A DNA stretch of 64,000 bases from Mumia sp. ZJ1417. GTDB lineage: Bacteria; Actinomycetota; Actinomycetes; Propionibacteriales; Nocardioidaceae. Made by a program: the position numbers and the translations under genes. The stretch is taken from the NCBI RefSeq assembly GCF_014127285.1, contig NZ_CP059901.1:2046001-2110000 (forward strand). The letters run 5' to 3'. This document shows, piece by piece, positions 1-64,000 of this stretch (position 1 is its first letter; each line of letters begins with the position of its first letter). The notes under the pieces are model-generated. The model ran no database searches, was not told the origin of the DNA, and saw nothing but the letters and a program-made list of their open reading frames with translations.

Positions 1-773
1 CCTGCGGGAACGGGACGCCCGGGCGGGACGTGGTTGGCGCGTACCGAGACCCACAGCGCGTTCACGGCACCGCCCTGGAGCGCGCCGACGAGCGAGGCGC
101 GGACCTGCAGCCACGACGTCAGCGACGCCACCGTCGGCCCGCTCAGCGGGTGCAGTGACTCGGGACGCTGCGTCGTCGACCGTTGGGGCCGGCGCCGCAC
201 ACGCAGGGTGCTCTCGCCCAGGTCGACGTCCTCGGTCGTCATCTGGCACAGCTCACCCGCGCGGGTGCCGGTGTCCACGACGACGCCGATCACCGCCCTC
301 AAGCGGTGAATCGCCAGCGCGCCCGGGCGCGATCCTGCTGCCGCCTCGGCAAGCCCGGCAAGCTGCTCCTGAAGCTGTGCGACCGTGCGCTGCGGGACGA
401 CCGGCCGACGCGCGAACTCGGCGGAGGTCCGCAGGTGCGAGGGGTCGACAGCGGCGGCTTCGGCGATCATCAGCAGGCACCGCAGCCGGATCTGGCTGCT
501 GGACGCGCTCGAGCGCGAACCGTCGCGTCGTTCACGGGAGCGAAGCGCGCCGGCCTCGGCGAGGTCGAGGTAGGCGCCGACGACGGTGGAGCTCAAGAGC
601 TCCGCGATGTCGCCACGAGCAGGGGAGGGGAGTTCGCCGGTTGCCGTGGCGAGAGCGAGCTCGCGTTCGACCCAACGCAGCTGCCGTAGACGCGAGGGGC
701 TCACCGAGCGGATGAGGCTCTCGACAGCAGCGTGAACGGACCCGAGGGCGGAGTCCCAGTTCTGTGGAAGCAC
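1..773 (-). CDS. Tyrosine recombinase/integrase, C-terminus cut by window edge
   Basis: Reading leftward from a GTG at 773, about 257 residues stay open to the window edge. The second half has the start of a tyrosine-recombinase catalytic domain: 'RLRAVIGVVVDTGTRAGEL', with the probable first catalytic Arg near residue 172, then 'TTEDVDLGESTLRVRRRPQ'. The HxxR and Tyr boxes would lie off the left edge, so activity cannot be judged. The N-terminal part is helical, as expected of a core-binding domain. No clear Shine-Dalgarno precedes the GTG, so the start is uncertain. A DUF4239-type gene is divergent. Family call is from motif recognition only. Confidence 0.62.
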   Translation of the reverse strand, partial: MLPQNWDSALGSVHAAVESLIRSVSPSRLRQLRWVERELALATATGELPSPARGDIAELLSSTVVGAYLDLAEAGALRSRERRDGSRSSASSSQIRLRCLLMIAEAAAVDPSHLRTSAEFARRPVVPQRTVAQLQEQLAGLAEAAAGSRPGALAIHRLRAVIGVVVDTGTRAGELCQMTTEDVDLGESTLRVRRRPQRSTTQRPESLHPLSGPTVASLTSWLQVRASLVGALQGGAVNALWVSVRANHVPPGRPVPA

Positions 774-951
774 AACTCGGATACTACCAAATAACAGGCC
801 CGATGCCGCAAGAACACGCCGCCGGTAGGGAAGTCGGTGGGTTTTGCACCGAAGGGAGGGGGCGGTTGCGGGGCATAGCTCATCCCGCACGGGTGATGTC
901 GACCACCCACGGTCGACGGACGATGTGGGGGGCAGCGGGGAAGGGGGCGGC

Positions 952-1776
952 GTGAACCTGTTCATCGGGGCGCTCGTCGTCGTGCTCGTGACGGCATGCA
1001 CCGTGACCGCAATGCTGCTGGTCCGGCGCCACGCTCCCGAGGGCAGCTACTTCGCCGACGGCGACCGTGCGTCGGGCGTGTTCGGTGTGCTCGCGACCGG
1101 GTTCGCGGTGATCCTCGGGTTCATCATCTTCCTCGCGTTTGAGTCGTACGACGCCTCTCGGACCGGTGCCGAGACTGAGGCGCTGTCGGTCGTGCAACAG
1201 GTCGAGACCGCCCAGTTTTTGCCCTCCGAGCGCGGTGAGGAGCTCACCGCGATGCTGATCTGCTACGCCCGGTCGGTCATCGACTCGGAGTGGCCGGCGA
1301 TGGATAAGGGCACTCTCGGGGACGCGTTCAACCCCTGGGGCGCCGAGATGTTCCGGACGATGCGCGCCTACGAGCCGGCCACCGCGGCCGAGGGGTCGGC
1401 CTACGACCGGTGGATGGATCAGACCGATGCGCGGGAGCAGGCGCGGATCGACCGGGTGCACGGCGTCGAAGGTGTCGTGCCGCTCCCGATCTGGATCGGG
1501 CTGTTCGTCATCGCTGCCGTGATCTTCGGCTACATGCTGTTCTTCGCCGACCGGGCCGAGCGTGCAAGGACCCAGGCGATGCTGATGGGCAGCGTCACCG
1601 TCGTCATCACCCTGCTCCTGCTCCTGCTGGTGTTCTTCGACAACCCTCACGGGGACGGCGTCGGCAGGCTCGAGCCGGTCGCGATGGAGCGGTCCCTGCG
1701 GCTGATCGCCGCCGCCGTCGAGGTTGCAGGGATCGACCCGCCTGAGCTCTGCGACAGCCATGGCCGCGCCCTCTGA
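952..1776 (+). CDS. DUF4239 (bestrophin-like) membrane protein
   Basis: This 274-residue protein has hydrophobic segments near residues 3-22 and 45-65 and two more near 180-205 and 210-235. The stretch 'GVFGVLATGFAVILGFIIFL' followed by 'FESYDASRTGAETEA' is typical of DUF4239 proteins. Its function is unknown, although the family resembles bestrophin channels. The GTG at 952 is preferred because it begins directly at the first membrane segment and has purine-rich GGGAAGGGGG upstream; an earlier in-frame start at 844 would add unlikely sequence. Its 3' end overlaps the next gene by 17 bases, suggesting co-translation. Confidence 0.7.
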   Translation: MNLFIGALVVVLVTACTVTAMLLVRRHAPEGSYFADGDRASGVFGVLATGFAVILGFIIFLAFESYDASRTGAETEALSVVQQVETAQFLPSERGEELTAMLICYARSVIDSEWPAMDKGTLGDAFNPWGAEMFRTMRAYEPATAAEGSAYDRWMDQTDAREQARIDRVHGVEGVVPLPIWIGLFVIAAVIFGYMLFFADRAERARTQAMLMGSVTVVITLLLLLLVFFDNPHGDGVGRLEPVAMERSLRLIAAAVEVAGIDPPELCDSHGRAL

Positions 1777-2398
1777 GCAGGCGAGCATGCTCCGCGAGCT
1801 CGCGGTGACCGTGCTGCTGGTGGTGGCGGCGGTCGCCACGTCGTGGAGCAGCTACCAGGCCACGCGCTGGCACGGCGAGCAGGCGGAGGCGGCGAGCCGT
1901 ACCAGCGCGATCCGGGTGGAGGCCGCCCGGGAACAGGGTCTGGCCGAGGCCCAGACCGAGATCGACGTCGCCACCTTCATCGCATGGGTCGATGCCGACC
2001 GCGGCGGTGAGCCGCAGCTCGCGGCGTTCTTCGAGGCGAGGTTCCGGCCTGAGTTCCGGACGGCGTTCGAGGCCTGGAGGGCGACGGACCCGTTCACCGA
2101 CGCCACCGCGCCGCCGACGCCGTTCGCGATGCCGGAGTACACCCTCGCCGCCGACAAGAAGGCGGACCAGCTCGACCGGGAGGCGGAGGCCTCGGCGGCC
2201 GAGGTGAGGGAGGACATCCAGCGCGCGAGCAACTACGTGCTCACCGTCGTCCTGTACGCCGTCGCGCTCTTCTTTGCGGGCATGAGCACCAAGATCGGCA
2301 GTCGCCGGCTGCAGACGGTGATGATCATCGCCGGCTACGTCGTCCTGATCGGCGCGATCGCGTGGATCGCGACGTTCCCGGTGAGCATCGCGCTCTGA
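1760..2398 (+). CDS. Membrane protein of unknown function, partner of the DUF4239 gene
   Basis: This 212-residue protein has a membrane segment near residues 11-28, a long polar helical part rich in Ala, Glu and Arg, and two C-terminal membrane segments near 165-185 and 193-211. The layout suggests a soluble, probably coiled, domain held between membrane anchors. The ATG at 1760 overlaps the preceding gene, so the two proteins are probably made together and may form one complex. I do not recognise a named family; the overall shape recalls DUF4337-type proteins, but that is a guess. Confidence 0.55.
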   Translation: MAAPSEQASMLRELAVTVLLVVAAVATSWSSYQATRWHGEQAEAASRTSAIRVEAAREQGLAEAQTEIDVATFIAWVDADRGGEPQLAAFFEARFRPEFRTAFEAWRATDPFTDATAPPTPFAMPEYTLAADKKADQLDREAEASAAEVREDIQRASNYVLTVVLYAVALFFAGMSTKIGSRRLQTVMIIAGYVVLIGAIAWIATFPVSIAL

Positions 2399-2400
2399 CG

Positions 2401-2961
2401 TCAGCTCAGCACGGGTGCGTACGTCAGCACGACATGGCCGTTGTCGAACACGCGCACGTCCGTACGGCGCAGCGGGATCGGCCCCGGGAGGCCGGAGAGC
2501 ACGGGGACACCACTGCCGAGCGCGACCGGGTCGACGATGATCCGCAGCTCGTCGACGACCCCCGTCGGGAGCAGGTCCGCGACGAGAGAGGAGCTGCCGA
2601 AGATCGCGATGTCCTTGCCCGGCTTCTCCTTGAGCGCACGGACGTGCCCCGCGATGTCGTCGGCGACGAACGTCGTCGGACCCCAGGAGTGCGTCGTCAT
2701 CGTCCGTGAGGCCACGACCTTGGGGAGGTCGTTCATGAAGCCGGCGACGACCTGGTCCGCGTCGTACGCCTGCGGGGTCGGCCAGTAGGCCGCCATCATC
2801 TCGAAGGTGACGCGTCCCATCACGATCGTGTCGATGTGGTCACCCTGAGCGCGTGAGTACTCCTCGAACTCCTCGTCGATGTCGAACCAGTCCGTCCCTC
2901 CGGCTGCGTCAGCGTGATAGCCGTCGACGGACGTCAGCAGGAACGCGTACACGGTGCGCAT
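2401..2961 (-). CDS. RibD C-terminal-like dihydrofolate reductase family protein
   Basis: The 186-residue protein starts 'MRTVYAFLLTSVDGYHAD' and carries 'IDTIVMGRVTFEMMAAYW' and 'IAIFGSSSLVADLLPTGVVDEL', the recurring blocks of the single-domain RibD-C/DHFR-like reductases. These bind NAD(P)H and act on unknown small molecules; this stand-alone form is not evidence for riboflavin synthesis. Full length for the family. It is divergent from the dehydratase-like gene at 3043, and it converges with the 3' end of the membrane-protein gene at 2398, two bases away. Confidence 0.8.
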   Translation of the reverse strand: MRTVYAFLLTSVDGYHADAAGGTDWFDIDEEFEEYSRAQGDHIDTIVMGRVTFEMMAAYWPTPQAYDADQVVAGFMNDLPKVVASRTMTTHSWGPTTFVADDIAGHVRALKEKPGKDIAIFGSSSLVADLLPTGVVDELRIIVDPVALGSGVPVLSGLPGPIPLRRTDVRVFDNGHVVLTYAPVLS

Positions 2962-3042
2962 GGATCTCCTCGTAGGTCGGTGGTCAAGGGTGGACGCCGC
3001 CGGACGGGCGAACTCATCGGCCTACGGTGGCATCATCGGCAG

Positions 3043-4041
3043 ATGAGTACGTCCACTGACACCGTGCCCACCGCCACCGGCCTGCCTGACCACGCCGACC
3101 TGCTCGACGCCACCCGCGCGGTGCGTGCAGCGTTCGCGCCGACGCCGCAGCAGGTATGGCCGTTGCTCAGCGAGGAGCTGGGCGCGACGGTCTGGGCCAA
3201 GCACGAGAACCACACGCCGCTCGGGGCGTTCAAGGCGCGCAGTGCGCTCGTCTACTTCGACCGGCTCGCACGCAGCGGGGCGCTGCCCACGGGCGTCGTC
3301 TCGGCGACGCGAGGCAACCACGGGCAGGCGCTCGCGTACGCGGCGGGGCGCCGCAGTATTCCCGCCACCGTCGTCGTGCCGAGGGGCAACAGCCGCGAGA
3401 AGAACGCAGCGATGCAGGCGCTCGGCGCCGAGCTGATCGAGCACGGAGCCGACTTCCAGGACTCGCTCGAGCACGCACGCGCCCTCGCCACGAAGCGGGG
3501 GATCGCGCTCGCGCCCAACTTCCACCCGTGGCTGGTCGCCGGAGCGGGCACCTACGCGCTGGAGTATCTGTCGGCGGTGCCCGACCTCGACGTCGTCTAT
3601 GTCCCGATCGGGCTCGGCTCCGGGGCGTGCGGGATGCTCGCGGCGAAGGCCGCGCTCGGGCACCGCGCCGAGGTGGTAGGGGTCGTGTCCGCGGGTGCGC
3701 GGGCGTACGCGGACTCGCTGGAGGCGGGCGCGCTGGTGTCCACGCCGGTGACGACACGGCTGGCCGACGGGATGGCGTGCCGTACGCCGGTGGCGGAGGC
3801 ACTCGCGCTGATCCGCGACGGGATCTCGCGGGTGGTCGTGGTGAGCGACGACGAGGTCTCCGACGCGATGAGGCTGCTGTACCGGACGACCCACAACGTC
3901 GCCGAGGGTGCGGGAGCCGCGGCCACCGCTGCCGCCACGCAGGAGCGCGACCGCAACGCCGGCCATATCGTCGGTGTCGTCGTCACCGGGGGCAACGTCG
4001 ACACCGACGTGTACGCGGCACAGCTGGCGCGACAGCCCTGA
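3043..4041 (+). CDS. Threonine/serine dehydratase-like PLP enzyme (fold type II)
   Basis: The 332-residue protein has the fold type II PLP pattern: 'ENHTPLGAFKARSA', with the Schiff-base lysine at about residue 64, then 'SATRGNHGQALAYAA' and a Gly-rich phosphate loop 'GLGSGACGM'. A C-terminal 'VVTGGNVD' matches the 'SGGN' block of threonine dehydratases. It lacks a C-terminal regulatory ACT domain, so it is the short, catabolic-type form. The ATG at 3043 is chosen because the in-frame extension upstream has no domain sequence. Substrate (threonine, serine or a hydroxy-aspartate) cannot be fixed from sequence. Confidence 0.85.
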   Translation: MSTSTDTVPTATGLPDHADLLDATRAVRAAFAPTPQQVWPLLSEELGATVWAKHENHTPLGAFKARSALVYFDRLARSGALPTGVVSATRGNHGQALAYAAGRRSIPATVVVPRGNSREKNAAMQALGAELIEHGADFQDSLEHARALATKRGIALAPNFHPWLVAGAGTYALEYLSAVPDLDVVYVPIGLGSGACGMLAAKAALGHRAEVVGVVSAGARAYADSLEAGALVSTPVTTRLADGMACRTPVAEALALIRDGISRVVVVSDDEVSDAMRLLYRTTHNVAEGAGAAATAAATQERDRNAGHIVGVVVTGGNVDTDVYAAQLARQP

Positions 4042-4084
4042 GTATTCGCTCGCTCGACGAGCCCGCGCATGGAAGGATCTCGCC

Positions 4085-4531
4085 GTGAATGACCTGAGGG
4101 AGATCTTTGCCGGGTCCTGGCGCGGTGTGCTGGTGACGCTCAAGCGCGACGGGCGGCCGCAGCTGTCGAACGTCGGGCACCTGTACGACCCGGAGGCCGA
4201 TGCCGTCCTCATCTCGACAACTGCCGACCGCGCGAAGGTCCGCAACCTCCAGCGTGACCCGCGGGCGAGCTACTACGCGACGACCGATGAGCTTGCGTCG
4301 TACGCGGTCGGAGAGGGCGACGCGGAGGTCGGTCCGGCGGCGGCCCACCCGGAGGATGCGGCGGTGGAGGCCCTCGTCGCGCACTACCGGGCCGTACGAG
4401 GCGAGCACCCCGACTGGGACGAGTTCCGGGCGGCGATGGTCGCGGAGCGTCGTGTCCTCGTGACCGTGCGGTTTTCGCGCGTCTATGGGTGGGCCGGACC
4501 GGTGGCGGCGTCGCGCACGCCCAGCGAGTAG
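4085..4531 (+). CDS. PPOX-class F420/FMN-dependent oxidoreductase
   Basis: This 148-residue protein has the split-barrel pattern 'GVLVTLKRDGRPQLSNVGHL...DAVLISTTADRAKVRNLQRDPRASYY', typical of pyridoxamine-phosphate-oxidase-like proteins that in actinobacteria often use F420 or FMN. The GTG at 4085 follows GGAAGG (about 4073-4078). Substrate is unknown. It lies 43 bases after the dehydratase-like gene and 25 bases before a DUF1801 gene, all on the same strand, so the three may share a transcript. A second PPOX protein lies at 34027. Confidence 0.82.
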   Translation: MNDLREIFAGSWRGVLVTLKRDGRPQLSNVGHLYDPEADAVLISTTADRAKVRNLQRDPRASYYATTDELASYAVGEGDAEVGPAAAHPEDAAVEALVAHYRAVRGEHPDWDEFRAAMVAERRVLVTVRFSRVYGWAGPVAASRTPSE

Positions 4532-4556
4532 ACGTCACCGCACCTACGCTGGCCCG

Positions 4557-4901
4557 ATGGGAACGGTCGACGACTATGTGTCAGAGCTCGAGGAGCCGCG
4601 CCGCTCCGTGGTGGCCGGTGTGTACGCTGCGGTCGCTGAGGCGGTTCCCGACGCCGAGCAGGGCAAGGGCTATGGGATGCCGGCGCTCGTCTACCGGGGC
4701 AAACCCCTGGTCAGTGTGATGTCGACGAAGAAGCACCTGTCGCTCTTCCCGTTCAGCAGCGACGTTGTCGCGCAGTTCGAGGACGACCTGGCCTCGTACG
4801 ACACGGCGAAGGGAACGATCAGGTTCCAGCCGGACGCCCCGCTGCCCGCCGACCTCGCCGTACGGATCGTCGAGGCGCGGCGGGACCAGATCGACGCCTG
4901 A
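4557..4901 (+). CDS. DUF1801 family protein
   Basis: The 114-residue protein has 'GKGYGMPALVYRGKPLVSV', 'KHLSLFPFSSDV' and 'KGTIRFQPDAPLPADLAVRIV', the conserved blocks of DUF1801 (YdhG/Fra-like, some members proposed to bind iron). No biochemical role can be assigned. The ATG at 4557 starts directly at the domain; there is an earlier in-frame ATG at 4485, but it reads through the end of the previous gene with Arg-rich sequence and is rejected. Confidence 0.8.
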   Translation: MGTVDDYVSELEEPRRSVVAGVYAAVAEAVPDAEQGKGYGMPALVYRGKPLVSVMSTKKHLSLFPFSSDVVAQFEDDLASYDTAKGTIRFQPDAPLPADLAVRIVEARRDQIDA

Positions 4902-4924
4902 GGCTGAGGCTGGTCGGGGCGCGC

Positions 4925-6025
4925 TCAGTCGCGCCCGAGGCGTGCCGCGGGGCGCAGCTCGTCGGCCAGGGTCCCCGTCATCGCTAGGGCGGCGAGCTCG
5001 ACGCCGAGCGCGGGCGCCTGCTTGTAGAGGTTGTGGCCAGCGACGAAGGCGATCCCGTCGTCCTCCCACACCGCGACTCCGTCGTCGCCCCAGGGGAGTG
5101 TCGTGACCCAGCAGTGCACGTGCCCGACCGGCGTCGGGTCGAGCCCCGGCAGCGCGACGCGGACGTAGTCGGCGGCTCGGGTCGCGAGGGCGTCCAGCGC
5201 TGCTGGATCGATCGACCGGCCGTCGTCGTTCACAGGGACCGACGCGGCGAGGCCGACGCCGTACCGGCTGTTGTCGGGGACGGGTGCCGCGTAGACGCCC
5301 TCCTCTCCGAAGGCGCCGCTGGAGTCCTGGAGCGTGGCGAGGCGGCGTGGCGGGGCCTCGCGCACGGCGAACGTGACCCGCACGTGCGCCGACACCTGGA
5401 CCGGAAGCGACAGGCCGATGCCGTGCGCAAGCGGGGCAGTGCCGAGGCCTGCGCAGACCACGACGTACGCGTGCGTGCCGCGGCGGGTGCCCGTGCGGAC
5501 CTCGACGGTCCCGCTCGCCGTCCGTCGCAGAGTCAGGACGTGGTCACGGACAAGCGCGTCACCGAGGGCGGCGCTGAGGCGCGTCACGGCGGCGCGCGTA
5601 CGGATGGCGCCACCGGTCTCGTCGAGCATCGCGGGTCCGTCGTACGGGGCGAGCAGGGGAAGGCGGGCGCGGAGCTCGGCGGCGTCGAGCGGACGTACGG
5701 TGACGTCGGCCAACGTGCGGAGCACCTGCATCCGAGACTCGACGGCTGGGCCGAGCGCGACCGCTCCGTCCGGGGAGACGAGCTCGGTGCCGAAGGTGTC
5801 GCTCCACTCCCGCCAGATCGCGCGCGACCGGGTGACGAAGCCGGCTAGACGTGCGTCCACGTGGGCATGCCGGAAGATCCGCGCGTCACCGGCGGACTGT
5901 CCGCCCCCAGGGGCTCCGGCCTCGTACACGGTCACCGAGGCACCCGCGCGGGTCAGCTCGTACGCGGTCGCGAGGCCGACGATCCCTGCGCCGACGACGG
6001 CGACATCGGTGGTGGAGGTGAGCAT
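4925..6025 (-). CDS. FAD-dependent amine/amino-acid oxidase (DAO family)
   Basis: The 366-residue protein opens with the dinucleotide-binding motif 'VAVVGAGIVGLATAYEL' and continues 'VTVYEAG', then 'GDARIFRHAH', which resembles the FAD-attachment/active-site segment of sarcosine and N-methyl-amino-acid oxidases. A C-terminal 'DDGIAFVAGHNLYKQAPALG' matches the second FAD-contact block of the family. The likely reaction is oxidation of a secondary or primary amine giving H2O2; the substrate is not readable. I saw no cysteine at the usual covalent flavin site. Full length; single gene, convergent with the DUF1801 gene. Confidence 0.83.
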   Translation of the reverse strand: MLTSTTDVAVVGAGIVGLATAYELTRAGASVTVYEAGAPGGGQSAGDARIFRHAHVDARLAGFVTRSRAIWREWSDTFGTELVSPDGAVALGPAVESRMQVLRTLADVTVRPLDAAELRARLPLLAPYDGPAMLDETGGAIRTRAAVTRLSAALGDALVRDHVLTLRRTASGTVEVRTGTRRGTHAYVVVCAGLGTAPLAHGIGLSLPVQVSAHVRVTFAVREAPPRRLATLQDSSGAFGEEGVYAAPVPDNSRYGVGLAASVPVNDDGRSIDPAALDALATRAADYVRVALPGLDPTPVGHVHCWVTTLPWGDDGVAVWEDDGIAFVAGHNLYKQAPALGVELAALAMTGTLADELRPAARLGRD

Positions 6026-6069
6026 CCGCTCAGCCTAGGCCGATCGGTGGCGCCATGGTTGTGGCCAGG

Positions 6070-6897
6070 TCAGACGGCCCGCAGCGTGCCGGCGGCGCGT
6101 AGGCGCAGCGACTCGAGCGCGGCCGCGGTCGGGTCGTCCGTGGGGACGAGGACCATGATCTGCTGACTGTCGGCAGCAGGCAGCTCGAGGACCTCGCAGT
6201 CCAGGCGCAGCTCGCCTGCGACCGGGTGGAGCCACTGCTGGGTGCCGCGGGACACCGCCGTGTGACCGCTGAGGCGGCCGGTGAAATCGTCCCCAGCGAC
6301 CGCCGCCATCTCGGCGGTGAACGACCTCGAACGATCCGTCGCGGGGCCCTGCCACAGCTCCGCCACGCGCTCGTCGGCGATGCGTTCCCAGTCGGGGAAC
6401 GCGTGGCGTGCTCTCTTGTCGGTGAGGACGAAGCGGGTCAGATTTGGCTCCGCTCCGTCGAGCACGCCGAGGGGACGCGCCAGCCGGTCGAAGCCAGATG
6501 TGTGGGAGAGGAGGTCACCGATCCGGTTGACGACCGCGGCGATGCCGGGCTCGAGCTGGTCGAGGATCGCCTGGACGGCCGGCCGCACCGATGTCTGGTG
6601 CGGGACCACGCTGACGCACTCGCCGGACGTCGCCTTGGTGAGGTGGTGCAGGTGCTCTCGGTCGGTGACGTCGAGCTGGAGCGCCTCGGCGAGGGCGTGC
6701 ACGACCTGGATCGAGGGGTTGCGGTCGCGCCCCTGCTCGATGCGGGTGAGGTACTCGACGCTGATGCCGGCGAGCGCGGCCAGCTCCATGCGACGCAGGC
6801 CGGGAGTGCGGCGCCGGTCGCCAGACGGGAGGCCGAGCGACTCCGGCTTCGTGGCGTCGCGACGTGCGCGGACGAAGTCGCCGAGGGGCGTGCTCAT
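6070..6897 (-). CDS. XRE-family regulator with MmyB-like ligand-binding domain
   Basis: The 275-residue protein has an N-terminal helix-turn-helix ('RTPGLRRMELAALAGISVEY' then 'LTRIEQGRDRNPS') and a C-terminal MmyB-like PAS-type domain ('IGDLLSHTSGFDRL', 'DWERIADERVAELW'). Such regulators commonly repress a divergent oxidoreductase or SDR gene and respond to a small hydrophobic ligand. The ATG at 6897 is chosen over an upstream in-frame ATG because the domain starts there. It is divergent from the FMN reductase gene at 7010, with a palindrome at 6992-7010 between them. Confidence 0.87.
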   Translation of the reverse strand: MSTPLGDFVRARRDATKPESLGLPSGDRRRTPGLRRMELAALAGISVEYLTRIEQGRDRNPSIQVVHALAEALQLDVTDREHLHHLTKATSGECVSVVPHQTSVRPAVQAILDQLEPGIAAVVNRIGDLLSHTSGFDRLARPLGVLDGAEPNLTRFVLTDKRARHAFPDWERIADERVAELWQGPATDRSRSFTAEMAAVAGDDFTGRLSGHTAVSRGTQQWLHPVAGELRLDCEVLELPAADSQQIMVLVPTDDPTAAALESLRLRAAGTLRAV

Positions 6898-6991
6898 GAC
6901 CACCACAGTACGGCGGTGCGCGCCGTACTCCCTCGTACGAAGGTGGCCCTGTGGGGGCCAGCCTGAGCGCGGTCTGGTTGTGGCGCGCCGT

Positions 6992-7010
6992 TGTCTCCAC
7001 GCTGGAGACA
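6992..7010. promoter_or_regulatory. Perfect inverted repeat overlapping the FMN reductase start: probable operator
   Basis: TGTCTCCACGCTGGAGACA is a perfect repeat with 8-base arms and a 3-base spacer. Its last base is the A of the reductase ATG, and the only purine run near that start (GGAG) is inside the right arm. Binding of the divergent XRE/MmyB regulator here would block both transcription and ribosome access. A repeat of similar layout sits beside a second regulator of the same type at 37918-37934. Confidence 0.7.
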
Positions 7011-7609
7011 TGAGCGAGAACAGCAGACTTGTCATCCTGGTCGGCAGTGTCCGAGTGGGTCGCTTCGGTCCCGTCGTGGCCTCATGGGTCGCCGAGCAGG
7101 CACGCGCACACGGTGGTTTCGAGGTCGACGTGGTCGATCTTGCGGACGCCGATGTCCCACTGGCTCTGCCTGCGGAGTCGCCGAAGCTCGCGGGGGAGGC
7201 CTACCCGCGACCGGCGGGGATGCTCGAACTGACGGAGCGGTTAGACGCCGCCGAGGCATTCGTCATCGTGACCCCCGAGTACAACCACAGCTATCCCGCG
7301 TCACTCAAGGCGGCGATCGACTGGCACTTCACCCAGTGGACGGCCAAGCCCGTGGCGTTCGTGAGCTATGGGGGAGCAGCCGGCGGACGCCATGCCGTGC
7401 TCCACCTCGAGAACGTGCTGACCGAGCTGCACGCCGTGACGATCCGCGACGGGTTGTCCTTCCCGAACTACTTCCTGAACTTCGACATGGACGCCGGTCT
7501 GCCGAACGACGAGCAGACGGCGGTGTACGCGAAGGCGATGCTCGATCAGCTCGACTGGTGGGCGACGGTCTTGAAGGACGCCCGCCGGCGGGTGCCGTAC
7601 CCGGTCTGA
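7010..7609 (+). CDS. NADPH-dependent FMN reductase family protein
   Basis: This 199-residue flavodoxin-fold protein has the phosphate loop 'ILVGSVRVGRFGPVVASWV' and the family signature 'VTPEYNHSYPASLKAAIDW', followed by 'PVAFVSYGGAAGGRHAV'. It should reduce FMN, quinones or azo compounds with NADPH. The ATG at 7010 directly abuts the operator-like palindrome; spacing to GGAG is only two bases, so the mRNA may be nearly leaderless. It is divergent from the XRE/MmyB regulator and is its most likely target. Confidence 0.88.
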   Translation: MSENSRLVILVGSVRVGRFGPVVASWVAEQARAHGGFEVDVVDLADADVPLALPAESPKLAGEAYPRPAGMLELTERLDAAEAFVIVTPEYNHSYPASLKAAIDWHFTQWTAKPVAFVSYGGAAGGRHAVLHLENVLTELHAVTIRDGLSFPNYFLNFDMDAGLPNDEQTAVYAKAMLDQLDWWATVLKDARRRVPYPV

Positions 7610-7634
7610 TCGACGACGGAGCGACGGCGTTCGG

Positions 7635-8081
7635 TCACTCGAGGCCGTGCGGTGACTCGGGTGGTTCGGGCGGCACGGGGCGGCCGGGTGGTCGTACGCG
7701 ACGGCGCTTCTTGAGGGCCGCTGCCGCCGCGAGCACACCCCCGGTCACGGCGACGCTGACGAGCCACGGATTGACGCGCCAGCGCGGGCCGGGCGTATCC
7801 GAGGTCGTCGCGCACTCGTGCAGCGGGAAGCGGTTGCCAGGATGGAAGACGTGCGTGAAGTCGGCAGAGACGTACGCGAAGGATCCTGCCGGCAGCCCGA
7901 AATTCCAGAGCGTGCGATACCAGCGGCCGTTCGCGCGGTCGATCCAGCACGTCACATTCGCGTGCGAGCCCGGCCCGTCGGGAGGGGCGAGATGGTCGAT
8001 GACGTGCCGTGCGCCGTCCCAGACGGCGACGGGCTGCGTGCCGGTCGTGACCACGGCGGGGTAGTCGGCGTCGAGTCCCAT
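7635..8081 (-). CDS. Hypothetical protein with one C-terminal membrane segment
   Basis: The 148-residue protein has a soluble N-terminal part ('YPAVVTTGTQPVAVWDGARH', 'CWIDRANGRWYRTLWNFGLP') with two cysteines, then one hydrophobic segment near residues 106-122 followed by a Lys/Arg-rich stop-transfer run and a Pro-rich tail. No family recognised. It looks like a tail-anchored protein with the bulk in the outer space and the basic tail in the cytoplasm, but no signal peptide is visible. Convergent with the FMN reductase gene. Confidence 0.5.
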   Translation of the reverse strand: MGLDADYPAVVTTGTQPVAVWDGARHVIDHLAPPDGPGSHANVTCWIDRANGRWYRTLWNFGLPAGSFAYVSADFTHVFHPGNRFPLHECATTSDTPGPRWRVNPWLVSVAVTGGVLAAAAALKKRRRVRPPGRPVPPEPPESPHGLE

Positions 8082-8213
8082 GCGCCGACGCTAGCCGGGC
8101 GAGTGTCCGAGGAGTCCCGGTTTGCGTCCCGGTCTTGGGTCCTCACCACTGTCAGAGGCGAGGGTTAGCGTGGCCGCAAGGCCGGGCCCGCCGGCCGCCG
8201 GAGGGAGCACCCC

Positions 8214-8762
8214 ATGACCACGTTGTCCGATCGCCCCAACCAGGCCCTGGTCGTGATCGACGTCCAGAACGGTGTCGTCGCCGACGCCCACGACCGCGAC
8301 CGCGTGGTCGCCGACATCGCTGGGCTCGTCGACCGCGCCCGCTCAGCGGGCGTCCCCGTCATGTGGGTGCAGCACTCCGACGACCACCTCGTCGAGGGGA
8401 GCGAGGACTGGGCGTACGTTCCTGAGCTCGTGCCGGGGGAGAGCGAGTCGGTGGTGCACAAGCACTACCAGGACGCGTTCGAGGCCACGGACTTCGAGGA
8501 CGTGCTTGCGCGGACGGCTGTCGGCGCACTCATCGTCGCCGGAGCGCAAACCGATGCGTGCATCCGGTCGACGATCCACGGTGCGTTCGCCCGCGGGTAC
8601 GACGTCACGCTGGTCGGCGACGCGCACACGACGAGCGACATCCCCGGTGCGCCGCCGGCACCAGGGGTCATCGCCCACACCAACCTCTACTGGGGCTTCC
8701 AGGCGGCTCCCGGTCGTACGGCCGCCGTCGTGGACGCGGCCGACGTGGCGTTCGGTTCCTGA
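8214..8762 (+). CDS. Isochorismatase-like cysteine hydrolase
   Basis: The 182-residue protein shows the catalytic triad of this family: Asp16 in 'ALVVIDVQNGVV', Lys83 in 'VVHKHYQDAF' and Cys116 in 'VAGAQTDACIRSTIHGA'. The family hydrolyses amides or isochorismate; nicotinamidase-like and N-carbamoyl substrates are possible and cannot be separated here. Start ATG follows GGAGGG (about 8201-8206). It lies just upstream of the SRPBCC/ArsR operon, which has its own operators at 8778-8840. Confidence 0.85.
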   Translation: MTTLSDRPNQALVVIDVQNGVVADAHDRDRVVADIAGLVDRARSAGVPVMWVQHSDDHLVEGSEDWAYVPELVPGESESVVHKHYQDAFEATDFEDVLARTAVGALIVAGAQTDACIRSTIHGAFARGYDVTLVGDAHTTSDIPGAPPAPGVIAHTNLYWGFQAAPGRTAAVVDAADVAFGS

Positions 8763-8777
8763 CGCTCGCCGCACCTT

Positions 8778-8840
8778 TGCGCAACTGATGGTTGCGCATC
8801 GCGAGATGCGGCGGTACCGTAAGGAGCAACCAAAGGTTGC
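8778..8840. promoter_or_regulatory. Two inverted-repeat operators upstream of the SRPBCC/ArsR operon
   Basis: The first repeat is TGCGCAAC-tgatg-GTTGCGCA at 8778-8798. The second is GCAACC-aaa-GGTTGC at 8826-8840. Both share the GCAAC...GTTGC core and their centres are 45 bases apart, about four helical turns. ArsR-type repressors commonly bind such short dyads, and the operon they precede encodes an ArsR protein, so autoregulation is the likely reading. The promoter would lie between or over the two sites. Confidence 0.72.
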
Positions 8841-8857
8841 GAATAACGGGAGACGCC

Positions 8858-9322
8858 ATGGAGTACGCCAGCATCGAGCGCGAGATCCAGATCGAGGCGC
8901 CGCCCGAGGTGGTGTTCGAGGTGATCAGCCAGCCTGAGCATGTGCGGGAGTGGTGGTACGCCGAGTCCGACGTGCAGCCGACGCCTGGCATGTCGGGGGA
9001 GCTCGTGTGGGCCGAGGGGGACGATCCGCGGGCTCAGGTGAGCGCGATGACCGTCCTCGTCGTCGAGCCGCCTCGGCTTTTCACCTTCCGGTGGACGCAC
9101 CCGGCGGGGGAGCGCGCGGTCGACGGCAACTCGTTGCTCGTGACCTTCGAGCTCGTCCCGACCGGATCAGGCACGCTGCTCAAGCTCACCGAGACGGGGT
9201 TCCGTGAACGGGGTTGGGAGGCGGCGGTCCTCGAGCAGCAGTACAACGACCACGTCGCCGGCTGGGACCTGTACGTCCCGAGGCTCGGCTCGTACGCCGA
9301 AGACCTGGTGTCAGCACGATGA
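8858..9322 (+). CDS. SRPBCC (AHSA1-like) domain protein
   Basis: This 154-residue protein has the START/AHSA1 fold signature 'IEREIQIEAPPEVVFEVISQ' and 'VREWWYAESDV', followed by 'PPRLFTFRWTHP' and C-terminal 'LYVPRLGSYAEDL'. It probably binds a hydrophobic ligand. The ATG at 8858 follows GGGAGA. Its stop overlaps the ATG of the ArsR gene (ATGA), so the two are translationally coupled, a common actinobacterial pairing in which the ArsR protein controls its SRPBCC neighbour. Confidence 0.85.
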   Translation: MEYASIEREIQIEAPPEVVFEVISQPEHVREWWYAESDVQPTPGMSGELVWAEGDDPRAQVSAMTVLVVEPPRLFTFRWTHPAGERAVDGNSLLVTFELVPTGSGTLLKLTETGFRERGWEAAVLEQQYNDHVAGWDLYVPRLGSYAEDLVSAR

Positions 9323-9657
9323 CCGGTGCGATCGACGACGACCTGTGGTCGGCCATCGGTGACCCGACCCGGCGGCAGCTGCTCGACCTCCTGCTGGCCA
9401 ACGGCGCCGGCACGGCGACCTCACTGAGTGAGCAGCTTCCGGTGACGCGGCAGGCGGTCTCGAAGCACCTGGGCGTGCTCGATCGCGTGGGGCTGGTCGA
9501 GGGGACGCCGTTGGGGCGCGAGCGGCGCTACCGGGTCGATGAGGCCCAGCTCGAGCGCGCTGTGGTGCAGCTCAACGCCGTCGGCAGCACATGGGACGCG
9601 CGGCTGCGACGGATCAAGCAGATCGCCGAGGCGATCGAGAAGACGAAGCGAGCGTGA
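9319..9657 (+). CDS. ArsR-family transcriptional repressor
   Basis: The 112-residue winged-helix protein has 'LWSAIGDPTRRQLLDLLLAN', recognition-helix region 'LPVTRQAVSKHLGVLDRVGL' and wing 'GRERRYRVDEAQL'. No CxC metal site is present, so this is a non-metal ArsR that probably senses a ligand shared with its SRPBCC partners. It overlaps the previous gene by four bases and lies between two SRPBCC genes. The dyads at 8778-8840 are its probable binding sites. Confidence 0.88.
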   Translation: MTGAIDDDLWSAIGDPTRRQLLDLLLANGAGTATSLSEQLPVTRQAVSKHLGVLDRVGLVEGTPLGRERRYRVDEAQLERAVVQLNAVGSTWDARLRRIKQIAEAIEKTKRA

Positions 9658-9698
9658 CGTGGCCGCGACCGCGGCCGCACCGACAAGAGGAGAGAACG

Positions 9699-10142
9699 AT
9701 GGTAGACATCCTGCACCGAGTGGGAATGACGGCACCGCGCGACGCGGTGTACGAGGCACTGACGACAGCAGAAGGACTCGCCGGCTGGTGGACCGCTGAC
9801 ACGAGTGGCGACGGGACGACTGGAGGGGTCTTGGAGTTCCGGTTCCCACCGTTCGGCGGCTTCGACATGAAGGTTGTCGACACGCGTTCGGCCGAGCACG
9901 TCCTTTGGGAGGTGATCGACGGTCCCGAGGAGTGGGTCGGTACGCAGATCAGCTGGGACCTCCGTACAGAGGGTGACTTCACCATCGTGATGTTCGCCCA
10001 CCGAGGTTGGCGCGAGCCGGTGGAGTTCATGCACCACTGCAGCACCAAGTGGGCGACGTTCCTGCTGAGTCTCAAGTCGATGCTGGAGACGGGGGAGGGC
10101 GAGCCCGCGCCGAACGACGTCCGGATCAGCGACTGGCACTGA
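9699..10142 (+). CDS. SRPBCC (AHSA1-like) domain protein, second copy
   Basis: This 147-residue protein has 'HRVGMTAPRDAVYEALTTAE', 'GLAGWWTADTSGD' and 'WKTA'-like ends, here 'CSTKWATFLLSLKSMLETG', typical of AHSA1-type ligand-binding proteins. A strong AAGAGGAGAGA precedes the ATG at 9699. It is the third gene of the SRPBCC-ArsR-SRPBCC operon, 41 bases after arsR. It is only distantly similar to the first SRPBCC protein, so it is not a fresh duplication. Its 3' end overlaps a convergent pseudogene by 17 bases. Confidence 0.83.
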   Translation: MVDILHRVGMTAPRDAVYEALTTAEGLAGWWTADTSGDGTTGGVLEFRFPPFGGFDMKVVDTRSAEHVLWEVIDGPEEWVGTQISWDLRTEGDFTIVMFAHRGWREPVEFMHHCSTKWATFLLSLKSMLETGEGEPAPNDVRISDWH

Positions 10143-10625
10143 GCGGCTCGGGCGCCGCGAGCATCGCCAGCAGGTGAGGGCGGACGACCTCGAGCAGCGC
10201 CTGGTGCGTGACGTCGTCCGCCGAGATGAGGAGGCCCCGCCCGGTGTGGAGGGCATCCCCGGCGAGATCGCTGACGACGCAGCCTCCTGCCTCGCAGATC
10301 GCGATGCCCGCGGCGACGTGGAGGTTGTCCCGGAACTGCCCGTCCGAGACGTACGCCGCGCGTCGGCCACCAGCTTCCCACCGACGAACGGCCGATCGAG
10401 AGGCCCGTCGCAGTTCACGTCGACGAGCATCGAGAGCGCGGTGGGCTGAAGAGGGACGTCCTCGTCCTCGTACCGCCGGAACGCGCGGTCGCCGTCCGTC
10501 CAGAAGAGCTCACCGGTGACCGGGTCGGCGGAGGCCGCAGCGGTGACAGCGCCCTGATCGGTCAGCGCGACGTCGGCGCCGGCCTCTGCGGCCGCGATCG
10601 CGACCTCGGCGTCAGACGTGATCAC
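10126..10625 (-). pseudogene. Inositol-monophosphatase family pseudogene (internal deletion plus frameshift)
   Basis: The N-terminal piece 'DAEVAIAAAEAGADV' resembles the start of IMPase-family proteins but runs straight into 'ADPVTGELFWTDGDRAFRR', a block normally about 90 residues later. The catalytic metal-binding segment (the DPxDGT region) is missing. Near 10356-10363 the frame shifts, and the other frame then gives a family-typical C-terminus, 'YVSDGQFRDNLHVAAGIAIC' then 'EAGGCVVSDLAGDALHTG', to a TGA at 10126. Loss of the active site plus a frameshift argue for a dead gene. The ATG overlaps the stop of the upstream VOC gene, a relic of an operon. Confidence 0.75.
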
Positions 10626-11338
10626 GCCAGCACGCAGAACGCGTTGCCGTCGGGATCAGCCATCACGACCCAGTCGACGTCACCCTGCCCGATGTCGAGC
10701 CGCGTCGCACCGAGGGAGATGAGCCGGTCGACCTCCGTCTGCTGATCGCCGTCGGCCGGGGGAGCGAGATCGAAGTGCAGCCGGTTCTTGCCCGTCTTCG
10801 GCATCAGGGGAGGACCGCCCCAGGTGACCTTCGGGCCGCCGTGCGGCGAACGGATCGCGGTCTCCTGGTCCTGGTCCCACACCAGCGGCCACCCCAACGC
10901 TTCGCTCCAGAAGTAGCCGACCTCCTGCGAGCCGTCGCACGAGAGCGCCCCGATGAAGCCGCAGTCGGCGAGGAAGTGGTTGCCCGGCTCGATCACGCAG
11001 AACTCGTTGCCCTCCGGATCGGCGAGCACCACGTGCTCCTCCTCTGGAAGCTGACCGATGTCGAGGTGGCGGCCACCGAGCTCGAGGGCTCTCGCCACCG
11101 TCTGCTGCTGCTCCTCGAGGGACGCGCTCGTCAGGTCGAAGTGGGTCTGGTTCTGGCCGACCTTCCTCTGCTCGCTCGGTGCGAACTGGAGTCGGAACCC
11201 GGGATCCTCGCTCGGGAGGAGCGTGATGCCGTCGCTGGGGGAGCCAGTCACCTCCCCACCCAGAAGACCTTCCCAGAACTGCGCGAGGCGGAGCGGGTCG
11301 TGCGCGTCGAAGGTCAGGGCGAAGAGCTGGCTGGTCAT
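10622..11338 (-). CDS. Two-domain VOC (glyoxalase-like) protein
   Basis: The 238-residue protein contains two vicinal-oxygen-chelate repeats: one beginning 'LFALTFDAHDPLRLAQFWEG' and ending 'VVLADPEGNEFCVIEPG', the second ending 'DWVVMADPDGNAFCVLA'. The paired 'ADPxGNxFCV' endings mark the internal duplication. Function is unknown; relatives act in lyase, dioxygenase or drug-binding roles. Its stop overlaps the start of the IMPase pseudogene (ATGA). Divergent from the ECF42 operon. Confidence 0.85.
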   Translation of the reverse strand: MTSQLFALTFDAHDPLRLAQFWEGLLGGEVTGSPSDGITLLPSEDPGFRLQFAPSEQRKVGQNQTHFDLTSASLEEQQQTVARALELGGRHLDIGQLPEEEHVVLADPEGNEFCVIEPGNHFLADCGFIGALSCDGSQEVGYFWSEALGWPLVWDQDQETAIRSPHGGPKVTWGGPPLMPKTGKNRLHFDLAPPADGDQQTEVDRLISLGATRLDIGQGDVDWVVMADPDGNAFCVLA

Positions 11339-11405
11339 CGCCCGACGTTAGGCACGTGGAGGAGTGCCCCGCAACGCGATAAGGCGTAAGTTGCCGCCGT
11401 ACCGA

Positions 11406-11432
11406 TGTCGAGAACGGCACGGCGGCTCCGTC
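11406..11432 (+). promoter_or_regulatory. Candidate ECF42-type promoter
   Basis: TGTCGA at 11406-11411 is followed after 17 bases by CGTC at 11429-11432. This matches the bipartite pattern I recall for ECF42 sigma factors (TGTCGA in the -35 and CG[A/T]C in the -10 element). It lies about 50 bases before a DGPF/YCII gene and its ECF42 sigma gene, so the sigma factor probably drives its own operon. Confidence 0.7.
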
Positions 11433-11481
11433 CCAGGGGCAGACGCGGCCACCACGGCCGTAGCGCATCAAGGAGATCATC

Positions 11482-11889
11482 ATGGCGAAGTACCTGCTTC
11501 TCAAGCACTATCGCGGCGCCCCCGAGGCCGTGAACAGCGTCCCGATGGGCCAGTGGACACCGGAGGAGATCACGAACCACATCCAGTACATGGCCGACTT
11601 CGCCTCTCGGCTCGAGGGCACCGGGGAGTACGTCGACGGTCAGGCTCTCGCACCCGAGGGGACGTTCGTCCGGTACGACGGTGAGGGGCGGCCGCCGGTG
11701 ACCGACGGTCCGTTCCCGGAGACGAAGGACCTGATCGCGGGCTGGATGGTGATCGACGTCGACTCGTACGACCGAGCGCTCGAGCTCGCGGGCGAGCTGT
11801 CGGCAGCGCCGGGAGCCGGTGGGAAGCCGATCCACGAGTGGCTCGAGCTCCGTCCCTTCCTGAGCGAGCCGCCGACGGTCACCGAGTGA
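11482..11889 (+). CDS. YCII-related DGPF-motif protein
   Basis: This 135-residue protein begins 'MAKYLLLKHYRG' and carries the diagnostic 'TDGPFPETKDLIAGWMVIDV'. DGPF proteins of the YCII family are the usual genetic partners of ECF42 sigma factors and may act with or be controlled by them; their molecular role is not settled. A good AAGGAGAT precedes the ATG. The stop overlaps the GTG of the sigma gene by four bases, indicating translational coupling. Confidence 0.88.
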   Translation: MAKYLLLKHYRGAPEAVNSVPMGQWTPEEITNHIQYMADFASRLEGTGEYVDGQALAPEGTFVRYDGEGRPPVTDGPFPETKDLIAGWMVIDVDSYDRALELAGELSAAPGAGGKPIHEWLELRPFLSEPPTVTE

Positions 11890-13061
11890 CCGGTTCGGCC
11901 AGGACGGATCAGGTGATGGACGAGCTGCTCGTACGGGAGCTGACACCCGCGGTGATCGGCGTCCTCGTCCGCCGCGGAGTGGACTTCGCGACCGCCGAGG
12001 ACTCCGTACAGGAAGCACTCGTCCAGGCCTCGCAGTCCTGGCCGGACCGGCCGCCGGCCGATCCGAAGGCGTGGCTCGTCACGGTCGCTTGGCGCAAGTT
12101 CGTCGACGCCCACCGGTCGGAGGCGTCGCGACGTGAGCGGGAGCGGCGGGTCGACGACGAGCCGACACCCGGACCTGCGGCGTCGAGCGACGACACGCTG
12201 CAGGTGTACTTCCTGTGCGCGCACCCGTCACTGACTCCCGCGTCGGCGGTGGCGCTGACGCTGCGCGCCGTCGGCGGCCTGACGACCCGGCAGATCGCTG
12301 AGGCGTACCTCGTACCCGAGGCGACCATGGCGCAGCGGATCAGCCGTGCCAAACGGACGGTCAGCGGCGTACGGTTCGAGTCGCCCGGGGATCTGGCGAC
12401 AGTGTTGAGGGTGCTCTATCTGGTCTTCAACCAGGGCTACACGGGCGACGTCGACCTGGCGGCCGAGGCGATCCGGCTCACGCGGCAGCTCGCGTCGATG
12501 ACCGAGGACGAGGAGACTGCCGGGCTGCTGGCGCTGATGCTGTTGCACCACGCGCGGCGACCGGCCAGGATCCGGCCTGACGGCAGCCTCGTACCGCTGG
12601 CTGAGCAGGACCGGACCCTGTGGGACACCCGACTGATCGCGGAGGGGGTCGACGTCGTGCAGGCGGCGTTGCGTCGTGACCGGCTGGGGGAGTACCAGGC
12701 CCAGGCTGCCATCGCCGCCCTGCATGCCGACGCGCCACGCGCCAAGGAGACCGACTGGGTGCAGATCGTCAGCTGGTACGACGAGCTGCTGCGGCTCACG
12801 GGAAGTCCCGTCGTGGCGCTCAACCGGGCCGTCGCCGTCGGAGAGGCTGATGGTGCCCAGGCGGGGCTCGCGACGTTGGCCGAGGTCGATCCTGGATTGC
12901 CGCGGCACACGGCGGCGTCGGCGTACCTTCACGAGAAGGCGGGGGACCTGCCGGCGGCGGCGAGGCTGTACGCCGACGCAGCGCGGGTCGCGACCAACCT
13001 CGCCGAGCGCGATCACCTCACGCGTCAGGCGGCACGGCTCAACCAGGCGCTGCGTGGGTGA
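11886..13061 (+). CDS. ECF42-group RNA polymerase sigma factor with long C-terminal extension
   Basis: This 391-residue protein has a sigma-2 region ('VLVRRGVDFATAEDSVQEAL'), a sigma-4 region ('LRAVGGLTTRQIAEAYLVPE' then 'ATMAQRISRAK'), and a roughly 220-residue extension with TPR-like helices ('SAYLHEKAGDLPAAARLY'). The extension with 'VLYLVFNQGYTGD' matches the DUF6596/ECF42 type, which has no anti-sigma partner and uses the extension for activity. GTG at 11886 overlaps the DGPF gene. The promoter at 11406 fits autoregulation. Confidence 0.88.
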   Translation: MTGSARTDQVMDELLVRELTPAVIGVLVRRGVDFATAEDSVQEALVQASQSWPDRPPADPKAWLVTVAWRKFVDAHRSEASRRERERRVDDEPTPGPAASSDDTLQVYFLCAHPSLTPASAVALTLRAVGGLTTRQIAEAYLVPEATMAQRISRAKRTVSGVRFESPGDLATVLRVLYLVFNQGYTGDVDLAAEAIRLTRQLASMTEDEETAGLLALMLLHHARRPARIRPDGSLVPLAEQDRTLWDTRLIAEGVDVVQAALRRDRLGEYQAQAAIAALHADAPRAKETDWVQIVSWYDELLRLTGSPVVALNRAVAVGEADGAQAGLATLAEVDPGLPRHTAASAYLHEKAGDLPAAARLYADAARVATNLAERDHLTRQAARLNQALRG

Positions 13062-13082
13062 ATTCGCAGGCCCGAGTGAATT

Positions 13083-13202
13083 GGGAACAAGCTGTCGAGT
13101 CTGGTCGAAGAGGCCGAGGCGACCCACGAGATCGTGACGATCACCTGCCATGGGCGGCCGGCGGCGGTGCTGATGGCGTCCGAGATCTGGAGTCACGCTT
13201 GA
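13083..13202 (+). pseudogene. Phd/YefM-type antitoxin remnant
   Basis: The frame reads 'NKLSSLVEEAEATHEIVTIT' then 'CHGRPAAVLMASEIWSHA' and stops at 13202. The 'LSxLVEEAExTHEIVTITxHGRPAAVLMA' pattern is classic for Phd/YefM antitoxins. The N-terminus is lost: a TGA lies in frame at 13077 and no start codon is available, so this is a fragment. It directly precedes a broken RelE-type toxin remnant in the expected order. It lies 22 bases after the sigma gene. Confidence 0.72.
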
Positions 13203-13212
13203 CGGTGCTGCG

Positions 13213-13446
13213 GTGCGTGAGCCAACGTGGCGGGTTGAGCTCACTGCGCATGCCCAGTGCGACCTCGCCCGGCTGCCGAACAGAGTTCGTGACCAGCTCC
13301 CTGCGGGAGAATCCGCACCGGGTCACCAAGCCGTTGAGTGATCAGCACGTCGTGGGGACTATCGCGTGCTGGTCAAGATCCTCGACGACGACCACGTCGT
13401 CCTGGTCGACGCGATCGACCACCGTGCGCACCTCTGCCGAACTTGA
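13213..13446 (+). pseudogene. RelE/YoeB-type toxin remnant with two frameshifts
   Basis: The GTG frame at 13213 gives 'VREPTWRVELTAHAQCDLAR' then 'LPNRVRDQL'. The adjacent frame continues with 'SLRENPHRVTKPLS', and the original frame resumes as 'GDYRVLVKILDDDHVVLVDA' then 'IDHRAHLCRT' to a TGA at 13446. All three pieces are in RelE order, so one deletion and one insertion have broken the gene; the unshifted frame hits TGA at 13339. With the antitoxin fragment upstream, this is a dead TA locus. Confidence 0.72.
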
Positions 13447-13637
13447 TGAGCGCGCTGAGGTCTCGCGCTCAGCAACGCGGGTGGAGCGGGGGAGGTAGTT
13501 GCGCTATCCCTTGGACTGCTGGATTCTCGTGTCGCGACGATCCCACCGATGAGAACCGATGTTGCCTTCATGTTCAGTTCCTCGAACGACCTAACGGGAG
13601 GCTAGTGGACGGCGGCGTCGACGCGGGCAGGGGAGTG
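13447..13637. other. Non-coding spacer between the TA remnant and the HIT gene
   Basis: No supported gene, RNA or strong repeat seen here. Base composition is less GC-rich than the flanks, in keeping with a decayed or inserted segment. Confidence 0.4.
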
Positions 13638-14081
13638 TCACGAGTTGACGAGCGCGTTCCTGATGGCGCTCGCGTCGGTGTCGAGAAGGCTCCGTGATCG
13701 TTGCTTCCAATCTGCGTTGATCGTGAAGCCATCTCCTGCATGCCTCGCAATCACGTGCAGGTGGAAGTGGAAGACCTCCTGGAATGCGACCTCTCCGTCG
13801 GCCATGAACACGTTGATGCCGTCGCAACGCAACCCTGACCTACGCAAGGCGCGGGCCAGGCGATGAGCGAGACGCCAAACATGCGTGCTGGTCTCCTCGT
13901 CAAGGTCCTCAAGACCTGCAGCGTGGCGGCGAGGTACGACGAGTAGATGGCCCGGTGTCACCGGGTTCAGATCCATGAACACGACAGCCTGCTCGTCCTC
14001 ATGAACCACGCTGGCCTCGGCATCGCCATCCACGATGGCGCAGAAGACGCAATGATCATTGGTCCCGTCGTCGGCCGTCAT
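13638..14081 (-). CDS. HIT-family nucleotide hydrolase/transferase
   Basis: This 147-residue protein starts after AAGGA with 'MTADDGTNDHCVFCAIVDGD' and contains 'DLNPVTPGHLLVVPRRHAAG' and the histidine triad 'HFHLHVIAR' (HxHxH). HIT proteins act on nucleotide monophosphate adducts such as AMP-lysine or dinucleoside polyphosphates. The two N-terminal cysteines (CxxC in 'CVFC') resemble the zinc-binding start of many HIT proteins. An alternative ATG three codons upstream (14090) has poorer Shine-Dalgarno spacing. Several weaker codons suggest lower GC than neighbours. Confidence 0.9.
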   Translation of the reverse strand: MTADDGTNDHCVFCAIVDGDAEASVVHEDEQAVVFMDLNPVTPGHLLVVPRRHAAGLEDLDEETSTHVWRLAHRLARALRRSGLRCDGINVFMADGEVAFQEVFHFHLHVIARHAGDGFTINADWKQRSRSLLDTDASAIRNALVNS

Positions 14082-14163
14082 GGGCGTCATCCTTGCAGCG
14101 GGACCCCGAGGGTGCCACCAACTTCGTTGAGAATCGCAAGCGCTGGTGTGTGTTCCGCAACGC

Positions 14164-14208
14164 GACACCTGGGAGACCTCGTATTGAGTACGAGGGCTCC
14201 CAGGTGTC
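14164..14208 (-). terminator. Very strong 45-base hairpin after the coiled-coil gene
   Basis: GACACCTGGGAG pairs with CTCCCAGGTGTC, and inside it CCTCGTA pairs with TACGAGG around the loop TTGAG; one A/G mismatch separates the two stems. It begins eight bases past the stop of the coiled-coil gene, so it is well placed as that gene's terminator. No clear U-run follows on the minus strand. Its length and near-perfection also allow a role as a recombination or end sequence. Confidence 0.65.
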
Positions 14209-14215
14209 GGAGGTT

Positions 14216-15379
14216 TCAGCGCTTCTGTTCCCGACTCTTAGCCTTCTCGGCCGCTTGCGATGCTGCGACGAGCCGCTCCTCGAGCGTGGCGACCTGCTGG
14301 GCGAGCTCACGGGTACGTCGCGTCTCCTCGGCAAGCTCTGCGCGAACCGAGTCAGTCTGGCCACGGGCCGTCTCCGCGGCCGTACGAACGGACTCGGTCT
14401 GCGCCTGGGCCGTCTCGGTCGCCTTGCGCCAGTGGGTCGCCTGCTCACGGATATCGGCGAGCGCAGCGGTCCGTTCCTCGAGCTGCGCGGCCGTTGTCGC
14501 GGCCTTGGCGTTCGCGGTCTCAACGTCGATGGTCTTGGAGTTGAGGAGCTCGGTGACGGATCTGGTTTCGTTCTTCGCCGCCGTCGCCTCGGTGTGCCAG
14601 CGGTCGGCGTCTGCCCTTGCCGCCCCGGCTGCTTCACGAGTCGCAGCGAGTTCGTCGTTCAGAGTGACGATGGTCTGGTCGCGATCGCGGACCTCGCGGC
14701 GGGTGGTCTCAAGCTGTTCTTCGAGTCCGGTGATCGCGTCGTGGGCAACCAGAAGTTGACCAGTTGTCTCCTTCAGCTCTGTCGTGGTCGTCTCGTGGTC
14801 GGCGTGAGCGCCCTCGAGGTCCTTGTGCGCTTGTGAGAGCTCCGCGTTGGCCGCGTCTAGCGCGGCCACGGCTTCGCCTGCTTCTCGTTCGCGATTCGTG
14901 AGCGCGGTCTTGAACTCGCCGATGCGTGACTCGGCGCGAGCGAGTTCGGCTTTCGCCACAGCGACGCTCTCGTCGGCGTTGGCCTGGACAAGCTTGATCT
15001 GGGCTTCGGCGAGGTCGGGGTCGGCTGCGGTGCGGAGGTAGTCAGTGAGCTGGCCAACGATCTGGCCGAGGACTCCGGCTAGATCATTGGCGCGGTTCAA
15101 GGTCGAGCTGGTCGCAGCGAAGGCATCAATCGAGTCCTCGTCGACCACATCGGGGTGAGGCGGGGCAGGGGTTGCGCGTGTCGGCCCTGGTGTGCGGGTC
15201 CGTCTCGGGAGTCGTGCTGCGTTGTTCGCGTTGTGCGGCGTACCGGTGACCGGGTCGGGCAGTTCGCAGTAGATACGGGCTGGCCCCCGTCCGCCCTGAC
15301 GGGGAGCCCTGTCGCGGTCGCAGTCGAGCCACGCGCAACGAATGGACGGGGGAGTGGGTTCGCGTTCTGGTGTTGTCAT
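14216..15379 (-). CDS. Long coiled-coil protein with N-terminal zinc-binding-like motif (KfrA-like)
   Basis: The 387-residue protein starts with a Cys/His cluster 'IRCAWLDCDRDRAPRQGGRG' then 'PARIYC' and 'GTPHNANNAARLPRR' (CxxxxC...C...H), as in small DNA- or RNA-binding zinc modules. From about residue 95 to the end it is nearly unbroken Ala/Glu/Thr-rich heptad sequence predicted to form one long coiled coil. This resembles plasmid KfrA-type DNA-binding filament proteins in architecture, but no direct family match is claimed. An in-frame GTG at 15388 is an alternative start. It is divergent from a tyrosine recombinase over a repeat-rich spacer. Confidence 0.6.
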   Translation of the reverse strand: MTTPEREPTPPSIRCAWLDCDRDRAPRQGGRGPARIYCELPDPVTGTPHNANNAARLPRRTRTPGPTRATPAPPHPDVVDEDSIDAFAATSSTLNRANDLAGVLGQIVGQLTDYLRTAADPDLAEAQIKLVQANADESVAVAKAELARAESRIGEFKTALTNREREAGEAVAALDAANAELSQAHKDLEGAHADHETTTTELKETTGQLLVAHDAITGLEEQLETTRREVRDRDQTIVTLNDELAATREAAGAARADADRWHTEATAAKNETRSVTELLNSKTIDVETANAKAATTAAQLEERTAALADIREQATHWRKATETAQAQTESVRTAAETARGQTDSVRAELAEETRRTRELAQQVATLEERLVAASQAAEKAKSREQKR

Positions 15380-15398
15380 ATCGGCCACCGTCCAATTA

Positions 15399-15443
15399 AA
15401 CCAACTCGTATTGAACCCACTCGTATCTATCGCGGAGTGGGTT
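15399..15443. repeat. Iteron-like repeats in the divergent AT-rich spacer
   Basis: AACCAACTCGTAT (15399-15411) and AACCCACTCGTAT (15414-15426) are near-identical direct repeats 15 bases apart. The second also forms an inverted repeat: AACCCACTC at 15414-15422 and GAGTGGGTT at 15435-15443. A further related string, ATGGGTTAG, follows. They lie immediately upstream of the coiled-coil gene and probably bind that protein or the recombinase. Confidence 0.6.
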
Positions 15444-15484
15444 TATTTACATGGGTTAGTTTATGGGACCGTTACCTTCAAGAG

Positions 15485-15512
15485 TTACCCCATAATCACG
15501 GTTATGGGGTAA
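15485..15512. repeat. Perfect 11-base inverted repeat upstream of the recombinase
   Basis: TTACCCCATAA at 15485-15495 and TTATGGGGTAA at 15502-15512 are exact inverse copies with a 6-base spacer. Such arms are the right size for a tyrosine-recombinase core site (two 11-base binding sites around a 6-8 base overlap), so this may be the recombinase's own recombination site; a repressor operator is the alternative. Confidence 0.6.
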
Positions 15513-15621
15513 ACGGCCTCACGACCGTGGTGAGTTCGGAGAAATGCGCTGCACCGCGCGGGGCCGGGGGGACCGATGGGAAACTCTGGGGGACAGGCTT
15601 GCCGTGCGAAGGAGACCACCG

Positions 15622-16641
15622 TTGTCGCTACCGACCCCCGTGACGCTGTCAGCTCCTCCGGCGCCGCCGCTGGGTCACGCTGCAGCCGACAACGTTCTCC
15701 TCGTCCCGATCGACCGCGTACCTGAAGCATCACGGCCGGCTGTGCTTGCGGCCCGCTTCCTCGTCCAGTACTCCAAACCGCACACCATCGCCGCGTACGA
15801 ACGGGACCTGCGCGGCTGGTTCGCGTGGTGCGTAGAACGCGCGCTGGATCCGCTCGCGGTTTGTCGCTCCCACATCGACCTGTACGTCAACGAGCTGCGG
15901 ACCGTCCATGGCGCGAGCACTGCGACGATCGCTCGGAAATGCTCGACGCTGTCGGGGTATTACCGAACCGCCGTCGTCGAGGACGCGATCGCCGTCTCGC
16001 CGACTGTGCACCTGCGACGGCCGAAGGTCCCTCAGGACTCGCAGACGCTCGGGCTGGACGAAGACGAGGTGACAGCACTGCTGGACGCAGCGCGACAGCG
16101 TGGACCTCGAGCACATGCCCTGATGGTCCTTCTTGCCCACGACGGGCTACGGATCTCCGAGGCGCTCGGCCTCGACGTCGAAGACTTCTCCCGGCGGGGC
16201 AAGCACCGGATCGCGACGATCACCCGAAAGGGCGGCGCTCGCAAGAGCGTGGTGCTCACGACGCCGACCTGGGAGGCGCTTGGTGAGCTGGTCGGAGACC
16301 GAGTGACCGGTCCGGTGTTCATGACGTCACGTGGCGGGAGGCTGGACCGGCGGGCCGCCGGTCGACTGATCAAGAAGACAGCAGTCGACGCGGGCATCGA
16401 AGACGCCGACAAGATCAGCCCTCACAGCCTGCGCCACACGTTCATCACCCTCGCGCTCGAAGCCGGCGTTCCGCTCCATCGAGTGCAGGACGCAGCCGAC
16501 CATGCCGATCCGCGGACGACGCAGCGCTACAACAAGGAGCGGTTCCGGATCGACGACACTCACGCGTCGTACGCGGTCGAACGCATGCTCCGTGACCGCG
16601 AAGCAGCCGCGAACCGCAACGACGAAGACAGCGCCAGCTGA
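15622..16641 (+). CDS. XerC/D-like site-specific tyrosine recombinase
   Basis: The protein has an N-terminal SAM-like core-binding domain ('HTIAAYERDLRGWFAWCVER', 'STATIARKCSTLSGYYR') and a full catalytic domain: Arg in 'AHDGLRISEALGLDVEDF', Lys in 'ITRKGGARKSVV', 'HSLRHTF' (HxxR), 'AADHADPRTTQRY' (His and Tyr). All catalytic residues are present, so it should be active. TTG at 15622 is chosen because AAGGAGA lies seven bases upstream; an in-frame ATG at 15544 would add an Arg-rich leader. The nearby 11+6+11 repeat suggests a site it could use. Confidence 0.82.
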   Translation: MSLPTPVTLSAPPAPPLGHAAADNVLLVPIDRVPEASRPAVLAARFLVQYSKPHTIAAYERDLRGWFAWCVERALDPLAVCRSHIDLYVNELRTVHGASTATIARKCSTLSGYYRTAVVEDAIAVSPTVHLRRPKVPQDSQTLGLDEDEVTALLDAARQRGPRAHALMVLLAHDGLRISEALGLDVEDFSRRGKHRIATITRKGGARKSVVLTTPTWEALGELVGDRVTGPVFMTSRGGRLDRRAAGRLIKKTAVDAGIEDADKISPHSLRHTFITLALEAGVPLHRVQDAADHADPRTTQRYNKERFRIDDTHASYAVERMLRDREAAANRNDEDSAS

Positions 16642-17011
16642 GCAAGGGGACTGCTGGAGGGGTGGTCACCGCGTTTGCCTTACATAACGTACGCCGCCGT
16701 GCGGTGTCGTGGTCGAGTCGATCTTGTCTGGGGCAATGAACGGAAACAGCGCGGTGAAATGAACCGGCACGCCGAGCCGGCCTTCGCGTCGAGCCCAGCG
16801 CGCCGTCGGCGTACGAATGTCTCCGGTTCGGGACGTCAGGATCAGCACGCCTTGAGGGGCTGTGCACGCCCACACGAGTGAACCCAGGGGACTGGAACCT
16901 GCATGTTGAGAGAGTGCAGAGAACGTACAACCTGACATAATGTCGCTTATCGGCGCACCGTCTGCGGGAGTGGAGAAGGAGATGCGACTGGCCTCATCTG
17001 ACGCTTGGACC
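16642..17011. other. 370-base stretch without a convincing gene
   Basis: Short open frames exist on both strands, but none shows a known domain or a good start. A perfect dyad GACATAATGTC occurs at 16934-16944, and a related string, TTACATAACG, at 16680-16689. The latter sits close after the recombinase gene, so attachment-site or element-boundary sequence is possible. A minus-strand open frame (16666-17073) includes the string 'GVPVHFTALFPFIAPDKI' but overlaps the MTHFR-like gene end and has no recognisable family. Confidence 0.35.
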
Positions 17012-17932
17012 CTAGCGACGAAGCTCCCGTTCGAGCTCCTGAGCGAGGTCCACCGAGGCCTCAATCTCGGCAAGACGGATCGAGACGCTCTCCACGTTGA
17101 TGCCGAACGGAACTCCCATACGTCGGCAGTATCCGATCAGTTCACGAGCCGCGCATAGTGACTGCTCGTACGACGCCTGAAGCGTGTCGTCTGCGTGGCG
17201 CAGGTCATTCTGGATCCAGCGGGGTACGTCGACGCCGAGCCAGCCGAGGAACTCCAGCGTCTTGAGGGAGCCGCACACCGAGAACGTGAACACGATCGGC
17301 ACGGGCTCGAGGCCCCGCGCGGCGCACTCGTAGCGATAGTCCGATACCAGGTTCTTCGCTGCGTTGACGTCGTAGACGACCTGCGTGACGAAGAAGGAGC
17401 ACCCGGCTTCCTGCTTCGCGATCAGGCGTAGATGCTCTTCGCCCCGGCGGCTGTGCCGTTCGGGAATCGCGACGCCCCCGAGCTGCAGATTGGGTCGTGT
17501 CTGCGCCCACAGCTCCTGGGCGCGGGCAAGCGAGGTCGCTGACTGCGCGTGTCGGGACGAAGCGCCGACGAACACCGTCAGTGCGTCGTCGGCGTCCTGG
17601 GCTTCCAACCACGCACGGAGATCGCTCTCCTCGTACTTGCCGACAGCCCGATACACCACGACTGGCGTGCTCCAGTCTTTCAGGTGCTGTGCCCGGAAGA
17701 TTGCAGGGTCGATGGTGGGCAGGAACGGAAACGGTCGCTCCTTCGGGTTGCGATCGCTCTCGTCGTCGATGTCGTAGAGGACGAGACCATCGAGACCCAG
17801 CGGAGTCAGGCGCTTCTGTGTCACGTCGGCGATCTCCTGGGCCCGCTCAGGAGTGACCGTGATCCGAGGAGGAGTCAAGGCAAAGAGCAGGAACTCGCTC
17901 CCCCGTGCTGTGATCCGTCGCACCAAGTCCAT
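17012..17932 (-). CDS. Methylenetetrahydrofolate reductase-like protein
   Basis: The 306-residue protein shows the MTHFR TIM-barrel blocks: an early 'FALTPPR', 'LVLYDIDDESDRNP', 'LGGVAIPERHSRRGEEHLRL' and 'KQEAGCSFFVTQVVYD'. It is the length of MetF, which reduces 5,10-methylene- to 5-methyl-tetrahydrofolate with FAD. However the usual early 'ExxPP' active-site glutamate is replaced by 'FALTPPR', and the second half is divergent, so it may be a MetF paralogue with another role. Its closest well-known context, methionine genes, is absent here. Confidence 0.72.
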   Translation of the reverse strand: MDLVRRITARGSEFLLFALTPPRITVTPERAQEIADVTQKRLTPLGLDGLVLYDIDDESDRNPKERPFPFLPTIDPAIFRAQHLKDWSTPVVVYRAVGKYEESDLRAWLEAQDADDALTVFVGASSRHAQSATSLARAQELWAQTRPNLQLGGVAIPERHSRRGEEHLRLIAKQEAGCSFFVTQVVYDVNAAKNLVSDYRYECAARGLEPVPIVFTFSVCGSLKTLEFLGWLGVDVPRWIQNDLRHADDTLQASYEQSLCAARELIGYCRRMGVPFGINVESVSIRLAEIEASVDLAQELERELRR

Positions 17933-18020
17933 GAGGCGAAGGTAGCTGACGGCGCCCCTCCCGCCTCATCAACTCCTGGTGGCCCTGGAATCGTGAGTTC
18001 GCTTCGATGAGGCTTACCGA

Positions 18021-18497
18021 ATGAGCACGCACTACGTGATTCGCCCGGCCTCAGAGTCCGATCTCCCGGCCGTCCTCTGCATTCTGTCCCAGAACGAAGC
18101 GGTGCCACCCGAGGGCCCCTTGCCCCACTCCCCGCCAGAGCCGTCTGAAGAGCAAGGAGCAATGTGGGCCCGCATTCAACGGACGCCGGACGTCACCGTG
18201 TATCTCGCCGAGACCTCAAGCCGAGCCGTCGGGACAGCCTGTTTGGGCGTGCTGCCGAACATCACGTACGACTGCCGACCCACGGCGTTCATCGAGGCGG
18301 TTGTCGTCGCGTACGAGCACCGGCGCCGGGGTGTTGCGCGGCAGATGCTCGCTCGCGTGCTCGAGGACGCTCGTGCGTCCGGCTGCTTCAAAGTGCAGTT
18401 GCTCACGCACAAACGTCACGCCACTGATGGCGCCCATGATCTGTACAAGGCCATGGGCTTTCAAGCCGAGGCTGAGGGCTTCCGCCTGTACCTCTGA
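18021..18497 (+). CDS. GNAT-family N-acetyltransferase
   Basis: The 158-residue protein has 'YVIRPASESDLPAVL' at the start, the acetyl-CoA loop region 'VAYEHRRRGVARQMLARVLE' and a final 'HDLYKAMGFQAEAEGFRLYL', the standard GNAT motif order. Substrate unknown. It is divergent from the MTHFR-like gene, 88 bases away. Confidence 0.88.
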   Translation: MSTHYVIRPASESDLPAVLCILSQNEAVPPEGPLPHSPPEPSEEQGAMWARIQRTPDVTVYLAETSSRAVGTACLGVLPNITYDCRPTAFIEAVVVAYEHRRRGVARQMLARVLEDARASGCFKVQLLTHKRHATDGAHDLYKAMGFQAEAEGFRLYL

Positions 18498-18744
18498 TCC
18501 CCTTGCGCGACGCCGGCGTCGATACAGGGCGGCCACTTACGTTCAGCGACGTCGTCTTCCCGCTGGCATCTACTCAGTCGACGGCGACGAGCCATCGATG
18601 CCCAGGGGCGGAGGCCGCCAGAGCATCGACAACATCGGCAGTGTTCGCAGACATGCTGAGGACTCGTTTCACAGGCCGAACATGGACGGACGCCACCCTC
18701 GTCGCGTTCAGGTTCGGCAGCGACGTCCGAGCATTTGCGGCGCT

Positions 18745-19260
18745 TCAGCAGTCGAATACCGACCAGCAGAGGTCGTTGCGCAGCCGCTGGTCGTCGAGGA
18801 CGAGCTCCCGAATCGCCTCGGGGAGCTGGTCTCGCTGCCAGCGGCACTCAAGCCGCCCGACAGCATCGCCGCCCCCGTCCGAGGCGGCCGCGCGTACGGC
18901 CTTGATCGCGTACGCAGCCGCCCCGAGCTCGTGCGCGGCCACGTGCGCGACGACCCCGGCCTGACCGGCGGCATACGCGGCATGGCGGGCCGCACCTCTC
19001 AGGTCTCTCGCGGCCGCCATGGCATGGCCGCCCGCCGAGCGAGACTCCATCATCTTGATCTCGCCGCGCACCCAGGCACGTGCGTGCTCGATTGCTTGCC
19101 GCGGCCGTGGGTCCTCGGGCCGGACCGACTCGAAGAGATCAAGCACATGCTCCGCACACGAGGCCGCCCACAGAGCGAGAAGGTGGTGGTCGGAATCGGT
19201 GAGAGTCCCCCCACGGCGGATCGTGATGAAGCGAGGGTCTCGGACCTTCGGGAGGATCAT
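18745..19260 (-). CDS. Imm-5-like putative immunity protein
   Basis: The 171-residue protein begins 'MILPKVRDPRFITIRRGGTL' and has a His/Ala-rich helical core ('AARHAAYAAGQAGVVAHVAA' then 'HELGAAAYAIKAV') and 'WQRDQLPEAIRELVLDDQRL'. This pattern matches proteins annotated as Imm-5-like putative immunity proteins. A partner toxin is not present next to it. It overlaps the TetR gene upstream (ATGA), so both are made from one transcript. It may have been recruited for another purpose. Confidence 0.6.
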   Translation of the reverse strand: MILPKVRDPRFITIRRGGTLTDSDHHLLALWAASCAEHVLDLFESVRPEDPRPRQAIEHARAWVRGEIKMMESRSAGGHAMAAARDLRGAARHAAYAAGQAGVVAHVAAHELGAAAYAIKAVRAAASDGGGDAVGRLECRWQRDQLPEAIRELVLDDQRLRNDLCWSVFDC

Positions 19261-19838
19261 GGGCGGTGCTCCTTAGCGGGGTCGAGAGCGAGCTGAGCGA
19301 GCAGGCCGCTGACCAGGATCTCGATGACCGCATTCGAGTCGGGTTCGTTCTCGGTGACTGCCTCGGCAGATCGACGGCTCATGAGGGTTGCCAGTCCATG
19401 GACCCCGCTCCACAGCGCGACCACATGGCGGTTGTCGGCGTCAGGGCTTAGCTCGTGGATCCGTCCGCCCAGCACACGGAACCACTCGCCGGCGACCGAA
19501 CGCAGATGGCCCCCAGCGCCGGCCAGCAGGGCCTGCCTCCCGATCAGCTCGAACATGTCCGGACGTTCAGCGGCAAAACTGACATAGCGCTGAGCCGCTC
19601 CGCGGATCGCCCGTACTGGGTCCGGATCCCTCAGAATCGGTGCAAGCTCGACGTCGAGATCCTCGACTCCCCTGCGTGCGATCGCCGCGAGGAGACTCTC
19701 GTACGTCGGGAAATGGTGCCGTGGTGCGCCGTGCGAGACTCCCGCCGTACGAGCAATCTCCCGCAGGGTGAGGTGGGCCAGTCCCCCACTCTCGAGGAGG
19801 TCTACCCCCGCTTCGACGAGTTCGTCGCGTGTCGCCAC
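19257..19838 (-). CDS. TetR-family transcriptional regulator
   Basis: The 193-residue protein has an N-terminal helix-turn-helix: 'LTLREIARTAGVSHGAPRHH' then 'FPTYESLL'. The C-terminal half is a TetR-C-like ligand domain ('RYVSFAAERPDMFELIGRQA'). It is divergent from the acyltransferase gene at 19898, and half-sites CAGTGTCT/AGACACTG lie between them, suggesting it represses its own operon and the acyltransferase. The downstream Imm-5-like gene overlaps it. Confidence 0.88.
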   Translation of the reverse strand: MATRDELVEAGVDLLESGGLAHLTLREIARTAGVSHGAPRHHFPTYESLLAAIARRGVEDLDVELAPILRDPDPVRAIRGAAQRYVSFAAERPDMFELIGRQALLAGAGGHLRSVAGEWFRVLGGRIHELSPDADNRHVVALWSGVHGLATLMSRRSAEAVTENEPDSNAVIEILVSGLLAQLALDPAKEHRP

Positions 19839-19843
19839 TTAGG

Positions 19844-19884
19844 CAGTGTCTAGCTCACCTGCAAGAATCCACAACCAGACACTG
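19844..19884. promoter_or_regulatory. Paired half-sites CAGTGTCT and AGACACTG between divergent genes
   Basis: CAGTGTCT at 19844-19851 and AGACACTG at 19877-19884 are exact inverse copies, 33 bases centre to centre (about three helical turns). They flank the start region of the TetR gene and end just before the Shine-Dalgarno of the acyltransferase, placing them well as a TetR operator. Confidence 0.6.
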
Positions 19885-19897
19885 TTCAGGAGGTTGC

Positions 19898-20578
19898 GTG
19901 TACTGGCTTCTCAAGTACGTCCTGCTCGGCCCAGTGGTGCGTTGGTTCACGCGTCCGGTTCTGATCGGCCAGATGCCCGACGGGCCCGTGGTTCTGGCGC
20001 CGAACCACCTGAGCGAGATCGACTCCCTGGTGGTCTGCGCTGCTGTCCCCCGTCGCGTCACGTTCGTGGCGAAGCGCGACTACTTCGCGAAGGGCGGTCT
20101 GCGTGGCCGGCTCTACGGGACGCTGTGCCGCTCCACCGGTCAGATCCCGATCGAGCGGTCCGGCGAGGGCAGTGCTGACGCAGCCCTGGACGCCGCGCGA
20201 GAAGTCCTGACCCGCGGTGGCGTGTGGGTGATCTATCCCGAGGGCACCCGCTCCCCCGACGGTCGCCTCTACCGTGGTCGTACGGGGGTCATGCGGGTGG
20301 CGCTGCAGACACCCGAGGCCGTCGTCGTGCCGGTCGGCATCCTCGGTACGAGGGAGGTCGACGCTCCCGGGCGGGGTCGCTGGCGACGAGGACGCACCGA
20401 GGTGCACCTCGGCGATCCGCTCGACCTGAGTGCCTGGCGCCACCGCGCCGAAGATCCGATCGCCTGGCGAGAGGCGGCGGACGGCCTGATGTCCGCCATC
20501 CAGAAACTCTCCGGGCAGGAGTACATCGACCGCCACCCGACGGCTGAGGAGGTCCGTCACCGCGACGGGGCGTCCTGA
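19898..20578 (+). CDS. 1-acyl-sn-glycerol-3-phosphate acyltransferase (PlsC family)
   Basis: The 226-residue protein has the HxxxxD motif in 'APNHLSEIDSLVV' and the second block 'WVIYPEGTRSPDGRLYRGRT' followed by 'VVVPVGILGT', the signature of membrane lysophosphatidate acyltransferases. A first hydrophobic segment lies at residues 2-15. The GTG at 19898 follows AGGAGG at a short spacing. The reaction would be acyl transfer to lysophosphatidic acid or a related glycerolipid at the inner membrane face. Its divergent TetR neighbour is a likely regulator. Confidence 0.88.
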   Translation: MYWLLKYVLLGPVVRWFTRPVLIGQMPDGPVVLAPNHLSEIDSLVVCAAVPRRVTFVAKRDYFAKGGLRGRLYGTLCRSTGQIPIERSGEGSADAALDAAREVLTRGGVWVIYPEGTRSPDGRLYRGRTGVMRVALQTPEAVVVPVGILGTREVDAPGRGRWRRGRTEVHLGDPLDLSAWRHRAEDPIAWREAADGLMSAIQKLSGQEYIDRHPTAEEVRHRDGAS

Positions 20579-20584
20579 CTCGGG

Positions 20585-20980
20585 TCAGACGTTCACGTCG
20601 AAGGCGAGGTCGACGTCGCACGCGGCCTGCCCCCCGCGGATGCCCCAGTTCTCGGCAGCACTCCCCCGCAGGGTGATCGTGACGTGGTCGCGCGGGATAC
20701 CAAAGGCGCCGAAACGGGTGACGATCTCGGTGTAGAGGGCACGCTTGGCCTCCACCGAGCGGCCGGCGAAGCAGTCGATCGTCACGAGAGCAGCGAGCTC
20801 CGGCTGCGAAAGCGTCGGCGAGACGGCGAATCGGTGTGGCTGGTGCACCACGAGGCGTACCTCCCCGTCCTGCTGGGGGATGCGGAAGGCGGCGACGAGC
20901 GCGCCGTGGACCGCCTCGACGAGGCCCACCTCTTCTGCCTCGGTGTACTGGCGGCGGACCTCGATCATGGCAGCGGGCAT
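20585..20980 (-). CDS. Tautomerase (4-oxalocrotonate tautomerase-like) protein
   Basis: The 131-residue protein begins 'MPAAMIEVRRQYT', leaving the N-terminal proline that is the catalytic base of the tautomerase superfamily after Met removal. It holds two beta-alpha-beta units in tandem ('VTIDCFAGRSVEAKRALYTE' in the second). Length fits fused-dimer members. Substrate unknown. It is convergent with the acyltransferase gene and lies 108 bases before the ArsR gene end, same strand as arsR. Confidence 0.75.
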   Translation of the reverse strand: MPAAMIEVRRQYTEAEEVGLVEAVHGALVAAFRIPQQDGEVRLVVHQPHRFAVSPTLSQPELAALVTIDCFAGRSVEAKRALYTEIVTRFGAFGIPRDHVTITLRGSAAENWGIRGGQAACDVDLAFDVNV

Positions 20981-21088
20981 CGGCGCGATCTCTCCTTCTG
21001 CCGAGCCGTGCTGCTCGGCGCTTGCTCGAACCTACGGGCAGGCGGCCGGGTAGTGCACCACGATTTCGAACGGGTGCGGCGCGTGAGA

Positions 21089-21445
21089 TCAGGTGCGACG
21101 GCTGGTGAGTGACGCCCCGAGCGAGTCGAGCGCAGTCTCGACCACCCGGTAGTACGCCCAGCGGCCTCGCTGCTCGCGCGTCACGAGGCCCGACTCTGCC
21201 AGCAGCTTCATGTGGTGCGACACCGTCGGCTGGCTGAGGCCGACCGGCTCGGTGAGGTCGCAGATGCACGCCTCGCCGTCGGCGTTGGCGGCGATCATCG
21301 ACAGGAGCCGGACGCGTGTCGGATCGCCGAGCGCCTTGAACATCTTGGCCAGCGTCGCCGCGTCGTCCTCGCTGAGGACGCCCCCGGTCAACGTCGAGCA
21401 GCAAGCGGCGGCTGGGGTGTCGACGAGCGGAAGCGTGGTGGCCAT
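21089..21445 (-). CDS. arsR: ArsR, arsenic-responsive repressor
   Basis: The 118-residue protein is an ArsR winged helix with the metalloid-sensing 'GEACICDLTEPVGLSQPTVS' (CxC in the recognition region), plus an N-terminal Cys pair in 'PAAACCSTL'. It is divergent from the arsM-acr3-arsC operon with the promoter TTGACA-N16-TAATCG in between, so it should repress that operon until arsenite binds the cysteines. ATG at 21445 is used; an earlier ATG at 21520 would read through the promoter. Confidence 0.9.
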   Translation of the reverse strand: MATTLPLVDTPAAACCSTLTGGVLSEDDAATLAKMFKALGDPTRVRLLSMIAANADGEACICDLTEPVGLSQPTVSHHMKLLAESGLVTREQRGRWAYYRVVETALDSLGASLTSRRT

Positions 21446-21466
21446 GAGACCAGTCTGCCACACGTA

Positions 21467-21494
21467 TTGACATTGATCGATAGATCGGTAATCG
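21467..21494 (+). promoter_or_regulatory. Promoter of the arsM-acr3-arsC operon with probable ArsR site
   Basis: TTGACA (21467-21472) and TAATCG (21489-21494) are 16 bases apart. The spacer contains the AT-rich repetitive string TTGATCGATAGATC, with overlapping GATC dyads, and an ArsR protein bound there would block polymerase. The gene for ArsM starts 41 bases past the -10 element. Confidence 0.6.
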
Positions 21495-21534
21495 TCTATG
21501 TATCGACGTTCATCAATCACTTGGAGGGTTTCCC

Positions 21535-22365
21535 ATGGGTGCTACCGACGACGCGCTGGTCGACGAGGTTCGCCGGCGCTACGCCGAGGCCGCGGTCAAG
21601 GTCCGTGCGGGCGCGAGCAACACGCTCATCCTCGAGGCGACGGAGGCGGACTCGTGCTGCTCCCCCGCTGCGTCTCCCACGGACTCTGCCACGGACTCGT
21701 GCTGCGGAGGTCCCGCTGCCGAGGTCGACAACGCTTTCGGAGCCGGGCTCTACTCCGCCGACGAGGCCGCAGCTCTTCCCGCCGAGGCGCTGGCCGCAAG
21801 CCTGGGATGCGGCAACCCGCTGATGGTCGCCGCGCTCAACCCGGGCGAGAAGGTTCTTGACCTCGGCTCGGGCGGCGGGATCGACGTGCTGCTCTCCGCT
21901 CGCCGTGTCGGGCCGACAGGGTTCGCGTACGGCGTCGACATGACCGACGAGATGCTGGACCTCGCCCGCGCGAACGCCGAAAAGGCCGAGGCGCAGAACG
22001 TCGAGTTCCTCAAGGGCACGATCGAGGACGTTCCCCTTCCCGACTCTGCAGTCGACGTCGTGATCTCCAACTGCGTGATCAACCTGTCGGTCGACAAGCC
22101 GAAGGTGCTCTCCGAGATGTTCCGCGTCCTGGCGCCGGGCGGTCGCATCGGCATCTCCGACGTGGTCGCCGAGGACCACCTCACGTCGGCCGACCGTGCT
22201 GAGCGTGGCTCGTACGTGGGCTGCATCGCCGGCGCCCTGTCCCGTACGGAGTATCTCGACGGGCTGGCGGCGGCGGGCTTCGTCGACGCCGAGGTCGAGT
22301 TCACCCACGAGGCGGCAGCCGGGATGCACAGCGCGATCATCCGGGCCGTGAAGCCGAGCGCATGA
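21535..22365 (+). CDS. arsM: ArsM, arsenite methyltransferase
   Basis: The 276-residue protein has the SAM motif 'VLDLGSGGGIDVLLSARRVG' and the arsenite-specific cysteines in 'SLGCGNPLM', 'VISNCVINLS' and 'GCIAGALS'. An N-terminal insert holds two Cys-Cys pairs ('DSCCSP' and 'DSCCGGP'), which many bacterial ArsM proteins have and which may collect arsenite. It should methylate As(III) to mono- and dimethylarsenic using SAM and thiols. GAGGG lies upstream of the ATG. Stop overlaps the acr3 start (ATGA). Confidence 0.92.
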   Translation: MGATDDALVDEVRRRYAEAAVKVRAGASNTLILEATEADSCCSPAASPTDSATDSCCGGPAAEVDNAFGAGLYSADEAAALPAEALAASLGCGNPLMVAALNPGEKVLDLGSGGGIDVLLSARRVGPTGFAYGVDMTDEMLDLARANAEKAEAQNVEFLKGTIEDVPLPDSAVDVVISNCVINLSVDKPKVLSEMFRVLAPGGRIGISDVVAEDHLTSADRAERGSYVGCIAGALSRTEYLDGLAAAGFVDAEVEFTHEAAAGMHSAIIRAVKPSA

Positions 22366-23447
22366 CCCAGAGCGGCACTCTCGACAGTCGCCCGGTCCCC
22401 GCGGCCGGGCGACTGTCGGCCACCGATCGCTGGCTCCCGCTCTGGATCGGCGCAGCGATGCTCGCAGGCCTGTTGCTCGGCCGCCTCGTCCCCGGATTCG
22501 ACGACGCGCTCGCGGGGCTCGAGGTCGGCTCGGTCAGTGCCCCGATCGCCCTCGGCCTCCTGGTGATGATGTATCCGGTGCTGGCCAAGGTCCGGTACGA
22601 CCAGACCCGTACGGTGCTGGCCGACCGGCGCCTCCTCACGCTCTCGCTGGTCCTCAACTGGCTCGTCGGGCCGGCGCTGATGTTCGCGCTCGCCTGGCTC
22701 CTGCTGCCAGACCTCCCCGAGTACCGGACAGGCCTGATCGTCGTCGGACTCGCGCGCTGCATCGCGATGGTGCTGATCTGGAACGACCTCGCGTGCGGCG
22801 ACCGCGAAGCCGCCGCCGTCCTCGTCGCGGTCAACAGCGTCTTCCAGCTCGTCGCCTTCGCCGGACTCGGGTGGTTCTATCTCCAGACCCTGCCTGGTTG
22901 GCTCGGGCTCGAGACCACGACAGCCGAGTTCAGCCTCGCCGCGATCGCGCTCAGTGTCGTCGTCTTCCTCGGCGTACCGCTCGCGGCGGGCTTCGGCAGC
23001 CGGCTGCTCGGCGAGCGTCTCAAGGGCCGAGTCTGGTACGAGGACACCTTCCTCCCCCGGATCAGCCCTCTCGCGCTGTGGGGTCTGCTCTTCACGATCA
23101 TCATGCTCTTCGCGCTGCAGGGCGACACCATCACCCGCAACCCGTGGGCCGTCGCGCGCATCGCCTTGCCCCTGCTGGCGTACTTCGTGGCGATGTTCGC
23201 GATCGCCTGGGTCGCCGCACGAGTGGCACGGCTCGGCTATGCGCGGACCGTCACCGTCGCGTTCACCGCTGCCGGCAACAACTTCGAGCTCGCCATCGCC
23301 GTCGCGATCGGCGCGTGGGGAGCCACCTCGGGCCAGGCGCTGGCAGGCGTCGTGGGTCCGCTGATCGAGGTGCCCGTCCTGGTTGCCCTCGTCTATGCCG
23401 CACTCGCCCTCCGTCCCCGTACCGACCCGCAGGAGATGGTCAGATGA
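22362..23447 (+). CDS. acr3: Acr3-type arsenite efflux transporter
   Basis: This 361-residue protein has ten hydrophobic segments and the Acr3 signature 'LARCIAMVLIWNDLACGD', which contains the transport-critical Cys, plus 'FTAAGNNFELAIAVAIGAWG'. It exports As(III) across the cytoplasmic membrane by antiport. An N-terminal extension of about 25 residues precedes the first helix. It overlaps arsM upstream and arsC downstream by four bases each, so all three are one tightly coupled operon. Confidence 0.92.
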   Translation: MTQSGTLDSRPVPAAGRLSATDRWLPLWIGAAMLAGLLLGRLVPGFDDALAGLEVGSVSAPIALGLLVMMYPVLAKVRYDQTRTVLADRRLLTLSLVLNWLVGPALMFALAWLLLPDLPEYRTGLIVVGLARCIAMVLIWNDLACGDREAAAVLVAVNSVFQLVAFAGLGWFYLQTLPGWLGLETTTAEFSLAAIALSVVVFLGVPLAAGFGSRLLGERLKGRVWYEDTFLPRISPLALWGLLFTIIMLFALQGDTITRNPWAVARIALPLLAYFVAMFAIAWVAARVARLGYARTVTVAFTAAGNNFELAIAVAIGAWGATSGQALAGVVGPLIEVPVLVALVYAALALRPRTDPQEMVR

Positions 23448-23848
23448 CCGCGCCGCCGATCGTCCTCTTCGTCTGTGTCCACAACGCCGGACGCTCCCAG
23501 ATGGCCTCGGGCTTCCTCCAGCATCTCGCCGGGGACGCCGTCCAGGTCCTGTCCGCGGGTTCCGAGCCTGCCGACCAGCTCAATCCCGTCGCGGTCGAGG
23601 CCATGCGTGAGGAAGGCATCGACATCACCGCCCACCAGCCGTCACTCCTCTCCCCCGACGACGTCCTTCGCGCCGACGTCGTCATCACGATGGGGTGCGG
23701 CGACACCTGCCCGATCTATCCCGGCAAGCGGTACGAGGACTGGAACCTCGACGACCCGGCCAGCCAGCCACTCGATGTCGTCCGCGGCATCCGGGACGAC
23801 ATCGAACGACGCGTACGCGACCTGATCGCCTCTCTCACGGCTCGCTGA
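23444..23848 (+). CDS. arsC: ArsC, thioredoxin-coupled arsenate reductase (LMW-PTP type)
   Basis: The 134-residue protein carries the P-loop 'FVCVHNAGRSQMASGFLQHL' (catalytic CxxxxxR near residue 11) and the relay cysteines in 'MGCGDTCPIYPGKRYEDWNL'. The three-cysteine arrangement fits the low-molecular-weight phosphatase-type, thioredoxin-linked ArsC. It makes As(V) into As(III) for export by Acr3 or methylation by ArsM. It overlaps acr3. Confidence 0.92.
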   Translation: MTAPPIVLFVCVHNAGRSQMASGFLQHLAGDAVQVLSAGSEPADQLNPVAVEAMREEGIDITAHQPSLLSPDDVLRADVVITMGCGDTCPIYPGKRYEDWNLDDPASQPLDVVRGIRDDIERRVRDLIASLTAR

Positions 23849-23890
23849 CCGCCCGTCTGGGATACGAGAAAAGTCGCATAAACCACGATG

Positions 23891-23923
23891 AAATCTGTCT
23901 TTCGCTGTCCTGGAACCAGATTT
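23891..23923. promoter_or_regulatory. AAATCTG / CAGATTT inverted repeat before the Fic-fusion gene
   Basis: AAATCTG at 23891-23897 and CAGATTT at 23917-23923 are exact inverse copies with 19 bases between them, in the AT-rich gap before the AbiEi-like/Fic gene (start 23989). Two GTCGCA strings flank the pair. A binding site for the gene's own N-terminal DNA-binding domain is possible. Weak alone. Confidence 0.4.
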
Positions 23924-23988
23924 TGTCGCACGCGAGCGGTAAGCTGCGAGGAAACCTGCATCCCGCAGGCCAATCGTGAGGAGTAGTC

Positions 23989-25464
23989 ATGGCGACCGAT
24001 TTTCCCTCGGTGGTCTTCTCGGCCGACAGCGACAAGGACAAGATCTCGCGCGCCCACAAGGCGGGGCGTCTCGTCCAGCTGGGCACGGGGATCTACTCCC
24101 CCGACGTCGACAAGACCACTGAGCAGCTCGTCCGCGAGCATCTCTGGACCATCGTCGCCAAGCGCTTCCCGGGGGCCGTGATCGCCGACCGGTCCGCCCG
24201 TACGAACGGGCTGCCGACCGACGGCTTCCTCTTCGTCGTCCACCCCCGTCGTACGGAGCTGAAGCTGGCCGGTGTCACCGTCGTCCCGCGACAGGGGCCG
24301 TCGGCGATGCCGGGCGACTTCGCGCTCCCCGGAGAGGTGTGGCTCGCCGGGCCCGCTCGCGGCATCCTCGACAACCTCGTCCCGACCCGGCCGGCGAAGG
24401 ATCGCGTGGCGAGGACGCTGACCCGAGCCGAGGTCGAGCTGTGGATCGACGAGATCCTCGCCGGGCGGGGCGAGGAGGCCATCAACAAGCTCCGCGACGA
24501 CGCGCGCGCCCTCGCGCCCTTCCTTGGGCGGCAGCACGAGCTCGACCTCCTCGACAAGCTCGTCGGGGCCGCGATGAACACGCGTCCGACCGACATCCTG
24601 CAGACACCGCAGCTCGTCGCGCGCGCCAAGGGCCAGCCGTACGACCGCCGCCGCGCAGACGTGTTCACCCGGCTCGCAGACTATCTCGACACGCTGGCGC
24701 CGGACAGCGTGCCCGCGCTCCCGGACGACGCCACGCGGCGCACGCTGCTGCCGTTCTACGAGGCCTACTTCTCCAACTACATCGAGGGCACCGAATTCAC
24801 CTTGGACGAGGCGGCGGAGATCGTCTTCGACGACGTCGTCCCCGAGCAGCGCCCGGAGGACGCCCACGACATCCTCGGGACATACGAGCTGACGTCCTCC
24901 GACGAGGTCATGCGCCAGCGGCCGTCGACCGCGGACGAGCTCCTCGACCTGCTGCGGCGCCGGCACGCGATCCTCATGGCCGGTCGGCCGACGATGGCAC
25001 CCGGCACTTTCAAGAAGCGGGCGAACCGTGCAGGTGAGACCTACTTCGTCGCACCCGAGCTCGTCGAGGGCACGTTGAAAGAGGGATTCGACATCGGCGC
25101 ACGGCTGATCAGCCCGTTCGCCCGTGCGGCCTACCTGATGTTCGTCGTGAGCGAGGTGCACCCGTTCGCCGACGGCAACGGGCGCGTCGCCCGCGTCATG
25201 ATGAACGCCGAGCTGGCCGGAGCCGGAGAGGTCCGCATCGTCATCCCGACCGTCTACCGGCTCAACTATCTGTCGGCGCTGAAGGGCGCGACCCACAACG
25301 AGAACTACCCCGGCCTCATTGCTGCGCTGTCGTTCGCGCGTCGTTGGACGGCACGGGTCGACTTCACCGACCGCGCGCGAGCAGAGGCCGATCTCGTACG
25401 GACGAACGCGCTCCGCGACGCGTACACAGCTGAGGAAGCAGGCGTCCGGCTGACTCTTCCGTGA
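23989..25464 (+). CDS. Fic-domain protein with N-terminal AbiEi-like domain
   Basis: This 491-residue protein has two parts. Residues 1-130 ('HKAGRLVQLGTGIYSPDVDK', 'WTIVAKRFPGAVIADRSART') resemble AbiEi-like antitoxin/winged-helix proteins of type IV TA systems. The C-terminal part is a Fic domain with the full catalytic loop 'VHPFADGNGRVARVMMNAEL' (HPFxDGNGRxxR), so AMP transfer should be possible. Upstream of it, 'FSNYIEGTEF' fits the inhibitory (S/T)xxxE(G/N) motif that keeps such Fic proteins off. Shine-Dalgarno GTGAGGAG precedes the ATG at 23989. Confidence 0.82.
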   Translation: MATDFPSVVFSADSDKDKISRAHKAGRLVQLGTGIYSPDVDKTTEQLVREHLWTIVAKRFPGAVIADRSARTNGLPTDGFLFVVHPRRTELKLAGVTVVPRQGPSAMPGDFALPGEVWLAGPARGILDNLVPTRPAKDRVARTLTRAEVELWIDEILAGRGEEAINKLRDDARALAPFLGRQHELDLLDKLVGAAMNTRPTDILQTPQLVARAKGQPYDRRRADVFTRLADYLDTLAPDSVPALPDDATRRTLLPFYEAYFSNYIEGTEFTLDEAAEIVFDDVVPEQRPEDAHDILGTYELTSSDEVMRQRPSTADELLDLLRRRHAILMAGRPTMAPGTFKKRANRAGETYFVAPELVEGTLKEGFDIGARLISPFARAAYLMFVVSEVHPFADGNGRVARVMMNAELAGAGEVRIVIPTVYRLNYLSALKGATHNENYPGLIAALSFARRWTARVDFTDRARAEADLVRTNALRDAYTAEEAGVRLTLP

Positions 25465-25575
25465 GCGGCTCCCCCAACCGGTCACGAATCGAGAAGCACC
25501 GAACCTCGCTCCCCTCCTAGCGTGAAGACATCGTCATCGTCCGTCCGGACGAGACATCCGCTGAAGGAGCACCTC

Positions 25576-26184
25576 ATGACATCGATCGCATCTCTCACGC
25601 TCGAGGCGTCCGACCCCGCGGCCGGCCGCGCCTTCTACGACGCCGCGTTCGGTCTCGGCGAGCTGCTGTCGGTCCGCGAAAGCGACGACCCGACCAGTGG
25701 CTTCCGCGCCTACACGCTGTCGCTCGTCCTCCCCCAGCCGTCGTCGGTCGACAGCTACCTCGACTCCGCGCTCGCGGCCGGGGCCACGGTGCTGAGACCG
25801 GCCGCCAAGAGCATGTGGGGGTACGGCGGTGTCGTGCAGGCACCGGACGGGGCCATCTGGAAAGCTGCGTCACCGTCCAAGAAGGAGAAGGGGCGTCCGG
25901 TACGCGAGATCGACGAGGTCGTCCTTCTGATCGGTGCCACCGACGTCGCCGCCACCAAGCAGTTCTACGTCGACCACGGCCTCGCCGTGGAGCGGAGCTT
26001 CGGGAAGAAGTACGTCGAGTTCAAGGCGCCGGAGGGCCACGTCAAGCTCGGGTTGTACGGCCGCAAGGCGTTGGCGAAGGACGCCGGAGTGCCCGTCGAC
26101 GGCAGCGGATCGCACCGGATCGCCCTCGTGAACGACGCGGGCACGTTCACCGACCCCGACGGCTTCGTGTGGGAGACCGCCTGA
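25576..26184 (+). CDS. VOC (glyoxalase-like) family protein
   Basis: The 202-residue protein has two VOC halves, with 'SLTLEASDPAAGRAFYDAAF' at the start, 'VVQAPDGAIWKAASPSKKEK' in the middle and 'DPDGFVWETA' at the end. It is probably a small-molecule binding or lyase protein of unknown substrate. Start ATG at 25576 follows AAGGAG. A degraded relative lies at 28827-29060, on the far side of the UvrA-like gene. Confidence 0.83.
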   Translation: MTSIASLTLEASDPAAGRAFYDAAFGLGELLSVRESDDPTSGFRAYTLSLVLPQPSSVDSYLDSALAAGATVLRPAAKSMWGYGGVVQAPDGAIWKAASPSKKEKGRPVREIDEVVLLIGATDVAATKQFYVDHGLAVERSFGKKYVEFKAPEGHVKLGLYGRKALAKDAGVPVDGSGSHRIALVNDAGTFTDPDGFVWETA

Positions 26185-26352
26185 AGCCTGCGGATGGTCG
26201 TCACGCGGGCGGGCAAAACTCTTGACCGCGCCGCGGTTCGCAGACGTAGATGCCGAACTGCGTGAACATCCGGTGCTTTCGGCCCGCCTGCGGTGGCGCG
26301 CTTCGACCCTTCAACTCGTCGGCGAACGTCTGACGACGCCCCCGTCGCAGCG

Positions 26353-28740
<2,388 letters not shown>

Positions 28741-28826
28741 CGTCTCTCCATGCAGTCAGCGGGGCGGCGTCCTCGGTCCACCCTAGGGGCCAATCCGGTC
28801 ACCGTCTGTCACACGCAAGCGACCTT

Positions 28827-29060
28827 CTAGATCGTGCCGTCCGGGGCCTCGAAGACCGTGGAGAATCCGCCGAAGAAGCCCTTCTTAGCGGGCTTGAGCA
28901 TCCGTGCGCCGCCCCGTACGGCCGACTCGGCGCCCACGTCTGCCGCCAGCTCGGCAACAGGCGCGGACGAGAAGACCGCCGTGTAGAAGTCGTGCGCGGT
29001 ACGGACGTCGGAGACCCCGAGTGTCGTGTGATCGAGCGCGAGCGTCGCTGTGTCGGCCAT
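28827..29060 (-). pseudogene. Truncated VOC-family gene, stop codon in place of a conserved Trp
   Basis: The reading frame gives 'MADTATLALDHTTLGVSDVR' then 'TAHDFYTAVFSSAP', jumps after a short stretch to 'RMLKPAKKGFFGGFSTVFEA' then 'PDGTI', and ends at TAG. Intact VOC proteins continue 'DGTIWKVA'; here the following codons still read 'KVA', so TAG most likely replaced TGG. The middle of the fold is also missing. It is only 77 codons and ends one base from the stop of the next gene at 29062. Confidence 0.68.
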
Positions 29061-29061
29061 G

Positions 29062-29469
29062 TCAGCTCTGGTTGATGCGAAGGAGGTTGCCGGTCGGGTC
29101 GCGGAAGGCACAGTCACGGACCCCGTACGGCTGGTCGGTCGGCTCCTGCACGACATCGGCGCCGCTGGCCACGAGCTTCTCGAAGAGTCCGTCGAGGTCG
29201 TCGGTAGCCAGCGCGAGCGAGCCGTACGAGCCCTTGGCGATCAGCTCGAGGATCACGCGACGCTCCTCGTCGGTGATGCCGGGGTCGGCGGCCGGCGGAT
29301 GGAGGACGATCGAGGTCTCGGGCTGGTTCGGAGGACCGACCGTGAGCCAGCGCATCCCCTCGTAGCCGACGTCGTTGCGGACCTCGAACCCCAGCGTGTC
29401 GCGGTAGAAGTCGAGAGCGGCGTCGGCGTCGGTGTGCGGCAGGAACGCGTAGTGGATGGTGATGTTCAT
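29062..29469 (-). CDS. VOC (glyoxalase-like) family protein
   Basis: This 135-residue protein has 'HYAFLPHTDADAALDFYRDT' then 'LGFEVRNDVGYEGMRW', and ends 'YGVRDCAFRDPTGNLLRINQ', the complete single-domain VOC pattern with metal-ligand positions preserved. Substrate unknown. Its ATG overlaps the stop of the AraC gene, so it is expressed with that regulator and is its probable target. Confidence 0.86.
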   Translation of the reverse strand: MNITIHYAFLPHTDADAALDFYRDTLGFEVRNDVGYEGMRWLTVGPPNQPETSIVLHPPAADPGITDEERRVILELIAKGSYGSLALATDDLDGLFEKLVASGADVVQEPTDQPYGVRDCAFRDPTGNLLRINQS

Positions 29470-29936
29470 GAGGACGACGCTAGTGGCGTCCCGGGCCCAC
29501 GTGCTTCTCGATTCCTGATCGGCCTCGTCACCTGCCGGGTGTGGCAGGACGGCATCTCGTCGGTGGTCTCAGTCTCCGCCGACGCGTTCGCAGCCTCGGC
29601 GCGATAGGTGCTCGGGGGGACGCCGACCAGCTCGGTGAACCGCGTGCTGAAGGTGCCGAGGGACGAGCAGCCGACCTCGAAGCAGACGTCGGTGACGCTC
29701 ATGTCGCCGCGCCGCAGCAGCGCCATCGCCCGCTCGATCCGGCGGGTCATCAGGTAGGAGTACGGCGACTCGCCGTAGGCCGCTCGGAACTGGCGGCTGA
29801 GATGACCGGCCGACATGTTGACGCCGCGAGCGAGCGCCTCGACGTCCAAAGGCAGGGCGTACTCACGGTCGATCCGGTCGCGGACACGGCGCAGCTGCGC
29901 GAGGTCGCGCAGACGCTGCTCCTCGGCAGTAGTCAC
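29466..29936 (-). CDS. AraC-family transcriptional regulator
   Basis: The 156-residue protein is essentially the AraC DNA-binding domain: 'DVEALARGVNMSAGHLSRQF' then 'RAAYGESPYSYL' (first HTH), followed by 'MSVTDVCFEVGCSSLGTFST' then 'RFTELVGVPPSTYR' (second HTH). There is no separate sensor domain, so input may come from the overlapping VOC partner. The tail after about residue 120 is low complexity. It overlaps the VOC gene by four bases. Confidence 0.86.
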   Translation of the reverse strand: MTTAEEQRLRDLAQLRRVRDRIDREYALPLDVEALARGVNMSAGHLSRQFRAAYGESPYSYLMTRRIERAMALLRRGDMSVTDVCFEVGCSSLGTFSTRFTELVGVPPSTYRAEAANASAETETTDEMPSCHTRQVTRPIRNREARGPGTPLASSS

Positions 29937-29976
29937 CTGCCGATCGTGCCATGGGGAACGAAGGGTTGTCGCGGCA

Positions 29977-29991
29977 TATCGATTAACGATA
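29977..29991. promoter_or_regulatory. TATCG-N5-CGATA dyad before the DUF2975/XRE pair
   Basis: TATCGATTAACGATA is a perfect repeat (arms TATCG/CGATA, 5-base spacer) 33 bases before the DUF2975 start, in a short AT-rich promoter. DUF2975 genes are commonly followed by a small XRE regulator, as here, so autoregulation by that protein is the likely reading. Confidence 0.65.
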
Positions 29992-30023
29992 GATTCAGAT
30001 CATCATTCGATAGGAGGTGCGCC

Positions 30024-30512
30024 ATGGGGAAGCTCACCGTTCTCGCCCTGCGCGTCGTGCTCGTCCTCGGCCTGCTCGGCTCGTTGTTCGTCCAGGTCGT
30101 CATGGTGCCGCTGCTCGCGGTCGACCTGAACGAGGCGCCGACTGCCGTACGGTTGCCCGTCGTCGTGGTCGTGCTCCTCGGGATCGTCACCACGCAGGTC
30201 GTCATGGTCTGCGTGTGGCGGCTCCTCACGATGGTGGGTCGCGGCACGGTGTTCTCGCCCGCGTCCTTCCGCTACGTCGACGTGATCGTCGGCGCGGTCG
30301 CCGTCGCGTCGCTGCTCACTTTCGCGCTCGGCGTCGTCCTCGCTCCCGGCGAAGCGGTCGCACCCGGGATCGTCCTCCTCGTCGGCGGTGTCGGTCTCAT
30401 GGTCGCCGGCGTCGCGCTGCTCGTCCTGGTCCTGCGGACTCTGCTCGCTCAGGCGGTGGCCCGTGACGCCGAGGCGACGCATCTGCAGTCCGAGCTCGAC
30501 GAGGTGATCTGA
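30024..30512 (+). CDS. DUF2975 membrane protein
   Basis: This 162-residue protein has four hydrophobic segments (about residues 7-30, 43-65, 88-108 and 118-142), with a short acidic tail, the usual DUF2975 arrangement (YoaS-like). The 'RYVDVIVGAV' segment is typical. GGAGG precedes the ATG. Function unknown. It overlaps the next small XRE gene by one base (TGATG), a conserved two-gene arrangement. Confidence 0.85.
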   Translation: MGKLTVLALRVVLVLGLLGSLFVQVVMVPLLAVDLNEAPTAVRLPVVVVVLLGIVTTQVVMVCVWRLLTMVGRGTVFSPASFRYVDVIVGAVAVASLLTFALGVVLAPGEAVAPGIVLLVGGVGLMVAGVALLVLVLRTLLAQAVARDAEATHLQSELDEVI

Positions 30513-30763
30513 TGCCGATCGTCGTCGACATCGACGTGATGCTCGCCAGGCGCAAGATGTCCGTGGGCGCGCTGGCCGACCGCGTCGGCATCACCCCGGC
30601 GAACCTTGCCGTGCTCAAGAACGGCCGCGCCAAGGCCGTACGGTTCACGACCCTCGAGGCGCTGTGCGAGGTGCTCGAGTGCCAGCCCGGTGACCTCCTG
30701 CGATGGGAGCCCGAACCCGCGGGTGCGGATGCGGTGAGGGCCCCGACCGACGGCGCTGCCTGA
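30512..30763 (+). CDS. Small XRE-family (YozG-like) transcriptional regulator
   Basis: The 83-residue protein is one helix-turn-helix ('MSVGALADRVGITPANLAVL' then 'KNGRAKAVRFTTLEALCEVL') with 'CQPGDLLRWEP' at the end, the YozG/Cro-CI form that accompanies DUF2975 genes. It likely binds the TATCG-N5-CGATA dyad upstream of the pair. Translation is coupled through the TGATG overlap. Confidence 0.87.
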   Translation: MPIVVDIDVMLARRKMSVGALADRVGITPANLAVLKNGRAKAVRFTTLEALCEVLECQPGDLLRWEPEPAGADAVRAPTDGAA

Positions 30764-30842
30764 TCTGGGCTGCGCGATCTGGTCAGCCGACCGCGAACCC
30801 GCGCGTTAGCCTCCTGACACCCGACACACCCAGGAGGCCCCG

Positions 30843-31598
30843 ATGTCAGAGCTCGACGGCAAGCGCATCTTCGTGACCGGCTCGGCGAGGGGTATCGGGC
30901 GTGCCATCGCCGCCCTCGCCATCGCCGAGGGGGCTCATGTCGTCATCAGCGATGTGGACGCCGACGCCGCCGAGGCGACGCGTGCCGAGCTCGGCGCAGC
31001 GGGAACCGCGAACTGCGACGTCTCTGACGAAGCCGCGGTCCAGGCGGCGATCGCGGCAGCGGTGGAGATCCTGGGCGGGCTCGACATCCTCGTGAACAAC
31101 GCCGGCATCGAAGTCTCGAGCCCGCTGGTCGAGCAGTCCACGGAGAGCTTCGACAAGATCTTCGCCATCAACGTCCGCGGCCCGTTCGTCGCGATGAAGG
31201 CGGCAACCCCACACCTCATCGAGTCCGGCGGCAACATCGTCAACATCTCCTCGATCGCCGGTCTCGGAGGCAGCCCGTTGCTCGGGTCGTACTGCGCGAC
31301 CAAGGCCGCGTTGATCCAGATGACGCGCGTCGCGGCGGTCGAGCTCCGCGCCTCCGGCGTCCGCGTCAACGCCGTGTGCCCGGGATTCGCCGACACCAGC
31401 ATGGTCGACCGGCTCCGACCTGACTTCGAGGGCGCGACGCAGGTGCCGTTCGGTGACCTGGTCGCCGCGAAGCAGGGGCGCCTCGGCACACCGGAGGACA
31501 TCGCCGAAGTCGCCTGCTTCTTGGCGTCGGATCGCGCGACGTGGGTGACCGGGAGCAGCTACGTCCTCGACGGCGGCCTCATGGCAAGCCTCGTCTGA
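30843..31598 (+). CDS. Short-chain dehydrogenase/reductase
   Basis: The 251-residue protein is a classical SDR: 'FVTGSARGIGRAIAALAIAE' (NAD(P) loop), 'LVNNAGIE', catalytic Ser in 'NISSIAG', 'YCATK' (Tyr and Lys), and 'TWVTGSSYVLDGGL' near the end. An acidic residue in 'ISDVDAD' after strand 2 favours NAD(H). Substrate unknown. AGGAGG precedes the ATG. Its 3' end overlaps the convergent phosphatase gene by 20 bases. Confidence 0.9.
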   Translation: MSELDGKRIFVTGSARGIGRAIAALAIAEGAHVVISDVDADAAEATRAELGAAGTANCDVSDEAAVQAAIAAAVEILGGLDILVNNAGIEVSSPLVEQSTESFDKIFAINVRGPFVAMKAATPHLIESGGNIVNISSIAGLGGSPLLGSYCATKAALIQMTRVAAVELRASGVRVNAVCPGFADTSMVDRLRPDFEGATQVPFGDLVAAKQGRLGTPEDIAEVACFLASDRATWVTGSSYVLDGGLMASLV

Positions 31599-32016
31599 CG
31601 CGGCGGACGAAGCGCCGCTGCCACGGCGTCTCGACGGCTCGAGGGTGGTAGTGCGCCCGGATCCATGCCACCGCGGCATCCGGCTCCATCCCGTCCAGCA
31701 CGCACAGCACGGCGAGGGCCGTGCCCGTACGACCGATGCCGCCGCCGCAGCCGATCTCGACGCGCGCGTCCGGAGCGCGGTCGTACGCCTCACGCAGCGT
31801 CGACGTCGCCTCGTCAGGATCGGACGGCACCCAGAAGTCACGCCACAGGATCCAGCGCTGCTCCCATGGCCGCGCGGAAGGTCGCTTGCCGGTGAGATGG
31901 ACGGCGAGCGTCGGCTCGTCACCGGGTTCGCGTGCTGCCCGCAGGCCGCGACCCCGTACGAGGCGGCCGGACGGCAGCCCCACGACTCCGGCGGTCTCGG
32001 TGTCCCAGGTCGTCAC
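31579..32016 (-). CDS. Protein-tyrosine phosphatase-like protein
   Basis: The 145-residue protein has a P-loop-like 'EIGCGGGIGRTGTALAVL' (Cys-x5-Arg-Thr) and an upstream 'WRDFWVPSD' that could supply the general-acid Asp. The usual His before the Cys is replaced by Gly. This fits the dual-specificity/Tyr-phosphatase family; the substrate may be a protein or small phosphoester. Convergent with the SDR gene and divergent from nothing nearby. Confidence 0.75.
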   Translation of the reverse strand: MTTWDTETAGVVGLPSGRLVRGRGLRAAREPGDEPTLAVHLTGKRPSARPWEQRWILWRDFWVPSDPDEATSTLREAYDRAPDARVEIGCGGGIGRTGTALAVLCVLDGMEPDAAVAWIRAHYHPRAVETPWQRRFVRRVRRGLP

Positions 32017-32025
32017 TCCCCTGTT

Positions 32026-32283
32026 CTACCGCCTCGTCCGTTCAGCCCGCGGTCGCGAGGAGCCAGTCGGCAGCGACAGCCGGTACGAGGTGAGCAACGG
32101 GAACAGCACGTGCCCGTACGCGTGCGCCCGTACGACGGTGACCGCTCCGACGAAGTAGAGGCTCAGACACGTCGCCGTGGCGAGGTTGTCGACGATGAAT
32201 GCCCGGCGGGTCAGCACGCCGACACCGGAGAAGGCGGTCCACGCGGCAGCGACGATGACGACGACGGTCGGCACGGTGCTCAT
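32026..32283 (-). CDS. Small membrane protein of unknown function
   Basis: The 85-residue protein has two hydrophobic segments (about residues 4-22 and 37-55) and a basic tail rich in Arg. The start ATG at 32283 follows GAGGA. No family recognised. It lies nine bases after the phosphatase gene on the same strand in the upstream position, so it is likely expressed with it. Longer frames crossing the same bases to the right are shadows. Confidence 0.55.
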   Translation of the reverse strand: MSTVPTVVVIVAAAWTAFSGVGVLTRRAFIVDNLATATCLSLYFVGAVTVVRAHAYGHVLFPLLTSYRLSLPTGSSRPRAERTRR

Positions 32284-32315
32284 GGCGAGTCCTCTCGCAC
32301 GGAAGCGAGCGACCA

Positions 32316-32650
32316 GTGACGGACCGGGACCGGCTCGGAGCAGACGACAGGTGGCTCGAGGACGCGTTCGAGGCGCAGCGCCCGAGGCTGCGCGCCGTCG
32401 CGTTCCGCATGCTCGGGTCGCGCGGCGCGGCGCTGCGGCGGTCTCCTCGCAGGCGGTCACGACCAGTCGGCTTCTGCCGTTCGTGCACCACGTCCTCGTC
32501 AACGGAGCCGCCGGCGTGATCGTGGTCCCGCGTCGCGAGGCGCAGGTCGTCATGGCGTTCACGGTCACCGACAGGAAGATCGTCGCGATCGACGTGCTCT
32601 CTGGTCCCGAGCGACTCGCGCGCCTCGACCTCAGCGGGGTCCTCGACTGA
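32316..32650 (+). pseudogene. SigJ-like (ECF41-type) sigma factor remnant
   Basis: The first frame gives 'DDRWLEDAFEAQRPRLRAVA' then 'FRMLGSRG', the start of a SigJ-type sigma factor. A different frame then provides 'LVNGAAGVIVVPRREAQVVM' and 'AFTVTDRKIVAIDVLSGPER' then 'LARLDLSGVL', the far C-terminal SnoaL-like extension, ending at 32650. Roughly 190 residues between them, including sigma regions 2 and 4, are gone, so the gene cannot work. Confidence 0.75.
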
Positions 32651-32720
32651 GCCTGGCACTCTGCGCCCGTCCTCGTTACGGTGGCGGAGTCCCCCTCCCC
32701 GGTCACGAGGAGTGACGACC

Positions 32721-33641
32721 ATGCACCCACGAAAGCTCGTACTCGCCCTTGCCGCCGTGCTCGCCACCGCAGTGCTCGCCCCACCTCCTGCCACCGCGCA
32801 GGCCTTTCCTGACCGCCTCGAGCTCCCCGACGGCTTCCTGCCCGAAGGCATCGCACTCGGTCCCGGACCGACCGCGTGGTTCGGGTCACGTGCCGATGGA
32901 GACATCTACGAGGTCGACCTCCGTACAGGCGCCGGGGAGATCATCAGCCAAGGTCCCGGGACGCCGTCGGTCGGGATGAAGTCCGACCGGCACAAGCGGC
33001 TCTTCGTCGCCGGAGGGCCGGCGGGTGACGGCCGCGTCGTCAGCTCCCGTACGGGCGAGATCATCGCCTCGTACACGTTCACCAGGGCGGCCTCGTTCGT
33101 CAACGACGTCGTCCTCACCAAGCGCAAGGCGTGGTTCACCGACTCGTCGCAGCCTCAGCTGTACGGCGTGCCGCTGCGCCGCAACGGACGTCCGGGCGAT
33201 CCGTCCGACGTGGTGACGCTGCCGCTGTCGGGCGACTGGGTCCAGGGCACGGGCTTCGCCGCGAACGGGATCACGCAGACGCCCGACCGCAAGGCGCTCC
33301 TGGTGGTGAATTCGACGCTCGGCGAGCTTCACCGCGTGAACAAGCGCACCGGCAAGACCCGCAAGGTCGACCTCGGCGACACGTCACTCGTCAACGGCGA
33401 CGGGATGCTGCTGAAGGGGCGCACCCTGTACGTCGTCCAGAACCGGCTCAACCAGATCGCCGTCCTCACGCTGGACCGCAAGGGACGGAGCGGTCGCCTC
33501 GTGAAGGTGATCACCGATCTGGACTTCGACGTGCCGACCACGGTGGCCTCGTTCGGGCGCTGGCTCTATCTGCCGAACGCCAGGTTCACGACGCCGCCGA
33601 CGCCGGACACTCCGTACTGGGTGACACGCGTCAAGCGCTGA
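32721..33641 (+). CDS. Secreted SMP-30/gluconolactonase-like beta-propeller protein
   Basis: The 306-residue protein has a signal peptide ('MHPRKLVLALAAVLATAVLA' then 'PPPATAQA') and a series of propeller blades with 'LPEGIALGPGPTAWFGSRAD', 'ANGITQTPDRKALLVVNST' and 'FDVPTTVASFGRWLYLPNAR'. It is likely an exported sugar-lactone or other esterase, or a binding protein; metal ligands were not assigned. ATG at 32721 with GAGGAG eight bases before is preferred over a GTG nine bases upstream. Confidence 0.78.
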   Translation: MHPRKLVLALAAVLATAVLAPPPATAQAFPDRLELPDGFLPEGIALGPGPTAWFGSRADGDIYEVDLRTGAGEIISQGPGTPSVGMKSDRHKRLFVAGGPAGDGRVVSSRTGEIIASYTFTRAASFVNDVVLTKRKAWFTDSSQPQLYGVPLRRNGRPGDPSDVVTLPLSGDWVQGTGFAANGITQTPDRKALLVVNSTLGELHRVNKRTGKTRKVDLGDTSLVNGDGMLLKGRTLYVVQNRLNQIAVLTLDRKGRSGRLVKVITDLDFDVPTTVASFGRWLYLPNARFTTPPTPDTPYWVTRVKR

Positions 33642-34026
33642 CCCGGGCGGCCCCCCCTTGTGCCCGGTCTGGTGCTTGTGGGCGATCCACGCGGGTTGGC
33701 CAGGATTGCTGCGCCACGACTCACTCAACGGGCTGTTGTCGACGGTGTCGAACCCGAGCCGTTCGTACAGGCGCGTGACGAGCTCCGCGGCTTCGGGGAA
33801 GTCGCTGGAGGCCGGCAGTGCATGCCGACCGGGGCACCTGCCGGCCGGCCCGCTGTGGTGAGGCACGGCGCCTGGATGTGGGTGAAGGCCTTGACGACCT
33901 TCGATTGCGGATCGGCGCCCTCGGGCTTCTCTACGTCGTGACGTGCGGCCTCCTCTACACCGCGATCGGGGTCGGCGTCGCGCTGCTGGCCGAACGGCTT
34001 CTGAGGCACTGACGGACGGGGCATGA
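33642..34026. pseudogene. Stretch with two probable gene fragments
   Basis: On the minus strand (about 33663-33830) a frame reads 'PEAAELVTRLYERLGFDTVD', resembling a GNAT C-terminus ('LYERLGF'), and has no proper start. On the plus strand up to 34012 a hydrophobic end 'ALGLLYVVTCGLLYTAIGVG' then 'VALLAERLLRH' looks like the tail of a membrane protein. Neither fragment is a complete gene. They suggest deletions here. Family guesses are weak. Confidence 0.35.
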
Positions 34027-34458
34027 TCACCCCGAGCCTGAAGTGACGTCGATGTCCTCGATCACGGCCGGGTCTGCCCGGTGGTCGGCGTGCCGAGCCC
34101 AGGTGAGCCGAATCCGGAGCAGCACGATGCCGCTGACGGACAGCGACGCCTCGTACTGAGGCAGGTCCGCGACGTACGCCTCGACGCATCGCGCGCGATC
34201 GTGGCCGGTCGGGACGTCGGCCTCGCCTTCGCCCTGCAGCGTCGTCCCGTCCGAGCCCCCGACGACCAGGGCGACACGAGGGTCCCGGCGCAGGTTCGCG
34301 ACCTTGCGGGAGCCGGCGCGCGCGTCGAAGACGACCTCCCCACGTGCCGTCATCGTCAGCTCGACGTACGCCGCTTGCGGTGCCCCGCCCGGTCCGACGG
34401 TCGTCACGACGCCGTCGCGCCGGGCCCGGACGTACGCCACCATCTGCTCGCGATCCAC
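34027..34458 (-). CDS. PPOX-class pyridoxamine-phosphate-oxidase-like protein
   Basis: The 143-residue protein has 'ARRDGVVTTVGPGGAPQAAY' then 'VELTMTARGEVVFDA', and 'GSRKVANLRRDPRVALVVGG', the split-barrel FMN/F420 binding pattern. It should be a small flavin or F420 enzyme with an unknown substrate. An ordinary stand-alone gene. It resembles the protein at 4085 only in the family core. Confidence 0.83.
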   Translation of the reverse strand: MDREQMVAYVRARRDGVVTTVGPGGAPQAAYVELTMTARGEVVFDARAGSRKVANLRRDPRVALVVGGSDGTTLQGEGEADVPTGHDRARCVEAYVADLPQYEASLSVSGIVLLRIRLTWARHADHRADPAVIEDIDVTSGSG

Positions 34459-34552
34459 GGCGAAACGCTAGCGGACGACTTTCTTGCAGCATGAGCAAAA
34501 ATCTGGTTATGTTTATCGAACCACGTGACTTAAGAGATCTTATGGAGAGTCA

Positions 34553-35479
34553 ATGCGAAGCCTGATCCTTCTCTCGCTCGTCGGCCTCGGAGCCCAGCTG
34601 GTCGACGGCAGCCTCGGGATGGCGTACGGCGTGACATCGACGACGCTCCTGCTCGCGATCGGGACGAACCCCGCGGCGGCGTCGGCGACCGTTCACCTCG
34701 CGGAGATCGGGACCACGCTCGTCTCTGGCGCTGCGCACTGGCGCTTCGGTAACGTCGACTGGAAGGTCGTCGCCAAGATCGGCATCCCGGGTGCGTTCGG
34801 CGCCTTCGCCGGCGCGACGTTCCTGTCGAGCCTCTCCACCGAGATGGCCGCTCCCCTGATGTCGCTGATCCTGCTCGCGCTCGGTCTCTACATCCTCACG
34901 CGGTTCACGGTCGCGGGACTTCCGAAGGGCAACCTCGGCAAGCCGCTGCGCAAGCGTTTCCTCACCCCGCTCGGCCTGGTCGCCGGTTTCATCGACTCGA
35001 CGGGTGGCGGTGGCTGGGGCCCCGTGGGCACGCCGGCGATCCTCGCGAGCGGCCGGCTCGAGCCCCGCAAGACCATCGGCTCGATCGACACCTCGGAGTT
35101 CCTCGTGGCGGTCGCCGCGAGCCTCGGCTTCATCGTCGGCATCGGCTCGCAGGGCGTGAACTACTCGTGGGCGCTCGCGCTCCTCATCGGCGGAATGATC
35201 GCCGCGCCGATCGCGGCGTGGCTGGTGCGCCACATCCCGCCGCGCGTCCTCGGCTCGCTCGTCGGTGGTCTGATCATCCTCACCAACGTCCGTACGCTCC
35301 TCAAGAGCGACTGGATCGATGCGCCGGGTGACGCGCGGTCGGTCGTGTACGTCCTCATCGTCGCCCTGTGGGTGTCCGCCGTCGCGTACTCGTTTAAGCG
35401 CTACCGAGAGGAGCGGGACGCCGAGCGTGCCGAGGTGGCGGAGGCCGTCGAGGCGGGCGAGGGCGCACCCGCCGCTTGA
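34553..35479 (+). CDS. Sulfite exporter TauE/SafE family protein
   Basis: This 308-residue membrane protein has eight or so hydrophobic segments, with the repeated motif 'LVDGSLGMAYGVTSTTLLLA' in the first half and 'FIDSTGGGGWGPVGTPAILA' in the second, as in TauE/SafE (DUF81). It likely exports sulfite or an organosulfonate. The promoter region (34500-34550) is notably AT-rich, with GGTT/AACC dyad bases, and GGAG precedes the ATG. Its last 30 residues form an acidic cytoplasmic tail. Confidence 0.87.
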   Translation: MRSLILLSLVGLGAQLVDGSLGMAYGVTSTTLLLAIGTNPAAASATVHLAEIGTTLVSGAAHWRFGNVDWKVVAKIGIPGAFGAFAGATFLSSLSTEMAAPLMSLILLALGLYILTRFTVAGLPKGNLGKPLRKRFLTPLGLVAGFIDSTGGGGWGPVGTPAILASGRLEPRKTIGSIDTSEFLVAVAASLGFIVGIGSQGVNYSWALALLIGGMIAAPIAAWLVRHIPPRVLGSLVGGLIILTNVRTLLKSDWIDAPGDARSVVYVLIVALWVSAVAYSFKRYREERDAERAEVAEAVEAGEGAPAA

Positions 35480-35513
35480 CCTCGAGGGCGCTTGAGGTTG
35501 CACGGTGGTGTTC

Positions 35514-35915
35514 ATGACCACCGAAACCGCACCCCGTACGGCAGACCTCGACGCGATCGCGCAGGTCGTGGCCACGGTCGAGCACTCCCAGCAGCACAAG
35601 GACCCCGACGAGTTCCTCACCCTCTTCCACCCTGACGCGATCTGGACGACGGGAGGCGGCAAGGTGCTCATCGGCCTCGACGAGATCGCGGCGTTCACCC
35701 GCCAGGTCCTCCCGGCGGCCGAGTGGGACGGCAAAGTCGCCTACGAGGTGGTGCACGTGCTCTTCATCCGCCCGGACGTCGCGGCCGTCAAGGTGCGCCA
35801 GCGCTACCTGACGCCCGGCGAGGAGAGCGAGGGCGCGCCGCTCTACGTGATGTCCAAGCAGGAGGGCCGCTGGCTGCTGACCGCCTGCCAGAACACCGGA
35901 GTCGTTTCCGACTGA
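35514..35915 (+). CDS. SnoaL-like (SgcJ/EcaC-type) protein
   Basis: The 133-residue protein has 'HSQQHKDPDEFLTLFHPDAI' then 'WTTGGGKVLIG', the N-terminal SnoaL/NTF2-like pattern of the SgcJ/EcaC family, and ends 'EGRWLLTACQNTGV'. Fold is a cone-shaped ligand pocket; substrate is unknown. ATG at 35514 preferred to a GTG at 35505. It sits 34 bases after the TauE/SafE gene. Confidence 0.8.
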   Translation: MTTETAPRTADLDAIAQVVATVEHSQQHKDPDEFLTLFHPDAIWTTGGGKVLIGLDEIAAFTRQVLPAAEWDGKVAYEVVHVLFIRPDVAAVKVRQRYLTPGEESEGAPLYVMSKQEGRWLLTACQNTGVVSD

Positions 35916-35940
35916 GCAAGCCGCGTGGTGGGATGGCGGC

Positions 35941-36567
35941 ATGGCCCTCATCCACCAGACAGCAGAGATCCGTCCGACAAAGCTCGAGCTCCTCGAGGAG
36001 TGGGTGCCGCGGCAGCCGTGGGGCAGGTCCGCGGGTGGAGGGCCGCTCGAGCGCGTGGGCGCCTACCGGTTCGACGACCCCGCCGGAGAGGTGGGCATCG
36101 AGACGCTCCTCGTACGCCGTGGCGAAGGCCCCGTGCTCCAGGTGCCGCTGACCTATCGTGGGGCGCCGCTCGTGGGGGCGGACGACGCTCTGGTGGGGAC
36201 GATGGAGCACTCCGTGCTCGGCCCGCGCTGGATCTACGACGGCTGCGGGGACCCGGTATACGTGACGGCGGTGCTCACGGCGATCCTCACCGGCGGCCAT
36301 CAGGCCGACGAGGTCCTCGAGACCGACACCGGGCTCGTGCCGCGCGAGACCACGACCCTCGTGTCCGGGAGCGGCGGCCCTCGTACGGCAGTCCCGGCTA
36401 TCGGTTCCCTGTCCGCGGCCAGCGACGCCCATGTCAGCGTCATCGACGCGGGGCCCACGACGGTCGTCGTCCGACGGGTGCTCGACGGGGAGGCGGCGGA
36501 CGGCGCCGCGACCCTGCGCGGCCGGTGGCCGGGGCAGGACACGGACGTCGTCCTCGTGACTGCCTAA
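35941..36567 (+). CDS. Maltokinase N-terminal cap-like (CG0192-related) protein
   Basis: The 208-residue protein has 'KLELLEEWVPRQPWGRSAGG' and 'YRFDDPAGEVGIETLLVRRG' then 'VLQVPLTYRGAPL', 'GTMEHSVLGPRWIYDGCGDP', matching the actinobacterial CG0192-type proteins that resemble the cap domain of maltokinases. The kinase domain itself is absent. Role unknown. It starts 26 bases after the SnoaL-like gene. Confidence 0.78.
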   Translation: MALIHQTAEIRPTKLELLEEWVPRQPWGRSAGGGPLERVGAYRFDDPAGEVGIETLLVRRGEGPVLQVPLTYRGAPLVGADDALVGTMEHSVLGPRWIYDGCGDPVYVTAVLTAILTGGHQADEVLETDTGLVPRETTTLVSGSGGPRTAVPAIGSLSAASDAHVSVIDAGPTTVVVRRVLDGEAADGAATLRGRWPGQDTDVVLVTA

Positions 36568-36570
36568 CCG

Positions 36571-36987
36571 TCATGCGGGGCCGGCGATGTTGACCAGCCA
36601 TCCGACGTCGTATCGATCGGTGAGCATCCCGAAGGCGTCGCCCCACGGGGCCACGGACAGCGGCACCGCGATCGACGCGCCCTCGGACAGCGCGTCCCAG
36701 TACGCACGCAGCTCGGCCTCGTCGCTGTTGTCACCGCTAAGGGAGACGGTGCCGTTGGGTGTCGGCTCCCCCATCTCGGCGGGCGTGTCCGCGCCCATGA
36801 GCACGAGGCCCGACGGCGTGACGAGCATCGAGTGCATCAGGCGGTCGGCCTCCGCGGCATCCCCGCTCGCGTCGTACTCGGCGAACGTGGCCGTCGTCAG
36901 CTCACCACCGAAGACGCCCTGGTAGAAGGTCATCGCGTCGCGCGCCTGGTCGCGGAAGGAAAGGTACGGGTTGAGTCGTGTCGCCAT
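36571..36987 (-). CDS. PhnB-like VOC family protein
   Basis: The 138-residue protein begins 'MATRLNPYLSFRDQARDAMT' then 'FYQGVFGGELTTATFAEY' and ends with 'APWGDAFGMLTDRYDVGWLV', the PhnB/3-demethylubiquinone methyltransferase-like VOC pattern. Despite the name these have no methyltransferase motif; function unknown. It is convergent with the CG0192-related gene three bases away. Confidence 0.85.
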   Translation of the reverse strand: MATRLNPYLSFRDQARDAMTFYQGVFGGELTTATFAEYDASGDAAEADRLMHSMLVTPSGLVLMGADTPAEMGEPTPNGTVSLSGDNSDEAELRAYWDALSEGASIAVPLSVAPWGDAFGMLTDRYDVGWLVNIAGPA

Positions 36988-37063
36988 CGTGGGTCTCCGT
37001 CGTCTCGGCTGGGCTCTCCCCACTGTCGCGCCGATGGCGGCCTGACGCACACCCTGCCTGAGC

Positions 37064-37891
37064 TCACTCCGTACGAAGCACGTTCGCACCGAGCCACTGG
37101 CGTGTGGCGTCGTCGGCGGGCACGAAGGTCTCGATCGCCAGTTCGGCCACCGTCACGTCCACCGGCGTGCCGAAGGTCGAGATGATCGACAAGAACGTCA
37201 GCACGTCGTCTCCGACCCGGACGATCATCGGGACGAACACCTGACCGCCGGCGGGACCGCGTTCGTCCGAACCCGCGGGCACCTCGTACGCCGCGAGCTC
37301 GTCGTGGAGCGCGAACATCTCGTCGTCGCCCCGTGCCTCGGCTCCGCGACGAAGGCCGGCGAGAACCGACACGCGCCACTGCGCGAGGTTCACGAGGTGC
37401 GGCGCGAGCCCGTCCGGATGAAGCGTGAGCCGCAGCGCGTTCACCTGGCCGGTGAGCAGGGCGGGCGACGCGAGCGACGTCAGAGCGGCGACGCCGGCGT
37501 TCGCGTCGACGACGTTCCAGAGCCGGTCGACGGCGAGCGCAGGGTACGGCTCGTGCGCGACGAGCACCTCGCGTACGGCGGCGCGCGCCGCCTCGAGGTC
37601 GGTGTGGTCGAGCGGCCGCTCCGGGAAGGCAGGTGCGAAGCCGCCGGACAGCAGCATCCTGTTCTGGTCACGTGTCGGCACGTCGAGAGCGTCGGCCAGG
37701 CGCAGGATCATGTCGCTGCTCGGCCGAGAGCGGCCGGTCTCCACGAAGCTGATGTGGCGGGTCGAGATCCCAGTCTCCGACGACAGCGCGAGCTGGCTGT
37801 AGCGCCGCCGTGTCCGCCACGTCCGCAGCTGGTCTCCCAGGGTTTCCGTTCCGGCCCGTGCCATCTCCGTCTGCATCGTCACGTTGTCCAC
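37064..37891 (-). CDS. XRE-family regulator with MmyB-like ligand domain
   Basis: The 275-residue protein has an N-terminal HTH, 'LGDQLRTWRTRRRYSQLALS' then 'SETGISTRHISFVETGRSRP', and a C-terminal MmyB-like domain ('LAVDRLWNVVDANAGVAALT', 'LRLTLHPDGLAPHLVNLAQW'). Same architecture as the regulator at 6070. It is divergent from a SnoaL-like gene at 38012, with the palindrome ATGACCT-ccg-AGGTCAT between, and is probably its repressor. Confidence 0.86.
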   Translation of the reverse strand: MDNVTMQTEMARAGTETLGDQLRTWRTRRRYSQLALSSETGISTRHISFVETGRSRPSSDMILRLADALDVPTRDQNRMLLSGGFAPAFPERPLDHTDLEAARAAVREVLVAHEPYPALAVDRLWNVVDANAGVAALTSLASPALLTGQVNALRLTLHPDGLAPHLVNLAQWRVSVLAGLRRGAEARGDDEMFALHDELAAYEVPAGSDERGPAGGQVFVPMIVRVGDDVLTFLSIISTFGTPVDVTVAELAIETFVPADDATRQWLGANVLRTE

Positions 37892-37917
37892 TCTGACGCA
37901 TCCGCCGATCAGCGACC

Positions 37918-37934
37918 ATGACCTCCGAGGTCAT
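37918..37934. promoter_or_regulatory. ATGACCT-N3-AGGTCAT palindrome, probable operator
   Basis: ATGACCTCCGAGGTCAT is a perfect inverted repeat (7-base arms, 3-base spacer) in the gap between the XRE/MmyB regulator and the SnoaL-like gene. It has the same layout as the TGTCTCCA-cgc-TGGAGACA site beside the other regulator of this type. Confidence 0.65.
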
Positions 37935-38011
37935 CGACACGCCTCCCTCTCCCCCGTCACGGTGGAGCCTCGACCGAGCCGCACGGCGGCTCCCTACGGA
38001 AGGATCGACCG

Positions 38012-38392
38012 ATGACCGAGCTGACCACGACGCCGTATGAGACGCTCCTCGCGGACTACCTGGCATTCTGGAATGAGACCGACGCGGATGCCCGTGCAAC
38101 CCTCGCCGAGGGTACGTTCACGCCGGACGTCTCCTACACCGACCCGCAGGCGGCCGTGACCGGCCGTGAGGCACTGACCGATCTCGTTGGGGCGCTCCAG
38201 GCCCAGCTGCCAGGGATGCGCTTCACGCCCGGCGACCTCGTGGACGGCCACCACGACCTCGTCCGGTTCACCTGGAACCTTGGTCCCGAGGGCGCGCCCG
38301 ACACGATCGTCGGCGCCGATGTCGCACTGCTGTCGCCGGAGGGCCGCATGAGCTACATCGCCGGGTTCCTCGACCGCGTCCCGCAGGGCTGA
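38012..38392 (+). CDS. SnoaL-like polyketide-cyclase-family protein
   Basis: The 126-residue protein has 'YETLLADYLAFWNETDADAR' then 'ATLAEGTFTPDVSYTDPQ' and 'GMRFTPGDLVDGHHDLVRFT', a SnoaL/NTF2-like fold. Substrate unknown. Start ATG follows GGAAGGA. It is divergent from the XRE/MmyB regulator, its likely repressor. Confidence 0.82.
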   Translation: MTELTTTPYETLLADYLAFWNETDADARATLAEGTFTPDVSYTDPQAAVTGREALTDLVGALQAQLPGMRFTPGDLVDGHHDLVRFTWNLGPEGAPDTIVGADVALLSPEGRMSYIAGFLDRVPQG

Positions 38393-38454
38393 CCAACTCG
38401 CCGGGCTTACCCCTCGCCCTCTCTCGCCGTAGCCTGGCGGGAGGGGGTGAGGGC

Positions 38455-38643
38455 ATGCACGCAACAGTCGGAGAACGGATCCGCTTCCACGGCCGTACGG
38501 TCGGTGCACCCGACCACAGCGGAGAGATCGTGACCGTACGAGGTGACGACGGGCAGCCACCGTACGTCGTGCGGTTCGACGACGGGCACGAGGCTCTGGT
38601 CTATCCGGGCGCGGACTGCGAGATCGTCCGCAGCGAGGGCTGA
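38455..38643 (+). CDS. DUF1918 protein
   Basis: This 62-residue protein has 'ATVGERIRFHGRTVGAPDHS' then 'GEIVTVRGDDGQPPYVVRFD' and 'GHEALVYPGADCEIV', a complete DUF1918 unit: a small beta-barrel fold common in actinobacteria, function unknown. GGAGGG lies upstream of the ATG. Its end overlaps the convergent membrane-protein gene by 43 bases. Confidence 0.85.
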   Translation: MHATVGERIRFHGRTVGAPDHSGEIVTVRGDDGQPPYVVRFDDGHEALVYPGADCEIVRSEG

Positions 38644-38978
38644 GCGCCGACCCACTGCTTGACGGCCGGTGAAGTCACGCCGAGCAGCGCGACCGCGTAC
38701 ATCGTCACGGCGGCGAGCATGCGCGCCTCGTCAGCGGCGATCGAGCCCCCGTGCACGACGACGTAGCCCCAACCCCAGACGGCCAACACCGCCCAGAACG
38801 CGGCGCCGAACGCGAAGACGACGCGTGCCCAGCGCACACCGCACGCGGCCAGGGCCAGGAGCAGGACCGGCCACGCGACGGCGGCCTCGCGCTCCAGCGC
38901 GGCCACCGCGAGCACGGCAGCGGCGGAGAGGGCGAACATTCGTTGCGTCTGCGCCGGCATCCCCCATGGGCTCTTCAT
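38601..38978 (-). CDS. Hypothetical membrane protein
   Basis: The 125-residue protein has four hydrophobic segments (about residues 13-28, 34-48, 52-72 and 85-103). No family recognised. ATG at 38978 is used; longer upstream frames to 39377 overlap the YnfA gene and are shadows. It lies 32 bases after the YnfA gene on the same strand and may be co-transcribed. Confidence 0.58.
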   Translation of the reverse strand: MKSPWGMPAQTQRMFALSAAAVLAVAALEREAAVAWPVLLLALAACGVRWARVVFAFGAAFWAVLAVWGWGYVVVHGGSIAADEARMLAAVTMYAVALLGVTSPAVKQWVGAQPSLRTISQSAPG

Positions 38979-39010
38979 GAACGGGAGACTATCGGCTCGT
39001 GGACGGCAGG

Positions 39011-39346
39011 TCAGGAGTTTCGCGGTGCGTACATGATGAGCGCGACTCCCACCAGGCACACCATCGCGCCGGCGACGTCCCATCGGTCCGGCCGAAACCC
39101 GTCGGCCACCATCCCCCACACCAGCGACCCTGCGACGAACACGCCCCCGTACGCCGCGAGGATGCGACCGAAGTTCGCGTCGGGCTGCAGCGTCGCCACG
39201 AACCCGTACGCACCGAGCGCGAGCACACCGGCGCCGATCCAGGCCCATCCGCGATGCTCGCGCACGCCCTGCCACACGAGCCAGGCGCCCCCGATCTCGA
39301 AAAGTGCCGCCACGCCGAACAGGACGATCGAGCGCATCACGGACAT
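39011..39346 (-). CDS. YnfA family membrane protein
   Basis: The 111-residue protein has four hydrophobic segments and the YnfA pattern '[20 protein letters not shown]', '[20 protein letters not shown]' and '[20 protein letters not shown]'. YnfA proteins resemble small multidrug-resistance transporters, although substrates are not settled. GAGGAG lies before the start. Confidence 0.87.
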
Positions 39347-39409
39347 CGGGTCTCCTCGGGGTGGACTGTCGCGCCATTGTTCACGCCCCGACGCCCCGAC
39401 GCCTCGCGG

Positions 39410-40717
39410 TCAGCCGGCGGTGACGGCCGTGACGTTCAGGTGGTCGGAGATCGAGGTGTAGCGCTCCGCATAAAGGCGCACACCGCTGAGGTCGTATGCG
39501 ATCACCATCCCGCGGATCGAGGCACGGGGCAGCGAGGTGTTGCGCTGGTAGACCGGGCCACCGCTGTCGCCGTCGCGGACGATCATTTTGTCGTCGTCAC
39601 GACGGCCGCGCATGAGGTAGTACGTGCATGTCGACTCGACACCGGGGTTGTCGCAGTACGTCGCGTCGAGCGCCTTGATCTCGATGCCGCAGATCGCTTT
39701 GGTGACCTGGCCTGAGGCACAGACGGAGTCTCCGACCGCGCCGTTGTTCGCGCCGGTCACGACCCTCGAGGAGAAGCTGTCGAGTCCGTCGGTGTAGATG
39801 TTCGGCGAGTACGTGGAGCCGCCGAGACGCGCCTGGTCGTAGTCGGGGTAGTCCGCGCGGCCCGCGGTCGTGCCGTAGAAAGATGACCCGGAGTGCCAGT
39901 CGGTGCCGTTCGCGCCGCAATGTCCGGCCGTCACCGAGTAGTAGGTGCCGGTGGTCTTCCCGCGGGCAGTGAACCCCGCAGTACAAGAAGCGCCGCTGGC
40001 TTTGGTGATTCTGGCCCCTCCCCAGTGCGGGGCGCTGTCGGCTGCTCGGGAGGCGCGTCCGGCCTTTCCTCCGTATTCGACGACGACGGATCCGGCGTCG
40101 ACGCCCTGCAGCGGTTGCGCCAGCGTGTCGAGGCGCCCCGCAAGCGGTGGCTCCCCGCCGAGCGTCACGACCACTGCCTCCCGCTCAGGGTCGAGCTCCA
40201 CCGCCATCCCGGCGACGTCTGAGGCGATCGCTGTACGCCACTTCTCTGGCGCGAAGGCGGCGTGCCACGCTTCGCGAAGGTCATCGGCGGAGCGTTCGGA
40301 GACTCGCACCTCGAGTCCCTCCGCTGCCTCCTTCGGCAGGCGGGCGGTGAGCTTCGCGACGAGCGCCCTGCCGTCAGTCTCCTTGGTCACCACCAGCGTG
40401 TAGCCCTCCGCCGTGCTTCCGATCACGCCGATCACGCCGTGGTCGAGCCCAACGGGAACCCCGTCGGAACGCTTCTCACCGTCCGGCGAGAGAAGTGCGG
40501 TGACTCGCTGACCAACAGCCCGTTGGACGGCGGTGGGCACGGGGCCGTCGAGTGCCAGGGGGTCCGGGCCGAGACCCTCCGACCTTTCGACGACCGGCGC
40601 CCTCTCAGAGGCCGGTTCTGCTTCGTCGCCATGGACCGGCGCGCCTTCGGCGCCGAGGAGGACGAGAGCGCTGAGCAATGCCACGACGGGGTAGGTGAGT
40701 CTCTGAGGCTGACGCAT
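39410..40717 (-). CDS. Secreted chymotrypsin-fold (S1) serine protease
   Basis: The 435-residue protein has an N-terminal signal-type hydrophobic segment, a roughly 190-residue pro-region and a C-terminal protease domain with His in 'YSVTAGHCGANG', Asp in 'ADYPDYDQARLG' and Ser in 'VRDGDSGGPVYQRN', the full triad. Four or more cysteines allow disulfides as in streptogrisin-like proteases. Likely activated outside the cell after removal of the pro-part. Single gene. The pro-region is longer than the classical streptogrisin one. Confidence 0.88.
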   Translation of the reverse strand: MRQPQRLTYPVVALLSALVLLGAEGAPVHGDEAEPASERAPVVERSEGLGPDPLALDGPVPTAVQRAVGQRVTALLSPDGEKRSDGVPVGLDHGVIGVIGSTAEGYTLVVTKETDGRALVAKLTARLPKEAAEGLEVRVSERSADDLREAWHAAFAPEKWRTAIASDVAGMAVELDPEREAVVVTLGGEPPLAGRLDTLAQPLQGVDAGSVVVEYGGKAGRASRAADSAPHWGGARITKASGASCTAGFTARGKTTGTYYSVTAGHCGANGTDWHSGSSFYGTTAGRADYPDYDQARLGGSTYSPNIYTDGLDSFSSRVVTGANNGAVGDSVCASGQVTKAICGIEIKALDATYCDNPGVESTCTYYLMRGRRDDDKMIVRDGDSGGPVYQRNTSLPRASIRGMVIAYDLSGVRLYAERYTSISDHLNVTAVTAG

Positions 40718-40892
40718 TGTGACTCCTCGGGGGCACCAGTGTGACCTCGGACGCTAGCGGCAAACGAGGTCGGGGAGTTATGGGTTGCAGGGCGGACGAC
40801 GCGCGCGCCAATGTTCCAACTCGGACACGGAAGTCGCGCACCGCGCCGCCGCACACGCGACACCGGTCACCGAACCGTGACAGCATCATCGC

Positions 40893-41381
40893 GTGCGACA
40901 TGACACCTCCCCCAGGGTCGGCATTCCCCGTTCGACCGTGCCCCCGCTGTGCTCGACCGCGCTGACACTCGCTGGCGCGGGCGCCGGCCGTACGGCAGTC
41001 GTGATCGGGTGCCCCAACGGGGTCGAGGCGACCGCGCTGCTCGGGCTCGGATGGACCGTCATCGGCATCGACGAGGACCCCGAGGTCCACGAGCGTGTCC
41101 GCGCCGCCGCTGATGTCGCCGCGCTCGATCGGCTCACGACCGTGGTCGGCACGCTCCCCCGCATGAGCCGTCTCCCCGACGCCGATCTCGTCCTCACCCG
41201 GACGGCGTTGCTCGGCGACGCCGGTCCGACACTGTGGCCGCGGGTGGTCGAGGCGCTGCGTCCCGGTGGCCTCTTGGCCGCGCGGCTCACCGCGACGAGC
41301 GCAGGTCTGTTGCGAGGGTGGGCGCTGCTCAGCGAGCGCTACAGCGGCCCCACGCTCGAGGTGGTCGCCCGCCGTCCCTAG
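40893..41381 (+). CDS. Methyltransferase-like protein (class I SAM fold)
   Basis: This 162-residue protein has a nucleotide-like 'TAVVIGCPNGVEATALLGLG' then 'WTVIGIDEDPEVHERVRAAA', followed by 'LPDADLVLTRTALLGDAG' and 'RVVEALRPGGLLAARL', the order of a class I SAM methyltransferase. The first motif is not the full DxGxG, so SAM binding is unproven. GTG start at 40893. It is divergent from the protease gene. Confidence 0.6.
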   Translation: MRHDTSPRVGIPRSTVPPLCSTALTLAGAGAGRTAVVIGCPNGVEATALLGLGWTVIGIDEDPEVHERVRAAADVAALDRLTTVVGTLPRMSRLPDADLVLTRTALLGDAGPTLWPRVVEALRPGGLLAARLTATSAGLLRGWALLSERYSGPTLEVVARRP

Positions 41382-41392
41382 GCGCTTGGCGC

Positions 41393-41884
41393 TCAGGCGT
41401 CGACGACGCCCGTACGCCGCACGACCGGCGGCTCGCTCGACCACGGGAAGTTGATCCACGCGTCCGTCCTGCGCCACGCGAAGTCCAACTTGATCGCCGA
41501 GCGCGGCTTCTCGTAGATCACCGCCGTGCGCACGGACCGGACGTGGTCGGCGCAGAAGGCGTGCACGAGCTCCAGCGTCTTGCCGGTGTCGGCCACGTCG
41601 TCGACGACGAGCAGGTCTGCGCCAGTGAGGTCGGCGGTGTCCAGGAAGGGCGGGAGCACCACCGGCACGTCGAGACGGGTGTCGACGCCGGTGTAGAACT
41701 CCACGCTCATCGTGAAGAGGTTCTTGCAGTTGAGCGCGTAGGCGAGGGAGCCGGCAGGGATCAGCCCGCCGCGCGCGATGCCGAGGACGATCGTCGGCGC
41801 GAACCCGCTGTCCGTGACCGTCTGCGCGAGCTGGCGCATCGCCGTGCCGTACAGGTCCCAGGTGAGGATCTCGCGCTCCCGCAT
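41393..41884 (-). CDS. Phosphoribosyltransferase (purine/xanthine type)
   Basis: The 163-residue protein has 'PTIVLGIARGGLIPAGSLAY' (early loop) and the PRPP-binding motif 'LLVVDDVADTGKTLELV', followed by C-terminal 'PWSSEPP'. The pattern fits Gpt-like purine or xanthine phosphoribosyltransferases that salvage bases using PRPP. Exact base unknown. ATG at 41884 used; no frame upstream is supported. Confidence 0.85.
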   Translation of the reverse strand: MREREILTWDLYGTAMRQLAQTVTDSGFAPTIVLGIARGGLIPAGSLAYALNCKNLFTMSVEFYTGVDTRLDVPVVLPPFLDTADLTGADLLVVDDVADTGKTLELVHAFCADHVRSVRTAVIYEKPRSAIKLDFAWRRTDAWINFPWSSEPPVVRRTGVVDA

Positions 41885-41936
41885 GTCCAGAAGCCTAGTC
41901 GCGACGCTATCTCGTGTGCTGTGGGTAAATGGCCTC

Positions 41937-42584
41937 ATGGACATCACGCGCTTCGGCCACGCCGCCCTCCTCCTCGAGTCCGGCCCGCACCGGGTTCTGA
42001 TCGACCCGGGCACCTTCAGCCGCGAGGAGGTCTTCGACCTCACCGGTCTCGACGCGATCGTCGTCACCCACCAGCATCCCGACCACGTCGACCCGGCCCG
42101 CATCGAGCGGCTGCTCGCGGGCAACCCCGACGCGCGGCTGCTCGCCGAGCCGCAGACGGTCGCGGCGCTCGAAGGGTTCGGGGTCTGGGAGCCGACCGCC
42201 GCCGACGTCACCGTCGAGCTGGGCCGGTCGATGACGCTCACGGGCGTTGGTTTCGAGCACGCGGTGATCCACCCGGACATGCCGCGGGTCGGCAATGTCG
42301 GCATCCTCGTCGAGGCCGACGGCACCCGTCTGTTCCACCCGGGCGACTCGTACGCGTCGGTGCCGCGCGACGTCGACGTCCTCGCCGTGCCCCTCAGCGC
42401 TCCCTGGGCGAAGGTCAGCGAGACGGTCGACTTCGTACGGGCGGTGGCGCCGCGGGTCGTGTTCCCGATCCACGACTGCACGATCTCCGACGTCGCGTAC
42501 CTCGTCTACTGGGGGCGCGTGGCCGAGATGGGCGGGGCCGAGCAGGCGCTGCTTCTCGGGCAGGACGGGACCACGAGCGCGTGA
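41937..42584 (+). CDS. MBL-fold metal-dependent hydrolase
   Basis: The 215-residue protein has the metallo-beta-lactamase HxHxDH motif in 'VVTHQHPDHVDPARIERLLA', a second His region 'FEHAVIHPDMPRVGNVGILV', 'LFHPGDSY' (Asp ligand) and C-terminal 'VVFPIHDCTISD'. It matches the UPF0173-like subgroup. Substrate unknown. The next gene follows one base after its stop, so the two are likely co-transcribed. Confidence 0.87.
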   Translation: MDITRFGHAALLLESGPHRVLIDPGTFSREEVFDLTGLDAIVVTHQHPDHVDPARIERLLAGNPDARLLAEPQTVAALEGFGVWEPTAADVTVELGRSMTLTGVGFEHAVIHPDMPRVGNVGILVEADGTRLFHPGDSYASVPRDVDVLAVPLSAPWAKVSETVDFVRAVAPRVVFPIHDCTISDVAYLVYWGRVAEMGGAEQALLLGQDGTTSA

Positions 42585-42585
42585 G

Positions 42586-43284
42586 ATGAGCGCTGCGGCG
42601 CCCGAGTCGGGCCAGCAGGACCTCGGCGGGTGGCTGAACCAGCTGCGCGCCGGGGTCCTGGGTGCCAACGACGGCATCGTCTCGACCGCCGGGATTGTCA
42701 TCGGGATGGCCGCCGCGACGAAGTCGGTCCCGGTCATCCTGGCCGCGGGGCTGGCCGGACTCGCCGCGGGAGCGCTGTCGATGGCGTCGGGCGAGTACGT
42801 GTCGGTGAGCACGCAGCGCGACACCGAGCGCGCACTCCTAGACGCCGAGCGCGAGCAACTCACGCGTGACCCCGAAGCCGCGCTCGCCGAGCTGACGCAT
42901 GAGTACGTCGACAAGGGGCTGAGCGAGGATCTCGCCCGGCAGGTGGCGATCGAGCTGAGCGCGGGCGATGCGCTCGCCGCGCACGCCGATGCCGAGCTGC
43001 ACCTCGACCCCGAGGCGCTGACCAACCCCTGGCATGCGGCGGTCGCCTCGATCGTCTCGTTCGCGATCGGTGGGATGCTCCCCCTGCTCGCGATCGTGCT
43101 GGTCCCGGTCACCGCGCGGATCCCGGTGACCTTCGGCGCCGTGATCGTCGCGCTCGTGCTGACCGGGTGGATCAGCGCGCGCATGGGTCACGCACCTCCC
43201 GCCCGCGCGACCCTCCGTACCGTGATCGGTGGGGCGCTGGCGATGGTGACGACGTACGCCCTCGGCTCGGTGTTCGACGTCTGA
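42586..43284 (+). CDS. VIT1/CCC1-family iron/manganese transporter
   Basis: The 232-residue membrane protein has 'AGVLGANDGIVSTAGIVIGM' and 'LAAGLAGLAAGALSMASGEY' then 'VSVSTQRDTERALLDAEREQ', the CCC1/VIT pattern with Asp and Met residues in membrane segments 1 and 2, and three C-terminal segments. A helical, acidic loop (about residues 85-145) is the metal-sensing or binding loop typical of the family. Likely moves Fe(II) or Mn(II). Follows the MBL gene by one base. Confidence 0.87.
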   Translation: MSAAAPESGQQDLGGWLNQLRAGVLGANDGIVSTAGIVIGMAAATKSVPVILAAGLAGLAAGALSMASGEYVSVSTQRDTERALLDAEREQLTRDPEAALAELTHEYVDKGLSEDLARQVAIELSAGDALAAHADAELHLDPEALTNPWHAAVASIVSFAIGGMLPLLAIVLVPVTARIPVTFGAVIVALVLTGWISARMGHAPPARATLRTVIGGALAMVTTYALGSVFDV

Positions 43285-43314
43285 CGGTCTGAGGCCCGGC
43301 GTGCCACGACCAGG

Positions 43315-44376
43315 TCAGGACTCCAGCAGCAGCTCGGCGACGACGGCGTCGATCTCGTCGCGGATCCGCAGCTTGACCTCGCCTGCCGCGAACGAGGCAT
43401 CGACCGCCGCACGCGCCAGATCGGCGAGGTCGGCGAGGCTCAGCCCGAACGTGTCGTGAGCGAGCTGGTACTCGTGCTCGAGCGTCGTGTCGAACATCCC
43501 GGGGTCGTCGCTGTTGAGCGTCACGAGGACGCCGGCGTCGCGCAGCGCCGGGAAGGGGTGCTCGTCGAGCGAGGCGACCGCGCCCGTGCACAGGTTCGAG
43601 GTCGGTGCGATCTCCAACGGGATCTGGCGCTCGACCAGCTCTGCGACCAGCGCCGGGTCGTCTGCGGCGCGGATGCCGTGCCCGATCCGTACGGCGCCGA
43701 GCGCGTCCAGAGCGTCCCGTACGGTCTGGGGTCCCGTGGTCTCCCCTGCGTGCGGGACGCTTTTGAGCCCAAGCGCCCGTGCACGCGCGAAGACCTCCGC
43801 GAACTGCGGCCGCTCGACACCGATCTCGGGACCGCCGAGCCCGAAGCCGACGGTGCCGTCGGGTGCGTGCCGCTCGACCCAGTCGATCGTCCGCTCCCCC
43901 GACGGCAGTCCGAGCTCTCCGGGGATGTCGAACACCCACGCGAGCTCGACGCCGCTCGTACGGGCCTGCGCACGGCCTCGCGTGAGGGCCTCGGCGAGCG
44001 CGTCGGGAGCGATCCCCATGAGGAGCTGGCTGTCAGGCGTCACCGTGAGCTCGGCGTAGCGGATGTTCTGCGCCGCCATGTCCGCACCGACGCCCGCGAC
44101 GAGGTCCTCGACGTCCTGCGGCGTCGTGACGAGCTGGTTGGTCTGGATGTAGACCTCGATGAAGTGCGCGAAGTCACGAAACCGGTAGAACTCCTGAAGC
44201 GCCTCTTCGTCGACCGGCACCCCGACCTCGGGATGCCGACGTGCGAGCCCGAGGACGGTCTCCACGGACGCGGCGCCGAGGAGGTGGACATGCAGCTCCG
44301 CCTTCGGGAGCGCGTGGACGAAAGGATCGATGGGCCGTTCGCGTCCGGTCGCCGACACGACAGAGGGGTTGCTCAT
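43315..44376 (-). CDS. add: Adenosine deaminase
   Basis: This 353-residue protein has the zinc HxH in 'PKAELHVHLLGAAS', the catalytic 'SVPHAGETTGP', 'RIGHGIRAADDP' and 'VTLNSDDPGMFDTTLEHEYQ', the order of adenosine deaminases. It converts adenosine or deoxyadenosine to inosine in purine salvage; the phosphoribosyltransferase nearby at 41393 fits the same pathway. ATG at 44376; an upstream ATG at 44442 adds no domain sequence. It is divergent from the XRE-MurA gene. Confidence 0.9.
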   Translation of the reverse strand: MSNPSVVSATGRERPIDPFVHALPKAELHVHLLGAASVETVLGLARRHPEVGVPVDEEALQEFYRFRDFAHFIEVYIQTNQLVTTPQDVEDLVAGVGADMAAQNIRYAELTVTPDSQLLMGIAPDALAEALTRGRAQARTSGVELAWVFDIPGELGLPSGERTIDWVERHAPDGTVGFGLGGPEIGVERPQFAEVFARARALGLKSVPHAGETTGPQTVRDALDALGAVRIGHGIRAADDPALVAELVERQIPLEIAPTSNLCTGAVASLDEHPFPALRDAGVLVTLNSDDPGMFDTTLEHEYQLAHDTFGLSLADLADLARAAVDASFAAGEVKLRIRDEIDAVVAELLLES

Positions 44377-44475
44377 CGCGCCATTGAACCACCCCGTACG
44401 GTGGTGGCGGGTGTCTGTTCTCGGGTCAGGCACCTGCGTCACGTGACACGCGGAACACTCCGATATTCGACGATC

Positions 44476-44493
44476 TATCTCACATGTGAGATA
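44476..44493. promoter_or_regulatory. 18-base perfect palindrome before the XRE-MurA fusion
   Basis: TATCTCACATGTGAGATA is a perfect palindrome. It ends 11 bases before the ATG of the XRE-MurA gene, overlapping its leader or core promoter, and lies about 100 bases from the divergent adenosine deaminase start. A dimer of the fusion's own HTH domain is the obvious candidate to bind it. Confidence 0.75.
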
Positions 44494-44504
44494 CGGTGGA
44501 GCAC

Positions 44505-46034
44505 ATGACTGACGACTACCTGACCCGGATCGGGAACCTCATTCGCGACGCGCGGAAGCATCGCGGCCTGACCCAGGCGGAGCTCGCTCAACTCTTGAAG
44601 ACGAGCCAGAGTGCGGTCAACCGCATCGAGCAGGGCCAGCAGAACCTCACGCTGGAGATGCTGGCGCGCATCGGTGCCGCGCTCGACTCCGAGTTTGTGG
44701 CGCTAGGCACGTCAGGCCCTAGCCACCTGCGCGTCGTTGGCGAGACCAAGCTCTCCGGCTCCATCGATGTGAAGTCCTCCAAGAACGCCGGCGTCGCCCT
44801 CTTGTGTGCGGCGCTGCTCAACGAGGGCCGCACCACGCTGCGCAAGGTCGCCCGCATCGAGGAGGTCAACCGGCTCCTCGAGGTGCTGGAGTCGATCGGC
44901 TTCAAGACGACCTGGATCGGCGACGAGGGCGACCTCGAGCTGATCCCGCCGACGACCCTCGACTTGTCGTCGATCGATGCCGACGCTGCACGCCGTACGC
45001 GCAGCATCATCATGTTCCTCGGCCCGCTGATGCACCGCGAGCAGTCGTTCGATCTTCCCTATGCCGGTGGCTGCGACCTCGGCACGCGCACGGTTGAGCC
45101 GCACATGACCGCGCTGCGCCCGTTCGGGCTCGAGGTGAAGGCCACCGAGGGCAGCTATCACGCGACCGTCGACCCCTCGGTTTCCCCTGTACGACCGATC
45201 GTGCTCACCGAGCGCGGCGACACCGTCACCGAGAACGCGCTACTGGCCGCTGCGCGGCACGATGGCGAGACCGTCATCCGCAACGCCAGCCCCAACTACA
45301 TGGTCCAGGACCTGTGCTTCTTCCTCGAGCGCCTCGGCGTCGAGATCGAGGGCATCGGGACGACCACGCTCCGTGTGAAGGGTCGCTCGCGCATCAACGT
45401 CGACGTCGAGTACGCGCCGAGCGAGGACCCGATCGAGGCGATGAGCCTGATCACCGCGGCGATCGTCACCGAGTCGAAGATCACCGTGCGTCGTGTGCCG
45501 ATCGAGTTCATGGAGATCGAGCTCGCGCTGCTGGAGGAGATGGGCTTCACCTACGACCGCAGCGACGAGTACCTCGCCGAGAACGGCCACACCCGCCTCG
45601 TCGACATCACGACGTACCCGTCGGTGCTGCACGCGCCGATCGACAAGATCCACCCGATGCCGTTCCCCGGACTCAACATCGACAATCTGCCGTTCTTCGC
45701 GGTGATCGCGGCGACGGCCTCCGGGACGACGCTGCTGCACGACTGGGTCTATGAGAACCGCGCGATCTATCTGACCGAGCTCAACAAACTCGGTGCGAAC
45801 GTCAAGCTCCTCGACCCGCACCGCGTCCTCATCGAGGGTCCGACGCGCTGGCGCGCCACCGAGCTCGTGTGCCCACCGGCACTGCGACCGGCCGTCGTGA
45901 TCCTGATCGCGATGCTGGCGGCCAAGGGGACGTCGGTGCTGCGCAGCGTCTACGTGATCAACCGCGGGTACGAAGATCTCGCTGCGCGCCTCAACGCCCT
46001 GGGCGCCGAGATCGAGACCTTCCGCGACATCTGA
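44505..46034 (+). CDS. XRE-HTH/MurA (UDP-GlcNAc enolpyruvyl transferase) fusion
   Basis: The 509-residue protein has two parts. Residues 1-70 are a Cro/CI helix-turn-helix ('RGLTQAELAQLLKTSQSAVN' then 'RIEQGQQNLTLEMLARIGAA'). Residues 75-509 are an EPSP-synthase-fold MurA with 'VKSSKNAGVALLCAALLNEG' (Lys-Asn pair of the substrate site), 'LPYAGGCDLGTRTVEPHMTA' (Cys corresponding to catalytic MurA Cys), and later 'MPFPGLNIDNLPFFAV'. Catalytic residues appear kept, so it may bind UDP-GlcNAc and PEP while sensing them for the HTH. ATG at 44505 follows GGTGGAG; a GTG at 44496 is possible. Confidence 0.88.
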   Translation: MTDDYLTRIGNLIRDARKHRGLTQAELAQLLKTSQSAVNRIEQGQQNLTLEMLARIGAALDSEFVALGTSGPSHLRVVGETKLSGSIDVKSSKNAGVALLCAALLNEGRTTLRKVARIEEVNRLLEVLESIGFKTTWIGDEGDLELIPPTTLDLSSIDADAARRTRSIIMFLGPLMHREQSFDLPYAGGCDLGTRTVEPHMTALRPFGLEVKATEGSYHATVDPSVSPVRPIVLTERGDTVTENALLAAARHDGETVIRNASPNYMVQDLCFFLERLGVEIEGIGTTTLRVKGRSRINVDVEYAPSEDPIEAMSLITAAIVTESKITVRRVPIEFMEIELALLEEMGFTYDRSDEYLAENGHTRLVDITTYPSVLHAPIDKIHPMPFPGLNIDNLPFFAVIAATASGTTLLHDWVYENRAIYLTELNKLGANVKLLDPHRVLIEGPTRWRATELVCPPALRPAVVILIAMLAAKGTSVLRSVYVINRGYEDLAARLNALGAEIETFRDI

Positions 46035-46059
46035 GCGGCAGGGTCTCGGCCACCCCCTG

Positions 46060-46092
46060 CTGGTCGAGTGCCGGCGAGGAACGAGCCGGTGT
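46060..46092. repeat. Interspersed repeat of the actinobacterial 'GGTCTCGATAC' type, between convergent genes
   Basis: The minus strand reads GGTCTCGATACACCGGCTCG, then through a CCGGC/GCCGG hairpin to ACTCGACCAG. Such strings, with arms GGTCTCGATAC and CTCGACCAG, recur many times in Nocardioides-like genomes. It sits between the convergent XRE-MurA and LuxR-remnant genes, where it may also act as a terminator. Confidence 0.65.
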
Positions 46093-46102
46093 ATCGAGAC
46101 CC

Positions 46103-46537
46103 CTACTCGACCGCCGCGCCCAGGTGCTCGCCGAGCTCCTTGCGCGAGCGGATGCGCAGCTTCGCGTAGCTCGCCGACAGGTGCCACTCCACGGTCTTGA
46201 TGCTGAGGAACAGCTGCTCGGCGATCTGGCGGTTGATCGAGCCCGACGTGGCGAGCTCGCACACCGACAGTTCGGCAGTCGAGAGTCGGTCCACGCGTGA
46301 CCCGCTCTCGCCGTCCGAGTCGGTCCGCGGCGCGAGGTCCTCGAGCTGCCGCGAGACACCGGCCGCGCCGATACGGTCCGCGATCCCTCGGGCCCGACCC
46401 GCGAGCGTCGCCGCCTCGGCCCGGCAGCGAGTGTCAGTGTTCCGAGAAGTGGCACTCCCCGTCGTACGGGGTGGGTGGCGGTACGTGCAGTCATGCTCAT
46501 CCTCATCGGTCGGTGCTGATGCGTCGTCCAGCCTCAC
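46103..46537 (-). pseudogene. Truncated LuxR-type regulator (C-terminal HTH only)
   Basis: The C-terminal half is a clear LuxR/NarL HTH: 'LSTAELSVCELATSGSINRQ' then 'IAEQLFLSIKTVEWHLSASY' then 'AKLRIRSRKELGEHL'. Upstream only about 60 residues of helical sequence are readable ('CRAEAATLAGRARGIADRIG') before low-quality sequence; the large N-terminal ATPase or sensor typical of this HTH form is missing. A GTG at 46537 could start a 144-residue protein, but no Shine-Dalgarno is seen. Most likely a surviving tail of a deleted gene. Confidence 0.55.
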
Positions 46538-46606
46538 CCGATCTCGCCCCGTACGAGGTGTGCCAAGCACCCTGGTGCGTGAACCCGGGGGCGGCATACT
46601 GGCCCC

Positions 46607-47398
46607 GTGACCGACCCGGTGCCACCGTTCCGCGCTTCGGCGACCCCGCTCGCGTACGCGCACCGCGGGGGTGCGCACTACGCCCCTAACCGGGGCATCG
46701 AGAACTCCCTCGCCGCCTTCGAGAACGCGGTCCGGCTCGGCTATCGCTACCTCGAGACCGATGCGCGCACCTCGGCCGACGGCACCGTGTTCGCGTTCCA
46801 CGACGCCTCGCTCGACCGGACGACCGACCGGGCAGGCGTCCTCGCCAGGCTTCCCGCCGACGAGGTGCACAAGGCCCGCATCGGTGGGCGCGAGCCGGTC
46901 CCGCTGCTGAGCGACATGCTCGCGGCGTTCCCCAACGTGTACGTCAACATCGACGTCAAGGAGACCGCGGCGATCGCCCCGACCCTGCAGGCGATCACCG
47001 ACACCGGTGCTGAGGGACGCGTCTGCCTCGCGTCGTTCTCCCACCGGCGTCTCGCGCGGATCCGGGCGCTGGCCCCTCGCCTGGCCACCTCGGCGTCGCC
47101 GCCGGAGATCGCGCGGGTGATGGCGCACCCGTGGCGGGTGCTCCCGCGGATCCGTGCGTCGGGTGTCGCCTGCGTGCAGGTTCCGACGCGGCGAGGCTGG
47201 CTGGAGATCGTGACGCCGCGGTTCGTCCGTGCTGCGCACGACCTCGGGCTGGCGGTCCATGTGTGGACCATCGACGACGCCGCAGAGATGGAGCGCCTCC
47301 TCGACCTCGGGGTGGACGGACTGATGAGCGACCGGATCGACGTCCTGCGCGACGTCCTGACCGCCCGCGGTCAGTGGACTGGAGGAGCCCCCGAATGA
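46607..47398 (+). CDS. Glycerophosphodiester phosphodiesterase
   Basis: The 263-residue protein has 'LAYAHRGGAHYAPNRGIENS' then 'LAAFENAVRLGYRYLETDAR' and 'VFAFHDASLDRTTDRAGV', the GDPD metal and catalytic residues (HRG, E, ETD, H), and 'VHVWTIDDAAEMERLLDLGV' then 'DGLMSDR' at the end. It breaks glycerophosphodiesters into glycerol-3-phosphate and alcohol. GTG at 46607. Its stop overlaps the ATG of the transporter gene (ATGA), so substrate uptake and hydrolysis may be linked. Confidence 0.9.
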   Translation: MTDPVPPFRASATPLAYAHRGGAHYAPNRGIENSLAAFENAVRLGYRYLETDARTSADGTVFAFHDASLDRTTDRAGVLARLPADEVHKARIGGREPVPLLSDMLAAFPNVYVNIDVKETAAIAPTLQAITDTGAEGRVCLASFSHRRLARIRALAPRLATSASPPEIARVMAHPWRVLPRIRASGVACVQVPTRRGWLEIVTPRFVRAAHDLGLAVHVWTIDDAAEMERLLDLGVDGLMSDRIDVLRDVLTARGQWTGGAPE

Positions 47399-48789
47399 CC
47401 GTCGCCAACTCCGCTGACGCTTCCGGCACCGCCCTGGGGCGCCGCCGAGAGCAGCGCGCCTGGTACTGGTACGACTGGGCCAACTCGGCCTACATCACGA
47501 GCGTCGGCACCGTGCTCATCGGCCCCTACCTCACCTCCGTCGCCGAGCGCGACGCGTGCGGACGGGTCGGGACGACCGACAACCCGTGCCACGCGAACAT
47601 CGACCTGTTCGGGCTGGGACTGTCGGCGGGGTCGCTGGTCTTCTACGTCGTCACCTTCGCCACGCTGCTGTCCGCGCTGGTGCTGCCGATCGTCGGTGCC
47701 GTCGCCGACCGCGTCACGTCCAAGCGTCGACTGATGGCGAGGTTCGCTTGGACCGGCGCGGCGGCCGCGTGCGCGATGTTCTTCGTCGCGGGCAGCAATT
47801 GGGAGCTCGGGGCCGTGCTGCTCGTGGTGGCCAACCTCTGCATGGGCGCCTCGCTGACCGTCTACGACGCGATCCTCATCGACGTCGCCACACCCGACGA
47901 GCGAGACCGGGTGTCGTCGCGAGGGTGGGCCTTCGGCTACCTCGGCGGCGGCCTCCTGCTTCTCCTCAACCTTGGCCTCGTCCTCGGTGCGGGTGACGCG
48001 ATCGGCACCGACACGGCGGTCCGGATCAGCCTGCTGTCGGCGGGCCTGTGGTGGGGCGGCTTCACCGTCGTCGCCTACCGAGGCTTGCGGGACCACCCGC
48101 CGACGGCGCTGCCGGACGGCGAGGACCGCACGGAGGGTGCCCTCGTGCGCCGCAGCTTCGGCCAGCTGTGGAGCACGCTCAAGCACCTCAAGAACTACCC
48201 GCAGACGATGCTCTTCCTCGTCGCCTACCTCTTCTACAACGACGGCATCCAGACGGTCATTTACTCGGCGTCGATCTTCGGCCAGAAGGAGCTCGGCTTC
48301 TCCGCCGAGGTGCTCATCGCGACGATCCTCCTCGTCCAGTTCGTCGCGATCGCCGGTGCGCTGTCGTTCGGTGTGATCGCGCAGCGGGCGGGGGCGCGCC
48401 GGACGATCATGGGCGGCCTCGTCGTCTGGATGGTGATCGTCTCTTGCGGCTACGTGATGCCTGAGGGCGAGGTTGTGCCGTTCCTCGTTCTCGCGACCGG
48501 GATCGGTATCGTCATGGGCGGAACACAGGCGCTGTCGCGGTCGTTGTACTCCCAGATGATCCCGGCGGGACGAGAAGCCGAGTACTTCTCGCTCTACCAG
48601 GCCGCCGAGCGTGGGACGAGCTGGCTCGGTACCCTGGTCTTCGGTCTGGTGCACCAGCTCACCGGGTCGTATCGGCCGGCGATCTTCGCGCTGATCGCGT
48701 TCTTCGTCGTCGGATTCGTGCTTCTGGTGCGTCTGGACGCAAGACGTGCGATCACGGAGGCCGGGCGCGAGGTGCCCCAGTCCGTCTGA
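47395..48789 (+). CDS. UMF1-type (Atg22-like) MFS transporter
   Basis: This 464-residue membrane protein has about 12 hydrophobic segments. The N-terminal 'QRAWYWYDWANSAYITSVGT' is the UMF1/Atg22-like signature, and a substrate loop 'CGRVGTTDNPCHANID' follows. Transported compound is unknown. It overlaps the GDPD gene by four bases and is followed by a hairpin near its stop. Confidence 0.87.
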   Translation: MTVANSADASGTALGRRREQRAWYWYDWANSAYITSVGTVLIGPYLTSVAERDACGRVGTTDNPCHANIDLFGLGLSAGSLVFYVVTFATLLSALVLPIVGAVADRVTSKRRLMARFAWTGAAAACAMFFVAGSNWELGAVLLVVANLCMGASLTVYDAILIDVATPDERDRVSSRGWAFGYLGGGLLLLLNLGLVLGAGDAIGTDTAVRISLLSAGLWWGGFTVVAYRGLRDHPPTALPDGEDRTEGALVRRSFGQLWSTLKHLKNYPQTMLFLVAYLFYNDGIQTVIYSASIFGQKELGFSAEVLIATILLVQFVAIAGALSFGVIAQRAGARRTIMGGLVVWMVIVSCGYVMPEGEVVPFLVLATGIGIVMGGTQALSRSLYSQMIPAGREAEYFSLYQAAERGTSWLGTLVFGLVHQLTGSYRPAIFALIAFFVVGFVLLVRLDARRAITEAGREVPQSV

Positions 48790-48822
48790 GAGCGGGCGTG
48801 TCGTACGACACGGTGGGCTCTC
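48788..48822 (+). terminator. Hairpin at the end of the GDPD/transporter operon
   Basis: GAGAGC (48788-48793) pairs with GCTCTC (48817-48822), and an inner perfect palindrome, GTGTCGTACGACAC, lies at 48798-48811. The outer and inner stems are separated by an asymmetric internal loop. It overlaps the transporter stop codon by two bases. There is no U-run, which is common for actinobacterial terminators. Confidence 0.5.
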
Positions 48823-48825
48823 AGG

Positions 48826-48851
48826 GGAATCTCACGAGCCCCCGATACGTT
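48826..48851 (+). promoter_or_regulatory. SigR-type promoter of rbpA
   Basis: GGAAT at 48826-48830, 18 bases, then GTT at 48849-48851 matches the SigR consensus GGAAT-N18-GTT. rbpA is an established SigR target in Streptomyces, so the match is functional support, not only a string hit. It is 71 bases before the rbpA ATG. Confidence 0.78.
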
Positions 48852-48921
48852 GGACAGGGCGTACGGAAACGGACAGACGTGCCGTACGCATCAGACGTTT
48901 GATTGAGTCGGGAGGGCAGTG

Positions 48922-49323
48922 ATGGCAGAACGCGCACTCCGGGGGGCGCGCCTCGGAACCCAGAGCTTCGAGGATGAGCGTGGCGTGGAGATGGCCCCGC
49001 GTCAAGAGGTTGAGTACGTCCTGCCCGACGGCCGTACGTTCACGGTCACGATGGCCGACGACGCCGAGCTTCCTGCTGAGTGGGAAGACCCGCGCAGCGG
49101 CAAGATGGGGCGTCTCGTCGACGGCAGCGAGCCGGAGCACAAGGAGGTCAAGGCCCCTCGTACGCACTGGGACATGCTGCTGGAGCGGCGTTCGATCCCC
49201 GAGCTCGAGGAGATCCTGACCGAGCGGCTCGAGCTGCTGCGGGCCGGTGAGATCGGTCCGGCTCACCTGCACCGCCCGGCCAAGGCCAAGACGAAGGCCA
49301 AGGCGCGCAAGCGCACCGCATGA
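48922..49323 (+). CDS. rbpA: RNA polymerase-binding protein RbpA
   Basis: The 133-residue protein has 'RALRGARLGTQSFEDERGVE' then 'MAPRQEVEYVLPDGRTFTVT', 'ADDAELPAEWEDPRSGKMGR', 'EPEHKEVKAPRTHWDMLLER' then 'RSIPELEEILTERLELLRAG': the zinc-lacking form of RbpA core, the basic linker and the sigma-interacting helix, respectively. It stabilises open complexes with the housekeeping sigma. A Lys-rich tail (about 15 residues) is extra. GGGAGGG precedes the start. It is driven by a SigR promoter. Confidence 0.92.
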   Translation: MAERALRGARLGTQSFEDERGVEMAPRQEVEYVLPDGRTFTVTMADDAELPAEWEDPRSGKMGRLVDGSEPEHKEVKAPRTHWDMLLERRSIPELEEILTERLELLRAGEIGPAHLHRPAKAKTKAKARKRTA

Positions 49324-49371
49324 TCTAAGCGGTTCCACATTCTCGGGAACCTGTTCGAGATCCCCTGATCG

Positions 49372-49407
49372 CCTGGGTCGTACCGTCCCCCCGTGGTACG
49401 GCCCAGG
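49372..49407. terminator. Bidirectional terminator between rbpA and the epoxide hydrolase gene
   Basis: CCTGGG-t-CGTACC pairs with GGTACG-g-CCCAGG around a 10-base C-rich loop, and the plus strand then reads CTTCTCTTTG. A smaller hairpin, GGTTCC/GGAACC, is at 49331-49351. It lies between convergent genes, so it can end both. Confidence 0.8.
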
Positions 49408-49425
49408 CTTCTCTTTGCCCGCGCG

Positions 49426-50505
49426 TCACTGCGCGCGCACTCGCGAGAAGAACTCCCGGACGTCCTCGGCGAGCAGCTCGGGCACCTCCATCGCAGCGAA
49501 ATGACCGCCGCTCTCGAACTCCGACCAGTGCCAGATGTCGTACAGCCGTTCGGCCAGCGGTCGCACCGACTGCGTGATGTCGTGGGCGAACACGGCCACG
49601 CCGAGCGGGACCGGGCACGGCGCGGCCTGTCGCGCGGTGTCTCGGTGCAGTCGTGCCGAGGAGGCCGCGGTCGCGGTCAGCCAGTACAGCGAGATGTTGG
49701 TGAGCATCCGCTCGTCGCTGACCGGCGAGCCGGGGTCCGTCCACTGCGCGAAGCGCTCGGCGATCCAGGCCAGCTGGGCGACCGGCGAGTCCGTCAGCGC
49801 ATAGCCGATCGTCTGCGGAGTGAGCGCCTGCAAGGCCTGGTAAGGCGGGCGTGCCGCCATCAGCTGTCGAACCTTGTCCAGCCGGGCCTCGTCGGTTGCT
49901 GACAGCTCGACGTCCGGATCCGGTCGGGTCGGCAGGTAGTTCACGTGCACACCGACCACCTGCTCGGGGGCGACCGCGCCGAGCGCCATCGAGATGCCGG
50001 CCCCGAAGTCGCCCCCCTGCGCGCCGTAGCGGTCGTAGCCGAGACGGCGCATCAGCTCGGCCCAGGCTCGCGCCACCCGGGCGGCGTCCCAGCCCCGCTC
50101 GTGGGTGGGACCGGAGAAGCCGTAGCCCGGGATGGAGGGGATCACCAGGTGGAAGTCGCGCGACAGCGGCTCGATCACGTCGAGAAACTCCAGGAACGAG
50201 CCGGGCCACCCGTGGGTGAGGATCAGCGCGAGCGCGTCCGGGTCGGCAGACCGTACGTGGACGAAGTGGATGTTCTGACTCTCGATCTCCGTGGTGAACT
50301 GCGGGAGCTCGTTGAGCGCGGCCTCGTGCGTACGCCAGTCGTAGCCGGTGCGCCAGAGCCCGGCCAGCTCCTTGAGCCGCGCCAGCGGGAACCCGTAGTC
50401 CCACCCGGCGTCGGCGACCTCGTTGGGCCAGCGCGTACGAGCGAGCCGGTCGTTCAGGTCGTCGAGGTCGGCCTGGGGGACGTCGATGCAGTACGGAGTG
50501 ATCAT
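49426..50505 (-). CDS. Epoxide hydrolase (alpha/beta fold)
   Basis: The 359-residue protein starts with an N-terminal epoxide-hydrolase module ('PYCIDVPQADLDDLNDRLAR' then 'TRWPNEVADAGWDYGF') and has the core 'LILTHGWPGSFLEF' (HGxP oxyanion), 'YGAQGGDFGAGISMALGAVA' (nucleophile Asp) and 'ESGGHFAAMEVPELLAEDVR' (catalytic His). It matches microsomal/juvenile-hormone-type epoxide hydrolases that open epoxides to diols. It is divergent from MarR, with the operator at 50523-50543. Confidence 0.9.
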   Translation of the reverse strand: MITPYCIDVPQADLDDLNDRLARTRWPNEVADAGWDYGFPLARLKELAGLWRTGYDWRTHEAALNELPQFTTEIESQNIHFVHVRSADPDALALILTHGWPGSFLEFLDVIEPLSRDFHLVIPSIPGYGFSGPTHERGWDAARVARAWAELMRRLGYDRYGAQGGDFGAGISMALGAVAPEQVVGVHVNYLPTRPDPDVELSATDEARLDKVRQLMAARPPYQALQALTPQTIGYALTDSPVAQLAWIAERFAQWTDPGSPVSDERMLTNISLYWLTATAASSARLHRDTARQAAPCPVPLGVAVFAHDITQSVRPLAERLYDIWHWSEFESGGHFAAMEVPELLAEDVREFFSRVRAQ

Positions 50506-50522
50506 GGATCCCAACCTACCCA

Positions 50523-50543
50523 ATCGTTAGTCGCCCTAACGAT
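50523..50543. promoter_or_regulatory. ATCGTTAG-N5-CTAACGAT dyad, probable MarR operator
   Basis: ATCGTTAG (50523-50530) and CTAACGAT (50536-50543) are exact inverse copies with spacer TCGCC. The site lies between the divergent epoxide hydrolase (start 50505) and MarR (start 50562) genes, 18-19 bases from each start, where binding would block both promoters. Confidence 0.78.
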
Positions 50544-50561
50544 CTGATTTAGACTCGCTCC

Positions 50562-51026
50562 ATGGAGGATTCATCCCCGGAGAGGCCTGCGACGTGGAGG
50601 AGCCTGCCGAGCTGGCTGCTCTCCCAGACTGCGCACCATGCGCACCGGCTGCTGGCTGACGCGTTCTCGTCCGTCGGTGCCCGCGGCTACCACTACCGTG
50701 TGCTGGCGACGCTGGACGAGTTCGGCGCGGCCAGCCAGGCGACGCTGGGCCGCCGCACCGGCATCCACTTCAGCGACATGGTCGCCACCATCACCGAGCT
50801 CGCCGACGACGGGATGGTCGAGCGCGCGCCCGACCCCTCGGATCGACGACGCAACGTCATCTCGCTGACCAGCTCTGGAGCACGACAGCTACGGCGCCTC
50901 GAGACGCAGCTGGCCGACACCCAGGAAGCGCTGCTCGCTCCGCTGTCACCGGATGAACGTGTGCGCTTCACGGCGCTTCTCGGCACGCTGCTGGACCACC
51001 ACGACCGGCACGCACCGAGGGACTGA
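50562..51026 (+). CDS. MarR-family transcriptional regulator
   Basis: The 154-residue protein has the MarR winged helix: 'RVLATLDEFGAASQATLGRR' then 'TGIHFSDMVATITELADDGM' then 'VERAPDPSDRRRNVISLTSS'. It is divergent from the epoxide hydrolase gene and is the evident repressor of it through the dyad between them. No cysteine-based redox sensor was seen; the signal is probably a lipophilic epoxide or phenol. Confidence 0.88.
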   Translation: MEDSSPERPATWRSLPSWLLSQTAHHAHRLLADAFSSVGARGYHYRVLATLDEFGAASQATLGRRTGIHFSDMVATITELADDGMVERAPDPSDRRRNVISLTSSGARQLRRLETQLADTQEALLAPLSPDERVRFTALLGTLLDHHDRHAPRD

Positions 51027-51036
51027 GCCGCGGGCG

Positions 51037-51489
51037 TCAGTCGTCGACGACCTCGCCCTGGACGACGGTGGGCGAGGTCGCATGCCCGCTCGTACGGCGC
51101 TGGAACTGCTCGCTCACGACCCACGTGCCCTGACGCTCGGCCCAGCGACGGCTGCGCGTGCGCACCGCCTTGCGGACCGGCGGGAGCAGCAGCAGCGCGC
51201 CCGCGACCGCCGTGAGGTAACCAGGCACCGCGAACAGGAAGCCCACGAGCATCGTCAGACCGCGGCCGCTGCCTCCCTCGGGCGGAACGCCGTCGCGAGC
51301 GGCCAGACGCAGGTCCTGCCAGCCTCGGCGTCCGGTCTCGCGGATCACGACGATGCCCACGAGCGACAGCGCCATGAGCGAGATGATGGTGGCTCCGACG
51401 CCGATCCAGCTGCTCACCGCGACGGCGAGCGCGATCTCGATGACGGGCAGCAGCAAGAACGTCGCCGCGACTCCTCGACGTACCGTCAT
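51037..51489 (-). CDS. fxsA: FxsA family membrane protein
   Basis: This 150-residue protein has four hydrophobic segments and 'LLPVIEIALAVAVSSWIGVG', 'SLVGIVVIRETGRRGWQDLR' and 'LVGFLFAVPGYLTAVAGALL' then 'LLPPVRKAV', the FxsA family pattern. FxsA-like proteins suppress F-plasmid exclusion in E. coli, but their usual role is unknown. A polar C-terminal tail follows. It is convergent with MarR. Confidence 0.87.
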   Translation of the reverse strand: MTVRRGVAATFLLLPVIEIALAVAVSSWIGVGATIISLMALSLVGIVVIRETGRRGWQDLRLAARDGVPPEGGSGRGLTMLVGFLFAVPGYLTAVAGALLLLPPVRKAVRTRSRRWAERQGTWVVSEQFQRRTSGHATSPTVVQGEVVDD

Positions 51490-51528
51490 GTCCTCATCCC
51501 CTCCTCGCCCGCGACCTCGACCGCAGGT

Positions 51529-52272
51529 TCAGGCGTCCTGCTTCGAGCGTACGCGGCGCAGCCAATCTGTCCGGTCGCGCGCACCCCACGCCGTGATCCG
51601 CCAGAGCGCTTCGCGGACGATCGCGCCGTCCATCTTGGACTCACCGGCGACCCGCTCGACGAACGTGATCGGGACCTCGCGCACGTCGAACCCGCCGCGC
51701 ACGGCCCGTCGCGCCAGATCCACCTGGAAGCAGTAGCCCTGTGAGGCGACTCCCCCGTCGAGGATCTCCCGCAGCGCGTCGGCCCGGAAGGCTCGATAGC
51801 CGCCCGTTGCGTCACGCAGGGGCAACCCCAAGGCCAGCCGCGTGTAGAGGTTGCCCCCGCGCGACAGCACCTCCCGGCGTACGGGCCAGTTGACGACGTC
51901 GCCGCCCGGCACCCACCGCGACCCGAGCACCAGATCGGCGCCGGCCTCGACGACGTCGAGCAGGCGGTAGAGCTCCTCGGGCTGGTGCGAGCCGTCCGCA
52001 TCCATCTCCACCAGGATCTCGTACCCCCGCTCGAGACCCCAGGCGAAGCCGGCGAGGTACGCGGCGCCGAGGCCGTTCTTGGCCGTGCGGTGGAGGACCT
52101 GGACCTGCGGGTCGTCGGCGGCGATCTTGTCGGCGAGCTCGCCCGTACCGTCGGGCGACCCGTCGTCGACGACGAGCACGTCCACGTCGGGGGTGGCCTT
52201 GCGGACGCGTCCGACGAGCGGGACGACGTTGTCGGCCTCGTTGTACGTCGGGACGATCACGAGAGTCTTCAC
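51529..52272 (-). CDS. ppm: Polyprenol monophosphomannose synthase (Ppm)
   Basis: The 247-residue GT-A glycosyltransferase has 'LVIVPTYNEADNVVPLVGRV', 'VLVVDDGSPDGTGELADKIA', the DxD 'ILVEMDADGSHQPEELYRLL' and 'VLGSRWVPGGDVVNWPVRRE', as in dolichol/polyprenol-phosphate mannose synthases. It uses GDP-mannose to load polyprenyl phosphate for lipomannan or protein mannosylation. GTG at 52272 overlaps the lnt stop by four bases. In mycobacteria the Lnt-like and Ppm parts can be fused. Confidence 0.9.
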   Translation of the reverse strand: MKTLVIVPTYNEADNVVPLVGRVRKATPDVDVLVVDDGSPDGTGELADKIAADDPQVQVLHRTAKNGLGAAYLAGFAWGLERGYEILVEMDADGSHQPEELYRLLDVVEAGADLVLGSRWVPGGDVVNWPVRREVLSRGGNLYTRLALGLPLRDATGGYRAFRADALREILDGGVASQGYCFQVDLARRAVRGGFDVREVPITFVERVAGESKMDGAIVREALWRITAWGARDRTDWLRRVRSKQDA

Positions 52273-53804
52273 CGGCGTCGCACCTTCCGCCGCAGCATCC
52301 CCACGGCCAGGACAGCGCCGACCACGAGGAGCGAGGCACGCTCGATCCACACGCCGAACCGTGTCCCCGTGGTGACCGAGGTCGCGACCTGGACCTCTTC
52401 GGAGAGGTACGCCGGCTCTTGCTCCGGCGCCGTCGCCTGCACGCTACCGTCCGGACCGATCACTCCGCTGATCCCGTTCGTCGACGGCACGGCCACGTAT
52501 CGGCCGGACTCGATCGCCCGCAGGCGCGAGATCTGCCACTGCTGCTCCGGCTGCGGCGTGCCGGTGAACGTCGCGTTGTTGGTCTGCACGACGAGCATCT
52601 CCGCACCGTCGAGGACCGCGTCGCGGACGAGGCTGTCGAACACGACGTCGAAGCACGTCATCGTCCCGACCACGCCGTCGCCGATCCGCACCGCGCCCGA
52701 CTCGTCGCCGGAGAGCATGTCGCGCGGGACCTCCTCCGCGAGCAGCGGCACGAGCCACTCCGAGAAGCCCCGCATCGGCACGTACTCGCCCCAGGGCACG
52801 AGGTGCTGCTTGACGTACTGGTCACCGGGCCCGGTCTCCGGGTCCCAGACGACGGAGGCGTTGTACGCGGTGCCGTCGCTGGGGCCGTCAAGGATGGCGC
52901 CGACGAGGATCGGCGCGCCGACATCGCGTGCGGCGCCGGCGATCATCTCGCCCGCGGCCACGTCCGTGATCGGGTCGATGTCAGAGGCGTTCTCGGGCCA
53001 CAGCACCATGTCGGGCTGCGGCAGCTCGCCCGCGTGCACCCGCGCCGCATACTGCGAGGTCACGCGCACGTGGTTTTCGAGGACCTCGCGCTGCTCGCCG
53101 TACCACTGCGCGCCGGTGCCGGGGACGTCTCCCTGGATGACGGCGATCTGGAGCGAGCGCCCCTCCCCCGCGAGTCCGACGGGCAGCACCGCTCCCAGCG
53201 CGAACACCGCGGCGATCGAGACCGCACCGACGACGAGGCGGCGTACGCGGCCCGCGCCGGCGCTGCGGCGCGTGAAGGCCCACACGACGAGCGCGGCCGT
53301 GAGGAACACCGCGCCCGACAGCACAGAAACGCCGAGCCACCGCGCCAGCGGGGCGAGCGGGGTGTCGACGGCGGCGAAGGCCAGCCGCCCCCACGGGAAC
53401 CCGCCGAACGGCAGGAGGCTGCGCAGCATCTCGGCGGCCATCCACGCGAGCGCGCCAAGCAGCGGCCACGCGCGGTGGCGTACGAGGACGGCGAACACCG
53501 CGCCGAACCCCGCGTAGAACAGTCCCTCGAACGCGGCCAGCGCGACATAGGCGCCCGGCACGTCGAAGACCAGGACCCAGTTGAGCAGCACGAGCAGGAA
53601 GGACGTACCGAAGACCCATCCGAGCCAGGCGCCGAGAGCCGGGGTCGCCCCGCGAAGGGCCACAACGAAGAGGACGAGACCGGGCCACACGAGCCAGGCC
53701 TGCTCGAGGGGCGCGAAGCCGCAGGAGACGATCAGCCCCGCGACCACGGCTGAACTGGTCCGTCGGAGCCAGGTCCGGTCGAGGGAAGAGAAGACGTGCG
53801 GCAC
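52269..53804 (-). CDS. lnt: Apolipoprotein N-acyltransferase (Lnt)
   Basis: The 511-residue protein has about six N-terminal membrane segments and a C-terminal nitrilase-like domain with the Glu-Lys-Cys triad in 'MVLWPENASD', 'QYVKQHLVPWGEYVPMRGFS' and 'VGTMTCFDVVFDSLVRDAVL'. It acylates the N-terminal cysteine of lipoproteins at the membrane. The C-terminal end 'RTLLVVGAVL'-like hydrophobic segment anchors it again. Partner ppm follows directly. Confidence 0.9.
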   Translation of the reverse strand: MPHVFSSLDRTWLRRTSSAVVAGLIVSCGFAPLEQAWLVWPGLVLFVVALRGATPALGAWLGWVFGTSFLLVLLNWVLVFDVPGAYVALAAFEGLFYAGFGAVFAVLVRHRAWPLLGALAWMAAEMLRSLLPFGGFPWGRLAFAAVDTPLAPLARWLGVSVLSGAVFLTAALVVWAFTRRSAGAGRVRRLVVGAVSIAAVFALGAVLPVGLAGEGRSLQIAVIQGDVPGTGAQWYGEQREVLENHVRVTSQYAARVHAGELPQPDMVLWPENASDIDPITDVAAGEMIAGAARDVGAPILVGAILDGPSDGTAYNASVVWDPETGPGDQYVKQHLVPWGEYVPMRGFSEWLVPLLAEEVPRDMLSGDESGAVRIGDGVVGTMTCFDVVFDSLVRDAVLDGAEMLVVQTNNATFTGTPQPEQQWQISRLRAIESGRYVAVPSTNGISGVIGPDGSVQATAPEQEPAYLSEEVQVATSVTTGTRFGVWIERASLLVVGAVLAVGMLRRKVRRR

Positions 53805-53862
53805 GGCACCACGCTACCGAACGGCCGTCGCTGCCCGACCGGGAGAGCCCGAGAACGTGATC

Positions 53863-53929
53863 CGCCAGAGGCCTGACACCCTTCGGACCAGCTCGCGCTG
53901 TTGTCTAGTGGGCGCCAGGGCCTCTGGCG
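53863..53929 (-). terminator. Large CGCCAGAGGCC/GGCCTCTGGCG stem-loop
   Basis: CGCCAGAGGCC (53863-53873) and GGCCTCTGGCG (53919-53929) are exact inverse copies with 45 bases between. Inside the second, CGCCAG-ggcct-CTGGCG forms a small hairpin by itself (53913-53929). It lies between the amidohydrolase gene end (54006) and the lnt start (53804), both minus, so it is a likely terminator of the upstream operon. Confidence 0.55.
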
Positions 53930-54005
53930 TTGGGCCTCTCCCCGTGATACTCGCCGGCATCCGAGAGGCGATCTCGTACGACAGTGCCGAACCTCGGCGC
54001 TGCTG

Positions 54006-55559
54006 TCAACCGTCAAGCCTACTGGAGGTGATCGCGTCATACGCGACACGGCCCGCGACGACTGTGCGTACGCACCGTGCTTCGCCTGCGAGCGCAGCCT
54101 CCAGCGGATCCGCCTCGGGCGGCACCTCCCAGAACGCAAGATGGGCAGGCGCCCCGACGTCGAGCGTGCCCGCTCCGTCGATGCGGGCGGCGTGCCAACC
54201 GCCGACAGTGTGCGCATGGAGCGCGGCGGGCACCGAGAGTCCGCGACCGCCCGAGCGTGGCTGCGTCGCCGCGCTGATCGCACTCCACGGCGCGAAGGGC
54301 GTGACTGGTGCATCGGACCCGAACGCCATCGGGACCCCGATCGCCGCCATCGCCGCGAACGGGTTCATCCGCCGAGCCCGGTCACGTCCGACTCGGGCTG
54401 CGTACATGCCGTCGTCACCGCCCCATGCGGCGTCGAACGCAGGCTGGACGCTGGCAGTGACCCCGAGCTGCGCGAGGAGCTCCAGATGGGCTCCTGAGGG
54501 CATCTCGAGGTGCTCTACGCGGTGCCGTGCCGAGCGGAGGCTGTCGGTGCCCAGGATGTCGCGCGCCTGCCGCAGCCCGGCGACCAGCGCCTCGCTCCCC
54601 CGGTCGCCGATCACGTGGAAGCCTGCCTGCAGGCCCCCGCGGGTGCAGGCGACGACGTGGGCGCAGACGGCGTCGGCGTCGAGGTAGAGGTGGCCGCTCG
54701 TTGTCGGGTCGTCGTCGTACGGCGCGTGCAGCGCCGCCGTATGAGAGCCGAGTGAGCCGTCGACGTTCAGGTCGCCGGCGAGGCCTGTCACGCCGTGCTC
54801 GCGCGCGGCTTCGAAGGCGCCGGCCTCACCCCAGTACGTGACCACGTGCGGGAGCACACGCTCGGCGCTGAGCGCGCGGATGCTCGCCAGGTCGTCCAGC
54901 GGGACGATGTGAGGCGCGGCCTGCTCATGGACCGAGACGATGCCGGCGGCCGCCGCGGCCCGAAGTGCCGTCGCGATCGACGCCTTGCGGTCCCCGAGAT
55001 CGGGAACCGTCTCGAGGTAGCCGCGTACGAGGTGGTGGGCGTCGCGCTCGATCCTGCCGTCGCCCTGCCATCCGTCGAGGCCGCGGAGCGCAGGCACCCG
55101 AGTCACGAGCGCTGCTGACACGACGGCTGAGTGTGCGTCGACGCGCGCGAGATAGACCGCGCGCCCCTCCGCGGCGCGGTCGAGGTCCGCCCCGGTCAGC
55201 GACCCGTCGTGCCAGTCGCTGTCGTCCCAGCCGTGCCCGTGGACGACCAGGTCGTCGACGCGTGAGACGTGGGCGGCGAGCCGCTGCAGCGCCTCCACAC
55301 GCGACCGCGAGCCGGCGAGGTCGAGGCCCCGCATCGCATGGCCGGTCATCTCCAGGTGCACGTGCGCGTCGACGAAGCCGGGAGTCACCAGGACCCCCGG
55401 CATCATCACGACCTCGTCGGCACCGTCGGCCCACGCCGCGGATTCCGCATCGGGCCCGACCCAGGCGAGCGCGCCGTCCTCGACGGCGAGCGCAACCAGG
55501 TGCGGGAGACCTCCGACCCGCAGACCACGATGGAGCACCCGCCCGGGAGTCGCCGACAT
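54006..55559 (-). CDS. Amidohydrolase (YtcJ-like)
   Basis: The 517-residue protein has the metal-ligand motif 'VTPGFVDAHVHLEMTGHAMR' (HxH), 'LQAGFHVIGDRGSEALVAGL', 'VEHLEMPSGAHLELL' and 'MAFGSDAPVTPFAPWSAISA', the YtcJ-type amidohydrolase order. Substrate unknown; likely an amide or cyclic amide. ATG at 55559 shares bases with the GNAT stop (TGATG); a GTG one codon upstream is possible. Confidence 0.86.
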   Translation of the reverse strand: MSATPGRVLHRGLRVGGLPHLVALAVEDGALAWVGPDAESAAWADGADEVVMMPGVLVTPGFVDAHVHLEMTGHAMRGLDLAGSRSRVEALQRLAAHVSRVDDLVVHGHGWDDSDWHDGSLTGADLDRAAEGRAVYLARVDAHSAVVSAALVTRVPALRGLDGWQGDGRIERDAHHLVRGYLETVPDLGDRKASIATALRAAAAAGIVSVHEQAAPHIVPLDDLASIRALSAERVLPHVVTYWGEAGAFEAAREHGVTGLAGDLNVDGSLGSHTAALHAPYDDDPTTSGHLYLDADAVCAHVVACTRGGLQAGFHVIGDRGSEALVAGLRQARDILGTDSLRSARHRVEHLEMPSGAHLELLAQLGVTASVQPAFDAAWGGDDGMYAARVGRDRARRMNPFAAMAAIGVPMAFGSDAPVTPFAPWSAISAATQPRSGGRGLSVPAALHAHTVGGWHAARIDGAGTLDVGAPAHLAFWEVPPEADPLEAALAGEARCVRTVVAGRVAYDAITSSRLDG

Positions 55560-56158
55560 CACCGCACCTCGGAGGCACCGGGCCCGGTCGGAGTGTCGCC
55601 GTGCAGGGTCAGGTCGTGCTCGTCGGGGCGCAGGTCCAGCCAGAAGTAGACGTTGTCCCAGCGCTGGTCGCCGATCGCCACGAAGTCGGGGATGCGGCCG
55701 TACTCGCGAAAGCCCAGCCGCTCGTACAGCGCCATCGCCGCGTGGTTGTTGCCGCGTACGTCGAGCGTCAGGATCTCGATGCCGGCCTTGCGTGCGTAGT
55801 CGATCAGCTCGGTGACGAGCCGCTGGCCGAGCCCGCCCCCGCGCGCGTCGGACGAGACGGCGACGCGGCCGATGTCGGCGTGCGGCTGCTCGGTTTCGCC
55901 GATCCGGCGAGACCAGTAGGCGAAGCCGACGACCCGTCCCTCGGGGTCCTCGGCCACCGCCAGGCAGGCGTCGTCGAGGTCGCTCTCGTGGACGAGATCA
56001 CCGAGAAGGTCGCCGACGTCGGACCGGCTCGGTGGCTCGAGCCAGCCGAGTGCTGCCCCCTCCTCCACCAGTCGCGTGATGAGTGCGTGCAGCGAGTCGA
56101 GCAGCTCTGGCTCGGGCTCGACGACACGTCGAACGGTGTAGGTGGCCACATCGGCCAT
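55559..56158 (-). CDS. GNAT-family N-acetyltransferase
   Basis: The 199-residue protein has 'IGRVAVSSDARGGGLGQRLV' (acetyl-CoA loop QxxGxG/A type) and 'LTLDVRGNNHAAMALYERLG' then 'FREYGRIPDFVAIGDQRWDN', the full GNAT order with a longer C-terminus. It is the first gene of an operon with the YtcJ-like hydrolase, joined by overlap, so the two may act on related amino compounds. Substrate unknown. Confidence 0.88.
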   Translation of the reverse strand: MADVATYTVRRVVEPEPELLDSLHALITRLVEEGAALGWLEPPSRSDVGDLLGDLVHESDLDDACLAVAEDPEGRVVGFAYWSRRIGETEQPHADIGRVAVSSDARGGGLGQRLVTELIDYARKAGIEILTLDVRGNNHAAMALYERLGFREYGRIPDFVAIGDQRWDNVYFWLDLRPDEHDLTLHGDTPTGPGASEVR

Positions 56159-56164
56159 GCAGGG

Positions 56165-56623
56165 TCAGCCTCCGATCGGGCGGTTCTCGTACGGGGTCGA
56201 GAGGACGATGGTCGTCCGTGTCGAGACGTTCGCGGCCGCCCGGATCTCCGCGAGCAACGTCTCTAGGTCACTTGTGGTGCCGACCCGCACCATGAGCACG
56301 TAGCTCTCCTCGCCAGCCACCGAGTAGCAGGACTCGATCGCGTCGAGGTGACGCAGTCGCTCTGGCGAGTCGTCAGGCTGGCTCGGATCGATCGGCCGGA
56401 TCGAGATGAATGCCGTCAGCGCGAGGCCGACCGCGTCGTGGTCGAGCCGTGCCTGGTAGCCGGTGATGACACCCCGCGCCTCCAGGCGCTTGACACGCTG
56501 GTGGACCGCGCTCGTGGACAGTCCCGTGGCGCGGCCAAGGTCGGTGAAAGACATCCGGCCGTCGACAGACAGCAGCCGGACGATCTGCGCGTCGGTCTCC
56601 TCCACGCTGGACAGGATATACAC
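56165..56623 (-). CDS. Lrp/AsnC-family transcriptional regulator
   Basis: The 152-residue protein has 'ETDAQIVRLLSVDGRMSFTD' then 'LGRATGLSTSAVHQRVKRLE' (HTH) and 'GVITGYQARLDHDAVGLALT', then an RAM domain ending 'NVSTRTTIVLSTPYENRP'. It is an AsnC/Lrp feast-famine regulator that likely senses an amino acid. GTG at 56623 follows GGAGG. It lies just upstream of the GNAT/hydrolase operon on the same strand and downstream of the peptidase gene. Confidence 0.88.
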   Translation of the reverse strand: MYILSSVEETDAQIVRLLSVDGRMSFTDLGRATGLSTSAVHQRVKRLEARGVITGYQARLDHDAVGLALTAFISIRPIDPSQPDDSPERLRHLDAIESCYSVAGEESYVLMVRVGTTSDLETLLAEIRAAANVSTRTTIVLSTPYENRPIGG

Positions 56624-56679
56624 GTCGCCCTCCGGCCGAGGGGCCCGCTCACCTACAGAGATGGACGAAACAGAGATGC

Positions 56680-57786
56680 TCAGTCGATCACGACGAGGTC
56701 GCGAGACGTCAGGTTGAGGCGCTCGAGACCGTCGTCGGTGGTGACCACGATGTCTTCGATGCGTGCGCCGTACTTGCCTTCGAGGTAGATGCCCGGCTCG
56801 ATCGAGAACGCCATCCCCGGCTCGAGGACGAGGTCGTTGCCCGTCACGATGTAGGGCTCCTCGTGCGTCTCCAGACCGATCCCGTGCCCTGTCCGGTGGA
56901 GGAACGCCTTGCCGAACCCCGCGGCGTCGATGAGGTCGCGCCCGACCGTATCGACGGACCCGGCAGTGACGCCCGGCCGTGCGTGCGCGCATTGCGCCTC
57001 CTGGGCGCGCTGGAGCACCTCGTAGAAGGCGACGAGCTCGGCCGGTGCCGTCCCACCCGCGACGTATGTGCGGGTCGAGTCCGAGCAGTAACCCGACGGC
57101 ATCGTGCCGCCGATGTCGATGACGACCGGGGCACCGGCCTCGATCACGCGGTCGCTGACCTCGGCGTGCGGCGACGCGCCGTTCGGGCCCGAACCGACGA
57201 TGACGAAGTCGACCGACTCGTGACCCTCGGCGAGGATCGCCTCGGCGAGGTCGCGGCCGACCTCGCGCTCGGTACGCCCAGGACGCAGCCACTCCCCTAC
57301 ACGGCTGTGGACCCGGTCGATCGCCGCACCGGCCTCGCGCAGCGCGTCGACCTCGGTGGCCGTCTTGCGCAGCCGCAGCCCGCGCAGCACCGGGCTGGCC
57401 AGCACCTGCTCGGCACCGGGGAGGGCGGAGCGGAACGCGAACACCCGCTCGGCCCACATGTGATCGTCGACTGCGACACGGCGCGCCCCCTCGAGCGGCG
57501 CGGCCGCTGCCGCGAATGGGTCCTCGGTCTCGCCCCATCCGTGCAGGACGATGTCGTGGCTGTCCACGCCGGCCTCCAGCGCCATCGCCAGCTCCAGGCG
57601 GGGCAGCACGAGCACCGGATCGCCCTCGACCGGAAGGACGAGGCAGGTGAGCCGCTCGAGGGGCATCGCCGCGAATCCGGTGAGGTAGCGGAGGTCCGCT
57701 CCCGGGGTCACGAGGAGGGCGTCGACGCCGGCCTCAGCGGCGGCCGTACGGGCGGCATCGAGCCGGCGGGTGATGTCGGTGCTCAT
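56680..57786 (-). CDS. M24-family Xaa-Pro peptidase
   Basis: The 368-residue protein has an N-terminal creatinase-like domain and a metallopeptidase core: 'VVIDIGGTMPSGYCSDSTRT' (two Asp), 'FLHRTGHGIGLETHEEPYIV' (His), 'MAFSIEPGIYLEGKYGARIE' then 'DIVV' (two Glu). All five metal ligands are present. It cleaves N-terminal Xaa-Pro or similar bonds. ATG at 57786; an upstream ATG at 57900 adds sequence not typical of the fold. Confidence 0.9.
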   Translation of the reverse strand: MSTDITRRLDAARTAAAEAGVDALLVTPGADLRYLTGFAAMPLERLTCLVLPVEGDPVLVLPRLELAMALEAGVDSHDIVLHGWGETEDPFAAAAAPLEGARRVAVDDHMWAERVFAFRSALPGAEQVLASPVLRGLRLRKTATEVDALREAGAAIDRVHSRVGEWLRPGRTEREVGRDLAEAILAEGHESVDFVIVGSGPNGASPHAEVSDRVIEAGAPVVIDIGGTMPSGYCSDSTRTYVAGGTAPAELVAFYEVLQRAQEAQCAHARPGVTAGSVDTVGRDLIDAAGFGKAFLHRTGHGIGLETHEEPYIVTGNDLVLEPGMAFSIEPGIYLEGKYGARIEDIVVTTDDGLERLNLTSRDLVVID

Positions 57787-57820
57787 GACGTCGACACTAC
57801 CCGCGCCGTCGCGGGCGCAG

Positions 57821-58747
57821 TCAGGGTGCTGTGAGAGCGGCGACCGCGCGTTCGGCAGGCCGGCCGAGGCCCCACGCCTCGGCGAGCTCGGCCATCTCAC
57901 GGACCTGTTCGGTCGAGACCGGACGGAGGGTCAGGTCGACGTCGAGCGGTAGGTCGCGGGCGACCTCGACGACGCGGGGAGCGACCGCGAGGTAGTCGGC
58001 CGCGGCGAGCAGGTTGGTCCGGGCGCGGGGTGCGACCTTGGCATGACGATCGGCCGCGGCGGCAAGGATGCCGTCGAGATCCCCGTACGAGGTGAGCAGC
58101 GAGGCGGCGGTCTTCTCGCCGATCCCCGCCACCCCCGGCAGGCCGTCGGACGGGTCGCCGCGCAGCACCGCGAAGTCGGCGTACTGCGTCGGCTCGATGC
58201 CATACCGGTCGTGGATCCACCCGGCGTCGACATACTCGAGCTTGCTCATGCCCTTCGCCGGATAGAGCACGCGGACGCCGCGGGCGTCGTCGACGAGCTG
58301 GAAGAGGTCACGGTCGCCGGTGACGATGTCGACCGGACCGTCCCACGTGGTGGCGAGCGTGCCGATCACGTCGTCGGCCTCGTAGCCGTCAGCACCCACA
58401 ATCGGGATGCCGAGGATCTGCAGCGCACGGGCGATGACCGGGACCTGGACGTCGAGCAGGCCGGGCGTCTCCTCGACGTCGGGGCCGGTCTCGGTCACCT
58501 GCTCGACCCGGTGCTCCTTGTACGACGGGATCAGCTCGACCCGCCAGGCCGGACGCCAGTCGTTGTCCCAGCAGGCTGCCATCGCGGCCGGCCGGGTGGT
58601 GTCGACGAGCGTGGCCACGAAGTCGAGCATCCCGCGGACGGCGTTGACGGGCGTGCCGTCGGGCGCCTTGAGGCTGTCCGGCATCCCGAAGAACGCGCGG
58701 AAGTAGAGCGAGGCGGAGTCGAGCAGCAGCAGCTTCTGTCCGGGCAT
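57821..58747 (-). CDS. 5'-3' exonuclease (FEN-like, stand-alone)
   Basis: The 308-residue protein has the PIN-like start 'LLLDSASLYFRAFFGMPDSL', 'ACWDNDWRPAWRVELIPSYK', 'GYEADDVIGTLATTWDGPVD' then 'IVTGDRDLFQLV', and the H3TH 'GDPSDGLPGVAGIGEKTAAS'. This is the PolA-type 5'-nuclease domain as a separate protein, typical of actinobacteria. It likely removes RNA primers or flaps. The gene start has a 21-base tandem repeat array about 40 bases upstream. Confidence 0.9.
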   Translation of the reverse strand: MPGQKLLLLDSASLYFRAFFGMPDSLKAPDGTPVNAVRGMLDFVATLVDTTRPAAMAACWDNDWRPAWRVELIPSYKEHRVEQVTETGPDVEETPGLLDVQVPVIARALQILGIPIVGADGYEADDVIGTLATTWDGPVDIVTGDRDLFQLVDDARGVRVLYPAKGMSKLEYVDAGWIHDRYGIEPTQYADFAVLRGDPSDGLPGVAGIGEKTAASLLTSYGDLDGILAAAADRHAKVAPRARTNLLAAADYLAVAPRVVEVARDLPLDVDLTLRPVSTEQVREMAELAEAWGLGRPAERAVAALTAP

Positions 58748-58789
58748 ACCCGCACGGTAACGGCCGGAGGTGACACCCCGCTCACGCCG

Positions 58790-58882
58790 CGGGTCCCTCT
58801 CCGACGCTCCCGGGTCCCTCTCCGACGCTCCCGGGTCGGTCTCTGCGCGCCCCGGGTCCCTCTCCGACGCTCCCGGGTCACC
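58790..58882. repeat. 21-base tandem repeat array, about 4.4 copies
   Basis: The unit CGGGTCCCTCTCCGACGCTC(C) starts at 58790, 58811 and 58853 in near-perfect copies. A diverged copy is at 58832, and a partial one follows at 58874-58882. The array lies in the divergent gap between the exonuclease and the thiamine-binding-family genes. Unit length 21 is a multiple of 10.5, so repeats face the same side of the helix. Confidence 0.85.
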
Positions 58883-58909
58883 ATCTGGCACGCCTCGTAC
58901 GCTGAGACG

Positions 58910-59209
58910 ATGATCGCAGCGTTCAGCATCAGCCCCTCGACCGCCGACGACACCGGCGGGGTCGCCGAGGCAGTCGCGCGCGCCGTCGAAGTGGTCCGCG
59001 AAAGCGGATTGCCGCACGAGACAAACGCCATGTTCACCAACGTCGAGGGTGACTGGGACGACGTCATGGACGTCGTGAAGCGTGCCGTCGAAGCGGTCGC
59101 CGCAGTCTCGCCCCGCGTCTCGCTCGTCCTCAAGGCGGATATCCGTCCGGGGCACACGGGTCAGCTCGCCGCCAAGGTGCAGCGGATCGAAGAGATCCTC
59201 GGAGACTGA
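58910..59209 (+). CDS. MTH1187/YkoF-type thiamine-binding family protein
   Basis: This 99-residue protein has 'IAAFSISPSTADDTGGVAEA', 'PHETNAMFTNVEGDWDDVMD' and 'PRVSLVLKADIRPGHTGQLA', the DUF77/MTH1187 pattern. Related proteins bind thiamine or act in its salvage. The gene is flanked by two different tandem repeats, one just upstream and one starting in its stop codon. It is divergent from the exonuclease gene. Confidence 0.82.
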   Translation: MIAAFSISPSTADDTGGVAEAVARAVEVVRESGLPHETNAMFTNVEGDWDDVMDVVKRAVEAVAAVSPRVSLVLKADIRPGHTGQLAAKVQRIEEILGD

Positions 59210-59280
59210 CCCGGCGCCGGCAGCCAGTGACCCGCGGGCGTCACGCGGTGACCCGGCGCCGGCAGCCAGTGACCCGCGGG
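59207..59280. repeat. 32-base direct repeat, two copies
   Basis: TGACCCGGCGCCGGCAGCCA... (32 bases) occurs at 59207-59238 and again at 59249-59280 with the 10-base spacer CGTCACGCGG. The first copy starts exactly with the stop codon of the thiamine-binding-family gene, and the second abuts the helicase stop at 59281. Internal GCGCCGGC can form hairpins, so it may terminate both convergent transcripts. Confidence 0.8.
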
Positions 59281-62031
59281 CTATTCGGAGACGGAGGTGT
59301 ACGAGACGACGCCGCGGCGCAGGAGGTCGGCGGCGGCGCGTGCCTTCGACCGCAGCCCCTTGTCCGTCGCCGCGGCCGCGACCTGCTCGATCACGTCGAG
59401 CAGCTGCTTGACCGCCCGTACGAAGTCGCCCGCGGCGATGTCGTTGGTCTCCAGCACCTCGTCGAGGTCATGGCCCGAGGCCCACTGCCACGCCGTCCAC
59501 GCGAAGCCGAAGTCGGGCCGCCGCAGGAACGACAGCCGGTGCGAGCGCTCGACCTGCTCCAGCTCGGCCCACGTACGGCTCATCTCGTCGGCCACGATCG
59601 CCGACCGCCCCCGCGGGAACTGCGGAGGACCGTCGCCCTCGGGATTGCGTGACTCGTACGTCAGTCCGCTCAGCACCGCGGCGAGCTCGGCGGGCTCCAG
59701 CTCGTCCCACGTCCCGCGGCGCAGGCACTCCCCCGCGAGCAGGTCGAGCTCGGAGTAGAGCCGCTGCAGCCGCTGGCCGTCGGGCGTGACGGTGTCGCCG
59801 TCGAGGTAGCCGAGCTCGTCCAGCACCTCGCACACCCGGTCGAACTGGCGGGCGACGGTGTTGGTGCGCTGCTCGATGCGGCGCCGCTGGTTGCTCGTGT
59901 CGCGCTCCAGCCGGAACCAGCGCTCGGCCCAGCGTGCGTGCTCCTCGCGGTCGGGGCACTGGTGGCACGGGTGGTTCTTGAGCTCCGTGCGCAGCTCGTC
60001 GATCTGCGGGTCGTGGACCGGCGCGCCCTTGCTCCGGCGCGAGTTCGGGAGGTCGAGGTCACGGGTCTTGTATCGCAGCGTCGACGAGAGGTCGCGGCGC
60101 TGCTGGGGGTTGCGGGCGTTGAACGACTTTGGCACCCGGATCCGCGTCGTGGCCTCGATCGGCGTCGGGAAGTCGACGAGACCGAGGCGCCGCGCGTGCC
60201 GGTCGGCGGTGAGCACGAACGGGCGCGGTGCGCTGCGGTCCTGGCTGGTTCCCGGATCGAGGATGACCGCCCAGCCGGCCCAGCGACCTGCGGGCACGGC
60301 GATGACGTCGCCCGGCCGCAGACGTGAGAGCGAGGCCGCGACGTCGTCGGCGTGCGCAGAGCGACGCTTGCGGGACGCGGCCTGCTCGAGATCCTTCACG
60401 CGCCGGCGCAGCGACGCGTACTCCATGAAGTCGCCCTGCGAGCACGCCGCCGCCTCCGCGTACCCGGCGAGCGCCTCGTCGGCCTTGTGCACCTGCCGCG
60501 CGAGGCCGACGACCTGACGGTCGGCCTGGAACTGCGCGAACGACTGCTCCAGCATCTGGCGTGCCGTCGCGCGGCCGACCTGGTGGACGAGGTTGACGGC
60601 CATGTTGTACGAGGGGTGGAACGACGACCGGAGCGGATACGTACGGGTCGACGCGAGGCCCGCGACGTGCTTCGGGTCGAGGCCTGGCTGCCAGAGGACG
60701 ACGCCGTGTCCTTCGACGTCGATGCCACGACGTCCGGCCCGGCCGGTGAGCTGGGTGTACTCCCCTGCGGTGACCTCGGCGTGCGTCTCGCCGTTCCACT
60801 TCGTGAGCTTCTCGATGACGACCGAGCGCGCCGGCATGTTGATCCCGAGGGCCAGCGTCTCGGTCGCGAACACCGCCTTGACGAGCCCCGCGCTGAACAG
60901 GTGCTCGACGATCTCCTTGAACGTCGGGAGCATCCCCGCGTGGTGCGCCGCGACGCCACGGGCAAGCCCCTCGACGAACGCCGGGTAGCCGAGGACGCCG
61001 AGGTCGGCGCTCGGCAGCGACGCCGTCGCCTCCTCCACGTACGCCCGGATCTCGCGCTCCTCTGCGGGAGTCGTCAGCCGCAGGTGGGACGCGAGGCACT
61101 GCTCGACCGCGGCCTGGCACCCTGCACGGCTGAAGATGAACGTGATCGCCGGCAGCAGCCCGGCCGCGTCGAGCCGGTCGAGGACCTCGACCCTGTTGGG
61201 CGTGAAGTGGCGCGAGCGATGGCGGTGGGCCCCGTACGACTGCCCGCGCTTGCCGCGCTTGCCTGGGCCGCCACCCGCGCGTCCGACCTGGCGCATGCGC
61301 CACTCGTCGCGAGCGATGCGCTCGAGCTCGCCGTTGACCCGCCCGCCGGCGGCGGGATCCTCCTCGAACAGGTCGTACAGGCGCCTGCCGACGAGGACGT
61401 GCTGATAGAGCGGCACCGGGCGGCGCTCGGAGACGACGGTGACGGTGTCGCCGCGGACCTCCGAGAGCCAGTCGCCGAACTCCTCGGCATTGGAGACGGT
61501 CGCCGAGAGCGAGACCACCTGCACCGACTCCGGCAGGTGGATGATGACCTCCTCCCAGACCGCGCCGCGGAACCGGTCGGCGAGGTAGTGGACCTCGTCC
61601 ATCACCACGTAGCCCAGGCCCGCGAGCGTGCGGGACCCCGCGTACAGCATGTTGCGCAGCACCTCGGTCGTCATGATGACGATCGGCGCCTCGCCGTTGA
61701 TCGTGTTGTCACCGGTCAGGAGCCCGACGCGGTCGGCGCCGTAGCGCTCCGCGAGATCGTGGAACTTCTGGTTGGACAACGCCTTGATCGGCGTCGTGTA
61801 GAAGCACTTGCGCCCGGTCGCGAGCGCGAGGTGGACGGCGAACTCACCGACGAGGGTCTTGCCGGAGCCCGTCGGCGCGGCGACGAGCACGCCGTGCCCC
61901 GCCTCCAGCGCCTCGCACGACTCGATCTGGAAGTCGTCGAGGCTGAAGTCGTAGAGTCCGGCGAACTCGGCGAGGAGAGGATTGGCCTGCGCGGCCCGGA
62001 ACTGGGAATAGCGCTCCGCCGGTGAGGTCAT
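59281..62031 (-). CDS. helY: HelY-type DEAD/DEAH superfamily II helicase
   Basis: The 916-residue protein has Walker A 'LVAAPTGSGKTLVGEFAVHL', the DEVH box in 'YVVMDEVHYLADRF', 'SATVSNAEEFGDWL' and 'YTQLTGRAGRRGIDVEGHGV', and a C-terminal DSHCT domain ('LDLLAGECLRRGTWDELEPA'). This is the Ski2/Mtr4-like form of actinobacteria (HelY). Probably unwinds RNA. It lies in the conserved order pafC-tatA-tatC-helY, with a 9-base gap to tatC. Confidence 0.9.
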   Translation of the reverse strand: MTSPAERYSQFRAAQANPLLAEFAGLYDFSLDDFQIESCEALEAGHGVLVAAPTGSGKTLVGEFAVHLALATGRKCFYTTPIKALSNQKFHDLAERYGADRVGLLTGDNTINGEAPIVIMTTEVLRNMLYAGSRTLAGLGYVVMDEVHYLADRFRGAVWEEVIIHLPESVQVVSLSATVSNAEEFGDWLSEVRGDTVTVVSERRPVPLYQHVLVGRRLYDLFEEDPAAGGRVNGELERIARDEWRMRQVGRAGGGPGKRGKRGQSYGAHRHRSRHFTPNRVEVLDRLDAAGLLPAITFIFSRAGCQAAVEQCLASHLRLTTPAEEREIRAYVEEATASLPSADLGVLGYPAFVEGLARGVAAHHAGMLPTFKEIVEHLFSAGLVKAVFATETLALGINMPARSVVIEKLTKWNGETHAEVTAGEYTQLTGRAGRRGIDVEGHGVVLWQPGLDPKHVAGLASTRTYPLRSSFHPSYNMAVNLVHQVGRATARQMLEQSFAQFQADRQVVGLARQVHKADEALAGYAEAAACSQGDFMEYASLRRRVKDLEQAASRKRRSAHADDVAASLSRLRPGDVIAVPAGRWAGWAVILDPGTSQDRSAPRPFVLTADRHARRLGLVDFPTPIEATTRIRVPKSFNARNPQQRRDLSSTLRYKTRDLDLPNSRRSKGAPVHDPQIDELRTELKNHPCHQCPDREEHARWAERWFRLERDTSNQRRRIEQRTNTVARQFDRVCEVLDELGYLDGDTVTPDGQRLQRLYSELDLLAGECLRRGTWDELEPAELAAVLSGLTYESRNPEGDGPPQFPRGRSAIVADEMSRTWAELEQVERSHRLSFLRRPDFGFAWTAWQWASGHDLDEVLETNDIAAGDFVRAVKQLLDVIEQVAAAATDKGLRSKARAAADLLRRGVVSYTSVSE

Positions 62032-62040
62032 GCCTCCAGC

Positions 62041-62961
62041 CTACGGGGCCGGGCGCGAGCCACCCGTCTCGTCGTCGTCCAGGTCGCTCGGTCTGTCGTC
62101 GTCGAGGTTGCGTTCGACGACGATCTCCGACATCGCGTCATCCGAGACTGCCAAGCCCTCGGCTGCGGCGCGCTTGGCACGTCGACGGTCGACGAGATGC
62201 GCGATCACCTCGGCGATGAGGAACAGCAGCGTCATCGGCAGCGCCAGCACGACCATCGTCAACGGGTCCGTCGATGGTGTCGCGAGCGCGGCAAAGACGA
62301 AGGTCCCGACGATGATCCATGCGCGTGATCGGGCGAGCTGCGCGCCCGACACCGCACCCATCGCACTGAGGAGCACGACGAACAGCGGGATCTCAAACGC
62401 CACCGAGAACACCAGCAGGATGCGGAGCACGAAGGCCAGGTAGTCCGGGAGCGCGTTGAAGTTCGAGGCGAAGTCGGGCGTGAAGCCCATCAGGAGCTCG
62501 ATGCCCTTGGGGAGCACCAGGTAGCCAGTGATGAACCCGATGATGAACAGCGGGCCGGCGATCGCGCAGAAGAGGATCGTCCAACGGCGCTCGTTGCGGT
62601 GCATCGCAGGAACGATGAAGGCCCAGATCTGGTAGAGCCAGATCGGGCTCGACACGACAAGCCCCGCGACCAGGGAGATCTTGAGCGCGAAGGTGAACGG
62701 ATCGGCGATGCCGGAGAACGTCAACGCCTCGTTGATGTCCTGGCCGTTCTCCTCCAGCGTCTCGACGGCCTGGAAGTACGGAACGGTCAGAAAGTCGAGC
62801 AGCTGGTCGTAGAAGAATGCCGCGAGGATCGTGCCGGCGACGATCGCCAGCACCGCCCTGAGGAGGCGGTCACGAAGCTCCCGCAGGTGCGCGGCCAGCG
62901 GCATCGTGCCATCTGGGGAGTCGGCCGGGTTCGGCCGCTTCCCTCGGGAGATGAGCGCCAC
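62041..62961 (-). CDS. tatC: TatC, twin-arginine translocase receptor
   Basis: This 306-residue membrane protein has the TatC start 'MPLAAHLRELRDRLLRAVLA', six membrane segments, and 'FTFALKISLVAGLVVSSPIW' then 'LYQIWAFIVPAMHRNERRWT', the receptor features for twin-arginine signals. A long acidic and polar C-terminal tail (about residues 255-306) follows. It lies eight bases after tatA on the same strand, as the operon tatA-tatC-helY. Confidence 0.92.
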   Translation of the reverse strand: MALISRGKRPNPADSPDGTMPLAAHLRELRDRLLRAVLAIVAGTILAAFFYDQLLDFLTVPYFQAVETLEENGQDINEALTFSGIADPFTFALKISLVAGLVVSSPIWLYQIWAFIVPAMHRNERRWTILFCAIAGPLFIIGFITGYLVLPKGIELLMGFTPDFASNFNALPDYLAFVLRILLVFSVAFEIPLFVVLLSAMGAVSGAQLARSRAWIIVGTFVFAALATPSTDPLTMVVLALPMTLLFLIAEVIAHLVDRRRAKRAAAEGLAVSDDAMSEIVVERNLDDDRPSDLDDDETGGSRPAP

Positions 62962-62969
62962 GAGTCAGG

Positions 62970-63245
62970 TCAGGGCGTGTCGGTGTGCTTGTCGTACGCC
63001 GTCGGCCGGGTCGGCTGGACCACGTCGGACGGCAGCGTGGCGGGCTTCTCCTCGACGGCCTTCACCGTCGTGGCAGTCGTCTTGTCGTCCTCGTCGTCGT
63101 CGATGAGCCCCTTGGTCTCCGACTTGAAGATCCGCAGGGCACGGCCCGACCCCCGAGCGAGCTCGGGGAGCTTCTTCGCACCGAACAGCAGGACCAGGAC
63201 AGCCAGGATGAGAACGATCTCCATCGGGCCGATCTGCTTGAACAT
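62970..63245 (-). CDS. tatA: TatA, twin-arginine translocase pore subunit
   Basis: The 91-residue protein has a single membrane helix with the TatA pattern: 'GPMEIVLILAVLVLLFGAKK' then 'LPELARGSGRALRIFKSETK', then an amphipathic helix and an acidic/Thr-rich tail. It forms the Tat pore with TatC next door. ATG at 63245 follows GAGGT. Confidence 0.92.
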   Translation of the reverse strand: MFKQIGPMEIVLILAVLVLLFGAKKLPELARGSGRALRIFKSETKGLIDDDEDDKTTATTVKAVEEKPATLPSDVVQPTRPTAYDKHTDTP

Positions 63246-63278
63246 AGTGACCTCAGTTTCTCAGTGCGGGCTGAGCCT

Positions 63279-64000
63279 TCATTCGGCATCGTACGCCGCA
63301 AGTGAAGCACGAGTCTCGCTGACTATCTGCTCGGCGAGACGTGTGGGCTCCACCACACGGATATTACCTCCGGCGCGAAGGACGAAGCGCTTGAGCCACG
63401 CCTCGTCACCCGTGACGACCTTGATCCGGACCCAACCATCCTCGTCGGTGCCGAGCTCAGTGTGGTCGACATACTCCCGAACCCACAAGGCGTTGGGGTG
63501 CAACGCGACCACGGCCTCGTACGCGTCGTCGTGCGGCTGGAACAGTCGGGTGGCGTAGTCGCGGGGCTCGACCCCCTCGTGCTCCGCCACGGCGTCGTCA
63601 AGGATCTCGATGCGCTCGACGCGGTCCAGGCGGAAGAGCCGCACGTCGTGCGCGCGGTAGCACCAACCCTCGAGGTAGAGGCGTCCCTCCGCGGTGATCA
63701 GCCGCAACGGGTCGACGTCACGGTCGGTCAGCTCGTCGCGTGACTCGACGCGGTACTGGAGGTGGAGTCGGCGTCCCTGGCGCAGCGCCTCAGCGACCCG
63801 CTCGTGGACCTGCGACTCGGCGTCCTCGACGAGAACCTCGGCCGCGCCCGCGCCGAGGTCGGCGTCGCCGGTCGCCGCGGTCAGCTTGGCGAGCGCGGAC
63901 TCCAGCGCCGCCAGATCGCGTCCGGCGACGGTCTCCTTGAGGGCGCGCAGCGCCGTGATCAGCGACGCGGCCTCGTAGCCGTTGAGGCGCAGCGGCCGCT
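63279..64000 (-). CDS. pafC: PafC-like WYL-domain regulator, start beyond window
   Basis: The visible 240 residues end a WYL protein: 'RPLRLNGYEAASLITALRAL' near the edge, 'DPLRLITAEGRLYLEGWCYR' (WYL core), and C-terminal 'EAWLKRFVLRAGGNIRVVEP'. The WYL block binds nucleic acid ligands in PafBC, the mycobacterial DNA-damage regulator. Its place before tatA fits PafC. The N-terminal HTH lies off the right edge. The gene name is by synteny. Confidence 0.8.
   Translation of the reverse strand, partial: RPLRLNGYEAASLITALRALKETVAGRDLAALESALAKLTAATGDADLGAGAAEVLVEDAESQVHERVAEALRQGRRLHLQYRVESRDELTDRDVDPLRLITAEGRLYLEGWCYRAHDVRLFRLDRVERIEILDDAVAEHEGVEPRDYATRLFQPHDDAYEAVVALHPNALWVREYVDHTELGTDEDGWVRIKVVTGDEAWLKRFVLRAGGNIRVVEPTRLAEQIVSETRASLAAYDAE

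Follow-up and report, generated by a model that had tools for sequence, protein, structure and literature searches.

The window, i.e., the whole stretch of 64,000 nucleotides of Mumia sp. ZJ1417 DNA that was analyzed, carries a gene for a 509-residue protein in which an XRE helix-turn-helix (HTH) domain is joined to a MurA domain. The gene and the elements discussed below are as follows.

44467-44472, + strand: weak -35-like hexamer TCGACG (4/6, 19-nt spacer), proposed from the sequence.
44476-44493, no strand: 18-bp perfect palindrome TATCTCACATGTGAGATA, proposed operator with the pattern TATCTCANATNTGAGATA, from the sequence and its conservation upstream of orthologues.
44492-44497, + strand: proposed -10 box TACGGT (TAnnnT), which starts in the last two operator bases, from the sequence.
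44505-46034, + strand: XRE-MurA fusion gene, 509 aa plus stop, from ATG.
44541-44693, + strand: HTH_3 (XRE/Cro-CI) domain, residues 13-63, Pfam E 5e-13.
Residues 32-43, + strand: recognition helix KTSQSAVNRIEQ, assigned from the motif and the model.
44724-46022, + strand: MurA (EPSP-fold) domain, residues 74-506, from an NCBIfam match and an AlphaFold2 model that matches MurA 5ujs.
44781-44786, + strand: Lys93-Asn94, aligned with Lys22-Asn23 of Escherichia coli MurA.
45072-45074, + strand: Cys190, aligned with Cys115 of E. coli MurA.

The window protein scored 49.3 bits with HTH_3, against a Pfam cut-off of 23, and 320.6 with NCBIfam NF006873 (UDP-GlcNAc 1-carboxyvinyltransferase), exceeding the cut-off of 297; Pfam EPSP_synthase spans residues 79 to 493 (E 1e-44). 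With the TIGR01072 murA equivalog model it reached 306 bits, under the cut-off of 392.7. A phmmer search of solved chains returned MurA 5ujs as the closest (E 7e-53), then NikO (1e-18), with EPSP synthases weaker. The AlphaFold2 model, computed from the window protein and 34 fusion proteins, had a pLDDT of 88.8 and a pTM of 0.81, with low confidence in residues 1-3, in the linker (63-70) and in the loop 190-195, which contains Cys190. Foldseek placed MurA 5ujs in its top row (TM-score by target 0.91); rows 1 to 43 were MurA, and NikO appeared from rank 44. A Mumia quercus protein is 97% identical to the window protein, and the fusion is in two pieces in assemblies G213, G321 and G402. The preliminary description of this DNA had proposed a Cro/CI-type DNA-binding domain joined to an EPSP-fold MurA within 509 residues, an apparently intact Lys-Asn pair and loop Cys, and an 18-base perfect palindrome 11 bases ahead of the ATG. 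The HTH_3 and EPSP_synthase matches bear out the first of these, the alignment with E. coli MurA the second, and the palindrome was confirmed at 44476-44493.

When up to three mismatches were allowed, the palindrome was the sole match in the 64-kb window, and 100 shuffles yielded none. In the whole genome, with N at the two central positions, the search returned the fusion's own site with no mismatch and one other, at 551096, whose three mismatches led us to take it as a chance match and not as a second regulon member. With up to two mismatches the only site is thus the promoter of the fusion itself, and the regulon apparently comprises this one gene. As the ATG lies 7 nt past the proposed -10 box, the fusion mRNA is probably leaderless, with the operator placed on the promoter. 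Use of an in-frame alternative start, GTG 44496, would make the coding sequence overlap the -10-like box.

We determined how widely the site accompanies the fusion by using 63 distinct actinobacterial fusions chosen without regard to it (68 loci before removal of copies), in the region from -150 to +30. The palindrome sought upstream of these orthologues was found at no less than 12 of the 16 positions of TATCTCANATNTGAGATA, just upstream of the gene, in 62 of the 63 (16 positions in 25, 15 in 18, 14 in 15, 13 in 2 and 12 in 2). Upstream sequences of canonical murA genes (n = 36) scored 6 to 10, none of them above 10/16, and 5 of 1,260 mononucleotide shuffles reached at least 12/16. Among 20 relatives from the same family (L036-L055), both arms are clear directly before the start in 17; the site is damaged in L048 (left arm) and in L049 and absent from L052. 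The palindrome is also present in families f10, f16, f18, f19, f29, f36, f39, f42 and f43 and at two of three f2 loci, and has diverged in f4 and at the third f2 locus.

The association was also apparent genome-wide. With the fusion called by profile A1 (best E below 1e-100), 123 of 393 genomes of the class carry it. The pattern with at most one mismatch occurs anywhere in the genome in 94 of these 123, compared with 30 of the 270 other class genomes (Fisher 7e-38); the reversed pattern, used as a control, occurs in 4/393. The weak groups are f19 (7/20, in G197 not at the fusion), f4 (0/3) and f29 (2/5), in which L091, L092, L099 and L102 score 12 to 14/16. In f18, exactly one such site was found in 39/43 genomes, two in three and none in one; second sites with one mismatch occur in G359, G469 and G488. 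An exact scan of public genomes returned at least 119 stretches, 80 of which were examined as loci, and among the matches listed the first residue of a fusion is encoded 5 to 41 nt after the site in 54 of the 80. The GC content is at most 0.50 in 20 of the other 26 loci, and L118 and L170 reach no further than 60 nt beyond the site on one side.

The geometry of the window locus recurs in these sets. A TAnnnT box starts with the final two bases of the operator in 66 of 76 sites scoring at least 12/16, and the start codon lies 10 to 12 nt after the palindrome (6 to 8 nt after the box) in 40 of 44 full-length scan loci among the matches listed. A -35 match of at least 4/6 was present in just 27 of the 76 sites, and the -35 box is not convincing in most; in L185 and L264, a TTGACA is followed by a 17-nt spacer that the palindrome fills.

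The HTH and the site appear to change together, with exceptions. The sole site-less member of the 63, L052 (7/16), is also the sole one with a rewritten recognition helix, GMDEGAVARVEQ; its helix region reads MDEGAVARVE, as against TSQ-type helices in the others. In Patescibacteria, the phylum of Candidatus Nomurabacteria, the HTH of L276 has diverged and its site scores 9/16. Seven clade members devoid of an HTH (L277-L282 and L290) have at best 9 to 12/16 and low symmetry over the 420 nt searched. One of them, L290, shares 85% identity over the matched region with L119, in which an HTH accompanies a perfect site. The exceptions are L066, L090 and L092, whose helix is kept, and L049, all with an intact or nearly intact helix and weaker sites (12 to 13/16), and, among Patescibacteria, L262, L263, L266, L267, L274 and L275, with a standard-looking helix and 9 to 11/16. 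Since the HTH-less L280 reaches 12/16 and L283, whose N terminus has diverged, 13/16, the coupling is weaker evidence in the AT-rich setting of Patescibacteria.

Profile A2 at 1e-25 matched 166 of 192 genomes of this phylum. Twenty of them match from residue 7 or earlier (center included) and G632 matches from residue 10, with a diverged N terminus; ten more fall in the same high-scoring group without an HTH, and in four of these ten the matched stretch is marked as containing stops. Of the 21 fusion loci read, 14 reach 12/16, including four (L270-L273) with the site 78 to 113 nt upstream, and L185 and the L119/L261 gene, which were first found through the pattern itself. The Patescibacteria site often reads TATATCANATNTGATATA, with an A-T pair at 4/15 in 13/21 as opposed to C-G in 52/63 actinobacterial sites; the Patescibacteria sites were located by means of both consensus forms, a procedure that tends to favor symmetry. 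The palindrome pattern is weaker in AT-rich Patescibacteria than in actinobacteria. In one locus of Candidatus Gracilibacteria (L242, genome G504), the MurA match holds nine in-frame TGA codons; Gracilibacteria read TGA as glycine, and in-frame TGA is expected there.

A quick tree of 115 MurA domains placed all 72 fusion rows in one group (support 100, branch 1.58) that is separate from canonical MurA and also contains eight other Patescibacteria rows, those of the seven HTH-less members and of L283; the compared fusions are 26 to 30% identical to E. coli MurA. Within this group, the 50 actinobacterial fusions come together (99) and adjoin six Patescibacteria fusions, in a tree for which the tool issued a long-branch warning.

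These observations bear on the possibility that the protein is an ordinary MurA with an XRE domain that has lost its regulatory role, in which case the palindrome would be the site of another regulator or mere promoter sequence. The right arm does overlap the -10-like box, so that part of its conservation could be that of a promoter. In addition, SCO5998 (MurA2), one of two UDP-GlcNAc transferases in Streptomyces coelicolor (PMC12161575), is a candidate counterpart of the fusion, as all 43 f18 genomes, which would be Streptomyces-like, and Streptomyces oryzae carry a fusion together with a MurA above the TIGR01072 cut-off. This gene has been reported to be SigB-dependent (PMC8346170), and the SCO5998-SCO5999 interval is predicted to contain a DmdR1 site (PMC12161575); the available text of these two papers makes no mention of an HTH or an operator for SCO5998/MurA2. 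However, the left arm, which lies outside the -10 box, is conserved too, with at least 5/7 positions in 60 of the 63 fusions when the sites are placed by the right arm and the -10 T alone. Moreover, the site is missing where the HTH is rewritten (L052, L276) and in the seven HTH-less relatives, HTH residues T33, Q35, S36, R40 and E42 are invariant across 35 fusions, two Nomurabacteria among them, and pair 4/15 differs between the two phyla as described above. We consider an idle XRE domain very improbable.

We next turn to the MurA domain. Residues K22, N23, R91, C115, R120, D231, D305, R331, R371 and R397 (E. coli numbering), which we take to be the PEP-site and catalytic residues of MurA, are identical in all 72 fusion rows (the 72 include two pairs of identical proteins), and so is H125. 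The alignment was checked for loss of the catalytic Cys or Lys, and both were kept in 72/72. In contrast to canonical MurA, with which the fusion shares the fold and these residues, including Lys22-Asn23 and Cys115, it has an N-terminal XRE domain, a TIGR01072 score below the cut-off and an altered UDP-contact segment: residues 160 to 164 of E. coli MurA, KVSVG, are replaced with ERGDT in the window protein, in which Glu188, Thr304 and Asp369 are also changed, to Asn, Ile and Pro, respectively. Judged from these residues, the domain is intact on its PEP and catalytic side and rebuilt on its UDP side, and given these changes nucleotide recognition by the fusion may differ from that of E. coli MurA. 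Cys115 is the target of fosfomycin. An Asp replaces it in 15 of the 29 canonical MurA rows that have a letter at this position, whereas the fusion rows all have Cys; species relying on the fusion alone are thus predicted to carry a fosfomycin-type Cys.

Several genomes appear to depend on the fusion in this manner. The genome of the window, a single contig of 4,190,080 bases at 99.75% completeness, holds two EPSP-fold genes, the fusion and AroA (1202918-1204135, read from its translation), the latter with 26.8 bits for TIGR01072 at an E limit of 10. EPSP-fold and TIGR01072 profile searches of the whole genome found no second MurA; MurB is present. TIGR01072 matches once in each of the six genus g1 genomes sampled, among them that of the window. 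Of 149 genomes sampled in the family, 143 have matches at 1e-20, but only 34 have one above the cut-off; the sub-cut-off matches, among those listed, score 300 to 318 bits in open frames of at least 511 aa.

Across the class, with canonical MurA counted by the TIGR01072 cut-off, 343 of the 393 genomes have such a MurA. The 50 others consist of 45 fusion-bearing genomes and G163, G167, G215, G401 and G411. The fusion is therefore the only MurA found in 45 of the 123 genomes that carry it, namely, in 37/40 of the window's family (f1), 3/3 of f2 and 5/5 of f29 (one split in two pieces). In the remaining 78, including the f18 genomes (43/43) and those of f19 (20/20), it occurs together with an above-cut-off MurA. 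A set of 23 named genomes, given without completeness and some of them MAGs, was searched with TIGR01072 (E 1e-20). Nothing but the fusion was matched in Tessaracoccus, Arachnia, Mumia quercus, two Ca. Nomurabacteria and an Aeromicrobium MAG. It lies beside an above-cut-off MurA in Brachybacterium, Plantibacter, Streptomyces oryzae and Kribbella, and Nocardioides zeae has a second, weak TIGR01072 match (78 bits). Most sampled members of one actinobacterial family, plus named relatives such as Tessaracoccus and Arachnia, appear to rely on a DNA-binding MurA that has one clear site.

A domain of metabolic-enzyme origin fused to an N-terminal DNA-binding domain is not without precedent. BzdR, for which the term HTH-XRE is used, combines an XRE domain with a shikimate-kinase-like domain that has lost its enzyme activity, and controls benzoate genes, according to the available text of PMC3602430. 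By analogy, the fusion could be a pure transcription factor with a dead MurA domain as its ligand sensor. The logic of the architecture is the same as that of BzdR, for which loss of enzyme activity was essential in becoming a regulator (PMC3602430, available text), the UDP-side residues are changed, and 78 of the 123 fusion-bearing class genomes hold an above-cut-off MurA too. Nevertheless, the ten PEP-site and catalytic residues are invariant, no MurA other than the fusion was found in the window's genome, in most genomes of its family and in two Nomurabacteria, and the fusion's own promoter holds the sole site with up to two mismatches in the genome of the window. The fusion differs from BzdR in the same three respects, i.e., its retained catalytic residues, its position as the only MurA found and its one clear site, and we regard a dead sensor as very improbable. 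The fusion would rather represent an enzyme-regulator that seemingly keeps both activities, in contrast to the route taken by BzdR.

We thus consider it likely that the fusion is a functional MurA and that, through the palindrome, it keeps its own promoter repressed. The fusion would make enolpyruvyl-UDP-GlcNAc as the working MurA of the organism, and a dimer formed through the XRE domain would bind the palindrome on its own core promoter. Bound there, at its own -10 region, it would repress transcription, and the promoter would be freed when the enzyme is short. The amount of this enzyme, which catalyzes the committed step of peptidoglycan synthesis, would be set by such autogenous control at one target site. 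That the fusion is the only MurA found, that its catalytic residues are kept and that an operator-like site is present across families and in a second phylum all support self-control, and the preliminary suggestion of a cell-wall enzyme controlling its own synthesis accordingly has good support from the sequences. For the other preliminary suggestion, a transcription factor that would read UDP-GlcNAc/PEP, the sequences speak neither for nor against. Autogenous activation is the least probable reading of all: XRE proteins can activate and the direction of control is not readable from sequence, but the site overlaps the -10-like box in 66/76 cases and its occupation would be expected to block RNA polymerase.

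A more ambitious proposal, which we advance tentatively and on balance doubt, has two parts. MurA would be a flux sensor whose open or closed state controls DNA binding by the XRE domain, that state depending on UDP-GlcNAc and PEP, on tightly bound UDP-MurNAc or on fosfomycin attached to Cys190; and a self-contained cassette of gene plus operator would have passed from one of the two phyla, Patescibacteria and Actinomycetota, to the other and later taken the place of canonical MurA in the Propionibacteriales lineage. If the MurA domain does act as such a sensor, the cell would read the demand for wall synthesis at the committed step with the enzyme itself. With the self-repression model, a single protein and an 18-bp site suffice to test autogenous control of the entry into peptidoglycan synthesis, and the fosfomycin target becomes a possible switch of transcription.

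PutA, BirA and NadR are active metabolic enzymes that also bind their own or their pathway's operator, and the fusion differs from them in fold, pathway and DNA-binding domain. Control of MurA has been studied via PrkA/ReoM signaling in Gram-positive bacteria and via CwlM in mycobacteria. We found no description of an HTH-MurA or its operator in the open-access literature searched, including the available text of PMC12565409, PMC9739823 and PMC4255298, and no enzyme-repressor case for a peptidoglycan enzyme in the same literature. XRE proteins with an enzyme-derived domain, such as BzdR, and enzyme-repressors were already known; a MurA with an XRE domain and a site at its own promoter appears to be new.

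The site layout is not special to the fusion. In f16 genomes without a fusion (L302 and L305-L307), a TCTCANATNTGAGA-like palindrome precedes, with the start codon 12 nt after it, a different XRE gene of about 200 aa without a MurA match, which is probably also autoregulated. L301, L303 and L304 (f16) and L293-L295 (f17) show, by eye, neither a fusion nor a shared neighbor. We rejected a second regulon. No operon partner was retained either: an adenosine deaminase gene is found at 6 of 40 loci, a GDPD gene at 20 and an MFS gene at 15, and none is general. In the window, the adenosine deaminase gene (43315-44442, - strand) is divergent from the fusion, with 33 nt between the operator and the start of its longest ORF. 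As the six loci include three relatives from the same genus, co-regulation is possible there.

We also discarded the notion of a mobile fusion. In phages, the matches in the 10 rows listed, of 41 records, begin at residue 59 or later. Among the 15 plasmid rows listed, of 114 matching records, the fusion is present in two: that of Streptomyces sp. BHT-5-2 (2.8 Mb) and that of Nonomuraea gerenzanensis (11.8 Mb), the latter with the site before the fusion start. A hit on a Chelatococcus plasmid, which starts at query residue 14, suggested a second, independent fusion, but its N-terminal alignment was spurious: the gene is a canonical murA that occupies two frames and lacks an HTH. On this plasmid, from Chelatococcus sp. 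CO-6 (L309), the two-frame murA lies between a MurNAc-6-P etherase gene and a BadF/BadG ATPase gene.
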